Source of the DNA: Auricularia sp. M13 | Taxonomy: Eukaryota; Basidiomycota; Agaricomycetes; Auriculariales; Auriculariaceae | Direction of reading: 5' to 3' | Assembly: GCA_037042915.1 (NCBI GenBank) | Contig: CM073194.1 | Span: 682,001-746,000, forward strand | Length of the DNA: 64,000 nucleotides | In this document: positions 1 through 64,000 of the stretch, piece after piece | Numbering within the stretch: position 1 is the stretch's first letter | Layout of the letters: the number at the start of each line of letters is the position of its first letter | Notes under the pieces: generated by a model | Told to the model about the DNA's origin: nothing | The model's database searches: none | What the model saw: only the letters and a program-made list of their open reading frames with translations | Program-made: the position numbers and the translations under genes

Positions 1-1220
1 GGACTGGCCTGTGGGTACCAGAAGATTGCAAATGTCCTCATGCGGTGCAGGAAGGCGTGAAATCACCCCGATGCAGCACTGGATTGTCGCACCCTTGCGA
101 GCTGGAGGCATCTCGTCTGCGCTGTGATTCCGATGTCGAGCTAGCGCAGCACTCCGACGATTGCCGGCTTCCACGCACATGAGAAATGGCAGAAGCACAT
201 CGCTGTCCAAGACATCTCGCCTGCGTCAACATCGTCGTAGTCCTCGGGATGTGAGCTGCTGCAGGCCAGTCACTACTGACGTGACCCTCCCCCCCTGAGC
301 GTATTGACGCTAGACGCCGGAGGTCGATGATGACCAGGTTAATTATGCCAGCCATGTTGCATTCGTTCACCCAGCATGTGCGGCGGCAAGAGAATGCCCA
401 ATGGGGAAATGGGGAAATGGGGAAAGTGGTGCCAATGTAAATGGACGAACCTCCACGCGCTGCAGTCATGCAAGTCGATTCCGCTCTCCTCGCCGCGACG
501 GACGCGGAATCTGCATTATCCCGCACATCTTCGCCATTGCATACACGTCCACAAGATCTTGTGGCGCACACGGCCACCAGTCCGTTGGCAAGGTCCACCG
601 ACATGCTCGAGCAGAGTGCATGCCACCCGATGACCCGCCAGTTGTCAATTTAGCCATGCTCCATCAGGCTCAGCACAGGAAGTCCGCTCTAACGTCGACC
701 GACCCGTTTTCGCAGTTTAGCATAGCCCCCAAATGCAGGTAATGTGGTCGAAAGCAGCCGCAGGAAGTGCATGCAAGACAGAGGAGGTACAAGAGACAGA
801 GCATTTCATCTGGGCAGAGGCAGCATCTAACTCGATGAGTAGTCTATGAAGCGACTGCTAGACTAGAGCTCGAGGTGACGATCGTCGAACGATAGACGGG
901 GAACGGTCCAGCAGTAGGCATTAGTTGCACGATCTGGCCTTGCAAGTAGGAGAAACCACCCCGAAGGTTATATCTCGGGCACACTTCGCACTGCTAGTAG
1001 CGACCTGTGCGTCGTAGGTTATAAACGGGAACAAGGTACGTTCGGAAGCTTCCCGGGCCATGTCGACTCCGACTCTGAGACGTTCAGTCTTTCTTGCACA
1101 TAGCTTGAAATTTGATCGAAGCTTGATGTTTCAAAGAGGATTCCTGTGACTTCCTATGACTGTAAATCAACCGGTATAGCGACATTACTTACTTACGAAG
1201 TTTGTACAAATTTTAAGTCC
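1..1220. other. No recognisable gene (left edge)
   Basis: I see no coding region here that resembles a known family. The reading frames present lack conserved motifs and consistent splice patterns. The stretch lies just beyond the broken 3' end of the truncated P450, so it may be sequence joined to that gene by a rearrangement. A G-run (cccccc on the plus strand near 290) and several short homopolymers are the only structure seen. Confidence 0.5.
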
Positions 1221-2561
1221 TTAGGAGGCGGTGACTGCCGCTAGCGGCGCTACGATCTGGTATTCGGGCCAGAGGACCATGGCCATGACAAATGAGATCA
1301 ACGTTGCGACTGTCGTGTCTGCGCCACCTGTTTTCGCCGTGAGATTTCTGCGGCTTATCCGCGAACGAAACGATACCTAAGAACGAAACAGCGCACGCGT
1401 CCTTGATAGCCTGCTCACTCACGCTCGGGTCTTCCAGCATAAGCTCCAGGTTCTCGGTGACCATACACGGCCGCGCGACGCCCTCATTCTAGGACAACAT
1501 CGTCACCCGGGAGGTGAGGCTAAGGAGAGAGAAACGCACAATGTCATCCATAGTGCGAGCATAGGGTATTTCAATCATGTCCGTTGGGTACTTGCTCAAA
1601 ACCCGCACACTCTTCGTCCATTGGCCAAAGAACGGTACCCATTCGGGGATGCGCAGAACTAGGGAAATTAAGACGCGCGACATTCCTTGAACGCGTTTCA
1701 GAGACTCACGAAAAGGCAGCTGATCAACGGGAGTGGTGCCTGGTAGCATCACCTGACCAAGAACATCCACGCCTTTCTCGGCGATGTCGATGTAGGGATC
1801 GTTTTCGCTTGCGACGTCGATTCCATACACCACCTTCATTATATTAGCAGCGGCTGACCTAGAATCAAGATATCATCGTGAGAAGGATTGTCTCCGCCCT
1901 GAGGGAACAAGTCTACTCGCCAACGGATGTGTCGTCGGAAGTTATGCGGCGTGCGGAGCAGGTTGCGTGCAAACCCGATGCATGACTGGCGAATGATCCC
2001 GTGCATCTGCGCGGTCGCAGTTGCATAGAATTTCTGATGCACGAGACGACGTCGGACACGCCAAGCCTCATTGTGGCGCATGTTCGCGACGTCCCATGCA
2101 TAGCCAACGCTGTGAACTTCGTCAGACCTGTCAGTCACGTCCTGAAGTCGCACTCACGCATCGGCCATGTAGAATGGAGGACGGTCAGAGTAGATAGCCC
2201 CGCGCTTTTCAAGGAGTTCATTGGCAATCTTGACATCGCTGACGATAACGAATGCTCGATCGAGCATCCTGAGATGCATAATTGGTCCTAAAGAGCGCCC
2301 AGAGAACCACCAGATCAGACACGCGCACCCACGATTGAGCGTTAGCAACAGACCGTATTTCTTCGCCAACTCAACGTATGCAAGGTGGCTATCTACAGCG
2401 GGGATATCGAAGACATTTCCTAGGAGAGGAATACCAGGCGGGCCAGGCGGGAATCGCAACCCAGCCCCGCGGAGCCGGATGGTCGTCCAGAGCGAGCGTG
2501 CGACGATGACAGTTGCTGTCGCAGCCGCAGTGACGAGCGTAAGAGCAAAAGCAGTGCTCAT
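1221..2561 (-). pseudogene. Truncated cytochrome P450 (N-terminal half to I-helix)
   Basis: The N-terminus has a membrane anchor (residues about 1-25) followed by the proline hinge FPPGPPGIPLLGNVFD, typical of microsomal fungal P450 monooxygenases. Spliced exons continue through the mid-region (DPYIDIAEKGVD) to the I-helix oxygen-binding motif GGADTT. Immediately after WPEYQ the similarity to the complete paralogue at 25879-28006 stops, and a stop follows 11 codons later. The K-helix ExxR motif, PERF region and heme-binding cysteine loop are therefore all missing, so the protein could not bind heme. It is most simply a partial duplicate of the downstream P450 or the reverse. Breakpoint near 1256 is seen by comparison; non-function is inferred. 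Confidence 0.85.
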
Positions 2562-2964
2562 GATTCCGCAAGGCTAGGTGGAAAATGTGCGAGCAGCTTG
2601 GATACGAGCTAAATACCCAAATTCGATCAGAGGGAGCAGTTCAGGCGATCCCTGCGCGGCAGATAACCTACTGCGCTAGTATCGATAAACGCACCATGGG
2701 AAACGGCAGCTGGCGAGGATTAAGATTCCGGCAAACGAGCGCCGACCGGTCCGATGAAGAAATATGTCATGTGCCCGCGTCGTGGGACAGACTGTGTGAA
2801 AGTTCTCGGAGCGCCTTCAATGACCGGTGGGTCATTTCTTTCAGCGCGGCAGATGGACGGGCACCGGAGCCCACGATAAGAGAGTAAAGAAAGCTTGGAT
2901 TAACGAGCGAGCGAGGTTAGCTATGTAATTTGTAGCGTTGTACATACGGTCACGAGTATTACTA
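2562..2964. other. Intergenic, P450 fragment to PhyH
   Basis: About 400 bp between the 5' end of the truncated P450 and the 3' end of the PhyH gene, both on the minus strand. It would hold the old P450 promoter. I see only a weak TATTTAG-like box and no gene. Confidence 0.4.
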
Positions 2965-4217
2965 CTAGGCAGATGCGGCTACGGCGCTCGCAGCAATCGC
3001 CATGCTGTTCTGCTGCGCGAGCAACGCCAGACGCTTCTTCTCCTCCTCGAGCATCCGCGCCTGGCGTTTCACCCGTTCGGGCACGATCATCGTCCGCTCG
3101 CCAGTGATGTTGAAGTGGAGCTTCTCGACTCCGAGCGCACGCAGCGTGGTCTTCTCCACTGCGCTGTAGTCCTTCTCATCTGCTCGCGCGAAGCAGAACG
3201 GCTCCTTCAGCGCTACGGGCGGATTAGTAATGACGCGCGGGATGCGCAGGTGGTTCTTGCTGGCGGAATGCAGCATGAGCGGGTGCAGGAGGTAGACGTC
3301 GCCCGGGGAGCCGGTGACCTCGACGAACTCTGAGCATTTCTTCACTTCCTTGAGGTGCTCCCAGCGCGGCGGATCGGGCTTGTCGATGTCATGCGCGGAG
3401 GTAAACGAAAGGCCAGTGGGATACACCCCTTCAGGGTGCTGCGCCAGATAGCACGCGTTCCGCGTGAGCCCGTCAGGGCAGATATACGTCCCGCCTCCGC
3501 GCGCCTGGATTTCTGAGAAGATCGGGATGACAAGAAGAGCTAAGGCGCCCGTTAGTGACCAAGGATGTGCAGAGCAGATTGTCGTCCCACCTTGTTCTGG
3601 CGAATCGAGGAAGTGGACCTGCGTTGATCCAGCCCATGTCAGTCTTCTCGCACAAGGCTCGGATAGCTGAACGACGCACGAAGAAATCCCCATCGAGGTG
3701 CCAATTGTCGAGATTCTTCGGCTCGATTTTCACATTGCCCTCCCATTCCGGCTTGCCGAGGTTGACGATGAACTGGTCGTTCCACGTCGCGGATGCGGGG
3801 TCGATGCGCTCTTCGCCGCCTAGAAGCTCGCATATCGCAGCCCAGGCCTGTTTCAAGCGCGTTTTTAGTCATGTCGAACTAGTGGTGTGATACGCGCCTT
3901 GGGAGCGAAGGTTGCGACGCGCTCGCGTTTATGATCGGGCATATGGATGCGCTCCTCTTTCCATGTGCTGCGGTCGTCCTTATCGTAGCCTAGGCGCTCC
4001 CTGAGCCCACGCTGCCATTCCTCTGCCTTTTCGGGACTGAAGGCTTGTGGGATTTTGACGTAGCCGTGCGCGATGAAGTGCGCGATGTCATCAGCTGCGC
4101 TGGCTCGCTTAGACGATGAAACGGACGCAGGATGAAGAACGTACCTGTTAGCACTGGGTGTGTCTGAGACATAGGAACGTCGGTTTTGAGTACCGTAGCT
4201 GGGCTCTCCTTCATCAT
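2965..4217 (-). CDS. Phytanoyl-CoA dioxygenase-like (PhyH) protein
   Basis: Putative Fe(II)/2-oxoglutarate-dependent oxygenase of the PhyH family, which hydroxylates carbon substrates; the substrate here is unknown. I chose the ATG at 4217 (MMKESPATVL). A first intron near 4145 leads into DDIAHFIAHGYVKIP, the usual family start. The metal-binding HxD is in NWHLDGDFF, which splices into VHFLDSPEQ and then ALLVIPIFSEI across two short introns. The distal histidine and 2OG-binding arginine are in HPLMLHSASKNHLRIPR. The C-terminus is a basic and acidic helical tail (about 60 residues). No signal peptide is seen, so it is probably cytosolic or peroxisomal. It lies tail-to-head behind the P450 fragment and may have belonged to a metabolic cluster, which is only a guess. 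Confidence 0.8.
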
Positions 4218-4416
4218 GCCAGCTGGCAATATAGCAGGCACCGGTTGGCGGACGGTCCTACGGACCGGTTTGCGGCGCCAGTTAGCTGAACGGAGCGCCA
4301 CACAAGCCCTAGTTCAAGGAAGCTGAAGAGAAACAGAGCGTGGAAAGGGATCAAAATCGGGATTTGTTGCGCAATACCGACCTTGATTCGCAAATACAAA
4401 TGAGTAAATATACACT

Positions 4417-4999
4417 TCAAGCTGCAAAGCATCAACATATTTTCCAGAAAGCAAAACAACAAGTCGAAACATACCTCCCAAATAGTCTGCAGCCATCAAT
4501 CTAAGCAGCACGTATGTCAGAACTCGACGGGTGAAAACCTGGAGCTCTACGTACACTTCCAGCGACAGCTCCGGCGGGATCCGCTCCAGGAACTCTGGAA
4601 CGTCATCTTTGGGTCCCGCGGTTGTCACCTGATGCCTAAACATCAAATATTCGATGACCACCTGCAAAACCGCGGCTCTGGGAAGAACTGTCAGATGAAT
4701 AGAGCTTTTGTGGCGAGAGTGCGAACCGATAGTCGAGCTGAACGATATTGCTGAGTGCCTCTGACAGTCCAACTGAAACAGAATTCAACGGCGGTAGGTC
4801 AAATACTGAGATGAGATGATGCGCACTGTTCATATCCAGCATATCTTTGAGTACTATGCTGCCGACCGCCGCTACCCGCGGCAGGAGAAATTCGTAGCCG
4901 TCATTGCTGATAATTTTAACCCACTCTGATTCCTAAGGTTAATGTCAGCGCAAATGGATACCGCGTGGGTAGGGCGCATACATCTGTTTTGGTCGACAT
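4417..4999 (-). CDS. elc1: Elongin-C
   Basis: Small Skp1/BTB-fold adaptor of about 115 residues that binds BC-box proteins, linking them to cullin ubiquitin ligases and to the elongin complex of RNA polymerase II. I read six exons. Exon 1 encodes only MSTKTD (ATG at 4999), and a GTATGC donor follows. Exon 2 gives ESEWVKIISNDGYEFLLPR. Later exons give the block ALSNIVQLDYRAAVLQ, then VVIEYLMFRHQV, then VPEFLERIPPELSLE. The end is VLMAADYLGA followed by a stop at 4417, matching the family's terminal LLMAANFLDC pattern. All junctions keep frame with GT..AG introns. This is a housekeeping gene whose tiny exons are easily missed by automated prediction. It is divergent from the HyuB gene. Confidence 0.88.
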
Positions 5000-5702
5000 A
5001 GTGGAGCAGAACCAAGACGCGTAGCGGAGTTTGAAGCGTTCCTCCCTCCGACCATTGCCAAAGCTTAGAGTCAAGGCTGTCACCGATAGCGCTCGTCTGT
5101 CCTTTTGATTCTTACGCACCGTACCTACCGCTGCTATATCTTACGGCTGTTACACTGGCATCGGCTCAGACCTCTCGCGGTGCCGGGTTAGTGATGGGCT
5201 CTGTTCTCTTATCCTTCTGTCATCGTGGGCTACTTGATATTCTCGGGGCCACTCGTACACTGTGATCTTGCTATATTGAGCTTAAACAAGCTGAAAAAAT
5301 GGTAAAAGTGGCCTACTTCTCCCTTTCAATCCGAAGCAGCAGCCCGCCTGGTCCTCAGAATGTATCAACCGATAACGCGCAGGCTCTATCTGACTACTTG
5401 AAATGCGGCTTTTCTCCCAATGACTCTATACCTCGAGGCTATATCCCATTTTCCCCTGGCGTTTTCGGCTGAAGTCTCATATGTGCAGCAAATTGACTCT
5501 TCCGGACCTCGATTCTCATAGGTATAAATTACGGATACATGCACACGTGGCCGGCGCCTCAAAATGACTCCTTTTTATCCGTGAAGGCCTGTTCTTTTGG
5601 CTCTGTTCTGTTTTGCATGTCCCTGGGATGTGACTGCGGAGTTCGGACCGTGCTTGCGGCTTGTCTTCCGACCATCATCGTCTGCTTTCGAAGACATTTG
5701 AC
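5000..5702. promoter_or_regulatory. Divergent promoter, elongin-C / HyuB
   Basis: About 700 bp separating two divergent start codons. A good TATA box (TATAAAT, 5523-5529) faces the HyuB gene, followed by pyrimidine-rich stretches. No trace of the HyuA half of 5-oxoprolinase is seen in any frame here. Confidence 0.45.
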
Positions 5703-7917
5703 ATGGGCGCAAAGGAGGCAGACCCGATTCTGCTCACGCTGTTTGCGAACCGCTTTATGAGCGTCGCAGAGGCCATGGGGCGCACGTTGCAACAGACCGC
5801 TATCAGCACTAACATCAAGGAACGGCTCGACTTCAGCTGCGCACTCTTCGCGCCCGACGGCGACCTCGTAGCGAACGCGCCTTTCATTCCCATTCACCTC
5901 GGCTCGATGTCCTGGGCCGTAAAGTATCAGATGAAGCTGCATGCTGGGAATATCCATCCCGGCGACGTCTTCATGACCAACTCGCCGCTCGCCGGCGGCA
6001 GCCATCTGCCCGACATTACGCTCATTACACCCGTTTTCGATCCGAATGACGAGAGTAAGATCATATTTTTCACCGCCAGTAGAGGCCACCACGCCGACAT
6101 TGGAGGCATACTTCCTGGTGAGTTAGCCGTTCGCCCGCACACGACGGCGCTAATTGCGTTGTAGGCTCCATGCCGCCAACGTCCACCAGCATTTATGAAG
6201 AGGGCGCGTCCATTGTCTCGTTCAAGATCGTCAAAAAGGGGAATTTTGACCGCGACGGGCTGTATGATCGAATGGTCGTTCGTCCGGCGCAGTATGAAGG
6301 CTCGAGCGGGTGCAGGTGCTTCAGGGATGTCGAGAGCGACCTGCGCGCGGTATGTCTCTCCTCGCTTTTCTTCCTGCCCTTTCTGACACCTGCCACAGCA
6401 AATTGCCGCGAACCACAAGGGAATCCAGCTAATCCATAACAGTTCGTACGCGCAGCCTCCAAGTGGCCTGCTGCTAACTCTTTCGTTGCCCAGTGATCTC
6501 CGACTACAGCCTCGAGACGGTGCAAGAGTACATGTATCACATCCGCTCAAACGCGGAGCAGTCTGTGCGCTCCTTCCTGCGCTCTGTCGCCGAGACGCGC
6601 GGCACGACACTCAAATCCATCGACTACCTCGACGACGGCTCGCCCATTGCGCTGCGCGTCGACATCGACCCCAAGAGCGGCGACGCGAAATTCGACTTCA
6701 CCGGCACTGGGCCTGAAGTGCGGGGCAACCTGAACGCGCCGATATCTGTCGTCCATTCAGCCGTCATATACTGCATGCGCGCTATGTTGAACTCGGACAT
6801 CCCGCTCAACGCTGGCTGTCTGGTGCCTGTCAAAGGCAAGTGCGGCTTTAGCCATGGCTGTGTCCCGCTGACAAACAGTTTACAGTCGTCATCCCGCCCA
6901 ATTCGCTCCTGGCGCCCAGCCCGAGCGCGGCGGTGTGTGGCGGGAACGTGCTGACGAGCCAGCGCATCGTCGATGTCGTCCTGCGTGCGTTCGACGCGTG
7001 CGCCGCGAGCCAGGGGTGTACCAAGTATGTTGCGCGCTCTACGCCCGGAGAAGTCTTCTGATTGTCCACAGCAACCTGACGTTCGGCGCCGGCGGAAAGA
7101 GCGCTGACGGCTCCGTTACAGCTGGCTGGGGCTACTATGAAGTACGTGCCCCAATGAGCGCGATCTCTGTAACGGCTAAGCATACGTGTAGACCATAGCA
7201 GGTGGATCTGGCGCCGGCGAGGGCTGGCACGGCACCAGCGGGGTGCACACGCACATCACCAACACCCGCATCGGCGACGTCGAGATCCTCGAGCGGCGGT
7301 ACCCCGTCATCTTGCACGAGGTACGCAGACAGACGCTTCCGTTCAACACTATCAACTGACGCAGCCTCTAGTTCGGCTTGCGCAAGGGCAGCGGCGGCAA
7401 CGGCAAGTGGCGCGGCGGCGACGGCGTGCGGCGCGAGCTGGAAATCTGCATGCCGATGCGCGTGAGCATCCTGAGTGAGCGCCGCACGCGCGCGCCATAC
7501 GGCCTGCACGGCGGCGCCGACGGCGCGATGGGGCGCAACACGTGGGTCAAGAAGCTGCGCGACGCAGACGGCGACGCCATCCACGCCCCATCTGGCTCTA
7601 CGAACTCCGAAAGCGAGGGGCCCGTGGCGCCGGACCTGCAGAAGCTTGGTAAGACGCCCGACGAGCTCGAGCTGGACGACATCCCCGTGCCCAGCCGCGG
7701 GACGCGCGAGATCAACATCGGCGGCAAGGCGACGCTGTGGATGGGCATGGGCGATCGCCTGGTGATCGAGACGCCCGGCGGCGGTGGGTGGGGCGCCGCA
7801 CCAGACGCCAAGGACGAGGGACTGGTGAGCGAGAGCGTGCAGGTCGGAGATGGGCGGATTACTTGGGAGCCCCGTGGGAGCGTGGCCGAGCGCGAGCGGG
7901 CGCAGGCTGGGTTCTGA
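5703..7917 (+). CDS. HyuB-type half of 5-oxoprolinase/hydantoinase B
   Basis: Matches the HyuB (hydantoinase B/oxoprolinase) half of the ATP-dependent 5-oxoprolinase family, which opens 5-oxoproline or related cyclic amides. The ATG at 5703 ([14 protein letters not shown]) is followed by the family blocks [44 protein letters not shown] and [15 protein letters not shown]. Spliced exons carry [47 protein letters not shown] and the C-terminal [10 protein letters not shown]. Fungal 5-oxoprolinases are normally single chains of roughly 1,300 residues with HyuA before HyuB. Here only HyuB is present, with its own TATA box. It could be a partner subunit for a HyuA encoded elsewhere, or an old truncation. 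About six introns; stop at 7917. Confidence 0.82.
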
Positions 7918-8296
7918 TATGTCTGTGCGTCTTTGCTTGTTCTTGTGCCAGCGCTTGTGCTCACGCGAACCTGCACAGACTGTACAGTACCGCGTTGTAT
8001 CTCTAGACCTCTTGTAAAAGGCTAAGAAATCAAGAATTCGCTTTGCACCTGGTGCCTTGGCGGATGTCCGATCCAGAATAGACTTAGGGACCCGAATGGC
8101 GAGGCGGCCTTGGCAACGCTAGTACGCCGGTCGAGGCTGTTTTGCGCGGGATCTTACCCTATTCGATGCAAGATCGAAATCCTCCAAGCACCTTGTCCGT
8201 GCTTTATATGGGGCGCGACCGTCGCCGTCGCCTGCTAACGGACTGCCCGCGTAATCCACCCACTCTCCATTCCCTGTCCCTTCAAACCGCCATACA
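7918..8296 (+). promoter_or_regulatory. Intergenic with TATA box for the LysM gene
   Basis: A TATA-like box (TTTATA, 8203-8208) lies about 90 bp before the next start codon. Nothing else is recognised. Confidence 0.45.
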
Positions 8297-9840
8297 ATGT
8301 CACTCCTTACATGGTCTTTCCTCCTCGCTCTGACTGGCACCGCACTCGCATCTCCCGTTCGAAGGGATTGCACGAAGTCGTGGCCGTCGTATCCTGACAC
8401 AAACACGCTCAACACTATTTATGCGATATGCATAGAGCGCAACGTCAACGACAAGGTATGCGCCTTACTTGTCGAGAAGGCTATACTCACATTTGTGAAG
8501 GTGCTCCTCGCGACGTTCGAAACGGCATGGGTAGAAACGCGCGTGTGGCCGCTTGACTGTGGTGGTGCGTCAGCGCGTCTGATTCATCTCGTTTCTTACG
8601 CTCATCCTACCCATAGATCAGGACTCGGTCGGTGTCTTGTGAGCAGCAGCCCATTGCAACTCGCGTCTTACTCAATCTTTGCCTAGCCAGCAGCGCCCGT
8701 CGCAGGGCTGGGGCACAGTGGAGCAATGCTCCGACACGGTCTACGCGACGAACAAGTTCCTTGATCAAGCCATCTGGAACGACAGCCAGTTTCCGAACAT
8801 GACAGCCGGCCAACTCGCGCAGTCTGTACAAATGTGAGTAATGTCTTTATGATGGTTCTTCCAGGCTGATGACCGCGCGAAGCTCTGACTATCCGCTGCG
8901 ATACCAAGAGAACGAGGCGATGGGCATCCAGCTCGTCGCTCTGGCCCGTGCGAACGCCGCTGCTATCGCGTCCTCTTCTTCCTCGTCATCGTCCAGCACC
9001 ACCACTGCGGCAATCACCACCACCGCCACCTCGACATCCTCGCAGGCTGGCACGTCGCAGGCTACCACATCGTCGAGCTCTATCCCCTCGAACGTGCGGA
9101 CCTCGACTACCTCGACATCGTCGCCAACCACAACCAAGCCAACGAGCACTTCAACTCCGGCCAAGACGACTTCGACACCGACCAGCAAGGTACCTTCGCC
9201 GCTTACCTCGGGGACCATCACCAAAGGCTGCGATACATATGCCAAGGGCTCGACGTGCTGTATGTCTTCTACTGGATGCTTCTCACTTGAGCCTGATAGT
9301 TCCGCAGCGGCCATACAGAAGCAGTATTCCGTCTCCCTGGCGCAGCTGCGCTTTTGGAACCCAAAAATCAATAGGTACGCCCTGGTGCCAGCACCTCTCA
9401 CGAGCTATACTGAGTATGCGTCCAGCTCGTGTTCCAATATGAGCGTGCGTCTGGGCGACGAGTTCTCATGGGGACCTCTCCCGCTTATCATTTGTGCTCT
9501 GCAGAAATCTACGTACTACTGCGTGAAGTCTAAGACCGTCGCGCCTCCTTCTAACGTCGCATCGGGCACGATCAAGACTGGTTGCAAGGCGTATACAGTT
9601 GTCAAGTCGGGAATGACGTGCAGTAAGGGTGTTTCTGTCTTCAAGGCTGCGAATTCTCACGAGATTGGACAGCCACTCTTACGTCTAAGAACAACATCAC
9701 CCTCTCCCAGCTGAGGAGCTGGAATACCGCGGTCAACTCGTGAGTGGATAAGCCCTTCAAAACGCAGACTGATCCTCACGATTCGCAGGAAATGCACCAA
9801 CCTACAAGCAAACAAGTCGTACTGCGTTTCTGCAGTTTGA
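8297..9840 (+). CDS. Secreted LysM protein with actinobacterial-like N-domain
   Basis: Starts with a clear signal peptide (MSLLTWSFLLALTGTALA). The first mature domain, assembled over several short introns, contains CDQDSVGVFQQRPSQGWGT, then DTVYATNKFLDQ and TAGQLAQSVQMSDYPLRY. From memory this closely resembles a domain of secreted actinobacterial proteins (DRDSVGLFQQRPSQGWGT type), perhaps lysozyme-like. A Ser/Thr-rich linker of about 80 residues follows, probably O-glycosylated. Then come two LysM-like modules: GCDTYAKGSTC...LAQLRFWNPKIN, and GCKAYTVVKSGMTC with a final exon ending in SKNNITLSQL and NKSYCVSAV. LysM modules bind chitin or peptidoglycan. The product is probably extracellular and may bind or cut bacterial or fungal walls; enzymatic activity is inference only. 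Confidence 0.8.
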
Positions 9841-10246
9841 ACCGCTCGCTTCGCTAGTAATGACGCACTGTGGGATTTTGGTCGAGTACATATTTTAACA
9901 TCGTCTTATATAGTCTCACTGGTCATTACCCTGTATCAACGCTCCGGATGCAATGCAATCTTCTCAAGGGGACTACCACGGCTGACAGAGCTCACAGGTG
10001 GGAGTGTTACAACCGTGTGAATCACATATGGAACATTACTCATTCTCAAGCCTCGAATCCAAGATTTCAGTCTCGCCTGAGCCCAGCTTACATCTCAACG
10101 GCTTAGCTGCGGGAAGGGCGGGAGGGTCCCGATCGTGACTGGCTGCGTCTCGGAGTGCGCATACTCTTGGTCCTGATCAAAATCGTCGTCCCGTATATAA
10201 GGTGGATGCCTCCACTACAGACGTCTTCGTATCATCCATTCTCGCA
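9841..10246 (+). promoter_or_regulatory. Intergenic with TATA box for the 3-TM gene
   Basis: A strong TATA box (TATATAA, 10194-10200) lies 47 bp before the next ATG. The rest, about 350 bp, shows no gene. Confidence 0.5.
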
Positions 10247-11471
10247 ATGTCGGCTCCGTCTCTTCGCACATTGCCCACTCTCACCTACTCTGCTGCTCCG
10301 GCTGGTTCGGGCACACCGTCTACCCCTAAAACGCCGCATATACCCTTCCCTGCGCCCGTCTATCGCAAGCCGATGTTCGAGGACATTAGCAGGGAGGAGT
10401 TCCTGGCTTTCCAGAGCACGGCTTACGGGCCCATGTACGACTGCGACCCGGACTCTTACTACACAATCCGCACGCCAAGCGTTTGGCTCATCAGGTTCAC
10501 CATTATGGTACGTCCTTTGATATCATGCTTTATGAAACATCCCACTGACAGTGTTATAGTTCCTCATACTTCTCTACGCGGGTTGGTCGGTTTGGTTGTA
10601 CTACTACACGAACACCGTGGTGTGGCCCCTCCCTCGACGCTCGCTCAACGCCACCAACGGGCTTATCCATCGTCTCACAATATTGACCAGGGTCCTCATC
10701 GCGCTTCTTGGCTTCGTGTCGCTACTCGCGCCCTTGTTGTTCTTCATGCGCGCCCGCGTACCAGGCCGCCTCCGGAAGATTGGTGCCTTCTCAAGCTGGA
10801 TCGCAGCCAGCTTCGTGTTGTTGGTGCTCCCGCTGGTGATGTACTACATCTTCCTCTGCTCCACGCAGGCTGTGGCGTACCATGAGAGCTGCAACGCCGG
10901 CGAAGAAATCACCGCGTTCTTCGTCGGCTCACCGACCGGGATTAACGCCAACGACACGAGGGCGACGCTCTTCAGGTCGAGCAACCTGACACACCCCATC
11001 GCGACGTACGTACTCGCCAGGACGGGCGCCGGCACCGCCGACTTCAGGCCCATGGGGGGCGAGCTCGATTACTTCCGCGTGTCGTATAACATCAGCGACG
11101 ACCAGGAGTCGATGTCGGCGACTACGCATTTGTCTATGGACGACCTGGGAAGCATGGCCGCCGTCGGAAACCTGAACTATATGTCCATCTCGCCTCTGAA
11201 CGCCACACTGCGCGGCGTTGGCGAGGTTCTGGAACATCCTGTGAACTTCCGCTTGGTCGACAACCCGCCCGTTCTGGACAACGGAACGGTCGAAGGCCTC
11301 GGCACAATTGGGAGGGACGTTGTGCTCCGCAGCCTTGCCACGCACCCTTTGAAGTGCAATAAGCTCAAGTTATGCGCAAAAAGCATCGACGACCCAGTGA
11401 TGCGGGCCAAGGTCTTGATTCCCATGGGTTGGGCTCTATACAAGCACGCTGAGTACTCATTCTCATGCTAG
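10247..11471 (+). CDS. Hypothetical membrane protein, three TM segments
   Basis: No family recognised. The ATG at 10247 begins a cytosolic-looking Pro/Thr-rich region (about 85 residues) and is preceded by a good TATA box. One intron (about 10507-10559) interrupts the first membrane segment, FTIM spliced to FLILLYAGWSVW. Two more hydrophobic helices follow, LIALLGFVSLLAPLLFF and WIAASFVLLVLPLVMYYIF. The remaining roughly 200 residues form a soluble, probably extracytoplasmic domain with several N-glycosylation sequons (NDT, NLT, NIS, NAT) and a few cysteines (HESCNAGEE, KLKLCAKS, final Cys). The layout suggests a plasma-membrane or secretory-pathway protein with a lumenal C-terminal domain. 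Function unknown. Confidence 0.65.
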
Positions 11472-12139
11472 CTGTGTATAGACCCGATTTCCATATGGTG
11501 TATTTATTATGTATTTATCGTGGAACAATCTTTGTTGGAATGTAATCCATTGCAGCCCATTCGGTCAAGCTGTCCGCCATTGCTTTAGATGTTGTCGAGG
11601 CCGTGGGGATCGCAGATTGAACTGGCATGTTATTCGGGAGCAAGTTGCGGAGTTACGGATCGTCTTGGGTCTCTCACTTCCCGACTTCTTTGAGTACGCT
11701 CGCGGTTGTCCCTGACATCCCAGGAACATACACATGGGTCGTCCCCAGACATTATTACTTCTGGCTCAAATCGACCAAACGTTGCTATCCAGCGCCTGCC
11801 AACAATACCTGTCATTGGCCAGCACTTGGTCAGCACTGAACTGCTCTGGCTCGGGCGCTGTACTTGTCATGCATAGTGCTCGGACCCGGTCAGATTTACC
11901 CAGAACCCTTTGGATATAGACCGTGTCACCGTGGTATATATTGTCTTCCAGGGATAAGCATCCTCAGCGCTCTCCGGGCACCAATCGCTCGGGCTCATTC
12001 GGGCACTGCGCCGGCGAGGCTTATTTTGGCACGCTGCAAACATGACGGTAGCTGCACGTGTCCTCCCAGCGACGCTATATAATGAGCTTGGCTGCCATTT
12101 GGCGTGGTGCATACGAACTGAAGCGCGTCGAAGACCAAT
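11472..12139 (+). promoter_or_regulatory. Promoter region of the first GH47 gene
   Basis: A 670-bp gap. TATATAA at 12076-12082 lies about 58 bp upstream of the GH47 start codon. No other gene seen. Confidence 0.5.
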
Positions 12140-14280
12140 ATGCTTCTCCCCGTGCTCGCGACATTCGCAGGCGCCGCCGCAGCGGCGAATATCCAGCTTC
12201 CGGGCCTTACTCTCCCAGCGAGCGCGGCGGCTAATAAGGAGCTTGTGCACCAGACGTTCCTCAAGGGATACAACGCGTACCGCCAGTTCGCCTTTGGGCA
12301 GGACGACCTGACACCCAAGACGCCGGGCGCGACGAACCCCCGGAATGGCTGGGGTGCGACAATCTTCGATGCGATGCCAACCCTGAACATCATGGGCGAG
12401 ACGACACTGTACAACGAAGCGGTCACATTCGCCAGGCAGGTCGACTTTACGCGCTCCAAGACCACAGACACCGTTTCGTGCGTGATCGCGTTCATGCGCT
12501 CGTCCTGGTCTCTCACTTTGGCGTGGCTGGCAGTTTCTTTGAAACCACCATTCGGTAGGCTCGGGCTCATTTCTCTGTTCGAGCTGCTCCTTTATCAGCA
12601 CATTTAGGTATCTGGGAGGCATGCTAAGCGCCTACGAGCTGACAGGCCGGAATGACTCTGCATTACTGGCCAAGGCAACGCAGCTCGGCGACAAACTCTC
12701 CCTAGGTTGGGCAGGCCGCAAGGTGCCCGTGCAGTTCATCGACTTCAACACCAGCACGCCGCAGAACGTAGGAGGTCAGGTGAGGCTCTCCGTGCAAGCA
12801 AGGAGCGCGCATTCAACGCAGCATAGAATGATTTAGCCGCCGCGGCGTCCAACATCCTCGAATTCGCCAAGCTGACACAATATACGGGCAATCAGACCTA
12901 TTTGCAGCTGGCCGACATGACAATGCGCACCATCGCAAACAACGTGCGTCCGCGTCCCATGCCCCGCTGACTGTAACATGGCCGTCGCGGCCATGGGCAT
13001 CCGAATCCGAGCATGAAGCGCTCATGCAGTTCCCTCACCGCAGCCGAACCCAGTGTTCCCCGGCCTCCCGCCCGAGACCGTCAACGGCGATGGCACCGGT
13101 TCAGGGGATACTGTCGTGCGTCCAATTTCGCGGTACACGTTGACAGACTGGTAATCCAACGTTGATTGAATGGCAGACGTGGGACGGCGGCTACGACTCG
13201 TACCTCGAATACCTCCTCAAATACGGCCGTCTCACCAACTTCAACGACTCCCTCTGGACGAACACATGGCTCGCCGCCGTGCAGTCCAGCGTGACGAACC
13301 TGCTCAAGACCACGACGGCGCAGAACCGGACGTACCTCTCCAGCATCTCCGGCGGCATCCACGACTACGGGATGGGCGATCTGGCGTGCTTCGCGGGTGC
13401 GCGCCGCCCCTTTCTTTCCGTTGCCATACATCAGCAGAACGGAACACTGAATCTCTGAAATGTGTTGTCGATGTTTAGGCGGCAACTGGATCATGGGCGG
13501 CAAGCTGCTGAACCGCGACGACATCTTCCAGGCCGGGCTGCGCATCACGGACGGCTGCATCGCGACGTACTCCACGGGGTAAGCAAATTCTCAGACGCAC
13601 TCCGCACTCGCTCTGAGTCTCACCGTCCGACTCGGGGGCAGATCCGGCCTGGGTCCCGGCGGGTGGCAATACGCGCCGACGGACGCGGGCGCGTCCATCC
13701 CCGCGTCGCAGCAGACGTTCTACGCGCAACACGGATTCTACATCACGTGCGTCCCCTTGCTGCCCGGTGTTCCGCGTTCTGCGCCAGACTTAACGGTGTC
13801 TCTCTTACGAAGTGACGCGAGCTACGACGTGCGGCCGGAGGTCTTTGAGGTGATCGTTCCCCGGCTTTCTAACTTAGCTAGGGACGGGCGTCCCGGGAAC
13901 TGACGCGCCTTTCACCAGAGCGCATTCTACGCATGGCGCGCGACGGGCGACACGAAGTACCAGGACTTCGCGGCGTCGGGCATCCGCGCGATCAACAGCT
14001 TCCTCAACTCGACCGCGGGCTTCGCGCCGCTCAACGACGTGACGCAGAGCGTGTGGTCGCTCAACAACCAGGGGAACGACCTCGAGGTGCGTCTTCAAGT
14101 TAGTCTACTGAGAAATATTCATTATTCATACTGAATGAATGCCGCCCCTGTCCCTTGCAGTCGTTCTTCTTCGCGGAGGTGATGAAGTACCTCTACCTCA
14201 TGTTCGACGACCCGGCGCACATCAGCCTCGACCAGTGGGTCTTCAACACCGAGTCGCATCCGCTCCTGCCCAACCTGTGA
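12140..14280 (+). CDS. Secreted GH47 alpha-1,2-mannosidase (copy 1)
   Basis: Class I alpha-mannosidase (GH47), which removes alpha-1,2-linked mannose from N-glycans or fungal mannan. A cleavable signal ([15 protein letters not shown]) replaces the type-II membrane anchor of ER/Golgi members, so the enzyme is probably secreted. Family blocks in order: [32 protein letters not shown], then [43 protein letters not shown], then VRPEVFE and [11 protein letters not shown]. The end is [17 protein letters not shown] and the signature [12 protein letters not shown] with a stop at 14280. About nine introns are needed. A second, diverged copy lies at 32351-34680 on the minus strand. I first took this for GH76, but the RPE and NTESHP motifs are GH47. 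Confidence 0.87.
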
Positions 14281-14766
14281 TATATGTACAGTACTGCACG
14301 TACTGTAACTGCTTCGAGCAGAAGAGCAGAGCACAAGTTCGGACAATATTAACGTCCCTGCTGTTAACCCTCGAAAGCGGCAAGTGGATAATTAGGCTGC
14401 GTGATCACGCGTGGCAAGTGAAAGTCCGAGTCGACCGGGACGGAAGCCTGTCCCGCCCCGTTCATCGCATTGCGCACGCGTCTGAATGACGAGAGTTGCG
14501 AGTATACTGTACAGACTGGAAACACTGAACTCTCCCTGAACAATCCCATAACGTCCCGCAGGTGCACACCCCTCCTCCCCTCCTCCACACCCCTTCTTAC
14601 ACCCCTCCTCCACACCCCTCCTCCACACCCCTCCATCTTCCCCTCCTCCCCTCCATCTCGCCCCCCCATCTTCCCCTCCATCTTCACCCCTCCTCCCCTT
14701 CCTCTCACCCATCACCCTCAGCCAAGCGTGATACCCAGCGCGTTCGCCGACCTACCCAAGCATCAA
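14281..14766. repeat. Intergenic with C/T-rich tract (about 14556-14728)
   Basis: Between convergent genes. Positions about 14556-14728 are almost pure C and T on the plus strand, with irregular repeats of a CTCCACACCC-like unit. The tract changes to purine-rich on the other side of the next gene's last exon. Confidence 0.7.
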
Positions 14767-17743
14767 TCACACCGTCAGTCCCACATCCTGCGCGGGCAAG
14801 GGGACGCAGACGTACTGCGCGTCCATGAGCGGCACGGGGATCAGGTGGAACGGGATGCCTGTGCGCGGGGGTGTGTGTCAGCGGCAGCGGGGAGTGGGTG
14901 AAGGAGAGTGGGAGTGGGGAGTGGGGAGTGGGGAGTGGGAGCGAAGGAGAGTGTGTGGAGAAAAGGAAGTGAGTGTGAGAGGCAAGGAGGCAAGGAGGGA
15001 GTGTGAGAGTCAAGGAGGCAAGGGAGAGTGTGTGGAGAGGAGGGAGGGAGGGAGAGCGAAGGAGGGAGAGTGTGTGGAGAGGAGTGAGTGTGAAATTCAA
15101 GGGTCGGGTCGGATCGAGTTGCGTTGCAAGCGCAGAATACAGTAAACGACGAGGGACGCGGTAGAGCGAGATAGGCCCGAAAGTGAACAGCGACGGGGCA
15201 CGACTCGGCGGCGAAGGAAAAAAAAGAAAGAGGAAACGAGCACGCACCGATGTGCGCCATGAACCGGTTCAGGTTCTTCTCGCGCTGGTCCGACACGGGC
15301 AGGTCGTAGTCCTGCACGAGCTTCTTCGCCGCGACCGCTGTGTCCGTCAGAGCGCGTCAGCCTCCTATTCGATGCTACGCGCGCGGGAAGCAGTGCGGGA
15401 TCGCAGAGACATCGGCGTGCGCGCAGAGCAAGCAGTGCGCACAAGGCAAGCAGTGTGCCCAAAGCAAGCCGACGTGCGCGCAGAGCAAGCAGTGCGCGCA
15501 GGGAAATCAGCGCTCGCGCAGAGAAATCGGCGTGCGCGCGCCTACAAAAACGACGTGCGCGCAGCGAAATCGGCGTAGCAGTGCACGCGCCTACAAAAAC
15601 TGCGTGCGCGCGCCCACATACACAAACGACGACGCTCCTGCACGACCCGCAAAAGGAAAACAAAACGCAGCCAAAGAAAGACGCACCATCATACGCAAAC
15701 AGGCTCTTCAAATCCTTCGGGAACAGCTCGCTGGGCGCGCCGTCGCGCGGGCGCAGCACGCGCGCGAGCGGCTCCTCGAGCGCGCTCGCGCGCAGCACGC
15801 TGTTTGCGCGGCGCGCTTCGCTACGGGGGGCGTTAGTGGCGCCGTTATTGAGAGGTAAGGGCGGGGGAGGAAGAGGGGTTGAGCGTCAGCGACGAAGGGA
15901 ACCGCCGCGGCATGGAAAAGAAAAGATGCGAGCGTGGGACGGGGCGGGCGCAGAAGAGAAGACGGACGTCCGGATAGGGGGACAAAGGCAGCGACGGGGA
16001 TTGGGATTGGCAGCGTCGTCGTCCGCCAGCAGCGAATGAAAATGAAGAGCGGCAGGGGCGCAGGTCGCGGCGGGCGGCGGGCGAGGATGGGCGCGCGGGA
16101 CGGGAAGGAGGATGCGATGTGTACGTACGGTGCACGGTGCAAGTGAAAGGAGAGGCGACGGCGCGCAGACGGGGACGGGTAGGGACACGGGGATGGAGGG
16201 TAGGAGTGTAGGAGCGAGGGAGCAGGCGGGAGCGACGAGGGCGGCCGGGCAACGCAACGCACCTATTAACAAGCGAGCACCTCACCTCCGCGAGCTGGCG
16301 TTTGCTCTCCGCCGCCTGGTCCGCGAGGCTCGCGGGCAGGATGCGCTCGGTGAGTTGCGCGGCGACCTGCGCGCGCACCTGCGCCGCGAGCTCTTCTTTG
16401 ATTTGCTCGGCGATCTGCGCGCTGCGGGGCGGGGGGAGGGGGGGGGGGGGTTCAGTTTGGGAAGGCGGAGGGAGGGGAGGGAGGGAGAGAGGGAGAGGGA
16501 GGGGAGGGTGGGAGAGGGAGGCGTACCGCATGTGTTCTGCGATCTGCGATGTCGACGGGTCAGCGAGCAGCCGGGAGACGGGGGGCGGGGGACGGGCGAG
16601 GGCAGGGAAGGCAACGACGAGCGACGCGGAGTGGACGACGTGCAGCGGAGGGAAGGACGGGGACGACGGAGGGACGGGGACGACGGCAGGGGACGACGTG
16701 CGACAGTGAGGAAGGCAACGGGGGACCGGACACGACCACGAAGGAGACGGCAAGGGGGGGGTGGGTGGGTGGGTGCCGAAACCAAAAGCAAGCGCACCTG
16801 GTCCTTGAGCACGTCCCGGACGAGATGCTTGACGTCCGCGATGCGCGTCTCCTGCCGCCGGTCCTGCGCGCGCATCTGCCGCCGCAGGCTCTGGATCTGC
16901 GTCGCCGAGTCCTGGTGGCGCGCCGCGAGCGCCGGCGAGCGGGTGGGTGGGGGAGAGGGCGAGCGAGGGGAGATGAGTGGGGGAGAGTGGGTGGGCGGGC
17001 GGGCGGAAGCGAGAGGGTCGGCGGAAACGAGAACGAAGGCGAGGGCGGGTCGAAGAGCAGAGAGGAGCAGGGAGGGAGAGGGCGAGCGAGGGGAGGCGAG
17101 TGAGGGCGCGGGCGTGGGCGCGGGTTGGCAAAAGGAGAGGGGAGAGGGCGAGGGCGCGAGGGTGAGGGTGAGGGCGCGACCGTGCCAGGGATCCCGGACG
17201 AAGGCGCGCAATCGGGGGGCGAGCCAGCAAGCGGAGCGAGTGAGCGCGAACAACGAACGGCAGTCAGCGCTTCGCAAGTAGAAGTAGAAGGGCTGGGCGT
17301 ACCACGGCCGGCCCCAGCGAGGCGACGCGCGAGCTCTGCTCGTGCAGCGTGTCGAACGTCGCGCCCCTACATACAGCACACATCGCATATCGCATCAGCC
17401 CGCCCAGAAAACAGAAAACAGAAAACAGAAAACAGAAAAAGCGGACGACTCGGACGTACAGCTGCGCAAGCGTGCCCTTCATGAGCTGCAGCAGCTCGCG
17501 CACCTGCGCCGTGTCCGGCGGCGCGTAGCGCGGCGTGCCCGGCACACTCATGCTGGGCGACTTCCTGCTCAAGGCGACTCAGCATTCGCAGCAGGCAGAC
17601 TGAGATGCGCACGGAGGGGCGTTCGGGTTGGGGCTCGGGCTGAGCAGGTTCTTATCGGGCGCGGGCGCGGGCGTGGCGGGTAAGGCGACGGCGGCGGCGG
17701 CGTCGAGGGCCGGGGAGAAGTGCAGGCCGAGGGCGTCAGACAT
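14767..17743 (-). CDS. Coiled-coil protein, function unknown
   Basis: A multi-exon gene on the minus strand from the ATG at 17743 (MSDALGLHFSPALDAAAA) to a stop at 14767 (QDVGLTV). Exons recovered in order: an Ala/Pro-rich start, then VPGTPRYAPPDTAQ and LLQLMKGTLAQLY, then ATFDTLHEQSSRVASLGP. Next are heptad-rich helices (SLRRQMRAQDRRQETRIADV and AQIAEQIKEELAAQVRAQ), then ASLADQAAESKRQLAEV, then ASALEEPLARVLRPRDG, then FPKDLKSLFAYD, LVQDYDLPVSDQREKNLNRF and IPFHLIPVPLMDAQYV. The first half is predicted coiled coil; the end is a compact conserved-looking domain. Introns are unusually long for this genome and made of simple purine/pyrimidine repeats. I recognise no family. Exon edges are uncertain. 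Confidence 0.6.
14885..15092 (+). repeat. Purine tract with G-runs in an intron
   Basis: About 200 bp that is almost all G and A on the plus strand, including four spaced G-runs (GGGGAGTGGGGAGTGGGG). It lies in the last intron of the minus-strand coiled-coil gene, so its RNA is pyrimidine-rich. The run pattern is compatible with G-quadruplex or triplex DNA. Confidence 0.75.
15400..15560 (+). repeat. Imperfect tandem repeat, about 18-20 bp unit, in intron
   Basis: Repeated units resembling GCGCAGAGCAAGCAGT occur about seven times with small changes. They lie between coding exons of the coiled-coil gene and are taken as intronic. Confidence 0.65.
17405..17440 (+). repeat. Microsatellite (CAGAAAA)n
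   Basis: Five near-perfect copies of a 7-bp unit within an intron of the coiled-coil gene. Confidence 0.8.
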
Positions 17744-17973
17744 TGCTTCGAGTGGACGAGGGAGAAGATGAAGAGGGAGTGAGCAGCAGGGCAGGGACGG
17801 GCTATAAGAAGAGCGGGCCACGAGGCTGCGGCGCGCAACCTGCGTGCACGCGCCCCGTCTTCAGTTGTCAGTGTTCATCGATTGCCAGGTGCCAGGTGCC
17901 AGCAGAGTGAAGAAGACGTGTGAAGAAGTGCAGCAAGTAAATAATATTACTGTACACCCAGCACGAAGAATGT

Positions 17974-18433
17974 TTACTTGGAGAACGAGCGGATGATCTT
18001 GGCCGAAATGTGGAGGAAGAAGATGGACGCGATGAAGCTCAGGCTCAGCACCAGCACGATGAACGGGTCCCTTCAACCCGAGTTATCATCAAAAGAAAAG
18101 CAGTAACAAAATAAACTCACACACGCAGCCCGGGCGAGTCGTCGGTATACAGCTTGAGCATCGTGTTGCTCGACCCGCCCGCGCCGGCCGCGCGGGTCGA
18201 GTTGGGCTTGTTCGCCGCCTGGTTCGTCGCGCGCCGCCTGCAAGCGTAAGCCGTCGCATTACCCCCCTCCATTCCTCCGAGCACTCACCGAATCTGCGCA
18301 GTGCCTACCGGCCGCGCGGGCCCGGGTGACGTGGGCCGTCCGGCGGCGGCGACGGGGGCGGGCGAGTCGGAGTCGGACTACAGACAAAGGTTAGAGGATG
18401 GCGAGGACAGCGACGAGCGACGAGGCGCACCAT
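17974..18433 (-). CDS. sbh1: Sec61 translocon beta subunit
   Basis: Tail-anchored subunit of the ER protein-conducting channel. Spliced protein: Met, then SDSDSPAPVAAAGRPTSPGP, then RRATNQAANKPNSTRAAG, then NTMLKLYTDDSPGLRVDP, and the single C-terminal membrane helix FIVLVLSLSFIASIFFLHIS ending KIIRSFSK, with the stop at 17974. The TDDSPGL(R/K)VDP block before the helix is diagnostic for Sec61-beta. Four exons are joined by short introns (last one near 18073-18120). The first exon seems to consist only of the initiator ATG (18433), directly followed by a GTGCGC donor. Length, about 95 residues, is normal for fungi. Confidence 0.92.
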
Positions 18434-19221
18434 TTTGTGTAACGGTGGGTGCTACGTGGACGACGACGGAGGGATGTTTGGCCGTGTTAGCGTCGGCCGT
18501 TCCCGCTTCTGTATTCCTTCCCACCGTTCAATACTTTTGTTTTTTCTCCTGCTACGAGTACTCTACAGTATCTGACTGCGAATTATAAGCGGCATAGCTG
18601 AAAGGGGCTCGTTGCTTCGGATTCGAATTCGCATTCGATACTTGCCGCTGCACCAGCCGCACTCGACTCGCCTTGCACCGTGTCTCCTGCGCCCCTCTGA
18701 CTCCGACATGCACTTTCCGAGACGCGCGATGTTGTGATGCATGATTCGGAGCCGGAATTGAACCAAGTTCTGCCACCCTTCCCCTACCCCACCGACTCGC
18801 ACGAGAACTCCTGCCCGGTGCCCGGTGCCGGCGCCCTCATCCCTCACCTCCATTCTGAACCGGCCCATCGACGCTCAGACTGCCCGCGCCCTCATCCTCA
18901 TCCTGGACCATTCTGAACCGGACTTGGACGTCCTCGATCGCGATCGCACCATGATGTTCGGCCCGCGAAGCTCAACTTGAACTGCAATGAAGCCAGCCTG
19001 CTCTCGAATCACAATGCATTGAAATAGTCGCCGTCTGACCAACGATGGATACTCACACAGCGCACTCTCAGACTCTCCAACTTCTAACTTCCGGCCAGAC
19101 CTCGCCATCTCCAACTTCCAGCCAGTCTTCGCCCTCTCCAGCCAGACCTCGCCCTCTCCAGCCAATCTTCGCTCTCACCTACACCAACCCACACCCACAC
19201 CTACCCAACTAGCAGGCCTAG
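18434..19221. other. Intergenic with C/T-rich imperfect repeats
   Basis: No gene recognised. At about 19074-19170 a roughly 23-bp C/T-rich unit (CCAGACCTCGCC core) recurs three to four times, followed by CACCTACACC-type runs just before the next ATG. Pyrimidine tracts upstream of starts are common in fungal promoters. Confidence 0.5.
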
Positions 19222-20077
19222 ATGCAGACCTCCGCCTCCACCTCCACCGCGACGGAGATCTCCATCCCGGACGCCATCCGCCAGCTGCGCGCGCTGGACG
19301 CCGCCTTCGCGGACAAGTCAGACAAGTCCAACCTCAACACCGACAGCCCGATCCCAGACGACGCGGAGAAGCAGGACGCAGCGGCGCGTTCCAAGGAAAA
19401 CACCGCGGAGCCGCGTGCGAAGTCGGCGCAGCGCCTCCGGCTCGCCGCCGCGTTCGCCGCGCTGCTCCCGCTGTGGGCCGGCTGGACGGTGTTCTGCTTC
19501 TTTTGTGCGTCGCGTCTCCTCCTCTCTCATTCCTTCATCCTTCTATCCCCCACTCCTCCCCCCACTCCTCCCCTCCTCTCATTCCTTCCTTCCATCCCCA
19601 CTCATCCTCTTCCCCCCCTCTCCCCCCCGCCCCCACTCATCCATCCCCCTCCCCTCAAAAAAACACCCGCGCTAACGTACAGCCTCCCCAGACGTCCAAA
19701 GCACATTCACGCACCCCTGGCCCGCGCCCGCCTTCGCGGCCTGCATCGCGCTCGCGGCCGCGCTCCCGCTGCTCAGCACGCTCGCGGTGTGCGGCGCGCT
19801 GCGCGTCCGCGTCGTACCGCGCGAGCGGAGCGACGCGGCTCAGCAGACTCGGATGGCCTCGGACGCCGACGCGGCTCAGTGGAAGACCTCGGACGCCGAC
19901 GCGTCTCAGCGGAAGACCTCGAACGCGGCTCAGCGGACGGCCTCGAACGCCGACGCGTCCCAGCCGGCCGCGTACAGCTTCCGCAAGCCCGCGCTCGTCT
20001 TCCTCCTCGCCGCGGCGCTCGCGCTCGTCCCGCCGCTCGCGGTCTACGGCGCGTTCCTTGCTCGTGGCCGCGCGTAG
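19222..20077 (+). CDS. Hypothetical three-TM membrane protein with repeat
   Basis: No family recognised. ATG at 19222 (MQTSASTSTATEISIP). An N-terminal soluble region of about 70 residues, rich in D, S and K, precedes the first helix (LAAAFAALLPLWAGWTVFCFF). An intron of about 185 bp, very C/T-rich, follows (19503-19682). The next exon has a second helix (AFAACIALAAALPLLSTLAV) and then a loop coding tandem 10-residue units like SDADAAQWKT (19835-19975). A final helix (ALVFLLAAALALVPPLAVYG) leads to the stop at 20077. It may be a small organelle or ER membrane protein; nothing points to a specific job. Confidence 0.6.
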
Positions 20078-20620
20078 AAAGCCCTGCGGCGGTGAGGCGG
20101 TGGGGGAGAGGATGAGGGAGAGAGAGAGGGTCGCAGGACGGCCATTTCTTCTCTGAATCCAATCGGGCGTCTCCAACCAGCAACCAGCACCAATGTCCTC
20201 GTAGACGGAATCTGCGCATCCACAGTGTCCTCCGAGTCGGAGTCTGCGCATCACCAGCTGTAAAGTAACACCCGTCTCGACCTTCACTTTAGTCGTACAT
20301 CGATATCATGATATGAGATTGCAGTCCACTAGTGCGACTCTGCGATACGTATACACTCCAGTGGAGTATAGCAATACATATGTGCTTAGGCTACTATAAC
20401 AATGTAGTATTCTCCATATATCTGCCAGATCAATTCTGAGAGCCATGGATCCCGACACAACGATCTTCGCCTCAGGGGTCACAGTTCACTGCATGACAAA
20501 CCGGGAAAGCTTTGTCAGCAACGGCTCTGTCAGTGCGGGAAGCCGAAATGACGCGGCGCGCTTTAGTTTTGACTCTTGACTTTCAACACCCACCGCGGCC
20601 GGGTTCAAGTTCAACGCGCA
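20078..20620. other. Intergenic, nothing recognised
   Basis: Intergenic gap of 543 bp between two plus-strand genes. It is AT-richer than its neighbours in the 20280-20450 part (repeated TATAC-like words). No gene or repeat family recognised. Confidence 0.45.
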
Positions 20621-21599
20621 ATGCAGCCATCCATAGTAAGCATTTTCTCCTTCGCCCCGCGCCCCACTTGACTCGCCCAGGCCGCGCGGGCGGCGACGAA
20701 GCTCGCGGGCACGGTCCCGCCGCACTCCGCGTACCTCCTGCTGCACCACCCGCGCCGGCCCACAGTCTACCCGCCAAAACTGAACGCGCTGTCGCCGCTG
20801 CTGAGCGCGGTGCAGCTGCGCAGCGCCGCCGCGGGGTGGGGGTTGAGCGCTAATGTCGCGTATCTCGGCGACCCGGCCGAGCACGAGGAAACGGAGGTGG
20901 ACGCGGACTCTGAGCTGCAGATGGAGGCGGACGCCACGCTCTTCCGGTTCGACGGCACTGGCACTGGCACTGGGAGGGGATACCGCCTTGCGCGCCCGCT
21001 GCGTTTGGCCGACTTAGACTTAGACGCTACTGGGATGGAGGACGCGTTGGCGCTGCGGGACGCGCGGCCGGACGCGACGCCGCACCTGCTCGTGTGCACG
21101 CACGCCGCGCGCGACTGCCGGTGCGGCGAGACCGGCGGCGCGGTCGTCGCCGCGCTCAGGCTGCGTGCGGACGCGGGGAGGGTCAGGGTGGGCGAGGTGG
21201 GGCATGTTGGGGGGCACAAGTAAGTCTCAGTGCGTTTCGTCCGAGTCCCCTCTATCCTATCCGCTTTGAATTAACCCGACCTGACCTGACCTGATGCGCG
21301 CTCCACTGGCAGGTACGCAGCGAACGTCCTCCTGTTCCCCATCGGCGACTGGTGCGTCCTCCGCATCATTCTCATTCTCAGCATCTCCCTCAACTGACGC
21401 CCTTTGAAGGTTCGGCAACATCCAGCCGTCGCATGTGCCCCTCCTTGTCCAGTACGCCTGCGACGTGGGGCAGGGGAGGACAGTCCCGCCGCCGGAGCTC
21501 GTGCCGCACTGGCGCGGCGGGCGCGGGCTGGGCAAGGACGCGCAGGTCGCGCTCGCTGCGGAGTGGTTGGCTCTGTATGGTGCGGGAAGTACGCGTTAA
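20621..21599 (+). CDS. Sucrase/ferredoxin-like (thioredoxin-like [2Fe-2S]) protein
   Basis: Belongs to the sucrase/ferredoxin-like family (the fungal relatives include AIM32), thioredoxin-fold proteins that bind a [2Fe-2S] cluster. Spliced start MQPSI joins AARAATKLAGTVPPHSAY, then LLLHHPRRP. The conserved cysteine region is LLVCTHAARDCRCGETGG, and the second signature is VGHVGGHKYAANVLLFPIGD followed by WFGNIQPSHVPLLV, assembled over two short introns (near 21221-21313 and 21350-21410). The HVGGHK histidine is the usual second ligand region. The protein ends ALYGAGSTR with the stop at 21599, about 260 residues. A mitochondrial or cytosolic redox role is likely; the true partner is unknown. 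Confidence 0.78.
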
Positions 21600-22428
21600 G
21601 CACTGGCACTGGCATGGTCACGGTATCTGTACTTTAAATCGACTCGGAAGTATATTTTACACGCCAAACCGCGCATGAGGTGGGCTTCATTCAATGTCAC
21701 CGTCACCGTGCGATTTACTCTAGAAGAGTCACTGTACTGACGACGATGCTCAGTTAAAAGTTATTTGAATTCTTATTCTCAATTGAATGTCAACTGCCAG
21801 TGGAGAATTCCAACAGGAGGTACTCGTACTTCTTGTGCAGCTGCGCTCAGACACTGACGCGCACATCTTCCTTGCAGCGCGGGAGTCACATAGTTGGGAG
21901 AACTCAAGGACTATACCGCAGGCGGTAATATTCATCTGATATACCTAAGCAAATAAACCGAGTATTACTTCCATACGCGAGCTACACTCTGCAGCGCCGC
22001 AGAGGAGTGTACTGAGCAGTGCGCGCGCGGATGAGAAACTATCATAGAGTACTGTATGTCATATGAGACCTTCAGAAGTTTCCCGTCAGGCAAACCGGTT
22101 GTTTGCCCTGGTGGAGTCTGGACGACTGCAGCGGTTCGGAGAGTCGACGTAGGGGGGAGGGGACGCAGCGCTTGAGGGTGAACAGTGAACGGTGAACCGT
22201 GCACGCGCAGAGAGTCTGAGACGGACACTAATAGTAGGAGCATCGCGGACTGGGAGAACGAGACCGACGAGGGCGTTGGGTTGGGTTGCCAGATCTTAGG
22301 CAGCCCGTACAACATTTGCACGTTTAAGCTGTTGGAAGAAAAGCGATGACGCGTTCGGAGTTTGGCGGTGTTTGGCCCGTAGCTCCGCTCCTCTCCTCTG
22401 ACGACGCCCACGCCCGCCGCACGCAGAA
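21600..22428. other. Intergenic, nothing recognised
   Basis: About 830 bp without a gene I can support. It contains short A/T-rich parts (21750-21800) and no clear TATA box near the SNARE start. Confidence 0.45.
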
Positions 22429-23205
22429 ATGTCGCTGATAATCGCCACGGTGTCGCGCGGGTCGACCATCCTGGCCGAGCACTCGACGGGGCGCCGGGAT
22501 TTCTCGCAAGGCAAGCCGCTCTGTGCGTGCCTGGAGGACTGCAGCTGAAGCAGATATATTATCAGCGGTGCACACTATCCTGGGCAAGATCCCGCCGAAC
22601 GACAGCAAGCTGACGTACGTCTGGGAGGCGTACCTCTTCCACTACGTCTCCGAGGGCGGCCTCACCTTCCTCGTCATGGCCGACGACGCGCTCGGCCGCC
22701 GCATGCCCTTCACCTTCCTCGCCGACCTCCAGCGGGCCTTCGCCGCCGCCTTCGACGGCGCCTACGCGCTCTCCGCGGACCCCGCCAGCTTCGCCTCGTT
22801 CAGCGCGGAAATCGCGCGGCTGATGGAGCGCTACAACACGGCGCCGCCCGCGGACGCGCTGGCGCAGGCGCAGAACGAGCTGGCGCAGGTGAAGGACATC
22901 ATGGTGCACAACGTGGAGCAGATCCTGAGCCGCGGCGAGCGCATCGAGCTGCTCGTCGACAAGACCGACCACCTCTCCGGCCAGGCGCACGCCTTCCGCC
23001 GCGGCGCGCGCCAGGTCCGCCGCCAGCAGTTCTGGCGCAACCAGCGCATCCTCGCGCTCTCCGTCTTTGCCGGCCTCGTGCGTCCCGTCCAGACCATCCC
23101 TCCGCTTCCGGTCCGTGCTCATTCATCCCGCGCCGCCTTTAGCTGTTCCTCTACCTCTTCATCGCCCAGTTCTGCGGCGCCGGCCTCAACCACTGCCGCA
23201 ACTGA
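22429..23205 (+). CDS. VAMP7-type longin R-SNARE
   Basis: R-SNARE for fusion of late endosomal, vacuolar or secretory vesicles. The ATG at 22429 starts a longin domain (MSLIIATVSRGSTILAE, then HTILGKIPPNDSKLTYVWE and LFHYVSEGGLTFLVMADD). The SNARE motif follows (ELAQVKDIMVHNVEQILSRG, then ERIELLVDKTDHLSGQA, with the zero-layer arginine in ILSRGER), then a basic juxtamembrane stretch and the C-terminal anchor ALSVFAGLLFLYLFIAQFCG, spliced across an intron at about 23079-23139. The stop is at 23205. The first intron (about 22512-22551) seems to have a GC donor rather than GT, because only that junction restores the family sequence DFSQ-DILSAVHTIL. Length is about 215 residues, normal for VAMP7. 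Confidence 0.87.
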
Positions 23206-25878
23206 CGCCCCTTGCCCGTTCCCGTATGGCGGACGCACATTGTGTATCGTATCGTACCCACTGACTGACCCCGGTCCGCCTCATCATGACGTTGAATCGA
23301 AGGAATCCTCATTGTCGTCGTCTTCGCTGCACGTACACGTGCTCGCTTGCGTGTGTCCAAGCTGTCTGCTACTCTTCAACCAACACTGCCTACTCACCCA
23401 GCGTTCTCCGGGAGAACCTGTACTGTCCTTTTGGTTCGCCAGTTGGAGCTGCCAGTGGACCAGCACTCAGCAGGGTGCGCGAACGTCCAGCCTGGGCGTG
23501 GTCCCGTACCTCGGTGGCGGACGTCCTCTATGTACATGAATCCATCCTGAGCCATACTCTCTTATTCGGTGCGATCCAGGTTTCACCGGCGAGCGAGCGT
23601 TTACTGTAACGTTCAAGGAGCAGACTCCCCAGTAATCACCATCGAATGGCGCCCTTTCCCTGTTCATTGACCTGCAGACGCCGACGGTGCATTGAATTCG
23701 AAATACCTGCAGGCTGACAGTCACCGTCTCCGTTTATGTAACTGCAGAATGCCATTGACCTGGCGAATTGCATGTGAATTCGAAGTGGCCGGGTGACGGG
23801 TTCAGAACTTGTCGGAATTGAATCTGATGCAGCATCCCCTGCCAGTGAGCTCTCTCTGCAATTGAAATCTCCCTCAGCCTCGCAAGCGGCAATTACATAA
23901 CAAATCCTGGCGCCGCAAGCTTTCACGGGGGGCCGTTCCTTCGTTCTTGAATCTCTCGCAGCCTGATCGCCCGGGCCCCGCAAAGTTCCCAGTTTCAAGA
24001 TACTGCTGCAGAATGCATCTGCGAGTGGATTAATCCTGATCGGCGCACCTGACAGCTGACAGTTAAGCTCATACCGTATTCAACCTAGAGGCTAGGGAGT
24101 CTTCTTTCTCCAGCGATGGCGCTACAATCAAATACATATACCTAAGTTATGCCAGTGAGCCCAGTTTTAATTCCCCGCTGATGTTCAATCGTGCATCGAG
24201 CGTGGCACTGTAACAGTGGTATTACTGTATATCGCCTGCTGCTCTGTCATTTAATTCTTTACACCTGGCGATGTCTCCGTCGGGATGGACTCGGAGTCTC
24301 TCGTGCAACTCGATTAGCCCTTTACACCCGAACGCGAGCTCAGGAGCCGTCCACTTCGACTAGGAGGAGCGCTTTGTATCTCTAGATCTTGAACGTTAAG
24401 CCTCGTCATTGGAGGAGTGGTCTGCTTAGTGCTAGCCTCTACATACATACAGTACGACGATGCGCAGCCTGTTCAAAAGGGCGGCACTTTGAAGGGGTAA
24501 TCGGTCTGCTTTCATGCTGCCAGTAGTTCATGGTTGCGTGGACTAGCGTTTACAAATAGGCACTGAGGGGCAGCCCGACTGAGGGATCAACAGTTACATT
24601 GACAACACAACACGACTCGTAGAAAAATCCAGTCATTGACAAAACTCAGGTCTGAGGTCCTTCTAAATTGGCACTGTGTGAGTCACTGGCAGAGGACCCA
24701 CATACAGTACACAGGACGCAGAATCACTCACCAACTCGTTAGTTCTCCGGTGCAGTTCAAGGATCAGCCGGCTTGGACGGGTCGTTCCAGATGGGGGTCC
24801 TGAGCGGCGCGGCGAGCGCCACGGCGGCGAGCGCGAGGACGGCGGCGGCGAGGCGGGCGGCGCTGGGGAGATGCATCGATATCGGTCACGGTGCGGAGAT
24901 CCAGGGGTGCGTTCGACTGTGCGGTATTTATACATAAGTACACTCGGGAAGCGCACCACGCAATCGCACGCGGACTTGGAGAACCTGATAGTGAAGCAGA
25001 GCAGCACGTGCGACCTGAGCGATGGTCAGTCCGAGTTTCCCCTGCAAGGCTGCGAATGAGGTGAGATTCGCCTGCAAAGTGGAAAGCCAATCTACGCGAG
25101 AGAAGAGAAGAGAAGGGAGGGGAAGAATATGTAAGTATGACATTCTATTGAGCATGGCACTGAAGCAGCTATTTTTGGCGTGCGATAGCGGGAGAACCAC
25201 CGCAAGATTGAGAACACTGAACAGTCCCTGTCAGTGGTCAGCTGATTCCCACACCACGAGAGCGGTTTCCATGACGCTGACCCTCGCGCGCGCGGGATAG
25301 ACTTCGTGGAATGTGATCATGAACGGGAATACGAATAACTCAGCTGCTGTAGTCCTCGCAGAGCGCTCGGGCTGTCGCCGTGTTGCGATTCACTCTGGGA
25401 CGTGTAGTACGGCACTTCCAAACCGCACTTTGGATGACTGGAAGGAGCGGGCGCCGCGCACCGGAGACTCAGACTGCGGGAAAGATAACGGCTAGATCAA
25501 GATCTGTCACGTTCCCGCGAAGCTGCCCAACTCGAAGTGGAAAGTTACGCCGATATCGGATCTGCACAGTGACACTGCTCGCGAGGCGCCCTGACTCGGA
25601 CTTCTCCATTAGTAAAGCCCTGTATCTTTCCCATACTTATTACACTGCTTCTCCTACTTAGTAGTAGAGCACTGAGCGCGCACCGCTTCAGCCAGTGGTA
25701 GTAGCAAACAAACGGGATGTATCGCCAGGTGCAGCAGCAATCGGGCTAACAAATACCACACTCGACGCGCCGTTGAGTCGATGCGCGCATCGAGAACTGC
25801 ACGCATGTAACCACGGATTGTCTCGCACCAGCACCATTGAATTCGTCACAACTCTCCTGAGTCCTGAGGTCATGGCTT
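23206..25878. other. Gene-poor stretch
   Basis: About 2.7 kb between the SNARE gene and the 3' end of the complete P450. Apart from one short reading frame (24757-24876) I find no conserved protein, RNA gene or clear repeat. Codon patterns are non-coding-like and lower in GC than the coding parts around it. It may hide a decayed transposon. Confidence 0.5.
24757..24876 (-). CDS. Possible 39-residue secreted peptide
   Basis: A short frame reads as a signal-peptide-like segment (MHLPSAARLAAAVLALAAVA) followed by LAAPLRTPIWNDPSKPADP and a stop. The strongly GC-rich third positions are like those of real genes nearby and unlike the surrounding AT-richer sequence. It could equally be the last exon of a larger gene whose other exons I cannot identify, or a chance frame. 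No family recognised. Confidence 0.25.
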   Translation of the reverse strand: MHLPSAARLAAAVLALAAVALAAPLRTPIWNDPSKPADP

Positions 25879-28006
25879 TCAATCTCCCTGGATTTCGCCC
25901 GCTGCATCAACCAGATGCAAGATGCTCTCCGAGCGCGGCGTAATGGAGCACTTGAACGGCACTGGACAACTGCCAGTGTGATCACAGAGAGCTCCTTGAA
26001 ACACGACATGTAGTGAGACTCCCGGTGCGTACATACCTGACGATGCCTGTGTGGATTTCACCGCTCGGGGGGATGTCGACGCCATTCTCGACGTGGCATC
26101 CGAAGTCGAAGCATTTCAGAGCGGTAGCGATGGTGAGATAGACCGACGCGTCGGCGAAGTGGCGTCCAGGACAGATGCTGAATCGTCTCGTTTGTAAGCA
26201 CTCGAGTGAAGCTGTGTGCTTGGGCTCACCGCCTGCCAAACCCAAAGAACCCAGCTAGTCGAGGTTCTTGTGCGCTGCGGTCTATTTCGCCGTCCTTCAT
26301 CCATCTATCGGGATTGAACTTGTGGGCGTCCGGGTACGCCTGTTCGTTGCGCATCATCGCCCTTCGGTAACGATGATCAATCCACATTGCACGAACATGG
26401 TGATTACTACACGTACCACACATTCGCTAGGACTGTGCTTCCCTTCGGGATCAGCATTTCCTCATAGATATCGTCCTGTTCCACTGCATGTGGTAGTGCT
26501 ACGGACAGCATTTGTTCAGCATCATTTCACAAAAGCAGGATATAGGCCGTTTACCCAGAGGAGTGACGGGAAACATGCGATAGGTCTCCCGGATGATAGC
26601 CTCGACGTACGGCAGCGACGCCTGGTCGGAAAAGTCGGGCAGCCGGTCCCCTACCGCGCGATCGAGCTCTTGTTGGGCCTTCTTCTGATATTCGGGCCAG
26701 AGGGCCATGGACATTACAAACGCCACGAGAGTTGAGACCGTCGTGTCCGCGCCACCTGTCCGAATGGGTCAGAGAATCTCACTTGTGAATGCGAAGGGCA
26801 CACGGACCTATGTACGCAACGGCGCACGCGTCTTTGAGGGACTTCTCATTGATGCTGGGGTTCTCCAGCACGAACTCCATGTTCTCAGTGACCATAGACG
26901 GTTGTGCGACGCTATTTGCCTGTGTGAGAGCAATCAGCAAATATGCGTAAGATTAGGAAACTGGCCAGAGCAGACGTACAATATCCTCCATCGTGCGGGC
27001 ATAGGGCACCTCGATCATATCTGTAGGATATTTCCGAAGGAGGCGCGCGGTCTTCGTCCATTGGCCGAAGAACGGCACCCACTCGGGAACACGCAAAACT
27101 GACATGGATACTGTCAAAAGGGTGTTCCGCACATGAGCGACTACCCAAACTTACGGAACGGCAGCGCCTCGACAGGTGTATTCCCCGGGATGAACAGGTT
27201 GCTTGCTGCGTCGATAGCTTTCTCGGCAATGTCGACATAGGGGTCGTTCTCGCTTGCGACCTGGATCCCGTACACGGATTCCATGATGTTGGCCGCGGCA
27301 GACCTACAAATGCACCATGGGTGAGCCCGAGATGATGATATACGGTAACCGTTCGTATGCGTACCGCCGGATGTGGTGCAGGAAGTTGTCCGGCGTGCGG
27401 AGAAGGTTGCGCGCAAACTCCAGGCACGTCTGACGAATCATGTTGTGCATCTTTACTATGGCGTTTCCGTAGAACTTCTGATGCACTAGGCGACGCCTGA
27501 TGCGCCAGGCGTCGCTGTGGCGCATGGTCGCGATGTTCCAGTCCCAGCCAGCGCTTCAACTGATTAACTTCCATCGTCAAGCCATATTACGCGCGAAAAG
27601 CACTTACGCACATGCCATGTGCTGCGGGGGCCGGTCAGAGTATATCGCGCCGCGCTTTTCAAGCAGGTTGGTGGCGGTTTCTACGTCGCTCAGAACGACG
27701 ACCGACTGGTTGAGGATATTGAAGTGCATGATTGGTCCTGAGAGCCCGGGAAGACGGCGCGTCAGCTGATTTGTTTTGTTCCACCGTAGACGCACCGTAT
27801 TGCTTTGCGAGCTCGAAGTAGGCCAAATGGCTATCGACGGGAGGGACGTCGAATACATTGCCCAGGAGGGGCACGCCAGGTGGACCAGGCGGAAGCCGCA
27901 CGCCGGAATGGAAACGCCTCAAGCTCGCCCAGAGAATTTTCACGGCGGTGAGTATGAGAGGAAGGGCAAGCAGCACAAGCAGAAGCATAATATTGCTGCC
28001 TGACAT
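25879..28006 (-). CDS. Cytochrome P450 monooxygenase (complete)
   Basis: Microsomal P450. The ATG at 28006 begins an anchor (MSGSNIMLLLVLLALPLIL), then the hinge RLPPGPPGVPLLGNVFDV. Middle exons include DPYVDIAEKAIDAASN. The I-helix region (GGADTT) precedes VAFVMSMALWPEYQKKAQQ. The K-helix ExxR is in IIRETYRMFPVTP, the PERF-like region is PDAHKFNPDRW, and the heme loop FGFGRRICPGRHFAD is created by splicing over an intron at about 26173-26229. The last exon ends ITPRSESILHLVDAAGEIQ and stops at 25879. About ten introns. Sequence blocks match the truncated copy at 1221-2561 almost residue for residue in the hinge region, so the two are recent paralogues. The closest class I can name is the large CYP64-like basidiomycete group; the substrate is unknown. 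Confidence 0.88.
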
Positions 28007-28565
28007 GGCTGGGATCAAGTCAGGACGGTAGCTCAGTGGGTATAGCAAAAGTCAGACAAGTACACACTCAATGAGGGCTTATCAGAGCACTTCGTCCGCT
28101 GCTACAGTGGCGCTCGGGCCGGCCTACGCCAGGGCTACGCTGTCCAGAGTAGTCGCGGGGAGCAATCATGGCACGTTCAAGGGCCATAACGAAGCTGGAT
28201 CAGGGTGAAAGCCCTTTATATCAATCGAACAGTCTAGAGCAGCCTGGTTGTTAACGCGCAGAAGGCGAGGAAGGTGGTAATTCAGCGGTGAAGACCGATT
28301 CTACGCTGCAGGTCTGCACGCGAGTGCGCTTGCAAAGGCTCAAATGGCGAAGACGACCTCGGGTACAAAAATGCAGTGGCCCCGAAATGGGCCCACCGAA
28401 TGCACGTCCATGGGCGAGCTAGTCTCCTTAAAGCAGACGGTACTTACAGCGCGTCCTTGAACCGGCAAGCGGACGGACGCGCTGTGTATGGACGAGCGGA
28501 AAAAGACAGCAAGACCCTTCCAAACTCCGCTGTTGCAGCCATTCCACGAGAACGTATGAGTTGCA

Positions 28566-29853
28566 GACAAAACCAACCAACCAAACCAACCAAGCCAACC
28601 AACCAAGGTCGGATCATACGGATCAAGATGACCGATGGTTCGGCCGAGCTACCGACGCTCCGTGTCGCTGCTCGCTGTCGTGACCGTCGCCTGCCGGAAA
28701 TTTGCGGCGACCCTTCTTTTCCGGGTTCCCCACATTTTTCGTCGTCGTCGCTGTCGTGTCCACCACCGCCCTTGCCGCCGCCGCCGCCGCCGCCGCCGCG
28801 ACACTACCGGCGCCCGCGTCCGCGCAGCCATGCCTATTACGGCCTTCCTGCCCTCGGCTGGCCGAGTGCCCCGGGCTGGCCGTCCGCCAGCAGCTGGCAG
28901 CCTTGGCCTGCTGCATTGCTGGCAGCCCGCTGTGCGTGTGGCGCTGCCCCTCCCCCTTCACCTTTTTGGTCGGCTGTGACTGTTTCTCTACCCCGTTTTT
29001 TATTTCAGTTGCGTATGACCTCGCATGTGCGCACCACCGTCGATCAGCATCGTCCGACTCCCCACATGCCCCCAACCCATGCGCAGCCCATAACCAACTA
29101 TTGCACTGTGCTTCCCTTCGCTATATTTATATCGCAATACCAGTATGCTTTGATTTTGCCGTCACTGACGCGCTGGTGAATTTCGGGCATGCTTTATCCC
29201 ACAGGCTAGTGCCCCAACGCGTTCTACTTTCCACATATTACTGGACGCCCAGCGACAGTCGTGACTGGGCCGCCTTACTCATCTAAGCAGATTACGGGCT
29301 GGCGCGTCTGCTGCTGCAGTTTTTCTTCGGCGTATTGCATAGTGCATGAGTCGGGATGAATGAACACCGTCGTCAGTCGAGCGCGGTGAAGGCTGTGGTA
29401 TGGAATGGCCTCATGCTATACATAACCCAGATCATGTTCGTCTTGTGCGACACCGCTCCGTGGCAAGTCGTCTTCTAGATGTTGAGCTGCTCGTTGCCCC
29501 CGTGTATGTGACCTTCGGCGAATCACTATGTGCACCAAGGTCCTCTTCTTAAAATAATTCTCTTGTTAACTTAAGCCCTTGTGGTAGAGCATTTGATTTG
29601 TTCCCTCGAGTTGACTAGCTTGAAGCTTGAGAGCTTGAGCGCTTGAGCGCTCGACCCCCGACGAATGCTCGGTGCACCTTCCGTTTTGCCTCCGCAAGAG
29701 CCCATATTCTCTACAATACACATAGAACACGTTTCTTAACTTTAGATAGAGCCCGTGATAACAGTTAAAGTACTGAAGCTTGTGGGACCGAGATATTTCT
29801 CAACAGTATTTGGTTGTGGGTTGGCTTGGTTCGTTTGGTTGGTTGGTTTTGTC
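28566..29853. repeat. Inverted repeat pair with AACC-rich arms
   Basis: The left arm starts GACAAAACCAACCAACCAAA (28566 to about 28605). The right arm is its near-perfect reverse complement, ending TTGGTTGGTTGGTTTTGTC at 29853. The arms are about 40 bp, separated by roughly 1.2 kb with no transposase gene. I see no target-site duplication. It may be a decayed non-autonomous transposon or two copies of a simple repeat in opposite orientation. Confidence 0.45.
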
Positions 29854-30076
29854 CGGATCTCCGACGCTTTGCATTCCACATTGCCTGAATCGCCGCACCA
29901 TCGACTCAGACTCAGCGATACACTTACAGGGACTCGCCACTGCATGTCTCATTATCTACTGCAAGGGAATACACTGCACATCTCGGAGATTCGGCTACTA
30001 ACGAAAGCGCGCAACAATAAGTACAAGGGATCAAAACGCTGCCAGTGTAATGACGCAACAGTGCATCGACCCTCCG

Positions 30077-30277
30077 TTAACAGCGGCGACGGTGGCAGAG
30101 GTCCCACTTCGTGTTCTCGCGTTCAGCAGCGGCAGCGCTCTTCTGCGCGACGATTTTGACGTGCTCGGACCTGGCGGAGGTCCTCCTGGACCCATCTTCT
30201 TCATGCAAGCAGAACTTGGCATTTTATTAGCACAACGTCCAGCAGTCGTCCACCAGGCGATAGGTGTGCAGGTGCCC
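30077..30277 (-). pseudogene. TFIIA-gamma pseudogene (3' part)
   Basis: The minus strand reads GHLHTYRLVDDCWTL, then two consecutive in-frame stops, then NAKFCL and HVKIVAQKSAAAAERENTK. This matches the last exon of the intact TFIIA-gamma gene at 56282-56873 (GYLHTYRQVDDVWTLNVKDA ... VKIVAQKS). The splice acceptor CAG before the exon is kept in place, showing a genomic copy, not a retrocopy. The first two thirds of the gene are absent. The two stops and the missing 5' exons make it non-functional. Confidence 0.75.
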
Positions 30278-31279
30278 CTGTTGACAACGAGGATCAGATG
30301 CAGCGTGCATGCAAAGATGCATCGGACGGGCCGCAGTGGACGTACTGTGACCCACGCGTCACACTGCACGGCGTCCACGGCTTCGGCACTGTCGATCTGG
30401 AGTCGTTCATGAACTCGCACATTGATGGTTGCCCGTGGGGTCCCATGCGCGCGTCGGTCGTCGTTACGAATGACCGGCCCACGGACGTGCCATTTCTCTC
30501 CGTCCTCGGCGGCATGGACGAGGGCTTCTGCGTCTCCCTGTCATCGCTCGACACCGGGCGCACGCGGTCGCTCACACAGTGGCTAGCAGGATCGTTCGCC
30601 AAACATCGAGCGGCTGAGCCGTACGATCTCGCGGTGCTGCATCTACTGCAAACGTCTTCCTGAAAAGAACTTGGAAGGTTTGATCACAGATTAACGTGTC
30701 CAATTCGTCCTTACGCACGTATAATCAAGGATTAAATCCATATGAGACCGCGAACTTCGAAGTTCAATCGAGCGCTCATGGATTCCCGGTCAGCCGTAGA
30801 CGCAAGCTGCGATTCAGACACGATTGACCTTTACGGATATCGAGGGATCGGCGCCTCGAGTGGCAGTAATTGACACCTCCCTAGTGGCAGAACTATACTA
30901 TTCAGTGAGCGCCTCCTAGCTGGTGGAATATGTAGGTAGTCTCATAAACATCAATGTATCTATCACCTTCAAATTGGACATTCGATCTGCTAGTCTACTG
31001 AGAAATCACAGTCCCGTCTCTCTAATACATGTTGCCGTTCAAAAGCACGTCATATCACCTCCGTAGCTTGAACCTGGCCCGCATAGACGGAAACACGAGC
31101 TATTCCCTGCGGCAGATGCACTCGTTAGCAGCTTGTATTGCATGCATGTAGCCTGAGTCGAGTGATTGGCCTATTTCTCATATCGATTGGCACTTTCAGC
31201 TGATAATTCAGCCCAGGAATGGGTCTATAAGTACCTCAAGGATATGCCACAGTATAGCCAAACAGGCAGCAGTTCCTCC

Positions 31280-32230
31280 ATGTTCTTCCCCTCTGCTACC
31301 CTCCTCGTCGTTGCCTCTTTCATCTCCAGAGTCTTCGGTGAGATATCCAAAATTAATCGTGATGCAAACCACGTGAGACTGACGGTGGGAGTGAAGGCGA
31401 CGATGATGAATCTGGACTCATAGCGGGCGTCACCTACTTCATCCAGAACCCAATTACCGGCCTCGTGTTCCAAATATCTCGTAAGCTACAGTATTAGGTC
31501 TCAACGATCTCACAATGATCTTGCGTCCCAGAACCCGGAAATCTGGTGAGATGCTCCGACTATGACCTTAATGGCTTGAGCTCACCATTGGCGTTCCTCC
31601 TGCAGATAGTGGGGATGCCGATCAACGGCGCCGACCCGCAGAATCAACTCGTCAGTCCAAGTTCTTCAAGTTCGAGAGGGCGCATTGATCTCATCTAACA
31701 ACATTTTGTAGTGGACTCCCAAGGTCGTTTCACAACCCCAAGACGACGACTCCGGCGCAGTCTACTCGTTCGCTAACACCGACCTCGGCGTTAAAATCTT
31801 CACTAGCGCCGCGCCGGTGCGCCTCGAAGATTCCTTAATTCGCGCACAGCACAAAGTTCTAACACAGGATCGTTATGATGTAGGGCGACAATCTGACTGC
31901 CCGCAAGTTCAGCTCCTCACTGCAACTAACGCCGATCGACGATGTGGACGGCCTTTACACGTCAGTGACCTCTCCCTTGCCTATCATGAGCTAGCTCTGA
32001 CATAGCTCCTGATTGAAGCATTAGCCCCGTTTCGGTGTCTCTCGGGGTCACCACGACCGATAATGTCGGAGACCAAGTACGTCTCAACTCTGAATATTCC
32101 TTTGAAGGTCGTCTCATGGAAGACCTACCTACCTATGCAGCTCAAACTCCAGCCTCTCAACACGCTCAATCCCCGTCAACAGTGGTCGTTTGTGGCGTTC
32201 GGCGACGTCCCGCCTGCGGAGGACGATTGA
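31280..32230 (+). CDS. Secreted beta-trefoil (ricin-B-like) protein
   Basis: The ATG at 31280 follows a TATA box by about 50 bp and starts a signal peptide (MFFPSATLLVVASFISRVFG). Short introns separate GVTYFIQNPITGLVFQIS, IVGMPINGADPQNQLWTP, SGAVYSFANTDLGVKIFTS, then DNLTARKFSSLQLTPIDD and finally LKLQPLNTLNPRQQWSFV ending PPAEDD (stop 32230). The Q-x-W motifs (QNQLW, RQQW) and spacing of hydrophobic repeats suggest a beta-trefoil carbohydrate-binding fold, as in basidiomycete lectins. It is convergent with a GH47 mannosidase only 120 bp away, so both may act on glycans outside the cell. The fold is inferred from motifs only. Confidence 0.6.
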
Positions 32231-32350
32231 TCAGTGGCACGACGCCATGCAATAGCGAGCCTGTTTTTACTCAGTTTCCTCATCCCCATTCTGAGTCACC
32301 ACGAAGCGGTGGAAAGAGTGTCAATAGAATATTAAATATTCCACTAAAAT

Positions 32351-34680
32351 CTACTCGTGGTCGTCGTCGTCGCACGGCTCGTCAGACGGCTGAGGCGCCG
32401 GCGCCGGATCCTCTGCGTCGTCGTCCTCACACGGATCCGCAGGGGCCGGCGCTGGCTCCGGCTTGTCGTCGTCCGCATCGCACGAATCGTCGTCGTCGGT
32501 GTCGGTGGGCACGGGGACGGCGGGATCGCTCGTGGCCGGCGTCGGCTCGGGCACGTCACCGTCCGAGTCGCACGGCTCGTCCTCGCCGTCGTCTTCATCG
32601 CCAGCGTCGTCCTCGCCGTCGTCGCAGCTTGGTCGCGGGTCAGCTCTGCGTCGAATGAATGACGGTGATGACGTCCTTACCTCTCGTCGTCGCCCTCGCT
32701 GTCTGTTGGTTGAGGGGCAGGCTCAGGCAGCGTGGTCGTCTGCGATGGGGGTTGCTCCGTCGACGTCGCGTTGGCAGGGAGGAATGGATGGCCTGCGGTG
32801 CATGAGCGACAGGATATTACAGGTTCGAAGGGCTCTGCACGTACTCTCCGTATTGAAGACCCACGTATCGAGGCTGATATGCTCCGGGTCGTCAAACATG
32901 AGGTACAAGTACTTCATGACCTCTGCGAAGAAGAACGACTGCGAATCGCCTAGTCAATGCGATGCGAACGTGCCAAAGCTGCGATACTCACCTCAAGGTC
33001 GTCACCCTGATTGTCCGTGGTGACCTCGTCGCGGCGCACGTCCTTGAGCGGCGCGTATCCCACGTTCGACTTCATGTACTTCTTCATCGCGCGGATGCCA
33101 TCGGCCGCAAAGTTGTAGTACTTCTCATCCCCAGTCGCGCGCCAGGCGTAAAAAGCGCTCTGTCGCAAACCGCACATCGATATATGAATCGAATCCGACA
33201 CTTCAGCTGGCTGGCTGCATACCTCAAAGACCTCGGGACGGACGTTATAGTCGGCGGAAGTGATCCAGAATCCGTGCTGGTCGAAGAAGTCCTTCTGGTC
33301 CGCCGGTGGGTCGTTTCCGCCGCCGTCGGCACCCTTGAACGCCCAGCCGCCGGGCCCGAGACCGGTGGGCGTCTGGTAAGTGCTCATACACGCGTCCGTG
33401 ACTTTGAGACCCCAGTTGACAAAGTCCTCGCGGTCCAGGAGGCGCCCGCCCATGATCCAGTTGCCGCCTACAATGCACCATCTCACTTCAGTTTTGCTCG
33501 GATTGAAAAATGGGAAGTATCGCGTACCCGCAAAGCATGCAAGGTCGCCCATGGAGTACGACGAGCCCTTGTCGGCATCGTAGGATGTGAGGAAGTACTG
33601 CCCGCCGGCCGACTGTTTGACTAGGTTCTTGATGGACGAGTCGACCGCGTCGGTCCAGGCTTCGGCCCACAGCGGGTCCTCGAAGTTCGTCAGACGCGCG
33701 TACTTGATGAGATACTCGAGGTACGAGTCGTATCCGCCGTCCCAGTTCTAATAATAGGAACAAAACAAACAAAACATCGTCAGCTAGGAGAAAAAGCGGT
33801 GTGCTGTGCAGAACGCACGACAGTCGACCCCGAGCCAGAGCCGTCCTTGTTAACCTGCAGCGGCGGCAGACCCGGGAAGACCGGGTTCGGGTTTGTAGCG
33901 ATGATGCGCATGGTCATGTCTGCCTTGTCGAGGTACGTCTGGTTGCCTGTGTACTGCGTGAGCTTGTAGAACTCCAAGATGTTGCTTGCCGCGGCGGCGA
34001 GGCCGTTTGGGCCGCCGTCGCCGACGTCGGGGGTGTTGTTAGAGAAGTCGATGGACCCGACGGGAGTCTTGTAGCCTGCTGGCCAGCCGTAGAGGAGCTT
34101 GTCGGCGAGCTTCTGCGCGTTCTGCAGGAGCGCGGCGTCGGACTGGCCGTTGAGATCGAAGGCGGTTAGCATGCCACCGAGGTAGCGAATGGTGCTCTCG
34201 AAGAAACTGATCATTTGGAGTGAGCAGGAGAATGATTTAAGACGGAGTATGCAGCGTACGAAACGTGATCGGGCGTGTTGGAATGCGAAAAGTCGACCTT
34301 GCTTGCGTACTCGACAGCCTCGCGGAAGAGATCCTGGAGTACACATGAATAAGAGCAGTCCGCAGAAAAAGAATAAGCCTCACGTCTTCACCCATAATCT
34401 TGAGTGTTCCAAGTGCGTCGAAGACGGAAGAGCCCCAGCCGTTGCGAGTGTCCTTGAACCCAGCGCTCACCGGCGCAAGGTCATCGTGGTTCCACGCGTG
34501 CTCCTTGTAGGCATTGTAAGCGTCCAGAAAGACCTCCTTGACGAGTTGCCGATTTTCAGATGCGCTGCTGGGCAGGGCCAGGCCGTCCTTCTGGATCTTG
34601 GCTGCTCCGACGAGAGAAACGCTAGCACCCGCGATCACCGCCGCAGGAAAGAGGACCGATCGAATACCGGTAGGGACCAT
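32351..34680 (-). CDS. Secreted GH47 alpha-1,2-mannosidase with acidic tail (copy 2)
   Basis: GH47 mannosidase. ATG at 34680; signal region [20 protein letters not shown]. Family blocks: [34 protein letters not shown], then [70 protein letters not shown] and the FNTES-HPF end. Unlike copy 1 (12140-14280), it continues past the catalytic domain into a Thr/Pro linker and a tail of about 100 residues rich in D, E and P. That tail contains repeated acidic Cys words ([34 protein letters not shown]). Stop at 32351. About nine introns. A DNA transposon sits 123 bp upstream of the start codon and may have replaced its promoter. Confidence 0.87.
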
Positions 34681-34802
34681 AGATATAATAAAGCAGGTAC
34701 AATCAGTGGAACGAGCAAGGCGGGCGTGAATGGAATGGAGAAAGGTGAACACGAAAGAAAGGGGAAAAACAAACAACGCAAGCGCTGGCGGGGTCGTCAA
34801 CC

Positions 34803-34809
34803 GATGACA
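34803..34809 (+). repeat. Target duplication GATGACA, left
   Basis: The 7-bp word directly abuts the left inverted repeat and is repeated exactly at 41656-41662 against the right inverted repeat. Confidence 0.8.
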
Positions 34810-35246
34810 CCCAGTCAAAAGTATGTCCGCTCCCAGCCGTTCACATCCGTTGGAATCCGCTCCATACTGGGTGCAACGGATGGTGACTGTGATCTGCGGA
34901 TGGAAGCGGAAAAGTTGGACACCTCTGTCCGCTCTGATCGTGCGTTATCCGCTAGAAACCGTTAATTCACTGGGCCAGCGGATTGCAACTGATCATAGCG
35001 GTTTCTCTAGAGGTCTTCTCGTTATACTTGCTGAGCGGATTGTGACGGAAATGAACGGAGCGGATGGGAACGGACGTCAGCGGACAGTATGTATTCATTC
35101 TGCCTATCTAAGTGCCTCCAGAAACACGACGAATAACAGAAATAGGAGCGGCTGTAATGCACCAAACTACTGCGCTCCTTGCGCGGCATTGCCAGCGCCT
35201 CCGAGAGCACCCGGGCACAGCGCTGCATCGGCGTTGTCGTCAACGG

Positions 35247-37894
35247 TTACGTTGGCGTCCTTGGTCGAGCCAACGCGGTTGGCGCCGCTGCCCGAAGCCG
35301 CTGCATCCTCTGCTTGAACAGCTCCCTGTCCATGGCATTAGAGACACCGTGTATCAAGGAACTGCCGGACATACCTTCTTTTTGTCCCGCGAGAGCTTTT
35401 GCCATGCCTGTAACACAAGGAATTGGCATTAGACACGACAAAGAGGATCACAACATAGATGAGCACACAGACCTTCTTATCCTCTGGCGACAATAGCTTG
35501 TAATAGTTTTCAAACATGGCGTCGGTCACCTCGCCTGGATTTTTCGCGCGCCAGTCCAACTTGCAAAGCTGCCTGCGTGCCAATGTCAGGTACAGTAACA
35601 GCAGTTCACACCACCTACTTTGGCTGGGTGGCATCCGTTGAAGGCATAGTGAGTGTTGTGTTCTTCGCCTTATTTTTCTTCTGCTTCGCGCTGTCCTGCA
35701 CCACATCGATGGCGCCAGATTGGGCGCGCAGCCGTGTTGATGTTTGCCCTGCGAGCGCGAGAAGCGATGGGCCAGGTACTCGGCCGGTGGAAAGAGTCGT
35801 TGAGCTGCCTGTTGGAGTGGATGACGCAGTGGAAAAGACTGGCGGCGGCGGTACAACAGATGGTATCGTGGTATTAGACGGACCAAAGCGTGCGGTCCTG
35901 CGAAGCTAGTATGCAAAGAGCCTAGATAGCAATAGTTAACATTTGGCTTACATTGGGTCCTCAAACTGAAGAGCAAGTCAGTCGTGCTGACCGAACGCAC
36001 AGCGACTGTACGCACCGAAAGTGCCCGCTTGTTGGGCTCCGCCCGAGGTAGATCGGGCACTGGCTGTGGGTGGGCTGCTGCACGCAGGGAAGCCGCATCT
36101 GCATCCACGACCTGAGTGGCGCGAACAGAGATGTCAAATTTGGTATAATGTGGTAGGTCAAGTCGAATGCGCACCTGGGCAGCAGACTGATCTGGAGTGC
36201 CGAACAATTTTTGTGCGGTGTCGACGTCGTGACGACCTTGCGCGTCAGAACTGAGTCGTCCAGCACCATTAGTTGCGCCTGACGGGCTGGAGGGCCGCGT
36301 GGGCACATCCGGGCTGCACTCGAGCGAGTCGGGCGTTGTCGCATGGGGCGTCGGGGTTTGTACAGGCGTAGAAGCAGCGGGGGGTGCAGTTGTAATGGGC
36401 GTGACAATCTGGGTATGCGGCGCGCTCTGCTGCACGGTCACGGCAAGGCTGCGTGCAGGATGCTGCAAAGCTGCCGATTGCGGAGTTGATTGTTGTCCGG
36501 AGTCTCTTGTAATCTCTGCGCCTATCGATTGGCGCTGTGCCTGCTCTGAGTTGCTTTGCCGCACGGCGACAGTCTCCATAGCTCCAGTCAGTCTATGAGA
36601 CAACTGTGCAAGATCTCTCTTGGACGTACTGTTGAGGGAGTCTTGGCCCTTTTGGACACCTGCCTGGTCTGTATTTCGTCGTTGGCGATCGTGCGTTCCC
36701 AGACGCGCTTCGATCCAGATGATGCTGGCGTACTGCTGCGCTCTGTGCTGGCTGGCTCGTGGTCCGGCTGGTACTGTAAAGCTTTGATCGCCTTCGCTCG
36801 ACCTGCAGGGCGTGCCCACTCCAGATACACGCGTGGCGCCCATTATCGGATCTTCCAATCGTCGTCACATAATGTGAATTCGGGCGCTGCTTTGTAAAAG
36901 ATTGTGTGAAGCCGTATCCAGGCACTGTGTCCGAGGCTTGGGTAGGTTGCTGCTGCAATCTTGTTCTGCAATAGGTCGTTGGCAGCGCGATAGAATGCTT
37001 TCCGAATTATGGTCAGCCGCGCTGGAGTTACTGGACGGCCGTTCTCGTCCTCAATGTACATCGGGACCTTCTCGCCATCAGCAGTCGACATAATGCCCGT
37101 TACCTGTGCCTCGGAGAGTGCTGTGTACTCGTCCCTTGTCCAGCACTGCACTAGCGGAAAGTCCGCACGATTATTTTCGGGCACAGGCTCGAGATTGGCT
37201 TCTGTGTTTTCTTTGGAAAGGCTACCCTGGACTACCTCAAGGAGAGCTAGATAATCCTCCCTAAAGGAGTTTCAGTAGCATTCTTTTTATGCAACACATG
37301 AGCGTACTGGAGCTGGTCCTTCTGAATCCGCAGCTGCATGTTTTCTTGCCGGAGCTGTTGAACGAGCATTTGCAGAGGCTGGACCTGCCGCAGCGCTTGC
37401 GCTTGCGACGCATTCTGCGATGTGACAGCACGACCAAGCAACTGCGACGGAGCAGCCCCTAACGTTGCACGTGTCGCCGGGGCCGAACGTGTTGCCTGCA
37501 CCCCACGAGCATGCGCGCCCTGTTGGAGACCATTGGGAGGTCTGTGTGTAGTGGAAGCTCGGCTTCTGCCCTGAAAGTGCTGTTCAGCATAAGCATGCGG
37601 GAAACACCAGACACATACGCTAGCCTGCGTTGTCAGGCTAAGAGACTGTGCTTGCATGTCCGTCGACATATGTGGTGCGGTAAATGTCATGTTGAAGGCA
37701 TTTTCAAGGCCCAGACTGGACAGCGGCGTCGTGGGTGTGCCAACGGGAGTGCTGGATGACGAGCTGGAATGAGAGCTGTATAATTCATACTGCTGCCCAG
37801 GTTGTGAGATGCCTTCCATTTCATCCATTCCCAGGGCTCCAAAGCCCTCTGATCCCGTGTCGAAATGGTTGAGCTGTGGCCATAGTGTGTCCAT
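35247..37894 (-). CDS. Transposon accessory protein (TnpA-like)
   Basis: Second gene of the Tnp2-type element. ATG at 37894 (MDTLWPQLNHFDTGSEGFG). Ser/Thr-rich exons are followed by a leucine-zipper-like helix (MLVQQLRQENMQLRIQKDQL). A compact domain then appears: CWTRDEYTALSEAQ, then TIIRKAFYRAANDLLQ and LGHSAWIRLHTIFYKAAPEF. Later exons give a basic nuclear-signal-like stretch (RQVSKRAKTP), a long low-complexity region, then LDWRAKNPGEVTDAMFENYY and KLLSPEDKK. The end is a basic helix FKQRMQRLRAAAPT with the stop near 35247. I infer a DNA-binding helper that recognises the subterminal repeats, as TnpA does in En/Spm. Intron edges, and so the exact protein, are uncertain. Confidence 0.55.
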
Positions 37895-38048
37895 AGCTAC
37901 GCGCGCGCGCGCAAAGAGTCGAAAATCTTGAATACAGTAACTCCGACTTGGACCGAGTGAAAGAAGTGCCTTCCGTGTAGAATAAAGACCTCTCACTGAC
38001 CCAAAAATGCTTTAATGCACTCATAGTACATGCTACCACGGTATGATT

Positions 38049-41000
38049 TTAGGTACTTGCAGGCGAAAGGGGAATTTCGGAGTCGTCACAATTCCGAGCT
38101 TCGTGAGCTTCCATCTCCTCGACGAGAGCCTTCAAGGTATCTCCAAGCTCTGCAACAGTAAGACCAGGCATATCAACGACAAAGACACGGTCGGAAAACT
38201 CGGCTGGCAGCATGCGCGAGTGTGGTACCAGCGCTACGAGTGCCTGAATAGCGGTGTACTCAACAACCCGCAGGCCAGCGTCTCCTTGATGCTTGCATGA
38301 CCACAGTGTCTCGTATGAGGCGGCCAAGAGCTCGGTGTCCGGTCTCGTGCATACGGAAACCATCGCGAGTGTCCGGATGTCGGGTAACTCGCCAGGGGCA
38401 GCGAGATTATACTGGAAGAAATAGCGCACTTCAGCATAATCCGTCTGTCCCTCAACAAACGATAGCTGAGAAAGAGTGAGATTATGCTTGAAGTGTGGGT
38501 TGTGCTCACCCTGATGTCACGTGCACGCCGAAGAGCGTCAGGTGCCTTGCAAAGCTCTTTCCATGCTGTTCTGACGACCTGGCCATTGGGAATCTGCAAC
38601 CTGGCCCACCTCTGAATCACAGGCACCCATCCAACATGAACGTGGACGCCATTGTCGACGAGAAACTGTCGAAGTGCTGCCTTTTCCCCAGCTAAGAGCT
38701 CCGAAAGGCTGGATTCCTTTGCGCGAAGCAGTATATAGCCGTCTCCGAGTTGCTTGCTGCCGCGGCGTGGCTTGCTGCGCTTCGCCGTCGGCGACGCAAT
38801 CTCCACCCCAGGAAGCATGACACGGACTGCATTAAGCTGTGCGCGCTCCAACCCACGTGCAGCAAGATTGGCATATGGGGACGAATCCTGTTTGAGATCG
38901 GCGGTGACGAGACCAATAAAACGCTCCATTGTCCACTGCGATACGCAAGCGCCTGGACCAACGCGAAGAATTTCGGGGACCATGTGCGACAGATTGTGCA
39001 CGATTGGTCGGATGAAGTGTAGGCGATCTGCGCGGCGTTGATAATAGAGCTCCTCGAACTCGCGACAGAACTCTAGGGAGAGCTTGTATTTCCCCATAAT
39101 GTGGTCGAAGGGAATGGCCTTCTGCTCGCAGAACCGGATGATCGCAACAAGTTTGCAGAACGAGCGCCAATACTTTGTCGGAAGCACACCAAGCAAGAGC
39201 CCTGGCCCCAGTCGCCACAAGTACAGGACAAATTCCCAGGCCTTGTACCCGCTGTTCAGCTTTTCCGCGATATTGCGAGGCGGTCTGCCAAACAGGCCTG
39301 GGAGGAAGCGAATACACCGGGCGACGTCCTCGCCGTGCAGCTTCCAGAGAGAAGAATCCATGAAGACAGCGAAGTCCCAGCTGGCACGCGAATCAGTCTC
39401 TTCGCAGTCGATCGTCCCACGCCAGAGTGAGATTAAAAGATCGCCCCAGTTGAGTGACGCGTGCATAATGTCCTGCGGGAACATGCAGGGTGGCCCAATG
39501 ACGGTATCCGGCGCCAGACCCATGAACGGACTGGTCCCGGTAATACCAGTTTCGCGACGGCGCTCCTTATACTGAGTCTTCGAAGGTGCACTTGTCACAA
39601 ATTGGACAGTTCGAGCGTATGCCGCCTTGTTTGGACTGCGGTACTGGGCCAGGTCAACGTCGCCGTGATCCGATCCTACGACAGAGTAGTTGAGCGGCTT
39701 CAAAGCAGCTGGGTAGTAATGTGGACAGTCCGGCTTGTGCCTGCCAGACATTCCGCACCAGAGACGGCAGCCGATCTTGCCATGGTGTGGAACGAGGCTG
39801 CTCCAGGCGGTCATTCCTGGCCCGTCGGCGAGACCATAAGCGATGAATAAGCGCGAGAGATAGGTGCGACAAAGATGCGCATCCCAGACAGGCAGTCCGC
39901 CAGCATTATTGACCGCAGAAATGATGTGGAGACCTGGGTGGAGAAAAGATTCAAAGATCTTTGGTTTATGCGGACCACCGATGAATCCGCCAGGAAGAAG
40001 ATAGCGCTGCTTGTAGCGGCGATCGGGTGCGTAGTTGACGACGATCCATCCGTACATCCAGCAATCGGAGGCCTTATTGCGATAGAGCTGAGCACCGTCA
40101 ATGGTCACCATGACCACAGTGTCCCCTACGCGGATGTGGCCACGCATGACAGCCTCGCGGATCTCCGAGCCGCACACAACGTCGTCGAACTGGAGCACAA
40201 AGCCGTGGGCCTTGATCTCCTCCTCAAGCTGCTCGAGCTTCCTCCATATATACTGGGCGTCGCGTGCGCTGTCAGGATTCCGGCGTAGAGCTTGGACCTG
40301 CTGAGGGAGCAGTATTGTATTGAACTGCTTAACAGGTTTGCGCTTGTCGTCGTAGCGAGCCTTTCCGCAAATGGGACAAGCTTCGAGACTGCTCCAAGGC
40401 CCAGTAAAGCCTGCACAGGAGTCGATGCACATATCGGACTTCACTGAGACAATGCCCGTGAGCCGCTCAAGACGGTGCGTCATCTGGGCGAGGGACAGGT
40501 AGCCAGAAGCGTCCGCAGGGTAAGCACGTCGCATATTCTCTATCTGTTCGGTGTACTGCCTGTAGGAGCCCGAGCTACAGGTCATATATGTGCGAAGGCA
40601 CAGCAGAAAGAGCCTGTCGTTGCTCTCGTCGAGGTCCAGAACTTCCTCGGAGGGGTGCAGAAGAGACTCGAGTTGTGCAGGGGTGAGATCACAATTGTCA
40701 TATGATGCGGACCGTAAGAGCTGATTAAATTGCTGGAGAACAGCAAGATCTGGCAAGTGAGAAAGGGGCAGGTCGGTGAAGTCGATTTCAGGCAGTACCG
40801 CGGGCTCCGAGTCGATGCGTTCCTGCTGGCGATCATGAACAGTACTGCCAAAGTCAGGAATCGCGTCGTCGTCCAAACCGTCAGAGTCGTTTTGACCCTC
40901 CGCAGGCGGAGAGATAGTCCTAGAGCGCGAAGGCGCGTCAACTTCGTCGACAGCATCGCGAGCAGGATCCCCTGAGTCGCTACGAGCACTCTGCATGCCA

Positions 41001-41323
41001 GCATCAGGCGGGGATGCAGCCTCCGGCGAAGATCCCTATAGTTAATATTGTAAGTTACTGGGGTTGCAGTGAGAATGGATGGGAAAGCCCACGTCTCGTA
41101 AAAATGTGGGCGGGACAGTCGGACGGCTTCCTCCCTCCGTTGGCTCTACACTGCGATATGGAGCGTGCGCGAGCCACGTTTGATGAGCCCGATCCCTGCC
41201 ACCCTTGCAGTACCGCCAGCATGTGCACCATTTTTTGGCCCGCTTTCTAGACGTTGTGCGAACGTCGCGCTCGTCGGCCCCTTCAGTCAAGCCGTGCTTG
41301 CGCTTCGTTCCAGTATCAGACAT
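38049..41323 (-). CDS. Tnp2-family transposase
   Basis: The ATG at 41323 begins a basic, Cys-containing N-terminus (MSDTGTKRKHGLTEGADE, then KKWCTCWRYCKGGRD), a possible zinc knuckle. One intron (acceptor near 41036) leads to a long exon with an acidic region and then the conserved core: DSCAGFTGPW, CPICGKARYD, DCWMYGWIVVNYAPDRRYKQ, LLPGGFIGGPHKPKIFESFL, PHHGKIGCRLWCGMSGRHKP and FPQDIMHASLNWGDLL. Near the end VSQWTMERFIGLV matches the usual C-terminal block. A last intron at about 38440-38510 precedes an exon ending SEIPLSPAST (stop 38049). The length of about 1,050 residues fits basidiomycete Tnp2-type transposases. No internal stops seen, so possibly active. Confidence 0.82.
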
Positions 41324-41655
41324 CGCCAACGCACGCAAGAAATTGCGACGACGAAATACGGCCGAACCGTCGGGCAGCTGTGTCGCGCGGGTCGTGCGAT
41401 GGTGCGGACTTGTGCAAACGGAGGGGAACAGGACTGGATTTTGATGGCGACTTAGGCTACAGGCAAGTACTATCACAGAGTCGTGCGTGAATCGCACGCG
41501 TGCACTTCGCTGCGCTGCAATCCGCGCCATACCGCAAAACAGCGTGTGTGCCGATTGCGCGACGGTAGGTAACGGAGGTGAGCGGAAATTCTGATTGATA
41601 CTGGATTGATACAGCGGATCGGAACGGACTGCGCCGACCAGGGTTTTCACTGGGG

Positions 41656-41662
41656 ATGACAG
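41656..41662 (+). repeat. Target duplication GATGACA, right
   Basis: Exact copy of the word at 34803-34809, directly next to the right inverted repeat TTTTCACTGGG. Confidence 0.8.
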
Positions 41663-42271
41663 GTGATGTTGCCAATCCTGTCCTGATTGGGATGATCGGT
41701 GAGTCTCGCTGGTCGATGTTCAACTTGTTGCTGCGTACCTACTATGAATGATTTTTGGCTCTGACGACGATTTGCAATGGGCCGAGTCCCGTTGTCGGAC
41801 TTGGTCAAATGGCTCGAAATTTTACCTGCGCATGGGCAAAGTAGTACAACACTACAACTGCAGGAACCCAAGTTGGAAGGTCTGAAAGAGTCCATCTAGT
41901 GAAGGTACATTCCGGGATGCAGACCCCGCGGTTTTCCGCGAAAAAGGGTGCCCCACCTCATGGATCTCATGTCCCATCCCATTTTGGAATCATCTCAGCT
42001 CTTTTGTTTCCTTCCATTTTTCGGTCGCAAAGTTTCGGCCACATGAAGACCTTCGCCGTTGCTTCTTATTTGCAATTTGTCTGCTGCGTGCTCTCGCCCC
42101 AGCATTGGCACTGTCACCTGTGACGATGGTGTTCGCTTGCGACGCAACAGTCGCAGGACTGAGCAGATGGGACCGCCGATCATGCATGTTACGCATGACA
42201 GGCTGACAAATTCTCAGCCGTACCTTAGAAGGATAGTAGTACATGATTTGATTAGAGTAACGTATGAGCTT
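41663..42271. other. Intergenic; former upstream region of GH47 copy 2
   Basis: This stretch was joined to the GH47 promoter before the transposon inserted. A short frame at 42043-42123 (MKTFAVASYLQFVCCVLS...) looks signal-peptide-like but is only 26 codons and cannot be supported as a gene. Confidence 0.4.
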
Positions 42272-42922
42272 TCACTTTAGACGATGAGGTTTTTCGCCGC
42301 ACTGCTCGAGGAACGAGCGATCGTCGGGTAACTCGTCCAGCGCAAAGCTCGCCATCAGCGTCGGCCGCGTGCCGCGTCCCACGCGAATGGCCTCCAAGTT
42401 GTTGAATCGTGTGCTGAGCTCCCAGTTCCCGCCTGAGTACCCGCTCCCGCCGCGCCAGCACTCGAGAACGCGCAGGTCGAGGTCAAGCACCCAAGCCCAC
42501 TCGCAGAACAGGCCGTCGGAAATGAAGTCGAGCTCCTTGCGGATCGGCACGCGCTCTGTGGCCGTAGCAACCAGCTCGAGGATTTTTGCGCCAGTGTCGC
42601 GCGAGAGCGAGGGGCAGACGACGTTGATGGGGCGTGGCTCGTCGGACGAGTAGCGGTTGTAGGAGTCCGCCACTATCCGTTTCTCCTCCAGCTCGCGCTC
42701 CATGTCGTCTACCTTCCTCTGGAGCGCCTCGACCTCTTCGTCCGTCGGCTCGTACACCATGTCAGCATCCAGGGCGGCTTGGAGCTTGGCCACCAGCTCA
42801 GGATCGCGCGCAAACTTCAGGACGTCAAGCCCCTGGCCGGACGGATAGCCGTCCCACTGGCCATACTGTGCGATGTAGTACTGGCCCTTGTAATAGACGA
42901 TGATGAGATGGCGAGTGCCCAT
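42272..42922 (-). CDS. Conserved fungal hypothetical protein (GTRH-start family)
   Basis: A single-exon frame of about 216 residues. I chose the ATG at 42922 because MGTRHLIIVYYKGQYYIAQY followed by GQWDGYPSGQGLDVLKF is how a widespread family of fungal proteins of unknown function begins. A longer frame runs upstream to 43159 but enters the inverted repeat of the next element. A coiled coil (VEALQRKVDDMERELEEKRI) spans about residues 60-85. The C-terminal half contains ISDGLFCEWAWVLDLDLRVL, ECWRGGSGYSGGNWEL and LDELPDDRSFLEQCG. The WDGYP block suggests a conserved ligand or catalytic site, but no function is known to me. The helicase/DUF6589 element inserted about 80 bp upstream of its start. 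Confidence 0.72.
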   Translation of the reverse strand: MGTRHLIIVYYKGQYYIAQYGQWDGYPSGQGLDVLKFARDPELVAKLQAALDADMVYEPTDEEVEALQRKVDDMERELEEKRIVADSYNRYSSDEPRPINVVCPSLSRDTGAKILELVATATERVPIRKELDFISDGLFCEWAWVLDLDLRVLECWRGGSGYSGGNWELSTRFNNLEAIRVGRGTRPTLMASFALDELPDDRSFLEQCGEKPHRLK

Positions 42923-42999
42923 AGCGCTGATTCGACGTCCGGGAAAATTGTGGCTGAAAACTGGAACGGCGGAGTTTGGAACGTGACTTTTTGCCTTTT

Positions 43000-43008
43000 G
43001 TACCTGCT
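43000..43008 (+). repeat. Target duplication GTACCTGCT, left
   Basis: 9-bp word immediately outside the left inverted repeat. Its exact copy is at 55950-55958, after removal of a later MITE. Confidence 0.72.
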
Positions 43009-43260
43009 TAGGCTCGTCCCCAGCCGTTTTGGAAGTCCGCCTGAACGGATTCTCAAAACGGCTGGGCTCCAGTTCCGCTCTTTCAAGCGCCGCCATTTTT
43101 GATACCAAACGTGACTTTGGACTTAGCCAAATCGCGTTTGGCGACCCCACACCACTCATTTTCGGGTTTCTACAATTATAACTGAAAATGCGTTTTGGGC
43201 GATTTGGAATCGATTTAAAATATGTTGTATTTTGGTCTTAAATTAAATACAGAAAAATAC
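43009..43260 (+). repeat. Left terminal inverted repeat of helicase/DUF6589 element
   Basis: Pairs with 55160-55428 in inverted orientation. Shared words from outside in: TAG(G/A)CTCGT, CCAGTTCCG, CGTGACTTTGGACTT, ACCCC and AAATAC..AGAAAA. It contains a perfect 13-bp hairpin stem (CCCAGCCGTTTTG at 43019-43031 with its complement at 43054-43066). Confidence 0.75.
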
Positions 43261-43484
43261 TCTGCAGCCGTAAGGGTTGAGCTCATGTACCTTGGACCCC
43301 TTCGCAATGCTATGGAAAGAAAATTGCGAGTTCAACTTGACCTGCGGTGGTGGTATGAACGGCGACGGTCGTGCCCTTGCCAAATACAACTTCCGGGCAG
43401 CCATAAAGCCCGTATTCACGCTGCACACACATTTATGTTTCATTTACAATACATAAGAGCCTTTTACGCTGCAATGTAAGTGAA

Positions 43485-46400
43485 TCAAGCCTTCGGAGAA
43501 GTACTAGGAGCAGACGCGCTACTTTGTCCGAGTCCTTGCTGACCTCCTCCACCTGCTGACCCCCGTCCTCGGCCGCCGCCTCGACCCCTATTATCAGTGC
43601 TTCCTCCACCACGACCACGGCCTGCAGGGTCTTGTGCACCACCGCGGGTAGTTGGTGCAGCGCCTCGCCCAGACGGTGCCCGTATTGCAGATGCACCGCG
43701 ACCACGCACTATCGGTGTATTGAGCACGGCGGTCGACACCCACTCTCCTCGCTGCATCAGTCCATTGAAGAGCCAGACGAGCGGCTGCCCCGCTGCGCTG
43801 GTGTTATACCAGAGGCCACCCGGTCCAGCGAAGATCTCGCCGGGTCGGTGCTGTGGAGGCTGCTGCTGCACGTCATCATTGCCGCCACTCGCTGTTTCTG
43901 AGTTAGTAATAGAAATAAATTGGATGCCAATACTCACATGTAACGCTTCGAGCAGTATCTGCGGCCGATGCGGGCTGGGATTCGACGCGACGGCGCTTGT
44001 TGGGTCTTGTGACCGGTGCCGCGCGACTCGAGTCTTCGACGGCGGGCACGTCGTCTGTGCGGCGCGCTATGGATAAAGTGCCGCTCGTCGAGGCGCCAGG
44101 AGTCGCTGCAGACACAGTTGCTGCACCGCGGGCCCGAGGTGCTTGTCGTGCTGTCTTCGGCGCGGGTGTTGCGTCCTCGCGATCCGCACGTGCGTCGTAC
44201 GCGGCCGCCAGCTTGATATACAGCTTCTTGCCATAGTCAGACCACCACTGCCATTCCTCCTCGATGAGCCCCTTGAGCTCGCGCTCCGAGTTGATGACTG
44301 GAACGAGGGCGATTTCAAGGGGACCCAGCCGGCAAAATCCGGAGCATCAGGTTAGGATGGATGGGTCGGCCGACCTTCCGCTACGGAGGTTCGGGACCCC
44401 GGCCAATTTGGCTCCGGAGAGTGCAAAATGAGCCCATTTGAACTTGAGATTGACTGATAAAATGAGTTTTGAAGCATTTGAAGTAGTTTTAGGCCTTGTG
44501 AGCCCCCCTGAACGACTACAAGGGTACCGATCCGGCAGGCTTCGGATGCATATTGTTCGCTGACATAATACATCAACGTTCCGAGATCGGACCCTTGGGC
44601 AACCTGCTGCATGCACACGTAGTCTGGGACCCCATGTGGCTGATTAAATATATTTTTCGGAGCAAAAAGCTGTCATATACCAAAAAACTTGGTGAGCAGC
44701 GCCATTCCGGAAGCAAACCGGAGGTATATCCGCGGAAATAGGATGGATGGGTCGGGCCTCGGTGGCTTACAGCGGTTACCGACCCGGTGCCGTTCAATTT
44801 GCTTCCGGTGTCCCCTTGGGCGATTTTGTCAATAAGCACGTCGCCAAGTATACCATTTGAAGCAAAGAAGCTGCCTTCGAAGTCGCGCCGGTAGACTTCA
44901 TCTCTCCACTCTCGACATACGCGGACGATGTCCGCGGCAGGCGTTCGCTTCTCGGCTGCCTTAGGCTTCTTGCGCGCCCCAGGCCCTGGAAGCGTGCGCT
45001 GCAGAAGTGCGGGATGGCAGAGGTCGCAGCAGGGCACGCCAGTAGCTGCTCCGAATGAGCTCAGGAACGCCAAGTGCAGGAAGTACTCACCAGAACTGAT
45101 GTCGTCGCATGCAAAGGCGCGGCCAAGGACGCGCCGCCGGCAGTCACCCGTCTGCACGAGCGCAAGCAGACCTTCGTCCGGAGATTCCTCACTGGGGTCG
45201 AGCTTGATGTTGCCGTCGATTGAGTTGTTTCCTGACGCCATAGCTCCTCGGTTGCGACCATGAGCGGCGGCCCAGCCCTTTGCGGGCCGCTTCGGCTTGC
45301 CGCCCTTCTTCCCTGTGCCAGTGCTAGTGCCACCCTCACCGACTGCGCCGTCGGGATAGACCCCATACGCGGTGGGTTCGGCCAGGAGAACCGCAAGTCC
45401 TTTCATGCCTGGACGACGAGCGGCTCGGCCAGCACGTTGGACGAATGTCGATAGCTTATCCGTCAGACCCCATTGCACAACAACTTCGATATTTGGGAGG
45501 TTGCAGCCCTAAAACATAGTGAGATATGTGGCATAGAGTGCAATGCAGTGCATACCATGCCCGCGGCGTCCGTGCATACCAGGATGCGGATGGATCCACG
45601 CCGGTAGTGGTCCATTGCATTCTTGCGGTATTCATGCGAGTGTGTCGCGTTGAATGGCCTGAGAAGACCTTCATCGCGTAGGTCGACAGGCAGAAGGCCG
45701 ACAAGGTGATCTATTATGAGGTCGTCAAGCGTTGTGTCGTCGGCGTAGATGAACGTCATCGGGATGTCGGTCGCTACACGGACGTTCTTGGGGATGACAA
45801 AGTCAAGGTCGGCCAGGGTCGTCTGCGGCCGATGCATTGCGCGTACAACGAGCGAGACGTTTGGCCTATTATTGCCCATATCTAGGTTAATATAGTTGTC
45901 GCCAAAATGGAGCTTGCTCAAGACGTCTCGGCGAACGCGTGGTGTGAACGTAGCAGACAGTGCGACAACGGAGGTATCCTTCGGGAAAAAGGCTCGCACC
46001 GTACCCAGCGTGCCGTATTTCTTGCGGAACTGAGCGCCCCAGTGCGAGACGCAGTGGGCTTCGTCCACGACCATCGAAAGAACACGTCGTGTGAACTTTG
46101 TGTTCCGTAATACACCGTTGACGAACTGTCGCGACTGCAGCATCTCGGGGGAGATCAGGATGACTGTATAATCACCGTCACAGATATCCTGGGGTTGTGA
46201 GACAGATGGAAACCGTATGTTCTGTTAGGCAGCTGCTCACCGCCATTAATTCTGTTAGTGGTTTTTCTCGTGCCGAATTGACAGCAATGGCGCGCAATTT
46301 GTACTCGTCATGCAGATTCCCCACCATTTCCTCTTGCAGGGCAATGATAGGTGAAACGAAGATCGTACAGCGGTTCGCATTTTGCGCAAATGCATACGGA

Positions 46401-46669
46401 GCGGCGACGACGGCTGTCTTGCCCATCCCTGTGCCCGCATGCACAATGACATCTCGACCACGACACTGTGCGCGACCAGCCTCCATCTGGAAGCTTCGCG
46501 GCTCCTTGTCCGTCCAGCCGAAAGCAGTCTGCATGCGGGAGCCTATTTCGTCGAGTTCTGCGTCGGATACCGCCCACTGTGTGCTCGATTGTCGTTCGGG
46601 TGACTCAGGTGATCGCGTGCGCTTCCGCTTCTGGTTGGCAGCATGAGCACGGGCATTGCGCGGAAGCAT
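43485..46669 (-). CDS. RecQ-like DNA helicase of the element (interrupted)
   Basis: Superfamily-2 helicase with RecQ-type motifs: motif I VIVHAGTGMGKTAVVA, motif Ia FVSPIIALQEEM, DEAH box VVDEAHCVSHWGAQF, motif III ALSATFTP, motif V VCTDAAGMGCNLPN and motif VI FVQRAGRAARRPG. Behind the core is a Cys pair region (GVPCCDLCHPALL), perhaps a zinc site as in RecQ proteins. The C-terminus is basic and ends in an RGG-like tail (GRGRGGGSTDNRGRGGGRG). The ATG is at 46669; introns near 46186-46245 and 45508-45556. A 503-bp MITE (44316-44818) interrupts the frame after VLIDKIA, and coding resumes at LVPVINSERELKG, so this copy is probably inactive. Such helicases are multicopy in basidiomycetes beside DUF6589 genes. 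Confidence 0.85.
44308..44315 (+). repeat. Target duplication GGCGATTT, left (MITE 1)
   Basis: 8-bp direct repeat, exact copy at 44819-44826. Confidence 0.85.
44316..44818. mobile_element. hAT-like MITE 1 inside helicase gene
   Basis: A 503-bp insert without coding capacity. The ends are inverted: CAAGGGGACCCAGCCGGCAA at left and, reverse-complemented, CAAGGGGACACCGGAAGCAA at right. A perfect 8-bp duplication (GGCGATTT) flanks it, the size made by hAT transposases. Near each end a direct word AGGATGGATGGGTCGG recurs (about 44354 and 44742). Removing the insert and one duplication restores the helicase frame exactly. Confidence 0.87.
44819..44826 (+). repeat. Target duplication GGCGATTT, right (MITE 1)
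   Basis: Exact copy of 44308-44315, next to the MITE end CCCCTTG. Confidence 0.85.
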
Positions 46670-46701
46670 GGTGACGGTACAGGAGAACGAGCTAGCATTT
46701 G
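46670..46701. promoter_or_regulatory. Very short divergent promoter, helicase / DUF6589
   Basis: Only 32 bp separate the ATG of the helicase (minus, 46669) and the first ATG of the DUF6589 frame (plus, 46702). If the second Met (46741, MDVALDGADLS) is used the gap is 71 bp. Core promoters must lie in the coding regions or be shared. No TATA box is seen. Confidence 0.55.
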
Positions 46702-49700
46702 ATGCCGCCTTCTCCTGTTCACCTTCGCACTCTGCGAGGCATGGACGTAGCTCTCGACGGCGCAGACCTCTCCTCAGACTCCGGCTTCGACTCCACAGAC
46801 AACGGTGAGGAAGAGCTCTGGTTCAGCGACAACGAGCTGGACCATCACGATGGCGAGTCACTGTCCGCGATATCGTGGCCCACAACACCAACGGCGGCAC
46901 ATACTGGGCCAGTTACTAGTGCAGAGGAAGCCAGCATGCCAGCCACACCTGCACAACCCCGTACCGTCGACAATCTGTCTTCCCCGCCCGCACCAGGTCG
47001 TCCAAGAGCGTCAGCCTTGCCGCCTTCCTCGCCGCCAGCGAGAGATATCATGGACATCCCAACTAGCGATATAACCGAGACGAAGTTCTCCTCTCCCGTC
47101 CGAGGAACGCGCGACCAGCGTACTGCCATCAACCGCGGCAAGGGTCTAAAGAAGCGTCGTGTGACGATGGAGCACAAAGCAAAGACCAGTGCTGCCGCAC
47201 AGGCTGCATTTGCGCAGCGGCTGGAGGATCGCCGCGCAGAAGAGAAGGAATATCGGCAGGAAATATGCTGGCGGGCGCTGGCGCTGTTGACGGAGAACGG
47301 GATCGGTCTGGGCGAGTTCCTGCTATTTGTGCTGGATCCAGAGAACAAGGCGAACGACCTCGCACTTGTGCGATGGAAAGGGCTCTTGCAAAATCGCACC
47401 TTCGTGGAGCAGATCTTGTCCTTCTGGTCGACCAACTCCAGCACACCTCCAGTTGTTCGACGCCGTGTTTCGAAGTGGATGGTCGACTATGTCGCCTCAC
47501 TTGCTGGACGTGAGGCGCGGCTCATCACCAAGCGCGGATGGCTCCGCACGAGCCCACAGGACATGACCACCGAGGCTATCCTCACCTTCAGCTTGGATGC
47601 TATCTGCCAGAAGTTGGACGCAAACGCACCGGCCGCGATGGGCGTCATGCGTCAGTTTGCGACGTCGTCGAAGCAAATCACGAACGGTTCCAGCAAATTA
47701 ATGCTGCGCAAGGATACAGTGAGATAGTTCGGGTGTTGGGAATGCATATGACTCACTTAATATACAGGTACTTGCTCAGGCGGCTTCGACGCTCCTTCGA
47801 GAGCACAGTCGCGGCAATAATCTAGTAGCGAATCAAGTCGGGCTCTACCTCTACGTCAGTGGTGCACAGCGGCAGACCATCAGTGTAATATCGCACCTTG
47901 GTCCAAGTTGCAGTTACAAAACTCTGGTCGGTGAAGGAAAGTCGAGCACGAAGCGGCTGGAGGCACCACCGTTGCCAAGCACTCAGGCCAGTTCATTACC
48001 AATCGACCAGCCCGTTGTCGCGCAGCCGCCCAGCCCTCTCCCGCGGGGAATACTCCCCGTCCTTTCGCAGACATGCATGGAAGAGGCGCGGCGAGTAGCT
48101 GAGGAAGATAGTGTGACGACCTACGACAATCTCAACCTCGTATTCAAGGCAGCAGAACAGATCATGGGTCGAAAGGGTGCGACAACTCACAGACGGCTTC
48201 CAAACGCTGACAGAATGTAGATTCCCAGGAGAATGGGACATGTTGCACTGTGACTCCTTTTCACGGCAATGTCGGCAACGCACTGGACTTCGACGCCGCC
48301 GAAGCGCAGTTCCATGCTGCGGGACCCCTGCGGCCTATGGATATCGTCCTGAAGCCGGCTGACCGCAAGCTGTGGCGCGAGCTGAATACGGAGAGCATCT
48401 TGTGGATCATCGTCAGATACGGGAAGGGGTTATTCGAGAAATTCAGCACACACCTCGAGTCCTGGGCTCCTCACGATCCGCAGGAAATCGCCGTCCACCG
48501 CACGCCGATACACCCAATTCAGACGATGCATATTGATGAGTCGTCCATCAAAGGAAACGTCGAGGTCATCGATGCCATTCACAAGCAGCTGAACGTGGAC
48601 ACCGAGTCTGCGAAGTTCATGAAGCGGGTGCGGCTCTTCTTCGGCGACCAGCTCACACTGGCTCGCATTCGCGCTGTCACTGCGGCGCGCACGGGACATG
48701 AGCCTCTGGCGCAAGGTTGGCGGTGGGCAAAGCCAGTGCAAGGCCTGTTCCATGTTGAGATGACCGCGACACACAACACGCTTGTAACTCACTGGGGAAA
48801 GCCCAACGCGGGCGCGCGCAATCCGGGGTCGCTCTGGTTCCACAACACCGTCCTTGACAGGAAGCCCATCGTCGTGACGTCTTTGCCGCCCTTTCGAGCC
48901 TGCAGGGACATCATTAATGTTTCGCTGTACGCTCGTGTGCTTGCGTGCCTCTTACTCGTCACCGGACAACCCGACCTCGAGTCTTGCGCAAAATCTGTTA
49001 CGTGGACTCAGCTCAAGAACGCCGCAGAGAAGATCTACGATACGTACGCTTCGACAGCCGTTGTATACGACATGCGTCAAGCGCGGGCCGCCGATCCAAA
49101 TGGCGCGACAGGCGATGTCGTCTACGAGAATGGCCTTCTGTTCCTGCGCGACGCACTCGCCCTTCGTACTTTCAGCCGCCTGGTCAAAGCTGGCCGCTCT
49201 GGGCACCTCGTCCTTACCATAAAAGTCTTGCTGCTCAGCTTCAAGGGCGGCGGGCACCCCAAGTACGCTTTGGAGATGCTGCATCTCCTCCATAACATCT
49301 TGCATGTCTGGCCGAAGCCGCTCAGGTGCGTTGCATCGCAGCACGTGCAGAATGGACTTACCGAATACGGCCCAGGAACCTCGTCTTGAACAACTGGCTG
49401 GTTAACCCCACTGGCACCAAGGATGGATTCGTGTCGCTGGACCTGATGCAAGAACACCTAAACTTCTGGATCAAGGTCAGTATTACGCGACTGCAGCGGA
49501 ATAATTGCTGACTAGAGCAGCGCGTTTACCACGCACATGGAAGCAATGCATCATGGGAATGGTTGGCCATGATTGTTAGGAAAGCGGAAAAGAACGGATG
49601 GCCATTACCGAGACCAGACGGACATACAGGTAAGGAGCGAGGATTACCGGGACTGATTACTACGGAAATAGGCTTTTCTACTAACACTCCCCCTCAGGCC

Positions 49701-52700
49701 GGCAATCCGAGCACAGCTGCAAAGCGAGACGTCTTGACGGGATCGAGTGCCTTGGTGAAGATATCAGCAACGTTGCTGTGTGTATCAATCCAATGAACAG
49801 AGATAATTCCATGTGCGACGGCGTGTCGAACATGGTGATACGGGAGCGCGATGTGTTTCGTGCGATCGTGGAACTTGTTCGACTTCGCCATCGAGATCGC
49901 GGACTGATTGTCGACCAGCATTGTCGTCGGGAGGTCCATCGGCTCGAGCAGCTCGCTGATCAGTGAGCGTATCCAAATGACCTCGCGAGTCGCGAGCGAG
50001 AGAGCAATATACTCAGCTTCTGCCGAGGAGAGCGCAATAACGCTCTGCTTCTTCGCTCGCCAGGAGATAGCTCCGCCGAAGAGCGTGAACGCATACCCAG
50101 ACATGGAATACCAGTCGAGGGACTCCGTGCCATAGCTCGCATCGCTGTATCCGCAAAGACCGTCGTCAGTGCCGCCGAGAGTGAGTGTGTAGTGGCGTGT
50201 GCCAGCGAGGTAGCGGACAACGTGTTTGAGCGCCTCCCAGTGCGCGCGTCCGGGATTGGCCTGGAATTGCGAAAGGAGGCTAGCCGCGAATTGGATATCG
50301 CTGCGGTAGCTGTTGGCGATCCAAAGAACCTGTCCCAGCACCTCGCGGAACGGAACTCGGGCCATATCAGCCTTGTCGGCGTCGGTTGTCGGGCACTGGT
50401 GACGACCGAGACGGATCCCAGGGTTCAGTGCGGAATCAGCGGGTCGAGCGTCCTCCAGACCGCAGAGCTGGATAACATCCGCAATGTAGCTCGGCTGTGA
50501 GAGCGAGATGGTGCGCGCAGCACGGTCGCGAGTGATGGTGGTACCCAGGAAGTGCGAGATGTCCCCGAGGATCTTCATCGGGAACTGCGCATTCAGATCC
50601 TTCTCGAGCGCTAGGAGCAGCTCGAGGTTGTTGCCGACCAGCATGGGATCATCCACATGCAGGCCGAGGTACGTGCGCTCGGCATCCGAGACACGGTAGA
50701 AGACCGCATGGTCTGCAGCGCTGCGCTGGAAACCAATGCTGTAGAGGTACGTACTCAGCGTCTTGTACCAGATAAAGCCGGCGTCCTTGAGACCATAGAG
50801 CGCTTTTTCGAGACGGATGATGTGCGAGTGGCGTGGCATGTCGTCCGAGTCGAAGCCTTGCGGCTGTTCCGCATAAACGGGGTTCTCAAGTACGCCATTG
50901 AGATAAGCACCACGGAAGTCGGCTTGCCGAACTTCCCAGTCGAAGTGCGCTGCCATGGAAAGCAGTATGTTGCGCGACGTGGTCTTGAGGACGGGTGCAT
51001 ACGTCTCTCCGTATCCACCCACTCGCTCCTGGACATCACCGCGCGCGACGATGCGTGCCTTGCGCTGGATGACATTCCCGGAGCTGTCGGTCTTGTTGTC
51101 GAATACCCATTTGAGCGGGATAATAGGCGCGTCGCCTGCAGCCTCGCGGGGTACAACGACGTAGGTTTTGTGATTGAGCAAAGACTCGATCTCTTCTTCC
51201 ATCGCGCTCTTCCATTCGGGCCATATAGCACTGCGTTCGGCCTGGAATACTGTGCGCGGAATAAGTGTAGACGGGAGGACAGCGAGCGCAAACCCTGCTT
51301 GCCCCTCTGTTGTCTCCAACGGGACCTGCAGACCCGGCGTGAACTTCGGGTCGCGGTTCTTGTACTGTGATGTCGTCCCAGCGCCAGACTGGATGGCGCG
51401 TACGTATGCGCTCGGCTTGCGCACGCGGGCGGGACGTCCAGATTTCGCGTCCACATCGGGGTCGGTCGGCGCGATGTCCGCAGCGGTGAACTTCTGCGAG
51501 TCGTCCGCAGTCGTTCCGGACACCTTCTCCCCCTCGACGCGGCGGGCATCGTGCTGTACAGTAGTTGGCGGTGTATCTTCCGCCCGCGGCAGAGCTATGG
51601 GCTCCGCGTTCTCCCCCTCTTCCTGGGGAAACTGGGTACCATCGCTGAAGCGCACGTTGCGCTCAACGGTAACGGTACGGGTTGACGGCCAATAAATCTT
51701 GTGGCCGTCCTCGGTCTCGACGCTAGGGCCGATCCAAATCGCCTCTTCGCCTCGAGGCTCGAGCTTGGTGCCGTTCATTACACGAACAAACACCTTGCAC
51801 CCAAACTGGCGGGCACGGCGGAGGTCGGGCTTGTTGCCCGTTGCAACCTCAATCGGTGACTTGGGCGTCGTCTTCTTCGTCGGCGTCCGGTTGCGAAGCC
51901 AGAACGCATATAGCACGGCCTGTCCCCAGAACGATTCCGGCAGTCCAGAGTCGTCCAGCATGGCGCGCGTCAGCCCGAGGATCGTCCCATTCAGGCGTTC
52001 AGCTGCACCATTATGTTGCGGGGTATCGTGCGCAGTCAACGACCTGCGCGTGCCGCTCTTCGAGAGATGCTCGTCGAAGATCTCGTTGACGAACTCGCCG
52101 CCGCGGTCTGTGTGAAGTTCCTTCACCACCGCGTCGTACTGTGTCTTGATATCAGCCTCGACATGCTGATAATTGGCGAACGTCTCGTCCGCCTTCTTCG
52201 TGCGCTGGAGCCCGACCCATGCCAGGTCGGTGTGACTGTCCAGCCAAAGCGAGTAGTAGCGGTACCCGCCGCGCGCCTCCGTCGGCGCAGGACCCCATAT
52301 GTCCGCAGAAATGCGGTCACCCAGTGCGCGACCATGTGGTTCGAGCCGCTCCTTCGCGATGGGCTTGTTGCGCATCTTTGCGCGCACGCAATGCTCGCAC
52401 TCCGAGATGGGCGTCGTTAGATCGACCTCGAAGTTGAGCGCGCTGTTATTCTTCACGATGGCCTCCACCGTCGCGTGCGACAAGTGTCCGAGGCGTACAT
52501 GCGCTTCCATGCGCGTAATCGGCTTGTGCGCGGCTGCCGCTGCACTAGCACTCGCCCCACGACCGGGCTTCCTCCAGGTCATGATGGGGTAGACGTCTTG
52601 CTGCTGCTTGACACGCAGGATGGGACGTTCTTGCGGGTCACGAGAGTCGTAAAGCACTCCGTAACCGTCTTCGCGATTGGTGAATACGAGTCCTTGGCGG

Positions 52701-54863
52701 CGGAGCAGTCCAATCGATATGAGCGGCGTTGTGCAGCTCGGAAGATAGTAGACATTTCGCAGGACGAAGGACTTGACCTCGTCGCCCTGGTGGCACGAGA
52801 ATTCGACTGTGCCTTTCTGCGTCGCGATCTCGATACCCGACGCCGTCGTAATCTCGTACGGTGTGCACGGACCAATGTCGGTGAAGTTGTCGAGGTTGCC
52901 ATCGTAGTGACGCGATGCTCCGGTGTCCAGGAGCCGTGTGATGAGCTGGCGGCCGTTCGAGACAAGAGCGTGTCCCACGGCGCCGTGCGCGAGAAAACTG
53001 AACGACTCTTCTTCGCCGTTCGGACTGTCGCGCTTCTCTGTGGTTTCAGCGACGCGCGCAGAGCCCTTGCCCTTCGCGCTCGCGCCTGGCTTCGACGATT
53101 TGCCCTCGCCGTCGCCCTTTCGCGCGCGGTAGCCGTACTCGTGGCCGGGGGGACCCTGGCCTTCGGCGCCACCGCCGGGAGCCCAGCAGTCCTTCGCAGC
53201 GTGCTTGGGACTGTTGCAGACGCTGCACTTCGCGCCGTTTCCACCGCTCGAGCCGCTCCTCGGCGCCGTCGCCGGGGGTTGAGTCTTGCGGTACTTCGCC
53301 GCCATGGCGCGCGCTTCCTCGCGCTCGCGGCGGGCCTGCGACTGGTCGAGGCGAATAGCCTCTCGCAGCGCGGTGTGCACCGTGTCGAAGTCGAGCTTGC
53401 CGCCCGAGGCCGTAATCGCGGTGTGAATGACGGGCCGATACTGCTTCGGCATGGCCTTGATGAGGAACGCGGCGTATATCGCGTCCGTAAGGTCGCCGCC
53501 GGCCTCAATATACTCGTTGCGCTTCTCCACGAGCGCCTGGATGACGGCGAGCGGATCCTCGTCCTCGTCACCCGTACAGCGGATCTCCATAAGCTGAATG
53601 AGCAGGTCCGCGAGCACCAAGATACTCTGGTTGGCGAATTTCGCCGTAAGCTGTCGCCAGAGCTCATAAACAGGCCGGACACCGATAAGCTGTTGGTGTA
53701 AGTCGGCCGGGATGGACTGATTTATCGACGAGATGAGCTGCGCCTCGATGCGCAGGTATTCGTCCATTTTCGTTTCGTACGCGTCGAGCGCGGCTTCGTA
53801 CGCGGCCAGCGCGGTCTGCTCGGTCTCTGTAGGACTTTTCGGGTTCTTGACAGTTGGCATGATGGGCTCAACGGGCGTTTTCACGCGTCCAGTGAGGTGT
53901 TTACGCGCGCCCGGCAGTGCCAACAGAAACTGCTCCATACGGTCCTTGTACGCGACCCAGTTGATGCCGCCTGCCTGTAGCTTCGGCAGGGAATGTGCGC
54001 CATAACGCGTACCCGCGGAGAGGTCTGTCGCCATACCGGCGGGGCTCAGGAACCTGTTAGGAAAGCGGAAAAGAACGGATGGCCATTACCGAGACCAGAC
54101 GGACATACAGGTAAGGAGCGAGGATTACCGGGACTGATTACTACGGAAATAGGCTTTTCTACTAACAATGATTTCGCCCTGTATCGACCTTCTACGAAAG
54201 CTGGCGAACCACATGCACACGACGCTCGGCGCATACCAGGGCAAGAAGCACTGCCCAGCCGATTTATCGCGCGACATCGACGTGCTCATGGCGAGCTTAG
54301 CAGAGCACAAGGTCTACATAAAGCAGCCCAGCCGCCGTACGGACTCGGACGATGCGCCTGCGGTCGACGTTATGAGTCACGGGCTGGAAGCTCTGACAAA
54401 TGGCCCCAAAAACCCACTGAGCGAGTTCAACAGATCCTTTGCAGCGCTGCAACGCCGCAGCAAGGTTAAGCCGCTGCTGCCATTTGTTGTTGCCGTACAA
54501 GAGGAGGCGCAGGACGCGGCGGGTTCCACTGGTCGCGCCTCACAGGCAGACGGCGGTACGGCGGACCGCGCGAGCTCGGACGACGATGGAGAACGCGCAG
54601 CGTGCGGTCAAGGAGCAGTGGATGCGTCAGCACAAGATGCGGGCGCAGACGCGGGCGCAGAAGGCGAGGTCGGCGGAGCGGATGGTGACGAAGAAGGCAG
54701 TGAGCCCGAAGACAATCCGGGCGAGCATCCCGACGACAACGACGAGCATCCAGACCTCCTGTTCACATACGACGATGAAGGCGATGTTGACCTCGACCCG
54801 GACAACGTGTACCAGTCAGAGAGCGATAGCGGAGACGATTTAGACGGGGAGGAAGCTGATTGA
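46702..54863 (+). CDS. DUF6589 protein (interrupted by copia element)
   Basis: Large protein of a basidiomycete-expanded family. N-terminus: acidic Ser/Asp-rich region, Pro-rich linker, a basic patch (NRGKGLKKRRVTME) and a helical domain (ICWRALALLTENGIGLGEFL). Middle: SGAQRQTISVISHLG, YDNLNLVFKAAEQIMGRKG, then the DUF6589 core with HPIQTMHIDESSIKGNVEVI, LFFGDQLTLARIRAV, GWRWAKPVQGLFHVEMTATH, GARNPGSLWFHNTVLDRKPI and YENGLLFLRDALALRTFSRL. Next WPKPLR, NWLVNPTGTKDGF and GSNASWEWLAMI, where the copia element (49574-54167) sits. Family sequence resumes with SPCIDLLRKLANHMHTTLG and runs to an acidic tail ending DDLDGEEAD (stop 54863). Conserved acidic residues in DESS, GDQL and HVEM could form a nuclease-like site; I suggest a transposase, unproven. 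Confidence 0.82.
49569..49573 (+). repeat. Target duplication ATGAT, left (copia)
   Basis: 5-bp direct repeat next to the LTR start TGTTAG; exact copy at 54168-54172. Confidence 0.85.
49574..49686 (-). repeat. 3' LTR of copia element
   Basis: 113 bp, TGTTAG...CTAACA on the plus strand; identical to 54055-54167. Unusually short for a copia LTR. Confidence 0.9.
49694..54034 (-). CDS. Copia gag-pol polyprotein
   Basis: One frame of 1,446 residues in the copia domain order. Gag-like N-terminus (MATDLSAGTRYGAHSLPKL) with the UBN2-type middle, then a CCHC zinc knuckle (CSVCNSPKHAAKDC, near residue 270). An aspartic protease follows (LLDTGASRHYDG), then the integrase HHCC region (VRLGHLSH ... CEHCVRAKMRN) and DDE core (AWVGLQRTK, HTDRGGEFVNEIF, NGAAERLNGTI). 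Reverse transcriptase comes next (WVFDNKTDSSGNVIQRKARI, active site YLGLHVDDPMLVG), then RNase H (GYSDASYG, SSAEAEYIALS) ending DIFTKALDPVKTSRF. The order protease-integrase-RT-RNase H defines copia. The frame appears whole. The first ATG is about 20 bp inside the 5' LTR, so the leader is very short. Confidence 0.93.
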   Translation of the reverse strand: MATDLSAGTRYGAHSLPKLQAGGINWVAYKDRMEQFLLALPGARKHLTGRVKTPVEPIMPTVKNPKSPTETEQTALAAYEAALDAYETKMDEYLRIEAQLISSINQSIPADLHQQLIGVRPVYELWRQLTAKFANQSILVLADLLIQLMEIRCTGDEDEDPLAVIQALVEKRNEYIEAGGDLTDAIYAAFLIKAMPKQYRPVIHTAITASGGKLDFDTVHTALREAIRLDQSQARREREEARAMAAKYRKTQPPATAPRSGSSGGNGAKCSVCNSPKHAAKDCWAPGGGAEGQGPPGHEYGYRARKGDGEGKSSKPGASAKGKGSARVAETTEKRDSPNGEEESFSFLAHGAVGHALVSNGRQLITRLLDTGASRHYDGNLDNFTDIGPCTPYEITTASGIEIATQKGTVEFSCHQGDEVKSFVLRNVYYLPSCTTPLISIGLLRRQGLVFTNREDGYGVLYDSRDPQERPILRVKQQQDVYPIMTWRKPGRGASASAAAAAHKPITRMEAHVRLGHLSHATVEAIVKNNSALNFEVDLTTPISECEHCVRAKMRNKPIAKERLEPHGRALGDRISADIWGPAPTEARGGYRYYSLWLDSHTDLAWVGLQRTKKADETFANYQHVEADIKTQYDAVVKELHTDRGGEFVNEIFDEHLSKSGTRRSLTAHDTPQHNGAAERLNGTILGLTRAMLDDSGLPESFWGQAVLYAFWLRNRTPTKKTTPKSPIEVATGNKPDLRRARQFGCKVFVRVMNGTKLEPRGEEAIWIGPSVETEDGHKIYWPSTRTVTVERNVRFSDGTQFPQEEGENAEPIALPRAEDTPPTTVQHDARRVEGEKVSGTTADDSQKFTAADIAPTDPDVDAKSGRPARVRKPSAYVRAIQSGAGTTSQYKNRDPKFTPGLQVPLETTEGQAGFALAVLPSTLIPRTVFQAERSAIWPEWKSAMEEEIESLLNHKTYVVVPREAAGDAPIIPLKWVFDNKTDSSGNVIQRKARIVARGDVQERVGGYGETYAPVLKTTSRNILLSMAAHFDWEVRQADFRGAYLNGVLENPVYAEQPQGFDSDDMPRHSHIIRLEKALYGLKDAGFIWYKTLSTYLYSIGFQRSAADHAVFYRVSDAERTYLGLHVDDPMLVGNNLELLLALEKDLNAQFPMKILGDISHFLGTTITRDRAARTISLSQPSYIADVIQLCGLEDARPADSALNPGIRLGRHQCPTTDADKADMARVPFREVLGQVLWIANSYRSDIQFAASLLSQFQANPGRAHWEALKHVVRYLAGTRHYTLTLGGTDDGLCGYSDASYGTESLDWYSMSGYAFTLFGGAISWRAKKQSVIALSSAEAEYIALSLATREVIWIRSLISELLEPMDLPTTMLVDNQSAISMAKSNKFHDRTKHIALPYHHVRHAVAHGIISVHWIDTHSNVADIFTKALDPVKTSRFAAVLGLPA
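54055..54167 (-). repeat. 5' LTR of copia element
   Basis: 113 bp, identical to the other LTR; would carry the element's promoter. Confidence 0.9.
54168..54172 (+). repeat. Target duplication ATGAT, right (copia)
   Basis: Exact copy of 49569-49573. Confidence 0.85.
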
Positions 54864-55159
54864 CGCCGCTGTGACATGTACGATAGCCGCTGGTGCCAGA
54901 GATGCATTAAACACTGTGCAAAGCCAAGTTCATAGCTTGCATTCGATGCCACAAGAAAAAGACGGCCGTTATGAAAGTAGAAAGTCATGAATTCACTGCA
55001 TGAAGTGCAGGCAAAGTTGAACGGTGGATTCCGACTCCGGCGTCCGATGTGCACGACCGCCGACGCGTTTGTGGTTTGCACACTGCGACTGTACTCATTC
55101 CAACATTACTGGGAAATAATTAAATGACTCCAAAGTGCACTCCAAGTGGAACTGGGGGG
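54864..55159. other. 3' flank of DUF6589 gene
   Basis: About 300 bp between the DUF6589 stop and the right inverted repeat; presumably 3' UTR. No other feature seen. Confidence 0.45.
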
Positions 55160-55428
55160 TTCCCTATTTTCTGTGTATTTACATGGTGCTTCAAAATAAA
55201 TGTATCTCAAATGCCTTCAAACCGTTCAAAAGTCATTTTTGACTATGTACCTGGGGAGGTGAAAGTTGAGTGTGGAGGGGTCGACGCGTTGCGGCCAAGT
55301 CCAAAGTCACGCTCAGTATCTAAAAGTGTGACGCGCCATGTGACGGAACTGGCTCCCAGTCGCTTCGCCAAGGCTCAGCGCAGCGATTCAGACTCCGCCG
55401 GCGAACGCCGACTTAGGTTACGAGTCTA
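55160..55428 (-). repeat. Right terminal inverted repeat of helicase/DUF6589 element
   Basis: Inverted partner of 43009-43260, with the same order and spacing of conserved words. It also holds an imperfect hairpin (GTCGCTTCGCC at 55359-55369 against GGCGAACGCCGAC at 55400-55412) at the position of the left repeat's hairpin. Confidence 0.72.
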
Positions 55429-55433
55429 GTACC
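55426..55433 (+). repeat. Target duplication CTAGTACC, left (MITE 2)
   Basis: 8-bp direct repeat; exact copy at 55947-55954. It overlaps the last 3 bp of the big element and the first 5 bp of its target duplication. Confidence 0.85.
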
Positions 55434-55946
55434 CAGTGTTGGTTGTAAGCCTTATGACTTAACTTCACTTAAGGTTAATAACCCCTTAAATTTAAGGCTT
55501 ACATTCGGTCCTGGGGGATCATAAGCCTTATGGTTACAATGATCCAGGCAGTTAATGGCTGCTTGGAAGGATTCAGCCCTTGCTAAGCTTGATCTGAGCC
55601 CCTGTTGCAACTCTGAGACAATAATATTTCACTCTTAGTACCCCAACAGTCAGCTCAAAGTAGGGAAAACCTTGCTAAGAAACTCTCTCAGTGGCATCAC
55701 AGCAGATTTTTAATCATTGTATAGGACAGAGATTGGTCCCGGTAGCTGTCCTGACCAGCAACCCGAAGATCTGAGTCTGTTCAGAGCTGGTTCAGAACAA
55801 TAACATGATGTGGCCAATACTCAAAGATGATTTTGGACTAATTCTGATATTTAAGGCTTCAAGTTAAGCCTTATGTTAAGGTTAATAACCCCATTAAGGC
55901 TTACAATCACTCCCAAGGGTTATTAACCCCTTACAAACCAACACTG
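55434..55946. mobile_element. hAT-like MITE 2 at element border
   Basis: A 513-bp non-coding insert with ends CAGTGTTGGTTGTAAGCC (left) and, reverse-complemented, CAGTGTTGGTTTGTAAGG (right). Flanked by a perfect 8-bp duplication CTAGTACC. Internally it repeats the palindromic word GGTTAATAACCC and AAGGCTTAC several times near both ends. Size, ends and duplication fit a hAT-derived MITE. Confidence 0.88.
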
Positions 55947-55954
55947 CTAGTACC
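55947..55954 (+). repeat. Target duplication CTAGTACC, right (MITE 2)
   Basis: Exact copy of 55426-55433. Confidence 0.85.
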
Positions 55955-55958
55955 TGCT
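55950..55958 (+). repeat. Target duplication GTACCTGCT, right (helicase/DUF6589 element)
   Basis: Exact copy of 43000-43008. It survives intact on the far side of MITE 2, which duplicated its first five bases. Confidence 0.72.
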
Positions 55959-56281
55959 ATCGTCGCTGTCGCTGCTCTGCATCCGTGCATCTGCGCTATC
56001 ATGCAGACACTCTGCATGTTATCGCAAATGAATTGACTCAAAGGCGCCGCTGCGTTACCAATTTTTGCTCTGCGGGCAGGATGCTCGAGAGTCGAGAGTC
56101 CAGATTGATCGCGCTGGCGTCCTCGAGCAGCGGCGCGGGCGCCGTCATCAGCGCGCCGAGCGTTTCCTTCTGGAATTGTAGAGGTACTTTGATCCAGAGG
56201 AGACGCGTGTGGCCGCGGGATTGCAGCAGCGCAGTAAAGGTACATTGGAGGGACAAGGAAAGAATTAGAGGCAGGGATCTT
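55959..56281. other. Intergenic, right flank of element
   Basis: About 320 bp up to the 3' end of the TFIIA-gamma gene. I see no gene; it may be the TFIIA 3' UTR and spacer. Confidence 0.45.
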
Positions 56282-56873
56282 TCAGCGTTGACGCTTTGAG
56301 TCAGCGGGGGCAGTATCGCTCTTCTGCGCCACGATCTTCACGCGTGCAGACTCGACGGTGGTCTTGCTCAGAGGCCCGGCTCCCTCACCCATGTGGAACT
56401 TTGCGTCTTTGACATTTAACGTCCAGACGTCGTCCACTTGGCGATATGTGTGCAAATAACCCTGGTGGCAAAGGTCAGCTCAGAACCACGGTGCTCAATG
56501 TCCGGAATCACCACTGGCAACGTACCGTGGCCGCGGCCCTTCCTCTTGCCGCTGCAAAATGCTTGACTGCGCTATGGTCGAACTGTAAGAGCAAAGCGCG
56601 AGAATCACGGGTGCAATGATCACTGATGAGTTAAGAACTCGAGGTGCCGCGTCGTCGCAGACTTACCTCCTCGAGAATCTTCATAGCAAGATGCGTAGTA
56701 ATCTTTCCCTCAACGACAAGCTCATCCAGCGCATCAAGTAGAGCCATGCCGAGTCTGCGATTGCGGGCGGAAGGACGTGAACAACCGATTCAGACGCATC
56801 TGAACGGAGTACAAGCCAAATACACATACGTTGTTCCGCGGTAATTGTTCGATGCGATTGGCGCAGTAGACAT
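56282..56873 (-). CDS. toa2: TFIIA gamma (small) subunit
   Basis: General transcription factor subunit that stabilises TBP on TATA DNA. Four exons: MSTAPIASNNYRGTT (ATG at 56873), LGMALLDALDELVVEGKITT with HLAMKILEE, FDHSAVKHFAAARGRAAAT, and GYLHTYRQVDDVWTLNVKDA followed by KFHMGEGAGPLSKTTVESA and VKIVAQKSDTAPADSKRQR (stop 56282). The N-terminal four-helix part (YRGTTLGMALLDALDEL) and the beta-barrel C-terminus ending VKIVAQKS are diagnostic. Length of about 120 residues is normal. A TATA box (TATATAA, minus strand, 56920-56926) lies about 47 bp upstream. The 3' half has a pseudogene copy at 30077-30277. Confidence 0.93.
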
Positions 56874-57381
56874 TGTTGGGGATTGGAATGGGTGCCACCT
56901 CATCCCGCGGACCCGCCTCTTATATAGGGTAAGCTGCACCACGCCCCGGACAATGGGCCGGTTGAACGCGGTGGCTGCACCGCCTTTCTGAATCGTGGTT
57001 CGCTTGGCCTCTCAGGGAGGATGTGGGAGGATGCTACGCAGGCCGTTGATCTCAGCGTTACAAGTACTCTTTCTGGCGTGTCGACGACTATCTTCCACCA
57101 GAGGATGCAAAGACAGCAACGCGTCGACCGACGCAGGAAGAGGAGTCCGTATTGTAGTGATACTTAGAGTAACCCTCCTTCTACCACCGACATAAGTGAG
57201 CAAAAATTACGAGGAACATTATCTCCCACGGTTACTTGGATGCCGGCGCTGTGGCTACGATGGAGAGAATGTTTGAAGCGATGCCGACGCGCTGAGCGCC
57301 ATTGACACATGTATGAGGATAGTACGGCCGGAGTTATTTCAGTGCAGACTTCAGTCGAAGTGAACAGCTGTTGATGATACA
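56874..57381. promoter_or_regulatory. TFIIA-gamma promoter and spacer
   Basis: About 500 bp. The first 60 bp hold the TATA box of TFIIA-gamma; the rest up to the tyrosinase-domain gene shows nothing recognisable. Confidence 0.45.
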
Positions 57382-57871
57382 TTACAAGTGATACACAGTA
57401 GCTTCCCCTGCTCGCTTCTGCCCGGCGGTCCTGCTGTGGATCTCAATCTTGAGCGAAGAAAGCTCCTTGTTGTCGACGACCTCGCCAGACGCCGCCTGCA
57501 CGGCACACAAGATCAAGCAGTGCGAAGAAGTATAACGATATGGTACATACCATCTTGACCCTCCAGCGCAGGTTCTCGCGCACATACGGCACCACGACGT
57601 CGTGCGTCAGCGCGTCCACGGGGAGACCCAAGTTGCGCTTGAGCACCTTGTTCAAAAAGATGACGCCGTGAGTCGTGATGTCGTGTTCCGGGGCGAGACG
57701 TCTGTTGTCGGTGTACGGGCCGTGCGTCCCAAAACAGCACGAGGGCGGCTTGAGCCAGTCGGCGGGTGCGTCAGGCACATCTCCGAAGAAGAGCAGGACG
57801 CTGTAGCTCCCCCCGAGTTCGTGCTCGTAGGATCGGGTACACAGCAACCACTCGAGGCGCGACGATGACAT
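57382..57871 (-). CDS. Orphan tyrosinase C-terminal domain protein
   Basis: The ATG at 57871 (MSSSRLEWLLCTRSYEHELG) leads directly into the C-terminal domain of fungal tyrosinases: GGSYSVLLFFGDVPDAPADW, then CFGTHGPYTDNRR, TTHGVIFLNKVLKRNLGL, VVPYVRENLRWRVKM and, after a short intron (about 57497-57550), SGEVVDNKELSSLKIEIHSR ending in a stop at 57382. In full tyrosinases this domain covers the copper site and is removed on activation. The catalytic copper-binding part with its six histidines is absent, and I find none in the 500 bp upstream. A clear TATA box (TATAAATA, minus, 57922-57929) sits 51 bp before the ATG, so the domain may be expressed alone. Otherwise it is a truncated remnant. Confidence 0.72.
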
Positions 57872-57921
57872 GCTGAGACGAACGAAGTGAGTCAGGGAAA
57901 CTAGTGCCGTTGAGCTTTTCC

Positions 57922-57929
57922 TATTTATA
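57922..57929 (-). promoter_or_regulatory. TATA box of the orphan tyrosinase-domain gene
   Basis: TATAAATA on the minus strand, 51 bp upstream of the ATG at 57871. Confidence 0.55.
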
Positions 57930-58350
57930 CGGTCGTTATGTAATCGCCCGATTCGGGCCGAGGCCTCGGAGCCCGCCGCAATCGCTCCGTAGCGCCTATC
58001 CCAGCGTTCAACGCACTCTCCAGAATTTCAATTTGCACAAACTTGGGGCATTTCGTCAACCCAACGCGGCGATCAATCGGAATTTTATGGTTTCCCACCT
58101 CCCTTGACGCGCTCAAAATGCAGATATATCGACCTACCTGAAATCGCTCAATGTTGTTCCGCTCCCAACCTGCAAGGCGACATTATTTTGAGCAGTGCTA
58201 ATCTGGTTGCGCTCATCGCAAGAATCAACACAAGCATCCAATTAACCGAAGTTCGCGTCTGTGAGGGGCTACAATTTCGTATGTTACAGTCAGTATCTGA
58301 ATATCAGTTAAAGCATCTGAGAGCTGAGGCTGCATCTACTAGGCCCCCTT
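57930..58350. other. Intergenic, ABC transporter 3' side
   Basis: About 420 bp, AT-richer than neighbouring genes. No gene recognised. Confidence 0.45.

Positions 58351-64000
<5,650 letters not shown>

Follow-up and report, generated by a model that had tools for sequence, protein, structure and literature searches.

What kind of unit carries a RecQ-like helicase gene and a divergently read gene for a DUF6589 protein between long inverted repeats in Auricularia sp. M13? The locus lies in a 64,000 nt stretch of CM073194.1 (assembly GCA_037042915.1, positions 682,001-746,000, forward strand), which was analysed as a whole and is referred to as the window. The initial annotation had proposed a DNA transposon that bears a helicase, has long inverted repeats and is flanked by a 9-bp duplication, and had named no described transposon superfamily built from such genes. 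The former proposal is supported by the present analysis, which delimits a DNA transposon of approximately 12.4 kb (43009-55428).

Ends and target site duplication of the element

The left terminal inverted repeat (43009-43234, plus strand) starts with TAGGCTCGT and the right one (55192-55428, minus strand) starts with TAGACTCGT on the minus strand. The alignment covers bases 1-226 of the left and bases 1-237 of the right end, begins at base 1 of both, and defines inverted repeats of approximately 230 bp with 160 matches in 210 aligned columns, gaps aside. The terminus of the element is TA. The terminal 250 bp of the two ends align with a score of 120. Each end was also aligned with both strands of 497 half-overlapping 250-bp windows as controls; the best of these 994 alignments scored 42 for the left and 59 for the right end, and the highest of 2000 first-order Markov resamples scored 53. 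With 420 bp per end the score is 133, versus a maximum of 68 among 2000 mononucleotide shuffles. In the whole window each strand holds CGTGACTTTGGACTT a single time (43110 and 55297).

The 8-base word TAGRCTCG occurs additionally at 12556, 59150 and 63054, the 9-base word being confined to the two ends. The left inverted repeat holds a smaller, hairpin-like inverted repeat (43019-43066), and apart from this hairpin and each other the ends have no convincing further copies in the window. Similarly, tblastn with the element proteins (E to 1e-3) retrieved only the element itself from the 64-kb window. Since the window holds one copy only, the ends and the duplication are defined on a single locus.

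The 9-bp target site duplication GTACCTGCT adjoins the left terminus (43000-43008), while its right copy is found in two parts, GTACC (55429-55433) and TGCT (55955-55958). Between them lies a 513-bp MITE (55434-55946) with the ends CAGTGTTGG/CCAACACTG and an 8-bp duplication, CTAGTACC (copies at 55426-55433 and 55947-55954), which was inserted later and divided the right-hand 9-bp copy. From its ends and the length of its duplication we take this MITE to be hAT-like. When a script collapsed the MITE together with one of the two 8-bp copies, the duplication of the element had a length of exactly 9 bp rather than 8 or 10. The inverted-repeat unit with an exact 9-bp duplication, as initially annotated, is thus confirmed both by the alignment score and by GTACCTGCT at both ends; its right boundary, however, had been placed 521 bp too far out because the MITE splits the right copy, the true end being 55428. 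The GTACCTGCT 9-mer has one further occurrence, at 34692 on the minus strand, so its presence by itself proves nothing; the evidence for the duplication is that GTACCTGCT abuts both inverted ends.

That two host genes are flanked by inverted repeats through coincidence is a reading to which the examination of a single locus lends some room. Against the maxima of 42 and 59 in the control alignments, however, stands the score of 120, and the duplication exactly abuts both ends; we consider coincidence extremely improbable and rejected it.

The divergent helicase and DUF6589 genes

The RecQ-like SF2 helicase gene (43485-46669, minus strand; start codon at 46669) is recognized by Pfam, NCBIfam recQ_fam and PDB matches. 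It has introns at 46240-46189 and 45555-45509, and encodes a Walker A motif (GTGMGKT, 46435), DEAH (46065), SAT (45957) and motif VI (QRAGRAAR, 45439). The Pfam DEAD family (PF00270) matches above the cutoff (5.2e-10 and 8.6e-8) and Helicase_C below it (2.7e-4 and 0.024), while recQ_fam matches with an E of 8e-25, which is below the curated cutoff of that model. When the N-terminal helicase frame is taken alone, SKI2W/Superkiller 2 and not RecQ rank best in the PDB, and a ligase-associated DEXH helicase ranks best in NCBIfam, with recQ_fam third. As the exons are resolved down to ~44573, position 43485 marks the limit of the open frames and not a stop codon. Subtelomeric fungal RecQ helicases, e.g. 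of Agaricus bisporus var. burnettii, are described in the cited part of PMC7473861 as located at chromosome ends; the present gene shares the RecQ helicase core with them but belongs to an element that has inverted ends and is flanked by a duplication.

A gap of 32 bp (46670-46701) separates the start codons of the two genes, which are arranged head-to-head. The 5' part of the DUF6589 gene (46702-49573, plus strand) matches PF20231 with an E of 1.7e-94 on 48211-49389, and together with the recQ_fam match this corroborates the divergent RecQ-like helicase and DUF6589 pair that had been placed inside the unit. Introns of the DUF6589 gene are at 47719-47767, 48177-48220, 49326-49375 and 49476-49520; the exon frame 47723-48220 has no Pfam match. 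The 3' part (54168-54863, plus strand) encodes an acidic tail, ends with the stop codon at 54861-54863 and matches positions 378-410 of PF20231 with an E of 8.9e-5, which alone is below the curated cutoff.

The two parts are separated by a nested copia-type LTR retrotransposon (49574-54167, minus strand), absent from the initial annotation, with identical 113-bp LTRs (49574-49686 and 54055-54167), a 5-bp duplication (ATGAT) and a single open frame of 1463 amino acids, in which Pfam recognizes RVT_2 (2.4e-50) and copia gag (3.9e-8) above the cutoff and rve (0.0015) below it. The first five bases of the 3' part of the DUF6589 gene (from 54168) are the repeat of the copia duplication. The DUF6589 reading frame of the present copy is therefore broken by a later copia insertion.

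DUF6589 matched none of the transposase families in Pfam (E up to 1) or NCBIfam (E up to 0.1). The single-sequence AlphaFold2 model of the 392-amino-acid DUF6589 frame was of unusably low confidence (mean pLDDT 34.2, pTM 0.23). Candidate catalytic acidic motifs were picked by eye at 48529 (HIDES), 48643 (GDQLT) and 49261 (KYALE). Two weak PDB matches of the DUF6589 frame to a Golgi PR-1-like protein (phmmer, E 0.033 and 0.23), as well as weak Pfam matches of the DUF6589-flanking exons to SYNE1 (0.087) and Herpes_capsid (0.26), were judged to be due to chance.

Relatives of the DUF6589 frame 48211-49389 were sought in viral contigs (15 pattern matches), genome contigs (49 pattern matches) and plasmids (no match), those of DUF6589 exon 2 in viral contigs (12 pattern matches), and none of the matches was confirmed; for the helicase frame 45463-46224 the viral contig collection gave zero pattern matches. 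These searches are silent on the spread of the family in fungi, because the collections are described as consisting of viral, prokaryotic and plasmid records.

Relation to AcademH and other transposons

AcademH was reportedly described by Kojima in 2020 (Mob DNA 11:15). AcademH elements encode a helicase and make 9- or 10-bp duplications, as described in the cited part of PMC10045372, and the corresponding part of PMC10799480 places them in Basidiomycota, Ascomycota and Mucoromycota. According to the cited part of PMC6416283, 1,568 of 1,938 fungal Academ copies (81%) have recognizable protein domains, e.g. PF00270 and recQ_fam, and the helicase domains of fungal Academs often lead to their annotation as host genes. 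The present element, in a host within this range, bears a helicase that matches both of these families (PF00270 above, recQ_fam below the cutoff), has a duplication of exactly 9 bp at both ends, and has the terminal inverted repeats to be expected of an AcademH member, with a score of 120 against control maxima of 42, 59 and 53. Its difference from AcademH in general is that this copy is broken by copia. We hold it likely that this is an AcademH-type DNA transposon, the assignment being made by duplication length, helicase and inverted ends, and it is probably a new member of AcademH. AcademX was rejected, as the cited part of PMC10045372 gives it 3- or 4-bp duplications, versus 9 bp here.

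DUF6589 could alternatively be the transposase of a separate superfamily, distinct from Academ, in which the RecQ-like helicase and the 9-bp stagger were acquired by convergence. DUF6589 matches no named transposase family in Pfam or NCBIfam and is not mentioned by name in the literature searched, both of which would suit such an origin; however, the length of the duplication, the family of the helicase and the occurrence in a fungus all agree with the AcademH and fungal Academ reports, in the parts cited, which makes a separate superfamily unlikely.

Mutator-like elements have long inverted repeats and duplications of about 9 bp, and the present element resembles them in both; its helicase and DUF6589 genes would then be passengers. 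However, a scan of 10 open frames, a subset of those in the element, recognized no MULE transposase domain with an E of 1 or less. The initial annotation had likewise seen no such motif, and we rejected this very improbable origin. Kolobok elements are described as having 4-bp TTAA duplications and 5'-RR termini, with 3-5 bp for KolobokP. KolobokH is, similarly to the present element, a fungal transposon with a RecQ helicase, and one rhodophyte Kolobok carries RecQ on the complementary strand, likewise as here (both in the cited part of PMC9587614). The element, however, has the 9-bp duplication GTACCTGCT instead of TTAA and a TA terminus instead of RR, so a Kolobok identity was rejected as having next to no probability.

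Proposed functions and significance of the probable AcademH-type element

We propose that the DUF6589 protein, most likely the DDD/E transposase, would bind the long inverted ends and insert them into the target at positions staggered by 9 bp. The divergently read RecQ-like helicase most likely would open or remodel DNA in transposition or repair.

A new superfamily can no longer be claimed, because the element type is already known: AcademH, with its helicase, 9- or 10-bp duplications and occurrence in Basidiomycota, answers to the description in the cited parts of PMC10045372, PMC10799480 and PMC6416283. While this kind of element has thus been described, what is still of use is the tie of Pfam DUF6589, a domain of unknown function, to a transposon that bears a helicase and whose ends are defined. 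Should this tie be general, the annotation of fungal DUF6589 genes, and of the RecQ-like genes next to them, could be changed to that of transposon genes.

Inverted termini and target duplication of the transposon

The element under study, a DNA transposon of about 12.4 kb (43009-55428) that carries a RecQ-like helicase gene and a DUF6589 gene, has genuine inverted ends, as the initial annotation had claimed. The alignment of the 250 bp running inward from 43009 with the 250 bp running inward from 55428 (reverse strand) begins at base 1 on both sides (TAGGCTCGT / TAGACTCGT), matches in 160 of 210 aligned columns, gaps aside, and scores 120. Control maxima, obtained with 497 half-overlapping windows on both strands (994 alignments per end), were 42 for the left end and 59 for the right, and the best of 2000 Markov resamples reached 53; with 420-bp ends the score was 133, the best of 2000 mononucleotide shuffles scoring 68. 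On each strand of the 64-kb window CGTGACTTTGGACTT is found a single time, at mirrored places.

The 9-bp target duplication proposed earlier is exact at both termini, but the right boundary had been placed beyond a 513-bp MITE (55434-55946). The MITE, hAT-like judging by its ends (CAGTGTTGG...CCAACACTG) and its exact 8-bp duplication (CTAGTACC), adjoins on the inner side the right 9-mer previously put at 55950, and splits the transposon's own target duplication; short repeats, e.g. TTAAGGTTAATAACCCC, are present in its interior. When the MITE and one copy of its 8-bp duplication are collapsed, the rebuilt right end reads ...CGAGTCTA followed by GTACCTGCT, the left end reads GTACCTGCT followed by TAGGCTCG..., and the duplication GTACCTGCT, exactly 9 bp, directly abuts both inverted termini. 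Since the matching terminal bases appear after a correction based on the MITE's own duplication, they independently support the proposal of a helicase-bearing transposon. The same 9-mer is found additionally at 34692 (minus strand).

The helicase and DUF6589 genes

The resolved part of the helicase gene (minus strand, start codon at 46669), upstream of its C-terminal exons, consists of frames joined by introns at 46240-46189 and 45555-45509. These frames were queried singly, which weakened each score: Pfam DEAD was matched at 5.2e-10 and 8.6e-8 (above cutoff), Helicase_C at 2.7e-4 and 0.024 (below cutoff), and recQ_fam, by the middle frame, at E 8e-25 (87.5 bits, below the curated cutoff of 219.8). 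The 36 distinct PDB sequences matched at E up to 1e-3 (best 3.2e-14) are named RecQ, BLM, WRN, RECQ1, RECQ5 or plain ATP-dependent DNA helicases, and the Walker A, DEAH, SAT and QRAGRAAR motifs are present. For the N-terminal frame by itself the RecQ assignment is less clear, its top PDB matches being SKI2W/Superkiller 2 (9.3e-7), with recQ_fam third among NCBIfam matches (2.1e-4).

The DUF6589 gene runs from 46702 on the plus strand, leaving 32 bp to the helicase start. Over 48211-49389 it matches DUF6589 (PF20231) at E 1.7e-94, and a further stretch, 54153-54863, contains a match to profile positions 378-410 (8.9e-5, below cutoff alone). Exons are connected by introns at 47719-47767, 48177-48220, 49326-49375 and 49476-49520; for any intron with more than one frame-preserving splice option, we give the one we selected. 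A single-sequence fold prediction gave a mean pLDDT of 34.2. No relatives of DUF6589 were confirmed in the viral, prokaryotic genome and plasmid collections scanned. The literature searched, which excludes most subscription papers, does not mention DUF6589, and PF20231 matched only an unrelated optics paper; the link between DUF6589 and a transposon is possibly a new point, although we do not claim that it is unpublished.

Nested insertions and neighbouring sequence

The two parts of the DUF6589 gene are separated by a copia-type retrotransposon (49574-54167, minus strand) with a single uninterrupted frame of 1463 aa, RVT_2 (2.4e-50) and other copia domains, and the duplication ATGAT. Its 113-bp LTRs (49574-49686 and 54055-54167) are identical, which suggests a probably recent insertion, although LTRs of this length are a coarse clock. 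The transposon is the oldest of the three; its duplication later received the MITE, and its gene the copia element.

Elsewhere in the window, a 933-aa open frame (38234-41035, minus strand), which by eye we take to resemble the large transposases of Agaricomycete genomes, has no family match in Pfam (E 0.01) or in NCBIfam (E 0.1). The gene content fits the Agaricomycete host that the initial annotation suggests. A Glycosyl hydrolase family 47 fragment (32950-33747, E 1.5e-29) is probably an ordinary host gene, and the beginning of an ABC transporter nucleotide-binding domain lies at 61791-62525 (E 7.6e-7).

Proposed transposition and probable relation to AcademH

A 9-bp duplication together with inverted ends implies DDD/E-type strand transfer in such elements, and the transposon would move in this way. 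Besides the helicase and the nested copia element, no large conserved protein other than DUF6589 was found in the transposon, which makes DUF6589 the likely transposase, judging from the element's content. The helicase would probably act on element or target DNA in the course of transposition.

The initial annotation held that no known superfamily has these parts; AcademH, as described, does have them, the transposase family being left aside in this likeness (PMC10045372, PMC10799480, PMC6416283). Duplications are given there as 9 or 10 bp for AcademH and 3 or 4 bp for AcademX, a difference that seems tied to the encoded helicase or nuclease (PMC10045372). Low-copy AcademH elements are reported in Basidiomycota, Ascomycota and Mucoromycota (PMC10799480), and 1,568 of 1,938 fungal Academ copies have recognizable domains, e.g. 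PF00270 and recQ_fam (CDD:129701), copies often being annotated as host genes (PMC6416283). The nearest described alternative is KolobokH, likewise a fungal transposon with RecQ, and in one rhodophyte Kolobok the RecQ gene lies on the other strand (PMC9587614); the TTAA duplications and RR termini of Kolobok are both absent here. The element is probably a new member of AcademH in which the copia insertion disrupts the DUF6589 gene.
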